Source: Gammaproteobacteria bacterium (GTDB taxonomy: Bacteria; Pseudomonadota; Gammaproteobacteria; Steroidobacterales; Steroidobacteraceae). From it: a stretch of DNA of 32,101 nucleotides. A program made the position numbers and the translations under genes. Location of the stretch: NCBI GenBank assembly GCA_030040575.1, contig JASHTK010000314.1:1-32101 (forward strand). Reading direction: 5' to 3'. Shown one piece after another: positions 1 to 32,101 of the stretch; position 1 is the stretch's first letter, and each line of letters opens with the position of its first letter. The notes below the pieces were generated by a model that was not told the origin of the DNA, searched no databases, and saw only the letters and a program-made list of their open reading frames with translations.

Positions 1-40
1 CCGCATCGCGTGACGGTGCTCGCCGATACCGCGCTGCGCG
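1..40. repeat. 40-bp exact inverted copy of positions 237-276 (internal atpC)
   Basis: ccgcatcgcgtgacggtgctcgccgataccgcgctgcgcg is the reverse complement of 237-276 and encodes PHRVTVLADTALR on the opposite strand to atpC. Confidence 0.9.
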
Positions 41-73
41 GGACGCATGGCGGACGGCGGGGCGCACGGCGGA

Positions 74-496
74 TCAGCCGCGGATCTTGCGGAGCCGCTC
101 GACGACCTTCAGCAGCGCGACGGCGCGCTCGAGCTCCGCGAGCGCCTTCGCCTGGTCGATCTTGTCCGACTTCGAGCGGAGCGTCTCCTCGGCGCGCTGC
201 TTGGCGGCCTGGGCGGCCGCCTCGTCGATGTCCCGCGCGCGCAGCGCGGTATCGGCGAGCACCGTCACGCGATGCGGCTGCACCTCGAGCGCGCCGCCGC
301 CGACGTAGAACGGTTGCTCCCCGCCTTCCGGCGGCTGCACTCTCACCTCGCCGGGCTTGAGCATCGTGAGGAGCGGCGCATGCCGCGGCAGGATGCCGAT
401 CTCGCCCTGCGAGGCCGGCACGAACACCATGCGCGCGGGCCCCGAGAAGATCTCGCCCTCCGCGCTCACGATATCGACCTGGATGGTATCCGTCAT
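74..496 (-). CDS. atpC: F0F1 ATP synthase subunit epsilon
   Basis: Translation MTDTIQVDIVSAEGEIFSGPARMVFVPASQGEIGILPRHAPLLTMLKPGEV is typical AtpC; last gene of the atp operon order. Confidence 0.96.
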   Translation of the reverse strand: MTDTIQVDIVSAEGEIFSGPARMVFVPASQGEIGILPRHAPLLTMLKPGEVRVQPPEGGEQPFYVGGGALEVQPHRVTVLADTALRARDIDEAAAQAAKQRAEETLRSKSDKIDQAKALAELERAVALLKVVERLRKIRG

Positions 497-585
497 GGAT
501 CTCCCCGGAGCGTTCCGCGCCGCCTCCTCGAGCCGAGGCTCGATCCGCCGGCCCTGACCCGTCGGTTGCGGCGCGCGGCGCGCGC

Positions 586-4485
<3,900 letters not shown>

Positions 4486-4541
4486 GATGGAGTCTTCCTC
4501 GCTCGATTCTTGCCGCCGCGGCCGGCCGGGCCGCCGCTCCG

Positions 4542-5075
4542 TCAGCTCGTGAGCTCGTACGCCAGGCGCTCGAGCTTCGCGCGCAGCGAGCCGTCGATCA
4601 CCAGGTCCCCCGCGCGCAGCACCGCGCCGCCGATGAGGCCCGGATCGGTCAGGCAGCTGAGCCTCACCCGGCGCTTCAGGCGCCGGGCGAGCGCCTCGCT
4701 CAGGCGGCGCCGCTGGGCCTCATCGAGCGCGGTCGCGGAGGTGATCGTCACGTCCGCCACCCCCTCCGCCTCGTCCTTGAGCCCAGCGAACATCGCCGCG
4801 ATCTCGGGAACATAGCCGAGACGGTGGTTCTCCGCGAGCGCGGCGACGAAGTTGCGGCCGGGCTCCCCGAGCTCGGGCCCGGCGATTCCGGTCACGAGCC
4901 GGGCGAGCTCCCCCGGCGTCACGCTCGGGTCGTCGAGCAGCCGCTGCACGCGCGGATCGCGCACGACCGCGGCCGCGAGGCTGAGCCCGCGAGACCATGC
5001 CTCGAGACGGCCGCTCTCGCGCGCATCCTCGAAGGCGGCCTTGGCGTAGGGTCGAGCGATCGTCTTGTCCGTCAT
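4542..5075 (-). CDS. atpH: F0F1 ATP synthase subunit delta
   Basis: OSCP/delta pattern ([23 protein letters not shown] ... [25 protein letters not shown]); operon position. Confidence 0.95.
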
Positions 5076-5091
5076 GAGCGAGTCCCGCGCC

Positions 5092-5562
5092 TCAGATCTG
5101 CGCCACGAGCTTCTCGATCAGGTCGGCGTGGGTGCGCGCATCGATCTCCCGCTCGAGCAGCTTCGCGGCCGTCTCCACCGCGAGCTGCGCGATGTCGCGC
5201 CGGAGGCTGTCGCGCGCCTGCGTCGCCTCGAGCTCGATCTGCTGCTGTGCGGCGGCGAGCAGCCGCTGCCCCTCGGCCGAGGCGGCGCTCTTCGCGTGCT
5301 CCAAGAGCTCGTTCGCCCGCCGCTGCGCCTGCTCGATGATCTGGTGCGCGCGCTCGCGCGCCTCCTGCATCACGGCGTCCGCCTTCCGCTCCGCCTGCGC
5401 GAGGTCCTGCTGGCCCTTCTCCGCCGCTGCAAGCCCGAGCGCGATCTTGCGCGAACGCTCCTCCATGGGACCGAGGATCATCGGCCAGAGGAATCGCATC
5501 GTGATCCACACGAGGATCGCGAACACGATCATCTGGATGATGAGCGTCAGGTTGATGTTCAC
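5092..5562 (-). CDS. atpF: F0F1 ATP synthase subunit B
   Basis: MNINLTLIIQMIVFAILVWITMRFLWPMI membrane anchor followed by a charged coiled coil. Confidence 0.95.
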   Translation of the reverse strand: MNINLTLIIQMIVFAILVWITMRFLWPMILGPMEERSRKIALGLAAAEKGQQDLAQAERKADAVMQEARERAHQIIEQAQRRANELLEHAKSAASAEGQRLLAAAQQQIELEATQARDSLRRDIAQLAVETAAKLLEREIDARTHADLIEKLVAQI

Positions 5563-5650
5563 TCGCGTCTCCTGCGAATACGCTGTGCGGCGACTCGGCG
5601 CGCATCCTCGACCTGCGAGGCGGCGCGGGCCCGCGAGGCCGCAGCGCGCC

Positions 5651-7338
<1,688 letters not shown>

Positions 7339-7512
7339 GCTCTGAGCCCCAGGAGTCCACGCTCGAGCGTGTCACGCAAAGTCGTGGGTGCTCGCCGCCG
7401 GGCCGCGCTCTTACGGAAACCGCTTCGCGCCGCGAAGAGAAGGAAGAGGAAGGGGCCCGGCTTTTACTTTATCCGACGGACACTTACGTGACCCGTGCGG
7501 CAAAGCGGCGGA

Positions 7513-7518
7513 ATTATA
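7513..7518 (-). promoter_or_regulatory. Candidate -10 element (TATAAT) for the atp operon
   Basis: Minus strand reads ctctcTATAATtccgcc ~175 nt upstream of atpI in the parB-atpI gap; no convincing -35 at 17 +/-1 nt. Confidence 0.45.
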
Positions 7519-7568
7519 GAGAGGCCCGGTCGAAAAGGCTACCCGCTCATGGCGAGACTGTGCGGCCG

Positions 7569-8474
7569 TTAATGAAAGTGGGCGAGGATGCCCTCGAGCT
7601 CATCGAGGCTGTTGTAGTCCACGACGAGCCTGCCCTTGCCCGAGCTCGAGTGGCGGATCGCGACCTGGGCGCCGAGCTTCTCGGCGAGCTCCCGCTCGAG
7701 GCGGAGCACGTCCGGATCGCCCGACCCGGAGCCATCGGACGCCGGTGCCGGCTTGGCGGGCCCGAGCATCCGGCGCACGATCGCCTCGGTCTCCCGCACC
7801 GAGATGCGCTTCCTCGCGATGAACGCGCCCACCTCCGCCTGCTGGCGCCGCCCGGGCAGCGCGAGCAGCGCCCGCGCGTGACCCATCTCGAGCTCGCGCT
7901 TCTCGAGGAGCGCGGCGATCTCCGGCGCGAGATCGAGGAGGCGCAGCAGGTTGCTCACGGCCGCGCGCGAGCGCCCGATCGCATCGGCGGCCTGCTGGTG
8001 GGTCATGCGGAACTCCCGGATGAGCCGGTCGAGCGCTCGCGCCTCCTCGAGCGCATTCAAGTTCTCCCGCTGGATGTTCTCGATGAGCGCGACGGCGATC
8101 GCCGTCTCATCGGGAATGTGCCGGATCACGGCGGGAATCTCGGTGAGCCCGGCCATTTGTGCAGCGCGCCAGCGCCGCTCGCCGGCGATGATCTCGTACC
8201 GTGTCTCGTGCGGCCGTGCGCCGTCGAGGGGCCGCACGACGATCGGCTGCACCACCCCTTGAGCCTTGATCGAGTCGGCGAGCTCCTGCAGCGATTCCGG
8301 CCGCATGTCCACCCGCGGCTGGTAGCGGCCGCGTTGCAGCCGGTCGAGGGGGAGCCTCGCGAGCTCCTCCGCCGCCGCGGGCGGAGCACCCGGGACGCTC
8401 GCGGCGGAGCGGCCCATGGACGGGCCCATCAGCGCCTCGAGCCCGCGGCCGAGGCTAGGCTTCTTCTGCATCAT
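7569..8474 (-). CDS. parB: Chromosome partitioning protein ParB/Spo0J
   Basis: LPLDRLQRGRYQPRVDMRPESLQELADSIKAQGVVQPIVVRPL...YEIIAGERRWRAAQMAGL; HTH region HQQAADAIGRSRAAVSNLLRLL. Confidence 0.96.
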   Translation of the reverse strand: MMQKKPSLGRGLEALMGPSMGRSAASVPGAPPAAAEELARLPLDRLQRGRYQPRVDMRPESLQELADSIKAQGVVQPIVVRPLDGARPHETRYEIIAGERRWRAAQMAGLTEIPAVIRHIPDETAIAVALIENIQRENLNALEEARALDRLIREFRMTHQQAADAIGRSRAAVSNLLRLLDLAPEIAALLEKRELEMGHARALLALPGRRQQAEVGAFIARKRISVRETEAIVRRMLGPAKPAPASDGSGSGDPDVLRLERELAEKLGAQVAIRHSSSGKGRLVVDYNSLDELEGILAHFH

Positions 8475-8483
8475 GGCCGCCGA

Positions 8484-9332
8484 TCATAGCGAAATCCCGC
8501 CGCCGTCCGCGCGACCGCCGGGTGCGCGATCGCTCGGCGCGCGCAGCGACGCGTCGAGCTGCTCCTCCTCCTCGCGGCGGATCATCTCGCCGGCGAGCGC
8601 GAGATAAGCGAGCGCGCCGCGCGAGTCCTTGTCGTGAAAGAGCACGGGCTTGCCGAACGAGGGCGCCTCGGCGAGTCGGACGTTGCGCGGAATGACCGTG
8701 CGAAACACCTTGTTCGGAAAGTGCAGGAGCAGCTGCGCGCTCACCTCGTTCGCGAGGTTGTTCCTCGGGTCGAACATCGTGCGCAGGATCCCTTCGATCT
8801 CCAGGGTGGAGTTCGCCGCGGCGCGGATCTGCTCGATCGTCGCGACCAGCGCCGAGAGGCCCTCGAGCGCGTAGTACTCGCATTGCATCGGGATGAGCAC
8901 GCTGTCGGCGGCGACGAGGGCGTTCACCGTCAGCATGTTGAGCGCCGGAGGCGTATCGATCAGGACTACGTCGAACGACTCGCGCAGCGGCTGCAGCGCC
9001 TGGCGCAGCTTGCCCTCGCGTCCCACGGTCATGGTGAGCAGGCGCACCTCCGCGGCGGTGAGGTCCTGGTTGGCGGGCGAGAGCCGGAAGCCCGCGGGCT
9101 CAATGTTGAGCAGGCCGCTCGCCATCTCCGCCTCGCCGAGCAGCGCTTCGCAGCTGCCGCGCTCGATCTGCGTCTTGTCGACTCCGCAGCCCATCGTCGC
9201 GTTGCCCTGCGGATCGAGATCGACGAGCAGCATCCGCCGCTTGGTCGCGGCAAGCGAGGCGGCGAGATTCACCGCGGTGGTGGTCTTGCCCACGCCGCCC
9301 TTCTGGTTGGCGATCGCGATGACGCGCTTCAT
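8484..9332 (-). CDS. parA: Chromosome partitioning ATPase ParA/Soj
   Basis: MKRVIAIANQKGGVGKTTTAVNLAASLAATKRRMLLVDLDPQGNATMG; start taken at MKRVIAIANQ rather than the longer ORF. Confidence 0.96.
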   Translation of the reverse strand: MKRVIAIANQKGGVGKTTTAVNLAASLAATKRRMLLVDLDPQGNATMGCGVDKTQIERGSCEALLGEAEMASGLLNIEPAGFRLSPANQDLTAAEVRLLTMTVGREGKLRQALQPLRESFDVVLIDTPPALNMLTVNALVAADSVLIPMQCEYYALEGLSALVATIEQIRAAANSTLEIEGILRTMFDPRNNLANEVSAQLLLHFPNKVFRTVIPRNVRLAEAPSFGKPVLFHDKDSRGALAYLALAGEMIRREEEEQLDASLRAPSDRAPGGRADGGGISL

Positions 9333-9412
9333 GGCGGGGATAGTATCGGGCCTCGGCGGGCCCGTGGGTACCGGCGCGTGCGGGCCGCATCGCGGCTCGG
9401 CGAGCCGAGCGA

Positions 9413-10069
9413 TCAGGGGTTCCGGCACTCGGCAATGATCAGATGCCGCTCCTCGGCGAGGCCGGGCACCTTGAGCGGCCGAACGCCGACGATGCGCCAG
9501 GGCGGCTCCACGGCGGCGAGCTCGCCGGCCGGGTGGCGGCCCTTCATGGCGAGCACGCGTGTCCCGGGGCCGCAGAGGCCCTGGACCTTCGCAAGCAGCT
9601 CGGGCAGCGCCGCGAAGGCGCGCGCGGTGACGGTGTCGAAGGGCCGGTCGGGGCGCATCTGCTCGACACGCGCGTGGGCGACCGTCACGTTCGCGAGCGC
9701 GAGCGCGCGCGCTGCATGCGCGAGGAAGCGGGCCTTCTTGCCGCTCGAGTCGATGAGCGTGAAGCGCCGCTCGGGGCTCACGAGGGCGAGCGGCAGACCC
9801 GGAAAGCCCGCGCCGGCCCCCACGTCCGCGACGCTGTCGCCCCTCACCTCCTCGTGAATCGACAGGCTGTCGAGCAGGTGCCGGGTGAGCATCGGCTCGC
9901 GCTCCCGGATCGCGGTGAGGCTGTACGCCCTGCTCCACGCCGTGAGCTCATCGAGCAGGCGCTGCAGCCGCTCCGCGGCGGCGTCGGTGAGCGCGACGTT
10001 GAGGAGCCGCGCGCGCTCGATGAGCTGCGCCCGCTCGGTGAGGCGCGTGCGCTCGTCCGCGCCGCTCAC
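9413..10069 (-). CDS. rsmG: 16S rRNA (guanine-N7) methyltransferase RsmG/GidB
   Basis: VADVGAGAGFPGLPLALVSPERRFTLIDSSGKKARFL; RsmG signature; GTG start. Confidence 0.94.
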   Translation of the reverse strand: MSGADERTRLTERAQLIERARLLNVALTDAAAERLQRLLDELTAWSRAYSLTAIREREPMLTRHLLDSLSIHEEVRGDSVADVGAGAGFPGLPLALVSPERRFTLIDSSGKKARFLAHAARALALANVTVAHARVEQMRPDRPFDTVTARAFAALPELLAKVQGLCGPGTRVLAMKGRHPAGELAAVEPPWRIVGVRPLKVPGLAEERHLIIAECRNP

Positions 10070-11541
10070 GTGCCCCCGTTCGTGACGAGGGCGGCCATCA
10101 GCTCGTTCACGGGCAGGGCATCGAGCCTCACCGGATCGGCGAACAGCCCCTGGATGCGCTCGCTCTGCCGCGGCGCAAAGCGCCGCGCGACCGCGCCCCG
10201 GAACTTCTCGAGGAGCAGCGGCAGCCCTTCCGCCCGGCGCCGGCGGTGGCCGATCGGGTACTCGACCTCGACGCGCGCGGTGGCGGTGCCGTCGCGGAAG
10301 AACACCTGCACCGCGTTACCGATGGAGCGCCTCTCGGGGTCGTAGTAGTCCTGCGTGAACCGCGGATTCTCGCGGACCTGCGTGCGGCTGCGCAGCCGGT
10401 CGATGCGCGGGTCGGCGGCGATCGCGTCCTCGTAGTCCTCCGCCGTCAGCCGGCCGAGGATGAGCGGCACCGCGACCATGTACTGGATGCAGTGGTCGCG
10501 ATCGGCCGGATTGGCGAGCGGGCCCACCTTGTCGATGATGCGCACGCCCGGCTCCTGCGTCTCGATGACGATCCGGTCGATGTCGTCGAGCCGGCTCGCG
10601 ACCTCACGATGCAGCGCGATGGCGCACTCGACGGCGGTCTGGGCGTGAAACTCCGCGGGATAGGCGATCTTGAAGAGCACGTTCTCCATGACGTAGCTGC
10701 CGAAGGGCTGCGGCAGCTCGAGGGCGCCGCCCCCGAGCACCACCGCGTGGAAACCCCACTGCGGCGCGGTGAGGGCCGAGGGATAGCCCATCTCCCCGGC
10801 GAGCGCCATGAGCGCGTGGCGCACGCCGCGGCTCGTCGCGTCCGCGGCCGCCCAGCTCTTGCGCGAGCCCGTGTTCGGCGCGTGGCGATAGGTGCGCAGC
10901 GCGCCGCCGTCGAGCCATGCGTTCGAGACGGCGCTCATCACCTGCTCGCGCGTGCCGCCGAGCATGACGGTCGCGACGGCGGTCGAGGCGACGCGCACCA
11001 GGATCACGTGGTCGAGGCCGCGGCGGTTGAAGCTGTTCGCGAGCGCGAGCACCCCCTGGATCTCGTGCGCCTTGATCATCGCGGTGAGCACCTCGCGCAC
11101 CGTGAGCGGCCCGCGGCCTTCCATCCGGGCCTTGCGGGAGAGGTAGTCGGCGAGGGCGAGCACGGCGCCCAGGTTGTCGGAGGGATGGCCCCACTCCGCC
11201 GCGAGCCAGGTGTCGTTGAAGTCGAGCCAGCGGATCAGCGCGCCGATGTTGAAGGCGGCCTGCACCGGATCGAGCTCGTAGGAGGTGCCGGGCACGCGCG
11301 CGCCCCCGGGCATCACCGCGCCGGGCACGACCGGGCCGAGGAGCTTGGTGCACGCGGGATACTCGAGCGCGCGGAAGGCGCAGGCGAGGGAGTCCATGAG
11401 CCCGTAGCGCGCCGTCTCGTACGCGAGCGCGCTGCGCACGGTGAACTCGCGGGCGTACTCCGCGATGGCGACGAGCAAGGCGTCCGGATCGGGGCGCACG
11501 GCCGATCGGGGATCGGAGGAGGGGTGATCTGGCCCGGACAT
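10066..11541 (-). CDS. prpD: 2-methylcitrate dehydratase (MmgE/PrpD family)
   Basis: PrpD-like: YEL..AAFNIGALIRWLDFNDTWLAAEWGHPSDNLGAVLALADY; adjacent prpC and prpB. Confidence 0.93.
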   Translation of the reverse strand: MSGPDHPSSDPRSAVRPDPDALLVAIAEYAREFTVRSALAYETARYGLMDSLACAFRALEYPACTKLLGPVVPGAVMPGGARVPGTSYELDPVQAAFNIGALIRWLDFNDTWLAAEWGHPSDNLGAVLALADYLSRKARMEGRGPLTVREVLTAMIKAHEIQGVLALANSFNRRGLDHVILVRVASTAVATVMLGGTREQVMSAVSNAWLDGGALRTYRHAPNTGSRKSWAAADATSRGVRHALMALAGEMGYPSALTAPQWGFHAVVLGGGALELPQPFGSYVMENVLFKIAYPAEFHAQTAVECAIALHREVASRLDDIDRIVIETQEPGVRIIDKVGPLANPADRDHCIQYMVAVPLILGRLTAEDYEDAIAADPRIDRLRSRTQVRENPRFTQDYYDPERRSIGNAVQVFFRDGTATARVEVEYPIGHRRRRAEGLPLLLEKFRGAVARRFAPRQSERIQGLFADPVRLDALPVNELMAALVTNGGT

Positions 11542-11574
11542 GATCGGGTCGCCTCGAGGGGACCGCTCGCGCCC

Positions 11575-12726
11575 TCAGCGCTCCCCGAGCGGCACGAACC
11601 TGCGCGGCTCCGGCCCGACGTAGTTCGCGGCGGGGCGGATGATCTTGCCGTCGGCGCGCTGCTCGATCACGTGCGCCGCCCATCCGGTCGTCCGCGCGAT
11701 GACGAACAGAGGCGTGAACATCGCCGTCGGCACCCCCATCAGCCGATAGGACACGGCCGAGTACCAATCGAGGTTCGCGAACATCCGCTTCGCATCGGCC
11801 ATGACGGACTCGATGCGCTCCGCGATGGCGAAGCGCCGCGTATCGCCCGCCTCGCGCGCGAGACGGCCGGCGACCTCCTTGATCACCTGGTTGCGCGGAT
11901 CGGAGATCGTGTAGACCGGGTGGCCGAAGCCGATGACGACTTCGCGCGCCGCAAGACGCGCGCGGATGTCGGCCTCGGCCTCATCGGGGCTGCCGTAGCG
12001 GCTCTGGATCTCGAGCGCGACCTCGTTCGCTCCGCCGTGCTTCGGTCCGCGCAGCGCCCCGATGGCCCCGACGATCGCGGAGTACAGATCGGCGCCCGTG
12101 CCGGCGATCACGCGCGCGGCGAAGGTGGACGCGTTGAGCTCGTGCTCCGCATAGAGGATGAGCGAGGTGTGCATGGCGCGCACCCACGAGGCGGGCGGCG
12201 GACGCCGGTGGAGCAGGTGCAGGAAGTGGCCGCCGATCGAGTCGTCCTCCGTCTCGACGAAGATGCGCTGCCCCGAGTGGCTGTAGTGGTACCAGTACCC
12301 GAGCATCGAGCCGAGCGAGGCGATCAGCCGATCGGCGATCTCGCGCGCGCCGCCGGGCGCGTGATCCTCTCGCTCCGGCAGCAGGCAACCGAGCGTCGAG
12401 ACCGCGGTGCGCAGCACGTCCATCGGATGCGTCGCGGGCGGTAAGCGCTCGAGGACCTCGCGCACGACGGCCGGCAGGCCTCGCAGGGCTCTGAGCTTCG
12501 CCTGATACGCCGCGAGCGCCGCGGCGTCCGGCAGCTCCCCGTGGATGAGCAGGTAGGCGATCTCCTCGAACTGCGCGGCTTGCGCCACCTCCAGGATGTC
12601 GTAGCCGCGGTAGTGCAGGTCGTTGCCCGTCCGCCCGACGGAGCACAGAGCGGTGTTGCCGGCCGGCACGCCCGAGAGCGCGACGGATTTCTTGGGCTTG
12701 AAGGCGCCGGGCGCGGGCTCACTCAT
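11575..12726 (-). CDS. prpC: 2-methylcitrate synthase
   Basis: Citrate synthase fold: [65 protein letters not shown]. Confidence 0.94.
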
Positions 12727-12731
12727 GCGGA

Positions 12732-13625
12732 TCACCCCTGATCGGTTTCGCGGCCGAAGAGTCGATCGAGCTGCTCCTCGTAGGCGTGATAGCCGAGCAC
12801 CCGGTAGAGCTCCTCGCGTGTCTGCATCAGAGGCACGACGCTCTGCTGAGTTCCCTCGCGGCGAATCGCCTCGTAGACGGCGAGCGCCGCCCGGCTCATG
12901 GCGCGGAACGCGGAGAGCGGATACAGGACGAGCCGCACGCCGGCGCTCGCGAGCTCGGCGGTGGTGAAGAGGGGCGTCTTGCCGAATTCGGTGAGGTTCG
13001 CGAGCACCGGCACGCCGGCGCTCGCCGTGAACTGCCGGTACTCCTCGAGGCTCGTCAGCGCCTCGGCGAAGATCATGTCGGCGCCCGCCTCGACATAGGC
13101 CCGCGCGCGCTCGAGAGCGGCTTGCTGACCCTCGACGGCGTGGGCGTCGGTGCGCGCCATGACGACGAGCTCCGAGTCCCCGCGGGCATCCACCGCGGCC
13201 TTGATCCGGTCGATCATCTCCGCGGGGGGCACGAGCGCCTTGCCCGGCCGGTGGCCGCAGCGCTTCGCCTGCACCTGATCCTCGAGGTGCAGCCCGGCCG
13301 CGCCGGCGCGCGCGAGCTCCTTGACCGTGCGCGCGATGTTGAACGCGCCCCCGAAGCCCGTATCCGCATCGACGAGCAGCGGCAGGTCCGCCGCGCCGGT
13401 GATGCGCCGCACGTCCTCGCACACGTCGCCGAGCGTGGTGATGCCGAGGTCCGGCATGCCGAAGGAGGCGTTCGCGACGCCGGCGCCCGAGACGTAGAGG
13501 GCCTTGAACCCGGCCGAGCGCGCGAGGAGCGCAGCGTAGGCGTTGACGACCCCGACGATTTGCAGGGGACGCTCCATCTCGAGCGCTGCGCGCAACCGCG
13601 CCCCGGCGGACGGTGGTGAGGGCAT
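12732..13625 (-). CDS. prpB: Methylisocitrate lyase
   Basis: Isocitrate lyase superfamily: [50 protein letters not shown]. Confidence 0.94.
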
Positions 13626-13764
13626 GAGCAAAACCCGCTGGAGAGCCTCAATTCTAACCGCAACGCCCTCGCGGCGGCGAGCGCGGCGAGCAGGGCGAGC
13701 GACGCCGCTCCGCCGGCCCGCCGCTCCGCCGCTCCGCCTCGGCCGGAGGACTCGATCCGACCGC

Positions 13765-14730
13765 TCAGCGTCCCGCGGTGCGGGCGAGCCAGGCGACGAG
13801 ACCCTGCGCATTGAGGTCGAGGTCCTTGCCGAGGATCTCATCGATGCGCGGCTCCGGCAGGGTGATGCCGTGGAGCCGCGCGAGCTCGAGCCACCTCGCG
13901 CGCATCTCGGACCGAATGGCCGCTCCCCGGTTTGCGGCCCCGGCGTGACGGCGGGCGAGGGCGGCGAGCTCGCGGATCTGGGTCTTCAAGGAGGCGGCGA
14001 TCCTCGGGAGCCCCGTGACGCGGCTGTAGTGCATCAGATAGGCGGCCTGCGGCGCGTAGCCGAGCAGCCGGTCGATCGAGGCGATGAGCTGCTCCGGATC
14101 GAACTGGGTGGGGGTCGTCGTCGGCACGACGAACGCTCCGGCGGCGGTGTCGAGCTCGCGGTACGACAGCCCGAGCGTATCGCCCGTGAACACGTTCGCG
14201 TACATCGCATCGACGATGCAATAGTGGTGCATCGCGTGCCCCGGCGTGTCGATCAGCAGGAGCTCGCGCCCCGCGAAATCGACGCGCTGCCCGTCCTTCA
14301 TGAGACTCATGCGCTCGGGTGGGATCGGCACGAGATCGCCGTAGAGCTCGCGGTAGAGCGTCGCGCCGTACACGGCCGTCGATGCCGCGATGAGCCTCGT
14401 CGGATCGGCGAGGTGCGGGGCGCCGCGGGGGTGGACGATGGCGCGCGCGCTCGGCAGCTCGCGCAGCAGCGCGCCGGCGCCTCCCGCGTGATCCAGGTGC
14501 ACGTGGGTGAGGAGCACCAGGTCGACCGCGCTGCGGGCGACGCCGAGCATCTCGAGCGCCGCGAGCAGGCGCGGCACCGAATGATTGGTTCCCACGTCGA
14601 CGAACGCCGCGCGGCCGCCGTGCTCGATCAGGTGCGCCGCCGCGAGACCGGGGCGGATGTAATCCGTGTCCACCGCGGTGATGCCGTGCGGATGGCGAGT
14701 GAGAGTCGCTTGCAGCATTCGACCCGTCAT
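13765..14730 (-). CDS. MBL-fold metallo-hydrolase
   Basis: [18 protein letters not shown] (HxHxDH) and later conserved His/Asp ([17 protein letters not shown]). Start at [13 protein letters not shown]. Confidence 0.88.
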
Positions 14731-14769
14731 AGTAAGAGAACGATACCGTTGTTGCACCACAAGTCCCTC

Positions 14770-16743
14770 ATGAGCCGATTCCTCCCGGGCGCGCGGCTCC
14801 TCGCCGCCGCGTGGCTGTCGCTCGCCTGCGCGCCACCCGGCGCCGCCGCGCAACCGCTCTCGCGAGTCCCGCTGCGGGAGGAGCGCGGCGAGGTGATCCT
14901 CGAGGGCGCAAGCCCGGTCGATTCGCGGCTCGCCGAGCGAATCGCCCCGTACACGGAGACTCGCGCGGCGACCTTCCTCGCCTGGCTGCCCGATGGCGCC
15001 ATGCTCATCGGCACACGCTTCGCGGACACCGAGCAGATTCATCGAGTGGCCGCGCCCCTCGGCCTCCGCGAGCAGCTCACCTATCTCTCCGATCCCGTGA
15101 CGGCGGCCGCCGCGCCGCAAGTGGCGGGCGCGGGCTTTGCCTTTCTCATGGATCACGACGGCGATGAGAACGCCCAGGTGTACTCCTACCGCCTCGCGGA
15201 CCGGAGCATCCGGCCGCTCACGAGCGGGCAGGCGCGCCACGGCGCGTTGGTCTGGTCGAAGGACGGGCGGCATCTCGCGTTCTACGGCAGCGAGCGGAAT
15301 GCCGCGAGCGACGACATCTACGTCGATGATCTCGACGTCCCCGGGGGCGGACCGCATCTCGTCGTCGCCGGGCAGCCCGGCACGTGGGTGCCGCTCGATT
15401 GGTCCATCGACGGCAAGACCTTGCTCGTCGAGCAATCGCTCTCGCTCGAGGACTGCCACCTGTATCTCGCCGATGTGGCGACGGGCGGCATCACGCCGGT
15501 GGACCCCGGCGGTCCGAAGGCCGGCATCCGCTCGGCGCGCTTCGCGCCCGACGGCCGCGGGATCTATCTCGTGTCGGACCAGGGCGGTGAGTTCGCGGAG
15601 CTCCGCTACCTCGATCCGGTCACGCACCAGACGCGCGACCTCACCTCGAGCATTCCCTGGGATGTCACCGCCTTCGATGCGAGCGCCGACGGGCGCTACG
15701 TCGCGTACGTCGTCGATGAGGACGGCTTGAGCCGGCTCACGGTGCTCGATACCCGGTACGAGCTCGAGATGTCGCCGCCCGGCCTGCCGCAGGGCGTCAT
15801 CAGCACGCTGCAGTTCGATCGGACCGGCCGCCGCCTCGCGCTCACGGCGGAGAGTCCCGAGTCACCGCGCGACGTCTACGTCTTCGACGCCGAGCGCAAC
15901 CAGCTCGTGCGCTGGACGCACAGCGAGCCCGGTCCGATGAGCGAGAGCGCCTTCGTTCCGGCCGAGCTGATCCACTTTCCGACGTGGGATCGCGTCGGCG
16001 TCCGCCGGCGCACGCTCTCCGCGTACCTGTACCTTCCCCGCACTCCGGGACCCCATCCGGTCCTCATCGACATCCACGGCGGCGAGGCGGCGCAGTTCCG
16101 GCCCACCTTCGACCCGTTCATTCAGCTCGTGGTGAACGAGCTCGGCTACGCCGTCGTGGCGCCGGACGTGCGCGGCTCCTCCGGCTACGGCAAGACCTTC
16201 TTGGGGCTCGACGACGGCAAGCTGCGCGGCGATGCCGTGCGGGACATCGGCTCGCTCCTCGTCTGGATCGATCTGCAGCACGATCTCGACAGCCGGCACG
16301 TCGCGGTGATGGGTCGATCCTACGGCGGCTATCTCGCGCTCGCCGCACTCGCCGATTACAACGATCGGCTGCGCGGCGGAATCGACTTTGCGGGGATCAC
16401 GGACTTCGCCTCGTTCCTCGAGGAGACGGCTCCGTATCGCCGCGACGGGCTGCGCGCGCAGTACGGAGACGAGCGCGCCCTCGAGACTCGCGAGTTCCTC
16501 GACGCTCTCTCGCCGCTCGGGCGGACGCGCTGGATCCGCCGGCCGCTGCTCGTCGTTCAGGGGCTGAACGACCCCCGCGTTCCCCCGACGCAGTCGGAGC
16601 AGCTCGTCGCGACGCTGCGCTCGCGCGGCGACGACGTGTGGTACCTCGCCGTGAAGGACGAAGGCCACGATTTCGGCCGCAAGTCCGACCGCGACGCCTA
16701 CTACCGCGTCGCCGCGACGTTTCTGCAGAGCCTCGCGCAGTAG
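14770..16743 (+). CDS. S9-family prolyl oligopeptidase / dipeptidyl-peptidase, exported
   Basis: N-terminal signal-like segment, beta-propeller region, GRSYGGYLALAAL catalytic Ser, VVQGLNDPRVPPTQSEQL Asp, DEGHDF His. Confidence 0.9.
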   Translation: MSRFLPGARLLAAAWLSLACAPPGAAAQPLSRVPLREERGEVILEGASPVDSRLAERIAPYTETRAATFLAWLPDGAMLIGTRFADTEQIHRVAAPLGLREQLTYLSDPVTAAAAPQVAGAGFAFLMDHDGDENAQVYSYRLADRSIRPLTSGQARHGALVWSKDGRHLAFYGSERNAASDDIYVDDLDVPGGGPHLVVAGQPGTWVPLDWSIDGKTLLVEQSLSLEDCHLYLADVATGGITPVDPGGPKAGIRSARFAPDGRGIYLVSDQGGEFAELRYLDPVTHQTRDLTSSIPWDVTAFDASADGRYVAYVVDEDGLSRLTVLDTRYELEMSPPGLPQGVISTLQFDRTGRRLALTAESPESPRDVYVFDAERNQLVRWTHSEPGPMSESAFVPAELIHFPTWDRVGVRRRTLSAYLYLPRTPGPHPVLIDIHGGEAAQFRPTFDPFIQLVVNELGYAVVAPDVRGSSGYGKTFLGLDDGKLRGDAVRDIGSLLVWIDLQHDLDSRHVAVMGRSYGGYLALAALADYNDRLRGGIDFAGITDFASFLEETAPYRRDGLRAQYGDERALETREFLDALSPLGRTRWIRRPLLVVQGLNDPRVPPTQSEQLVATLRSRGDDVWYLAVKDEGHDFGRKSDRDAYYRVAATFLQSLAQ

Positions 16744-16782
16744 CCGTGCGCCGCGGGGCTGAGCGCGGGCCGCACGGGGCCC

Positions 16783-17445
16783 TCAGCGGCCGGCGGACAG
16801 CAGCGACAACCGGCGCGGCACGGTTTTCAGGGAAGGACGCAGGCCCGCGTAGTACTCCGCGATGACCCGCATGCTCTCCTCGGTCACGGGCGTCGACATT
16901 CCGACCATCACCGCGTTCTTGCGGTCACCGTCCTTGTACTCGCGCAGCGCCTGGATGAGGTAGTCCGGGTGCTGGCCCGCGAGGGACGGATATTGCGGCA
17001 CGACGCCGACGCCGTCGGCGCCGTGGCACGCCACGCAGACGGCTGCCGCGGCCGGTGCAGTGCTCGCGGGAGTCGTCTGCCGGTGCAGCGGATCGGCCCC
17101 GAAGTACGCGGCGATGTCCGCCATGTCCCGCTCGGAGAGCTCGGAGGCCTGAGCGTGCATCGTGACGTGGGTGCGCTCGACGCCGCTCTTGTACTCCTCG
17201 AGTGCGGCCACGATGTACTCGGGGGACTGGCCCCAGAGTTTCGGCACTTCGTAGTTCGGGTACGCGTTACGATAGCCGGCGATGCCGTGACAGCCGAGAC
17301 AGGTCTGCGACAGGACCTTTCCCCGGACCGGATCGCCGTTGAGCGACGGACTTTGAGCGAGCGCCGCGTGCGCGAGCGCTCCGCAAGCGAGCGCGGCTGA
17401 AATGGCACCCCAGCGAACCCACGACGCCATACGGTCCTCGAGCAA
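16783..17445 (-). CDS. Diheme cytochrome c (c4-like), exported
   Basis: Two CxxCH motifs (CLGCH, CVACH), signal peptide-like N-terminus; start may be the internal MASWVRWG at ~17430. Confidence 0.88.
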   Translation of the reverse strand: MLEDRMASWVRWGAISAALACGALAHAALAQSPSLNGDPVRGKVLSQTCLGCHGIAGYRNAYPNYEVPKLWGQSPEYIVAALEEYKSGVERTHVTMHAQASELSERDMADIAAYFGADPLHRQTTPASTAPAAAAVCVACHGADGVGVVPQYPSLAGQHPDYLIQALREYKDGDRKNAVMVGMSTPVTEESMRVIAEYYAGLRPSLKTVPRRLSLLSAGR

Positions 17446-17536
17446 CGAAAAAAATGGCCCCGAATCTTAAGGATTTGCGCTGCTTTTTGCCACCCGCCGC
17501 GGCTTCGGGCGGGCGCGCTCCGCGGCCGATCGCAGC

Positions 17537-17998
17537 GTGGTCGCGCGGATGATCGCCCTCCTGCAGCGCGTGCTGCGCGCGCAGGTCGATGTCGAGGGCG
17601 GCACCGTCGCCGCCATCGAGCACGGCGTGCTCGCCTTCATCGGCGTCCGCCGCGGCGATCAGCCCGCCTCGGCCGAGCGCTTGCTCGAGCGCATCCTCAC
17701 CTACCGCCTGTTCGCGGACGCCGAGGGGCGCATGAATCGCCACCTCGCGGACGTGCGCGGCGGGCTGCTGCTCGTCCCGCAGTTCACGCTCGCGGCGGAC
17801 ACGCGCACCGGGACCCGCCCCGGGTTCACCACCGCCGCGCCGCCCGAGGAGGCGCGCGCTCTGTTCGGCCATCTCCTCGAGCGGGCCCGAGCCCGGCACG
17901 CGCCCGTTGCGGCGGGAGAGTTCGGCGCGCACATGCGAGTGCTCCTCCTCAACGACGGCCCGGTCACCTTCTGGCTCGAGGCGTCCGCAAGCACCTGA
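17537..17998 (+). CDS. dtd: D-aminoacyl-tRNA deacylase
   Basis: MIALLQRVLRAQVDVEGGTVAAIEHGVLAFIGV...LLLVPQFTLAADTRTGTRPGF...GPVTFWLE; start may be the MIALLQRV Met at 17549. Confidence 0.93.
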   Translation: MVARMIALLQRVLRAQVDVEGGTVAAIEHGVLAFIGVRRGDQPASAERLLERILTYRLFADAEGRMNRHLADVRGGLLLVPQFTLAADTRTGTRPGFTTAAPPEEARALFGHLLERARARHAPVAAGEFGAHMRVLLLNDGPVTFWLEASAST

Positions 17999-18131
17999 AA
18001 AGCTTCGCAGAAGGCCGGTCCGATCGGGCACCCGCCGCGAGCCAATCTCCCGCGCCCCCGGGGACGGTTTTGTCCTATGATTTGTTCCTGGCCCCGCGCG
18101 AGCGGGAAGTCTCACCCCCGGGAAAATCGCG

Positions 18132-18353
18132 ATGCGCGACCTCTTGGTGATCCTCGCCGTCGTCCTGCTCCTCTGCGGCACTCAGAAGCTGCGCTCGATC
18201 GGCGCGGAGCTCGGCGCCGCCGTCAGGGGATTCAGGAAGGCGCTCGCCGAGGGTCCGGCCGAGCAGCGCTCCGGGCCGGTGCGCTCCGATCGCCCGGACG
18301 CCGAGTTCCCGGAAGCCGCGCCGCCGCCGCGGACCGATCGGGACCGCGCCTGA
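18132..18353 (+). CDS. tatA: Sec-independent translocase subunit TatA
   Basis: MRDLLVILAVVLLLCGTQKLRSIGAELGAAVRGFRKAL followed by tatB and tatC. Confidence 0.88.
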   Translation: MRDLLVILAVVLLLCGTQKLRSIGAELGAAVRGFRKALAEGPAEQRSGPVRSDRPDAEFPEAAPPPRTDRDRA

Positions 18354-18414
18354 CGGCGGCTCGCAAGCGGCCGGTGCTCGGCACCTCAACGCCGCAGGCA
18401 TCGACCACACCCGG

Positions 18415-18915
18415 ATGTTCTTCGATTTTCCCGAGATCGTCATCATCTTCGGCATCGCCCTCGTCGTGCTCGGGCCGAAGAAGCTGCCGCACGCCGCGGC
18501 CCAGATCGGCCGGTGGGTGGGCCGCGCGCGGGCCATGGCGCGCCAGTTCCGGGAGCAGCTCGAGCAAGAAGTCCACAGCGTCGAGAGCGCGCTCGACACC
18601 CATGCGAGTCGTGAGCCGACCCTCAAGCCGACCCCACCCGCTTCCGTGACGCCCGAAGCGCCGCCTGCGGGCGACGCGGAGACTCCCGAGGGGGATCCGC
18701 TGGTGTTCCGACCGCCCGGCACGGGCTGGCAGCCGGGCGACACCGCCGAGGGGACTTTGGCGCCCTACGGCGACCCGAACGCCGCACCTGCGCCCGGCCC
18801 CGGAAGCTCGGAGGCGCAGCTGCCCCTTGAGCTCGACGTGCCGCACCCGCGCGCCCCCGCGGCCGCCACCGTCCCTGCCGACCCTGCCACTCGCCGGCCG
18901 GACGCGGGCCGCTGA
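18415..18915 (+). CDS. tatB: Sec-independent translocase subunit TatB
   Basis: MFFDFPEIVIIFGIALVVLGPKKLPHAAAQIGRWVGRARAMARQFREQLEQE. Confidence 0.92.
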   Translation: MFFDFPEIVIIFGIALVVLGPKKLPHAAAQIGRWVGRARAMARQFREQLEQEVHSVESALDTHASREPTLKPTPPASVTPEAPPAGDAETPEGDPLVFRPPGTGWQPGDTAEGTLAPYGDPNAAPAPGPGSSEAQLPLELDVPHPRAPAAATVPADPATRRPDAGR

Positions 18916-18921
18916 CACCGC

Positions 18922-19686
18922 ATGAGCGACGATCCCGAGGAGAAGCTGCCCGAAGGCACGCTCATCTCGCACCTGCTCGAGCTGCGCAACCGGCTCATGA
19001 AGGCGATGATCGCGGTGCTCGTCTGCTTCATTCCGTGCGCGTACAAGTCGAACCAGCTGTTCACGCTCATCGCGCTGCCCATCGAGCGCAGGCTCCCGAA
19101 GAACTCCCACCTCATCGCGACGGACGTGCTCGCGCCCTTCATGACGCCCTTCAAGCTCTCCCTCTACGTGGCGATCTTCATCGCGATGCCCTACGTGCTC
19201 TACCAGGTGTGGGCGTTCGTCGCGCCGGGCCTGTACCGGCACGAGAAGCGCTTCGCGCTTCCGCTCACCGTCTCCTCCGTCGTGCTGTTCTATTGCGGGA
19301 TCGCCTTCGCCTACTTCGCCGTGTTTCCCGTCGTCTTCCAGTTCATGGCCCGCACGACGCCGCCCGGCGTCGAGATGATGACGGACATCACGAGCTACCT
19401 GAGCTTCGTGATGCGGATCTTCCTCGCCTTCGGCGTCGCATTCGAGGCGCCGATCGCCGTCGTGCTGCTCGTCATCACGGGTCTCGTCAGCCTCGAGAAG
19501 CTCAAGTCGAACCGCGGCTACGTGCTCATCGCGATCTTCGTCGTCGCGGCGGCGCTGACGCCTCCCGACTCGATCTCCATGATCATCATGGCGGTGCCGA
19601 TGTACGCGCTCTACGAGCTCGGCCTGCTCTTCGCCCGGATCTGCCTGAAGGTGCGGCGCGAGGCGGAGGCGCAGAAGAAGAGCTAG
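18922..19686 (+). CDS. tatC: Sec-independent translocase subunit TatC
   Basis: Six-TM TatC: LISHLLELRNRLMKAMIAVLVCFIPCA...PFKLSLYVAIFIAMPYVLYQVWAFVAPGLYRHEKR. Confidence 0.96.
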   Translation: MSDDPEEKLPEGTLISHLLELRNRLMKAMIAVLVCFIPCAYKSNQLFTLIALPIERRLPKNSHLIATDVLAPFMTPFKLSLYVAIFIAMPYVLYQVWAFVAPGLYRHEKRFALPLTVSSVVLFYCGIAFAYFAVFPVVFQFMARTTPPGVEMMTDITSYLSFVMRIFLAFGVAFEAPIAVVLLVITGLVSLEKLKSNRGYVLIAIFVVAAALTPPDSISMIIMAVPMYALYELGLLFARICLKVRREAEAQKKS

Positions 19687-19689
19687 GCA

Positions 19690-19706
19690 GCCGCCCCGCG
19701 GGCGGC
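19690..19706 (+). repeat. GC-rich hairpin immediately after tatC (GCCGCCC-CGC-GGGCGGC)
   Basis: Perfect 7-bp inverted repeat 4 nt after the tatC stop; no T-tract follows. Confidence 0.5.
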
Positions 19707-19739
19707 CGCAGCGGTCGAGCGCCGTGCGCTTGCCTCGAG

Positions 19740-19801
19740 AAAAAAAAGCGCCGCTCGATTCCGTGTTCGCGGGGGGGCTCGCGGCACGAGATCGGCGGCG
19801 C
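19740..19801 (-). terminator. Rho-independent terminator of the minus-strand sRNA
   Basis: Minus strand: GCGCCGC-CGAT...ATCG-A-GCGGCGC followed by TTTTTTTT; inner CGTG/CACG and CGCG/CGCG pairings extend the stem. Confidence 0.8.
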
Positions 19802-19869
19802 TGCCGTGCGGGTCCAGCCGTGACCCGCTTCGCGCAGCCAAGCCCGAGGGGACGGACTTGTCTGCTCGA
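19740..19869 (-). ncRNA. Candidate sigma-54-dependent small RNA (minus-strand member of a divergent pair, ~130 nt)
   Basis: Bounded by a -24/-12 promoter (TSS predicted ~19869) and a U8 terminator. Two internal perfect or near-perfect stems (CAAGUCCG/CGGGCUUG; GCGGGU/ACCCGC). Shares GGACCCGCACGGCAGCGCCGCC with the + strand partner. Confidence 0.68.
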
Positions 19870-19878
19870 GCACCGCCG

Positions 19879-19895
19879 ATGCAACACCTATGCCA
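19879..19895 (-). promoter_or_regulatory. Sigma-54 (-24/-12) promoter, minus strand: TGGCATA-GGTG-TTGCAT
   Basis: Reverse complement of 19879-19895 gives GG-N10-GC with exact spacing; 10/12 of TGGCACG/TTGCA consensus positions. Confidence 0.7.
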
Positions 19896-20009
19896 CCCGG
19901 GCGATACCGGCTCACCGCTCGCCTGGACAATGACTTACGCGTGCACGGACCGTGTGGCGCCGCGAGGGCCGCGGCGGGGTTGATCCGGGTTGGCACAGCC
20001 GTGAGCGGC

Positions 20010-20030
20010 GTTGCACGATGATTGTGCAAC
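20010..20030. promoter_or_regulatory. NtrC-like enhancer dyad A: GTTGCAC-GATGATT-GTGCAAC
   Basis: Perfect 7-bp inverted repeat with the TGCAC-N7-GTGCA geometry of NtrC sites; centre ~151 bp upstream of the minus-strand TSS. Confidence 0.65.
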
Positions 20031-20116
20031 CACATCGGAGCAACCCTCGCGCGGGTCCGAATCGAGCCGCGCTCGAGCGGCTCTCTCCGGTCTCGCGGAC
20101 CGTGCGGCGGCCGCTC

Positions 20117-20131
20117 GCACGAACTCCGTGC
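20117..20131. promoter_or_regulatory. NtrC-like enhancer dyad B: GCAC-GAACTCC-GTGC
   Basis: GCAC-N7-GTGC, centre ~155 bp upstream of the plus-strand TSS and ~104 bp (about ten helical turns) from dyad A. Confidence 0.55.
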
Positions 20132-20252
20132 ACGCGCCGGGGCGGGATGCTCCGCTTCGAGTCGCCGGCACCGAGGCTGCATGAGCGCCGCTCGAGCCCG
20201 CCGCAGCTTAAGTGTTTGGACGGCAAGCCTTCCCTGCTCGCCGCGCCCGTCG

Positions 20253-20268
20253 TGGCACGGAGGTTGCA
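20253..20268 (+). promoter_or_regulatory. Sigma-54 (-24/-12) promoter, plus strand: TGGCACG-GAGG-TTGCA
   Basis: Matches TGGCACG-N4-TTGCW at every core position with correct GG/GC spacing. Confidence 0.82.
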
Positions 20269-20278
20269 GCGAGCTCTC

Positions 20279-20388
20279 CTGCCGATGGCCGTGTACACGG
20301 CACGAGGCAGATCGGAGAGCGGATCTGCACGGGCAGCGCCGCCAACTCGAACGCACGCCGCAGGTGCATTCGGTTGGCGGCGTTTTTT
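20279..20388 (+). ncRNA. Candidate sigma-54-dependent small RNA (plus-strand member of a divergent pair, ~110 nt)
   Basis: Starts ~12 nt after the -12 GC and ends at a 10-bp stem + T6 terminator. First helix CTGCC...GGCAG begins at the predicted +1. Shares GGATCTGCACGGGCAGCGCCGCC with the minus-strand partner. Confidence 0.72.
20337..20388 (+). terminator. Rho-independent terminator of the plus-strand sRNA
   Basis: CGCCGCCAAC-t-CGAA-c-GCAC-[GCCGCAG]-GTGC-a-TTCG-GTTGGCGGCG followed by TTTTTT. Confidence 0.87.
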
Positions 20389-20473
20389 CACGGGCTCGGT
20401 GAGCTGCACCGCGCGCCGCAACCGGCGCGCCGCCGTGAGTGCGCGGCTGCTCCCCGAGGACTAAGCTGCCCGC

Positions 20474-21304
20474 GTGGACACTTCGGCCCTCGTCGGACGC
20501 ACGATCGCAGTGCCGGAGACCCGCGAGCTTGACGTCTTTGCAGGCCTTCTCGAGCGCCGCGGCGCGACGGTCCTGCGCTGCCCGCTCGTCGCCATTCGCG
20601 ATGCGCCGCATCCCCCGACGGTGCTCGCGTGGATGCGGTGGTTCGCCGCGGGAGGCTGCGACGATCTCATCCTGCTCACCGGAGAGGGCCTGCGCCGGCT
20701 GATTGCCTGCGCGAGGCGCCACGAGCCGGCCCTCGAGAAGCCCTTCCTCGCGCAGCTCGCGCGGGTGCGCAAGATCACGCGCGGCCCGAAGCCGGCCCGC
20801 GCCCTCAAGGAGCTCGGGCTCAGCGCCGATCTGCCCGCCGCCGCGCCGACGACCGAAGGTGTCATCCGGACCTTGAGCAGCGTGGAGCTGCGCGGTCGCC
20901 GCGTCGGCGTGCAGCTGTACGGCACCGAGCCCAACCTCCCGCTCGTCACGTTTCTGCAGGCCGCGGGAGCGGTCGTCTCGACGGTCGCGCCGTACGTGTA
21001 CGCGGACGCCGCCGACGATGGCGCGGTCCGCGCGCTGCTCGATCGGATGGCATCCGGCACCGTCGATGCGATCGCGTTCACGAGCGCCTCGCAAGTCGAC
21101 CGTCTGTTCGCCTGCGGGCCCGAGGAGCTCGTGCAGCGCGCGCTCGGCCGGACGATGGTGGCGGCGGTGGGCCCGGTCGTCGCCGCCGCGCTCCAGGCGC
21201 GAGGTGTGCGCACGCGAGTGATGCCGGCCGAGTCGTTCTTCCTGAAGCCGCTCACCTCGGCGCTCGAGGCGGCGCTCACCGATCCTGCGGCGCCGCGCTC
21301 CTGA
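20474..21304 (+). CDS. Uroporphyrinogen-III synthase (HemD) family protein
   Basis: VGRTIAVPETRELDVFAGLLERRGATVLRCPLVAIRDAP ... VDAIAFTSASQVDRLF...VAAVGPVVAAALQARGVRTRVMP; HemD-like bilobed pattern; GTG start with GAGGA upstream. Confidence 0.82.
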   Translation: MDTSALVGRTIAVPETRELDVFAGLLERRGATVLRCPLVAIRDAPHPPTVLAWMRWFAAGGCDDLILLTGEGLRRLIACARRHEPALEKPFLAQLARVRKITRGPKPARALKELGLSADLPAAAPTTEGVIRTLSSVELRGRRVGVQLYGTEPNLPLVTFLQAAGAVVSTVAPYVYADAADDGAVRALLDRMASGTVDAIAFTSASQVDRLFACGPEELVQRALGRTMVAAVGPVVAAALQARGVRTRVMPAESFFLKPLTSALEAALTDPAAPRS

Positions 21305-21337
21305 ACCGCGCCCGAGCGGCGTCTCGGGGAGGCGCCG

Positions 21338-22018
21338 TCAGCCGCGCCGGGTCCGCGCCTCGATGCGCTCGATCGCGCTCGTGAGCTCGGAGGCGGACTG
21401 CGCTGCGGCCGAGGCCGTGAAGTCGAGGTCCTGCACGAGCCCGTCGGTGAGCCGATAGATCCACGCATGCACGGAGAGCGGCTGGCCCCGGCTCCAGGCG
21501 TCCTGCGCGATGGTGGTGCGGCAGACGTTGTGCGCCTGCTCGAGCACGTTGAGCTCGCAGAGCCGGTCGGCGCGGCGGGCCGGATCCGGTTCGCGCGCGA
21601 GCAGGGCGCGGCGCCGCTCGGCCACGTCCTGGATGTGGCGCAGCCAGTTGTCGATGAGCCCGAGCGGCGCGGCGCGGTCCGCCGCCGCGATACCGCCGCA
21701 GCCGTAGTGCCCGCACACGATGACGTGCTCCACACGCAGGACATCGAGGGCGTACTGCAGCACCGAGAGGCAGTTGAGATCCGTGTGAACGACGAGGTTC
21801 GCGACGTTGCGATGGACGAACAGCTCGCCCGGCCTGAGCCCGACGATCTCGTTCGCCGGCACGCGGCTGTCGGCGCAGCCGATCCACAGGTACTTCGGCG
21901 CCTGCTGCTCGACGAGCCGCTGGAAGAACGCCGGGTCCTCCCGCACGGTGCCCTCGGCCCAGCGCCGGTTGCCGGCGATCAGGTGCTCGAGCGCTCGGCG
22001 CTTGGATTCCTCTGGCAC
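21338..22018 (-). CDS. Beta-class carbonic anhydrase
   Basis: WIGCADSRVPANEIVGLRPGELFVHRNVANLV and VIVCGHYGCGGIAAAD zinc-ligand motifs. Confidence 0.95.
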   Translation of the reverse strand: MPEESKRRALEHLIAGNRRWAEGTVREDPAFFQRLVEQQAPKYLWIGCADSRVPANEIVGLRPGELFVHRNVANLVVHTDLNCLSVLQYALDVLRVEHVIVCGHYGCGGIAAADRAAPLGLIDNWLRHIQDVAERRRALLAREPDPARRADRLCELNVLEQAHNVCRTTIAQDAWSRGQPLSVHAWIYRLTDGLVQDLDFTASAAAQSASELTSAIERIEARTRRG

Positions 22019-22028
22019 GCGCGCCCCG

Positions 22029-22826
22029 TCAGTCCGCGAGCGTGACGCTCACCGGGCAGTGGTCGCTTCCCATCACCTCGGGGTGAATGTCCGCCGCCTG
22101 GACGGCGCCGCGCAGCCGCGGCGAGACGAGGATGTAGTCGATTCTCCACCCGATGTTGCGCGCGCGGGAGTTCGCAAAGTGGCTCCACCAGGTGTAGTGG
22201 CCCTTGCCCTGCTTGTAGAGGCGCAGCGTGTCCACGAAGCCGGCGTCGATCAGGTGCTGGAATCCCTCGCGCTCCTCGTCCGTGAAGCCCTTCTTGCCGC
22301 GGTTCGGCCCGGGGTTGGCGAGATCGAGCTCCGTGTGCGCGACGTTGAGGTCCCCGCAGAAGACGACCGGCTTCACCGCCTCGAGCTGCCGGCAGTAGGC
22401 GAGGAACGCCGGGTCCCAGTGCTCGTGCCGCAGCGCGAGGCGGCTCAAGTCCTCCTTGGCGTTCGGCGTGTAGACCGTCACGACGTTGAGCTTCGGGAAT
22501 TCCGCCGTGATGACCCGTCCCTCCTCGCTGCTGTCGCGCTCGAGCTCGTCCGCGAATTTGAAGCGCCGCGCGAAATCCTTCGGGAAGCCGTTGACGACGC
22601 CGATCGGCTCGGCCTTCGAGAAGATCGCGGTCCCCGAGTACCCCTTGCGCGCGGCGGAGTTCCAGTACTCGTGATAGCCGGGCAGATCGATCTCGATCTG
22701 GCCGCGCTCGGCCTTCGTCTCCTGCAGGCACAGGATGTCCGGACGATGCGCCGCGATGAAGCGCTGGAACTCCCCCTTCTTCACGACGGCGCGAATGCCG
22801 TTCACGTTCCACGAATAGATCTTCAT
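22029..22826 (-). CDS. xthA: Exodeoxyribonuclease III
   Basis: [45 protein letters not shown]...[12 protein letters not shown]. Confidence 0.93.
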
Positions 22827-22980
22827 CCGGGTCGCATGCGGTTCCCGCGGCCGCCGAGCGGATCGCTCGGCCGTGCGGCGCATAATCGCACGATTCGGGG
22901 CCGTTAGCGCATGGCGGCGGCGCCGCGCGGCCGCGAGAATCTCTCGCCCGCTCGCAGGCGGGCGGGCCCGAGGCTCACCG

Positions 22981-23655
22981 ATGGCGATCCGTGAATGGCC
23001 GAAGAGGGAGCGGCCGCGCGAGAGGCTGCTCGAGCGCGGCTCGCAGGCGCTGTCCGACGCCGAGCTCGTCGCGATCCTGCTCGGGTCCGGCGTGCGGGGC
23101 AGCTCCGCCGTCGACGTGGCGCGCAAGCTCCTCGCGCGCTTCGGCTCGCTGCGCGAGCTGCTCCAGGCGGAGCGCAGGGAGTGCTTGCGCGAGCTCGGGC
23201 TCGGGCCCGCCCGCTATGCGCAGCTCCGCGCGGCGCTCGAGCTCGCCCGGCGCCATCACCTCGAGCGGCTGCGCTCGGGGCCGCTGCTGCAGAGCCCGGA
23301 GGCGACCCGGGAGTTCCTGCTGGCGCAGCTGCGCGACCGGCCCTACGAGGTCTTCTGCTGCCTGCACCTCGACAGCCGCCACCGGCTCATCGCCTTCGAG
23401 GAGCTGTTCCGCGGCACGGTGGACGGAGCGAGCGTCCATCCGCGCGAGGTGGTGCGCGAGGCGCTCGCCCACAACTCCGCGGCGCTCATCTTCGCCCACA
23501 ATCATCCCTCGGGCGTCGCGGAGCCGAGCGCCGCCGACGAGCTGATCACCCAGCGGCTGCGGGACTCGCTCGCGCTCGTGGACGTGCGGGTTCTCGACCA
23601 CTTGGTCGTGGGCGACGGCGCCTGCATCTCCTTCGCCGAGCGCGGACTGCTCTGA
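22981..23655 (+). CDS. radC: DNA repair protein RadC (JAB/MPN domain)
   Basis: [67 protein letters not shown]. Confidence 0.95.
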
Positions 23656-23688
23656 GCGGTCCGCCGAGCGCGCGCGGCGCAGTGCCGG

Positions 23689-24138
23689 TCATCGCGCGGC
23701 GCCGCGCGCCGCCGCGCGCTCGGCGTGCACCTTGAGACGCGCCATCGCGCGCTCCCAGCCCGTGCGCAGGCGCAGATAGATCGCATCCCATTCCGCGCCG
23801 CTCGGAATGCCCGAGCCGAGCAGGCGCACGATCGTCTCCGGCCCGGCGGCCTCGAGCACGAAGTCATCGACGAGCGTGTCGTCGGTCGGCGGCAGCGCGG
23901 TGCAGGGAAGGTAGATGAGACGCAACCGGCGCTGCGGACTGTAAACGTCGATGTGCGCCTCGAATTCCGTGACGCGATCCACACTCGCCCGGAACGAGCC
24001 TCCCTCGCGAGCGTCGATCCGCGCGCCCGCCGAGCACCAGGCCTCGAGCGCCGAGGACGTCGTGAGGGAAACCCAAACCAACGACAGGGGTGCCGACACG
24101 TCGATCCGATGCGCGTAGCCGCGTGTGCGGTCAGTCAT
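23689..24138 (-). CDS. SRPBCC / AHSA1-like domain protein
   Basis: MTDRTRGYAHRIDVSAPLSLVWVSLTTSSALEAWCSAGARIDAREGGSFRASVDR; Activator-of-Hsp90-like pattern. Confidence 0.75.
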   Translation of the reverse strand: MTDRTRGYAHRIDVSAPLSLVWVSLTTSSALEAWCSAGARIDAREGGSFRASVDRVTEFEAHIDVYSPQRRLRLIYLPCTALPPTDDTLVDDFVLEAAGPETIVRLLGSGIPSGAEWDAIYLRLRTGWERAMARLKVHAERAAARGAAR

Positions 24139-24290
24139 ACCCCAGGATTCTGCCACGCAATCAATGTGACGTATCGCTCGGACGCCTCGCGGCATCTTCC
24201 GCACTATGCCCCGGGGCGTTGGCGGGGCCAGCTCCTGCCTTGAGCATCCGGTGGACTTGCGGTGCGAACGCCCCCTTGAAATCCTGACCG

Positions 24291-27200
24291 ATGTGGAACC
24301 CCACGAAAACTGTGTCGGAGCGCGCGCCCGACTTCGGTCCCGAGGTCCGCGTGCGGCCGATGTGGCTCGTCGGGCTCTCGCTCGCCATCTTCCTGGTGGA
24401 CGCAGGGGTGCCGCTCGGCTCGGGAGCCGGAGTCGGCTACATCGCGGTCGTTCTGGCGAGCCTGTGGAGCTCGCGCGCCGGCTACACGTGGGGTGCGGCG
24501 GCCCTGTGCACGGTCCTCACCCTCGCGCGGATCGCCCTGGCGCACGGCGTGCACTCGTGGGCGATCGTCGCCGACCGCGGCCTCGCGGTCTTCGCGATCT
24601 GGACGGTCGCATCGCTCAGCGTGTGGCAGAAGCGCACGACGCTCGCGCAGACGCGCGCCCAGAGCGAGGCGGCGCGCGCGCTCGAGACCAATGCGGCTCT
24701 GAAGGCCGCGCTCGCGCGCACCGAGGCGGCGGAGGCGCAGCTGCGCAGGGGACAGCGGCTGCTCGACACCGTCGCCACGATGGCGCGGATCGGCGGCTGG
24801 GAGATCGATCTGGCGACCATGACGCCCATCTGGTCGCAGGAGGTCTACCGCATCCACGAGGTCGATCCCTCGACGCCGCTCGAGCTCGCGAGCACGTTCG
24901 ACTTCTACGCGCCTGAGGCGCGCCCGCTCGTCGAGAAGGCGCTGCGGGATGCGATCGAGCACGGCGCGTCCTTCGACCACACCGTGCCGCTCATCACGGC
25001 GACCGGACAGAGACGCTGGCTGCGCGCGATCGGCGTTGCCGAGCGCACGAACGGGGTGACGACCCGACTGTCCGGAGCGTTCCAGGACGTGACGGATCAG
25101 CACGAGATCCAGGTGCGCTTCGCGCGGGCGTCGCGCTCGAGCTCCGAGGGGCACTGGGACTACGACTTCGGCACGGAGACCGTGTGGTGCTCGGCGACCC
25201 ACGAGGAGCTGCTCGGCTTGCCGCCGCGCGACTCGCGCATCCCGGCGAGCGAGTTTCGCGCCCGGGCCCATCCCGAGGACCAGCCGCGGCTCGCGGCGGC
25301 GTTCCAGCAGCACATCACCGACGGTGCGCCCTACGACGTGCAGGTGCGGATGCGAGCCGGCGGCGCGTGGCGCTGGTTCCGGGCGCGCGGCGCCGTCGAG
25401 CGTGACGACCTCGGGCGGCTCACGAGCTTCGCCGGCTCGCTCATCGACATCCACGAGGAGCGCGAGGCGCAGGAGGAGCTGCGGCGGGTGCGCGGGCGTC
25501 TCGAGCGGGCGATCCACGGCACGCAGGACGGACTGTGGGAGTGGGACATCGCGAGCGACACGATGTGGATCTCGCCGCGCTACGGCGAGCTCCTCGGGCA
25601 GCCCGTGCGCGAGCTGACGACCACCCGCGAGAGCATGGTCGCGCTCATCCATCCGGATGACTTGCCGCGCATCGTCGAGGTGACGCAGGGGCACCTCGCG
25701 CGAGGCGCACCGTACGACGTCGAGGCGCGCATGCGCATCGCGAGCGGCGAGTACCGTTGGTTCAGGCTGCGCGGCAAGGTGGAGCGGGACGGCGCGGGAC
25801 GGCCGCTCACCCTCTCCGGCTCGACGCAGGACATCACGCCGAGGAAGATCGCCGAGGCCGCGCGCATCGAGGCGGAGGAGCGGCTCGGGCGCGCGATCCG
25901 CGGCAGCTCCGACGGCCTGTTCGACTATCTGGTCGCCGAGGACCGGTGGTGGTACTCGCCCCGCGTGCGCGAGATGCTCGGCTACGCGGCGGACGAGCCG
26001 ATGCCGCGCGTGCTCACCGAGCGGATGACCGCCGAGGACCGCGAGCGGGTCGTGCAGGCGATGCGGCGGCACTTCGAGGAGGACGTGCCGCACGAGGTGG
26101 TCTACCGGCTTGCCACGCGGTCCGGCGAGTGGCGCTGGTTCCGCGCGCGCGGCCGCTGCGAGCGCGATGCCGCCGGCAGGCCAACGCGGTTCTCCGGCTC
26201 GATCCAGGACATCACGACTCAGCGCGAGGCGGAGGCGGCGCTGGTCGCGGCCAAGGAGGCCTCCGCCGCGGCCAATCGGGCGAAGAGCGAGTTCCTCGCC
26301 AACATGAGCCACGAGATCCGCACGCCGATGAACGGCGTGCTCGGCATGACGGAGCTGCTGCTCGACACCTCCCTCGAGCCGGTGCAGCGCGAGTTCGCCG
26401 AGACGATTCGCGCGAGCGCGACCTCGCTCCTGGGTGTGCTCAACGACATTCTCGATTTCTCGAAGATCGAGGCCGACAAGCTCGAGATCGAGCAGGTCGC
26501 GATGGACGTGCGCGAATGCGTCGAGGACGTGGGCACGATGCTGGCGATCCAGGCCGCGGCGAAGAGCCTCGAGCTCATCGTCAACGTCGATCCCGCCATC
26601 CCGGACCTCGTGCTCGGCGATCCGCATCGCCTGCGGCAGATCCTCACCAATCTCACCGGCAACGCCGTGAAGTTCACCCAGCAGGGCGAGATCGTCGTCG
26701 AGGCGGTCGTCGATCGCGCGGAGGCCGGGCGCGTGACGCTGCGCTTCGAGGTTCGAGATTCCGGAGCCGGCATGTCCGCCGAGGTGCTGAGCCGGCTGTT
26801 CCAGCCGTTCGTGCAGGCCGACGCGTCCACCACGCGACTTTACGGGGGGACCGGGCTCGGCTTGTCGATCGTCAAGCGCCTCGTCGAGCTCATGGGCGGG
26901 CGCATCGATGTCGCGAGCGAGCTCGGCAAGGGCTCCACGTTCACCTTTACGCTGCCCTGTCCGCTCGTCGATGGCGTCGCGAGCGTCGCCGCGCCGGTCT
27001 GCGTGAGCCCGCGGGAGCGGCGCGTGCTCGTCGTGGACGACAACAAGACCAACCAGCGCGTCCTGTGCGGGCAGCTCGAGCCCGCCGGATACACCGTCGC
27101 GACCGCGGGCAGCGCCGCCGAGGCGCTGCGCGAGCTCGTCGAGTCCGCGCGCGCCGGGAGCCGCTTCGACGTCGTGATCGCCGACGATCAGATGCCCGAC

Positions 27201-28220
27201 TGCGACGGCGGCGGGCTCGCGACGAGCGTGCGGGCGATTCCCGAGATCGGCGACACGCAGTTCATCATGCTCACCTCGCTCGATCGACACGGCAACGTGC
27301 AGCGCCTGCAGGAGCTCGGCTTCGCCGGGTACCTCACGAAGCCGGTGCGCGGCCGGGAGCTGCGCGCCTGCGTCGAGCGGGTGCTCGAGCGCGATGCCAT
27401 CCCGGCCGCGACCTCGCTGCCGCGCATGGTGACGCGCGGCTCGCTCGCGGCCGACCACGGGCCGGCCCGCTTCCGCGGACACGTGCTCGTCGTCGAGGAC
27501 AACTCCGTCAACCAGCAGATCACGCGCCGCTTCCTCGAGCGGCTCGGCTGCGAGGTGGAGGTCGCCGAGAACGGCCAGCGGGCGATCGAGTTCTGCGCGC
27601 GGACGCGCTACGATTTGATCCTGATGGACGTGCAGATGCCGGTGATGGACGGACTCGCGGCCACCCGGGAGATCCGCCGCCACGAGGCCGGCGACCGCCG
27701 CACGCCGATCATCGCGCTCACGGCGAGCGCCATGACCGACGAGCTCGAGCGCTGCATCGCCGCCGGCATGGACGGCCTGCTCACCAAGCCGCTCGAGCCG
27801 GTGAGGCTCGGGGAGACCCTCGCCCGGCACGGCCTGGCAGGCGAGGGCGCGACGATCACCGCGCTGCCGCTGCTGCGGCCGGCCGCGCAGGCGATCGACC
27901 TCGCCCGCCTGCGCGCGATCGTCGGGGAGGATCACGAGTTCGTCCAGGAGCTCTGCCGGACCTTCCTCGCGAGCAGCGGCCGCATCGTCGATGAGCTGCG
28001 GCGCGCGCTCGCGGTGGACGACCGCGCCTTGCTCGGCGCGCTCGCTCACAAGCTCAAAGGCGGCAGCGGCAGCGTCTGCGCGCAGCGCGTCGGCGATCTC
28101 GCGGCGGTGCTCGAGCGCAGCTCGGCGACGCGCTCCGCGGTCGATCTCGGCGAGCTCGTCGAGCAGATCGTCGCCGCGATCCGCGAATGCGCCGGCTTCA
28201 TCGAGGCGCAGGTCGCATGA
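24291..28220 (+). CDS. Hybrid sensor histidine kinase: N-terminal TM segments, tandem PAS domains, HisKA-HATPase, two REC domains, HPt
   Basis: Repeated (R/Y)RWFRxRGxxERDxxGRxTxxSGSxQDIT PAS/PAC motifs; [25 protein letters not shown]-box; [51 protein letters not shown]...[13 protein letters not shown]; HPt HKLKGGSGS. Confidence 0.93.
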
Positions 28221-29182
28221 GCTCGGCGCCGCCGGTGCGGTTGCTGCTCGTCGAGGACGAGCCGACGCAGCTGCTGTTCATGCAGCGCCTGCTGCGCCGC
28301 GCGGGCTACACCGTCGAGACGGCGAGCAACGGCGAGGAGGCGCTCGAGAAGGTCTCGAGCGGCCGCTTTCAGATGATCGTGACGGACTGGGACATGCCCG
28401 GCATGGACGGGGTGACCCTCTGCCGGCACGTGCGCGAGGCGCAGCCCCGTCTGCCTGGGTACCTCTACGTCCTGCTGCTCACGGGCCACGGCTCGACGGA
28501 GAGCCTCGTGACCGGGCTCGAGGCGGGCGCCGACGACTACATCCGCAAGCCGCCGAACGAGGCGGAGCTGCTCGCCCGGCTGAAGGCGGGGCAGCGCGTC
28601 GTGCGGCTCGAGCAGTCGCTGCGCGAGGCGAAGGACAAGATCCAGCAGCTCTCGATCACCGACCCCTTGGTCGGCATCTACAACCGCCGCTACCTGAACG
28701 ATCAGCTGTACCACGAGGTCGAGCGGGCGCGCCGTTACGCCCGTCCACTCGCCGCCGTCATGGCGGATCTCGACTTCTTCAAGAACATCAACGACCAGCA
28801 CGGCCACCAGATCGGCGATGACGTCCTGCGCGGCTTCGTCGATCTCGCGAAGCTCTCGATTCGCCAGTCGAGCGACTGGATCGCCCGCTACGGCGGGGAG
28901 GAGTTCGTCGTCGTGCTGCCGGAGACCGATCTCACCGGCGCCGCGAGGACCGCCGAGAAGATCCGCAGCTGCTGCGCGACGACACCGCTCGCGACACCCG
29001 CCGGCGGCATCGTCGTCACGGCGAGCTTCGGGGTCGCCGCGCTCGAACCCGGCGGCTCGATCGCCGGCGCGGCCGAGTCGCTGCTGCGCGAGGCCGATGG
29101 CGCGCTCTACCGCAGCAAGCACGAAGGCCGCAATCGCGTGACCATCGCCGGCCTGGTCATGCCGGACCCCTGCCGGACCTAG
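28217..29182 (+). CDS. Response regulator with diguanylate cyclase domain (REC-GGDEF)
   Basis: LLLVEDEPTQLLFMQRLLRRAGYTVETA...VTDWDMPGMDG receiver; ITDPLVGIYNRRYLNDQL...ARYGGEEFVVVLPETD GGDEF domain; ATGA overlap with the kinase. Confidence 0.93.
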   Translation: MSSAPPVRLLLVEDEPTQLLFMQRLLRRAGYTVETASNGEEALEKVSSGRFQMIVTDWDMPGMDGVTLCRHVREAQPRLPGYLYVLLLTGHGSTESLVTGLEAGADDYIRKPPNEAELLARLKAGQRVVRLEQSLREAKDKIQQLSITDPLVGIYNRRYLNDQLYHEVERARRYARPLAAVMADLDFFKNINDQHGHQIGDDVLRGFVDLAKLSIRQSSDWIARYGGEEFVVVLPETDLTGAARTAEKIRSCCATTPLATPAGGIVVTASFGVAALEPGGSIAGAAESLLREADGALYRSKHEGRNRVTIAGLVMPDPCRT

Positions 29183-29834
29183 AGGAGCGGGCGGACCTCC
29201 AGCCGGTCCAGGCGATCGGCGCGAGCGAGATCGCGACGATCGCGAGCGTGACGAGGCTGAAGTGGGACTTGACGGCGGGCAGGTTGCCGAAGAGATAGCC
29301 GCCCCAGATGAACAGGGCCGTCCAGGCGATGCCGCCCACGAGGTTGTGGGCCTGGAAGCGCGCGTAGGGCATGCGGCCGACCCCCGCGACGAAGGGCACC
29401 ACGGTGCGAAGAATGGGCATGAAGCGCGACAGCACGATCGTCAGCGCGCCATGGCGCCTGAAGAACTCCTCGGTGCGGCGCAGGTGCTCGACGCGCAGCA
29501 GGTGCCGGTGCCCGCTGAACGCACGCGGGCCGACGAGACGGCCGACCGCATAGTTGACGCTGTTGCCGAGCACCGCGGCCGCCGCGAGCAGCGCCCAGGC
29601 GAGCGGGGCGGTGAGCGTGCGGCTCGCGTCGGCCGCCGCGAGCGCGCCGGTCGCAAAGAGCAGCGAGTCGCCGGGCAGGAAGGGCGTGACGACGAGTCCG
29701 GTCTCGGCAAAGACGACGACGAACAGGATGGCGTAGATCGCGGTGTGGTACTCGGCCGTGAGCGCCGCGAGGTGGCGGTCGATGTGCAGCGCGACTTCGA
29801 GCGCGTGGAGCGCCGCGGCGAGCAGCCCATGCAT
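29157..29834 (-). CDS. DedA/SNARE-associated (VTT-domain) membrane protein
   Basis: FAETGLVVTPFLPGDSLLFATGALAA; GHRHLLRVEHLRRTEEFFRRHGALTIVLSRFMPILRTVVPFVAGVGRM. Confidence 0.93.
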   Translation of the reverse strand: MHGLLAAALHALEVALHIDRHLAALTAEYHTAIYAILFVVVFAETGLVVTPFLPGDSLLFATGALAAADASRTLTAPLAWALLAAAAVLGNSVNYAVGRLVGPRAFSGHRHLLRVEHLRRTEEFFRRHGALTIVLSRFMPILRTVVPFVAGVGRMPYARFQAHNLVGGIAWTALFIWGGYLFGNLPAVKSHFSLVTLAIVAISLAPIAWTGWRSARSSRSGRGPA

Positions 29835-31093
29835 CAGGGCGCGGGCGCCATGGCGACCGCAGGATCGCCGTCACGCGAGCGCGGGGGGCCCTCCTCGAGC
29901 GCCCGCAGGGCGATGCCCACCTCGGCGTCCCGAGTGGGCGGGCCATCGGACGATGGCCCATCGGCCGGCGCTGGAGCGTCCTCGACGATCAGATCCGGCA
30001 GAATGCCTCGCCCGTTGATCGAAGCGCCGGACGGCGTGAAGTAGCGGGACGTGGTGAGCTTCAGCGCGCCCCGCGAGAGGGGCATGATCGTCTGCACCGT
30101 CCCCTTGCCGTACGTGCGCTGGCCGATGATCTCCGCCCGGCCGTGATCCTTCAGCGCGCCGGTGACGATCTCCGCCGCGGAGGCGGTGCCGCCGTTCACC
30201 AGGACGACCATCGGCGCTCCATCGAGGACGTCGCCACGCGTGGCGTCCATGCGGAATCGGGCGTCGGGAGTGCGGCCGTCCGCGGTCACGATCACCCCGT
30301 GATCGAGAAAGTCGTCCGCGACGGCGACGCCCGACTCGAGCACGCCGCCCGGGTTGTCCCGCAGATCGAGCACGAGCCCCTTGAGCCCGGCCGGATTGGC
30401 CCGCTTCAGCGCCGCGATCGCCCGGTCGAGATCCTGGGGCGTCGCCTCGGTGAAGCTCGTCACGCGCACGTAGCCGTAGCCGGGCGCGAGCGTCCGCTGC
30501 TCGACGCTGCGCACCGCGACCTCGGCGCGGCGCAGCACGTAGACCTTCACCTCGCCCGTGCCCGGCCGGCGGACGGTGAGCCGCACCGTGGTGCCGGCGG
30601 CGCCGCGCAGCCGGGCGATCGCGTCCGCCGCATCCGCGCCCACCGCGACGCCGTCGATCCGCGAGATCAGATCGCCGGGCAGGATGCCCGCCCGCGCCGC
30701 GGGCGAGCCCTCGATGGCGCGCAGGATCCTCACGGCCGATCGGTCCGCCGTCACCTCGATCCCGACTCCCGGATACGAGCCCATCGTGCTCAGCCGGATC
30801 TCCTCGAACTGCTCGTCGTCGAGAAAGGCGGAGTGCGGATCGAGGCCGCCCACCATCCCGCGTATCGCGTTCTCGACCAGCTTGTGGTCGTCCTCCTCGT
30901 CCACGTAGTCGCGCTTGATGTGCTCGAAGACCTCGGCGAAGAGCTGGGCGTCCTCCCAGGGCAGCGCATCGCCCCCGGGTACTGCCGCCGGAGCGGCCTG
31001 GCGCTCGGCGAAGACGACCGTCGCCAGGGCTCCGCAGAACCCGAGCACGACCCCCACCGCAAGCGCGATCAGTGTGCGCGATCGAATCGACAT
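29834..31093 (-). CDS. Carboxyl-terminal processing protease (S41 family, PDZ)
   Basis: MSIRSRTLIALAVGVVLGFCGALATVVF anchor; GVGIEVTADRSAVRILRAIEGSPAARAGILPGDLI PDZ; VVLVNGGTASAAEIVTGALKDHGRAEIIGQRTYGKGTVQTI. Confidence 0.94.
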   Translation of the reverse strand: MSIRSRTLIALAVGVVLGFCGALATVVFAERQAAPAAVPGGDALPWEDAQLFAEVFEHIKRDYVDEEDDHKLVENAIRGMVGGLDPHSAFLDDEQFEEIRLSTMGSYPGVGIEVTADRSAVRILRAIEGSPAARAGILPGDLISRIDGVAVGADAADAIARLRGAAGTTVRLTVRRPGTGEVKVYVLRRAEVAVRSVEQRTLAPGYGYVRVTSFTEATPQDLDRAIAALKRANPAGLKGLVLDLRDNPGGVLESGVAVADDFLDHGVIVTADGRTPDARFRMDATRGDVLDGAPMVVLVNGGTASAAEIVTGALKDHGRAEIIGQRTYGKGTVQTIMPLSRGALKLTTSRYFTPSGASINGRGILPDLIVEDAPAPADGPSSDGPPTRDAEVGIALRALEEGPPRSRDGDPAVAMAPAP

Positions 31094-31209
31094 GGCGAGT
31101 CCCCATCCGCGCGCGAGCCGCGATGCGACCGCGCGGGGAGGCGGCATATTTCCAGGAAGCGCCCGCCCGATCCTTGCGCCAGTTAGCATTTCGCCGGCCG
31201 GGGCGCCCC

Positions 31210-32101
31210 CTAGCCCCCGGGCGATGGGCTCTTGAACCACGGGCGGGGATCGAGCGGCCGGTCGCCCTTGCGAATCTCGAAATAAAGCTCCGGCCGGGGG
31301 CTGCCGCCGCTGTCGCCGGCGACCGCCACGGCATCGCCCGCCGCGACCCGATCGCCGGCTTTCTTGTAGAGCCGCTCGTTGTGTCCGTAGAGGCTCAAAT
31401 AGCCGCCGCCGTGATCGATGATCACGAGCAGGCCCAAGCCGGGCAGCCAGTCGGCAAAGACGACCCGCCCGGCCGAGACCGCGTGGACCGGCGCGCCGCG
31501 CGCGGCCTCGATGAGCACGCCGTCCCATTTGAGGCCGCCCGCCCGCGTCTGACCGAAGCTCGCCGCGACCCGCCCGGCGACCGGCCAGGAGAGCGTGCCG
31601 CGCAGCCTCGAGAAGGCATCGCCGGCGGCGGCAAGCGCGGGCATCGCGCGCCTCAGCCGCCGCAGCAGCGCCTCGAGGCCGCTCTGCTCCCTCTGCAGGC
31701 GCTGCAGGCGCTCCTCGCGCGTGCGGGAGGCCGCCTGCAGACGCGTGAGCGCCGCGCGGCGCTGCGAGCGCGCGTCCTCGAGCCGGCCGAGCTGCTCGCT
31801 CTGCTGCGACTCGAGGCTCGCGAGCCGCTGCGCCTCGGTAGCGAGCCCAGCATCGAGCGCATCGAGGCTGCGCACGTCCGCCGCGATGCGGGCGAGCTGC
31901 TCCGCGCGGGCGCGCCCGAAGTAGCCGTAGTAGGCGAGCATCCGTCCCGCGCGTGCCGGGTCCTGCTGGTTGAGCAGGAGCTTCAGCGGCTCGTCGGTGC
32001 CGAGGAGATAGGCCGCCCGCAGCTCGCCGGCGAGTGTCGCGCGGTCGCCCGCGCTCTGCGCCTCGAGCTGCCGCTTCTGCGCGGCGAGCTGCGCCCGCCG
32101 C
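31210..32101 (-). CDS. Murein hydrolase activator EnvC-like (M23/LytM domain), truncated by the window end
   Basis: Coiled-coil N-part plus degenerate LytM domain (GAPVHAVSAGRVVFADWLPGLGLLVIIDHGGGYLSLYGHNERLYKKAGDRVAAGDAVAVAGDSGGSPRPELYFEIRKG); reading frame continues past 31941 to the window edge. Confidence 0.9.
   Translation of the reverse strand, partial: RRAQLAAQKRQLEAQSAGDRATLAGELRAAYLLGTDEPLKLLLNQQDPARAGRMLAYYGYFGRARAEQLARIAADVRSLDALDAGLATEAQRLASLESQQSEQLGRLEDARSQRRAALTRLQAASRTREERLQRLQREQSGLEALLRRLRRAMPALAAAGDAFSRLRGTLSWPVAGRVAASFGQTRAGGLKWDGVLIEAARGAPVHAVSAGRVVFADWLPGLGLLVIIDHGGGYLSLYGHNERLYKKAGDRVAAGDAVAVAGDSGGSPRPELYFEIRKGDRPLDPRPWFKSPSPGG

Follow-up and report, generated by a model that had tools for sequence, protein, structure and literature searches.

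Divergent sigma-54 units between tatC and hemD as probable orphaned leaders of a deleted nitrate-assimilation cluster

The 32,101-base stretch of Steroidobacteraceae DNA analysed here (the window) contains, between tatC and hemD, two sigma-54 units that point outward from a gene-free centre. We conclude, with a probability of about 0.9, that both are orphaned 5' leader RNAs (attenuators) of a nitrate-assimilation (nas) cluster that has been deleted. The evidence consists of homology to leaders in related genomes, gene order, gene loss, conservation of the individual elements, and the finding that the same genome encodes RpoN and NtrC. An earlier note on this DNA had described the units as a mirrored pair of small RNA (sRNA) genes arising by inverted duplication; most of its anatomy holds, but its account of their origin does not.

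The gap measures 787 bp (19687-20473, not 788 bp as noted earlier), between the stop codon of tatC at 19686 and the start codon of hemD at 20474. Both flanking genes lie on the plus strand: tatC at 18922-19686 (Pfam TatC, 1.5e-70) and hemD at 20474-21304 (Pfam HEM4, 1.7e-31). Elsewhere in the window, 24291-28220 encodes a large hybrid histidine kinase that combines several PAS domains with receivers and an Hpt domain. No intact gene was seen in the gap, as the earlier note had held, but a decayed nasT fragment is present at 20056-20119, which its reader could not have recognised because relatives are needed to see it. The pattern TGGCAYRN4TTGCA occurs at two sites in all 32,101 bases, both inside the gap, against none in 100 shuffles (0.00 expected). 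The minus-strand site, TGGCATAGGTGTTGCA, lies at 19880-19895 (its start had been placed one base away, at 19879) and is kept in all nirB leaders, and the plus-strand site, TGGCACGGAGGTTGCA, lies at 20253-20268 as first located and is kept in relatives. We refer to the minus- and plus-strand units as units 1 and 2. A generic sigma-70 promoter scan found nothing.

Each promoter is accompanied by an upstream NtrC-like enhancer, so that the mirrored arrangement described earlier is confirmed. For unit 1 this is TTGCAC-N7-GTGCAA at 20011-20029 (GCAC-N7-GTGC core at 20013-20027), 132 bp from the -24 element, and for unit 2 it is GCACGAACTCCGTGC at 20117-20131 (GCAC-N7-GTGC), 136 bp from the -24 element. 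Among the leaders found in relatives, the NtrC-like site is mostly 113-153 bp upstream of -24, commonly 131-136. The unit 1 enhancer is kept at a similar distance in the nirB leaders of genomes G001, G002, G006 and G009 and is degenerate in that of G003; the unit 2 enhancer is identical in G003 and lies near -135 in other transporter leaders. Putative IHF sites, assigned by motif, are TAAGTCATTG (reverse CAATGACTTA) at 19928-19937 on the minus strand, 42 bp before the -24 element of unit 1 and aligned with TAAGTCnTTG in G002, G003 and G006, and TAAGTGTTTG at 20209-20218 on the plus strand, aligned in the same three genomes. The window genome (G000) encodes both RpoN and NtrC, the latter at 686 bits against a curated cut-off of 558.6, and the features of an NtrC/sigma-54 promoter, namely -24/-12 elements, an NtrC-like site and the two proteins, are all found.

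From predicted starts, unit 1 would give an RNA of ~130 nt (19740-19869, minus strand) and unit 2 one of ~110 nt (20279-20388, plus strand), and the lengths proposed earlier are supported for this genome. Both would end at the hairpins and T runs first pointed out: the unit 1 terminator or attenuator occupies 19740-19802 on the minus strand (-34.1 kcal/mol, z -4.2; U8, T8 at 19747-19740) and that of unit 2 occupies 20335-20388 on the plus strand (-34.7 kcal/mol, z -5.4; U6, T6 at 20383-20388). The whole predicted transcripts fold with z = -4.8 (unit 1) and -4.4 (unit 2), and no shuffled sequence folded as well as either these or the terminator hairpins. A simple terminator scan detected neither terminator, probably owing to the length of the stems and the interruptions in them. 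The near-identical 3' motif of the earlier note is GGCAGCGCCGCC, which is common to both units and opens each terminator. Relative to three congeners, the alignment shows a double change in the unit 1 terminator, where an A-U base pair has become G-C. RNAalifold recovered only 7 pairs from the mixed leader alignment, because the terminator arms differ in length between the unit types, and individual folds were used instead. An Rfam covariance-model search with both RNAs gave no match at the gathering score, and a permissive search gave only chance matches (E 0.75-4.5) to unrelated families.

The folds also contain candidate hairpins of the ANTAR-binding type, for which an A1/G4 hexaloop with a C:G closing pair has been published as the defining rule (PMC3369931; PMC7496416). 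The second hairpin, P2, conforms to it in both units, with the core GGC[AGCGCC]GCC at 19794-19805 (minus strand) in unit 1 and at 20332-20343 (plus strand) in unit 2, a C:G closing pair and a hexaloop with A1 and G4. The core GGCA[A/G][C/T]GCCGCC is invariant across all 10 aligned leaders. In the folds the terminator uses the 3' arm of P2 within its own 5' arm, so P2 and terminator overlap and are mutually exclusive. The first hairpin, P1, has a 7-nt loop (ACGGCTG) in unit 1 (19808-19828, minus strand) and an 8-nt loop in unit 2 (20307-20328, plus strand); the canonical A1/G4 hexaloop is absent from P1 in the window and in most relatives, and among the leaders inspected it is well formed only in the transporter leader of G009. 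We therefore do not classify these leaders as canonical two-hairpin ANTAR members. The P1 loops of the transporter leaders at loci L163, L164, L168, L170, L134 and L191 share an [A/G]A[C/T]AGC-like pattern, that is A-N-N-G one position off the canonical A1/G4, and this offset suggests a family-specific variant of NasT recognition.

Comparison with relatives identifies what the two units once preceded. DNA similar to the locus, promoters included, was found in all three available congeners, and the promoters, enhancers, hairpins and terminators of both units are kept in relatives, the outcome the earlier note had looked for. Unit 1 leads straight into nirB in G001, G002 and G003, and homologous leaders lie directly 5' of nirB in G006 and G009 as well. 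The homologues of unit 2 are leaders of MFS/NrtA-type transporters (in G002, G003, G006, G009, G110, G137 and others), and in G002 and G003 the gene that directly follows is an MFS transporter. The orthologues thus sit between promoter and nas genes, the position of a nas attenuator leader; in the window itself no such genes follow. The two units are separated by ~2 kb in G003 and G002, and Pfam and family searches place nasT (receiver-ANTAR) and nasS (NMT1_2) between the leaders there and in G006. In G006, which belongs to another genus, tatC, the nas cluster and hemD are all on one contig. G001, G002, G003 and G006 carry a BFD-like domain after tatC and antisense to it, which is probably the end of nasC. 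The ancestral order would accordingly have been tatC, nasC to nirB (leftward), leader 1, nasT-nasS (rightward), leader 2, the nitrate transporter and hemD.

Some of these loci depart from this order or carry further features. One G001 locus (L096; G001:C478, 1483-1687) keeps nasT and nirB with its leader, but nasS, leader 2 and the transporter are gone; in the absence of NasS, the NasT protein might be active constitutively. Further sigma-54-like sites near the start of nasT in several genomes (L134, 6649-6664, minus strand; L171, 1809, plus; L172, 1916, plus) suggest that nasTS is under NtrC control too. In G002 (L095, 5657-5697) the transporter ORF overlaps the start of hemD, and the linkage of hemD with nas genes may be a means of supplying nitrite reductase with siroheme.

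An RNA model built from ten leaders was run over 150 genomes of the family. Apart from the G024 locus described below, its strong matches outside the training set had a sigma-54 promoter on one side and nirB, nrtA or an MFS gene on the other, and the leaders so found were in G110, G137, G145, G128, G107, G067 and G159; 126 of the 150 sampled genomes gave no match. An order-wide search with strict filters turned up no leader beyond the family at E<=1e-5.

The distribution bears directly on the origin proposed earlier, a purpose-built pair of sigma-54-dependent sRNAs made in this lineage by inverted duplication of an sRNA gene. Such a pair would account for units that are complete and strongly folded and whose RNAs align with each other better than shuffled sequence does. 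However, in at least ten other genomes the orthologues serve as leaders of protein genes, each unit matching the leader (attenuator) of a separate nas operon, and this linkage refutes an sRNA origin; a nasT remnant also lies between the units. Other genera of the family have both leader types, so any duplication predates the genus and was not an event at this locus. The two units may still share a common origin, and their similarity reflects shared NtrC/sigma-54 control and a shared ANTAR protein, NasT. We consider the purpose-built pair highly improbable.

If the units are orphaned leaders, the lack of protein genes between tatC and hemD would be a secondary loss, and its traces are visible. 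Compared with G003 by BLAST, window positions 19740-20031, 20056-20119 and 20116-20403 match three separate stretches, the middle one inside nasT. This middle remnant (~63-64 bp, plus strand) matches G003 nasT at 78% of nucleotides and reads PNRAALERLSPVSRTVRRPLA, where functional NasT has PNRDVLEQMFQVSR[L/S]VRRPIA in G003, G002, G006 and G107; the remnant has decayed at codon position 2. Family searches found no ANTAR domain, NasS or NirB in the window genome, an 83%-complete assembly in which copies encoded elsewhere are possible, and found an ANTAR protein in each of G001-G003, G006 and G009. NirB matches in the window genome at 1e-14 were rejected as other pyridine-nucleotide oxidoreductases, covering residues 92-282 only at ~32% identity. 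With no cognate ANTAR protein in the assembly, we treat the two units as orphaned leaders and not as working members of the ANTAR class. On this comparison, the nas genes appear to have been removed by several deletions that left both leaders whole.

The same absence might instead have been created in assembling the metagenome bin, and an assembly in 389 contigs, 83% complete, is fragmented enough to raise the question. Dropping the nas genes in this way would, however, require at least three separate deletions, one of them leaving a diverged nasT fragment, and no long repeats link the joints. In addition, a genome of another genus, G024, has reached the same outcome independently, and an artefact seems very unlikely.

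In G024 (96% complete) a truncated nasT pseudogene lies upstream of hemD, flanked by two divergent sigma-54 units, and NirB was not found in this assembly. In unit B the P2 is perfect, the NtrC-like site stands at -135 and the terminator is very stable; unit A has diverged further, and its canonical P2 and strict enhancer are lost. This second orphan pair arose independently of that in the window. Although G024 has lost nasT, it still encodes a different receiver-ANTAR protein (L102, 1414-2268, minus strand; G024:C29).

The position of both pairs next to hemD invites the reading that unit 2 now serves as the hemD leader, tying uroporphyrinogen-III (heme/siroheme) synthesis to nitrogen status. 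Through the deletion, hemD now follows a sigma-54 promoter and attenuator at a distance of 86 nt, unit and gene lie on the same strand at similar spacing in the window and in G024, and in G002 hemD comes after the transporter gene. Nevertheless, the terminator is intact, and the assembly holds no NasT to relieve termination. A conserved G[G/T]ACTAAGCT precedes the hemD start codon at 20457-20466 of the window and likewise in G001 and G002; it is perhaps the -10 element of a leaderless promoter that belongs to hemD itself. A hemD leader would also leave unit 1 unexplained, and we hold this reading to be unlikely.

As orphaned leaders, the units can be placed in a mechanism derived from known NasT and NasR systems. 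NtrC control of nas genes has been published for Pseudomonas stutzeri (PMC8443478) and NasT binding to the nasA leader for Paracoccus (PMC3795266). Transcription of the ancestral leader would have begun at an NtrC-activated sigma-54 promoter and stopped at the intrinsic terminator. Nitrate would have freed NasT from NasS, and NasT bound to P2, which competes with the terminator, would have let RNA polymerase pass into the nas genes. Judged from the anatomy of the window, nitrogen limitation would still lead phosphorylated NtrC to switch on both promoters; since NtrC and RpoN are present and NasT is absent from the assembly, every transcript would terminate, yielding two short RNAs, one of ~130 nt and the other of ~110 nt.

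Whether such RNAs would be relics or retained products can be approached by comparing rates of change. Of the sites invariant among functional relatives, 6/123 have changed in the window leaders and 9/46 in the nasT remnant (Fisher p = 0.005), which favours a constraint on the RNAs that outlasted the constraint on nasT. By the same measure, the gene-bearing congeners G002 and G003 show 11/134 and 7/130 changed sites, and private changes in the window leaders are no more numerous than in relatives with the genes. Within the orphaned-leader account, these observations would fit attenuator leaders kept by selection as stand-alone, trans-acting RNAs driven by NtrC and sigma-54 under nitrogen limitation. 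Coding DNA has gone save for the nasT scrap, yet both units are complete, and G024 retains a complete unit B beside its nasT pseudogene. The comparison is nevertheless limited by the nasT fragment, which is only 63 bp and may come from a gene that died first, and it is biased because the locus was noticed for its intact promoters. In addition, neither the canonical P2 nor the strict enhancer survives in unit A of G024, and 126 of the 150 sampled family genomes are without such an RNA. A literature search for orphan leaders turning into sRNAs returned nothing relevant. We therefore consider selection for a trans-acting role doubtful, and continued function of any kind only slightly less so; plain relics are the more likely outcome.

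The locus corrects a tempting annotation: leaders of deleted operons can pass for sRNA genes when they lie in a gap without genes. It is also a natural experiment: in two genera, regulatory RNAs have survived with promoter, enhancer, protein-binding hairpin and terminator intact after the genes under their control were gone, and the origin of new sRNA genes thereby becomes directly testable. If the leaders have indeed been retained as trans-acting RNAs, sRNA genes would have been born from leaders at least twice in the family, in the window genome and in G024. The leaders form an NtrC-plus-ANTAR regulon that is absent from Rfam.

Among known systems, GlmY/GlmZ, CrcZ/CrcY and NrsZ are sigma-54-dependent sRNAs, and the window units resemble them as short terminated RNAs with sigma-54 promoters; they differ in having no Rfam match at the gathering score and an origin as operon leaders. 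EutX and Rli55 are ANTAR-binding sRNAs that sequester EutV (PMC5821096), and the units share with them the form of a stand-alone RNA with an ANTAR-binding element; unlike them, the window RNAs have a sigma-54 promoter, no riboswitch and no ANTAR protein in the assembly to sequester. The NasR-controlled nasF leader of Klebsiella oxytoca and the ANTAR two-hairpin motif (PMC3369931; PMC7496416) share the C:G-closed P2 with A1/G4 and an overlapping intrinsic terminator, whereas most leaders of this family are without the P1 A1/G4 hexaloop. The nasA leader of Paracoccus denitrificans (PMC3795266) likewise places regulatory hairpins 5' of nas genes, as do leaders in relatives of the window genome, with nasT and nasS nearby, and the Azotobacter vinelandii nas operon, as cited in PMC3795266, has a NasT-controlled leader upstream of its nas genes. 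In contrast to these NasT-controlled leaders, the window has lost both the genes and NasT, and its leaders stand alone.
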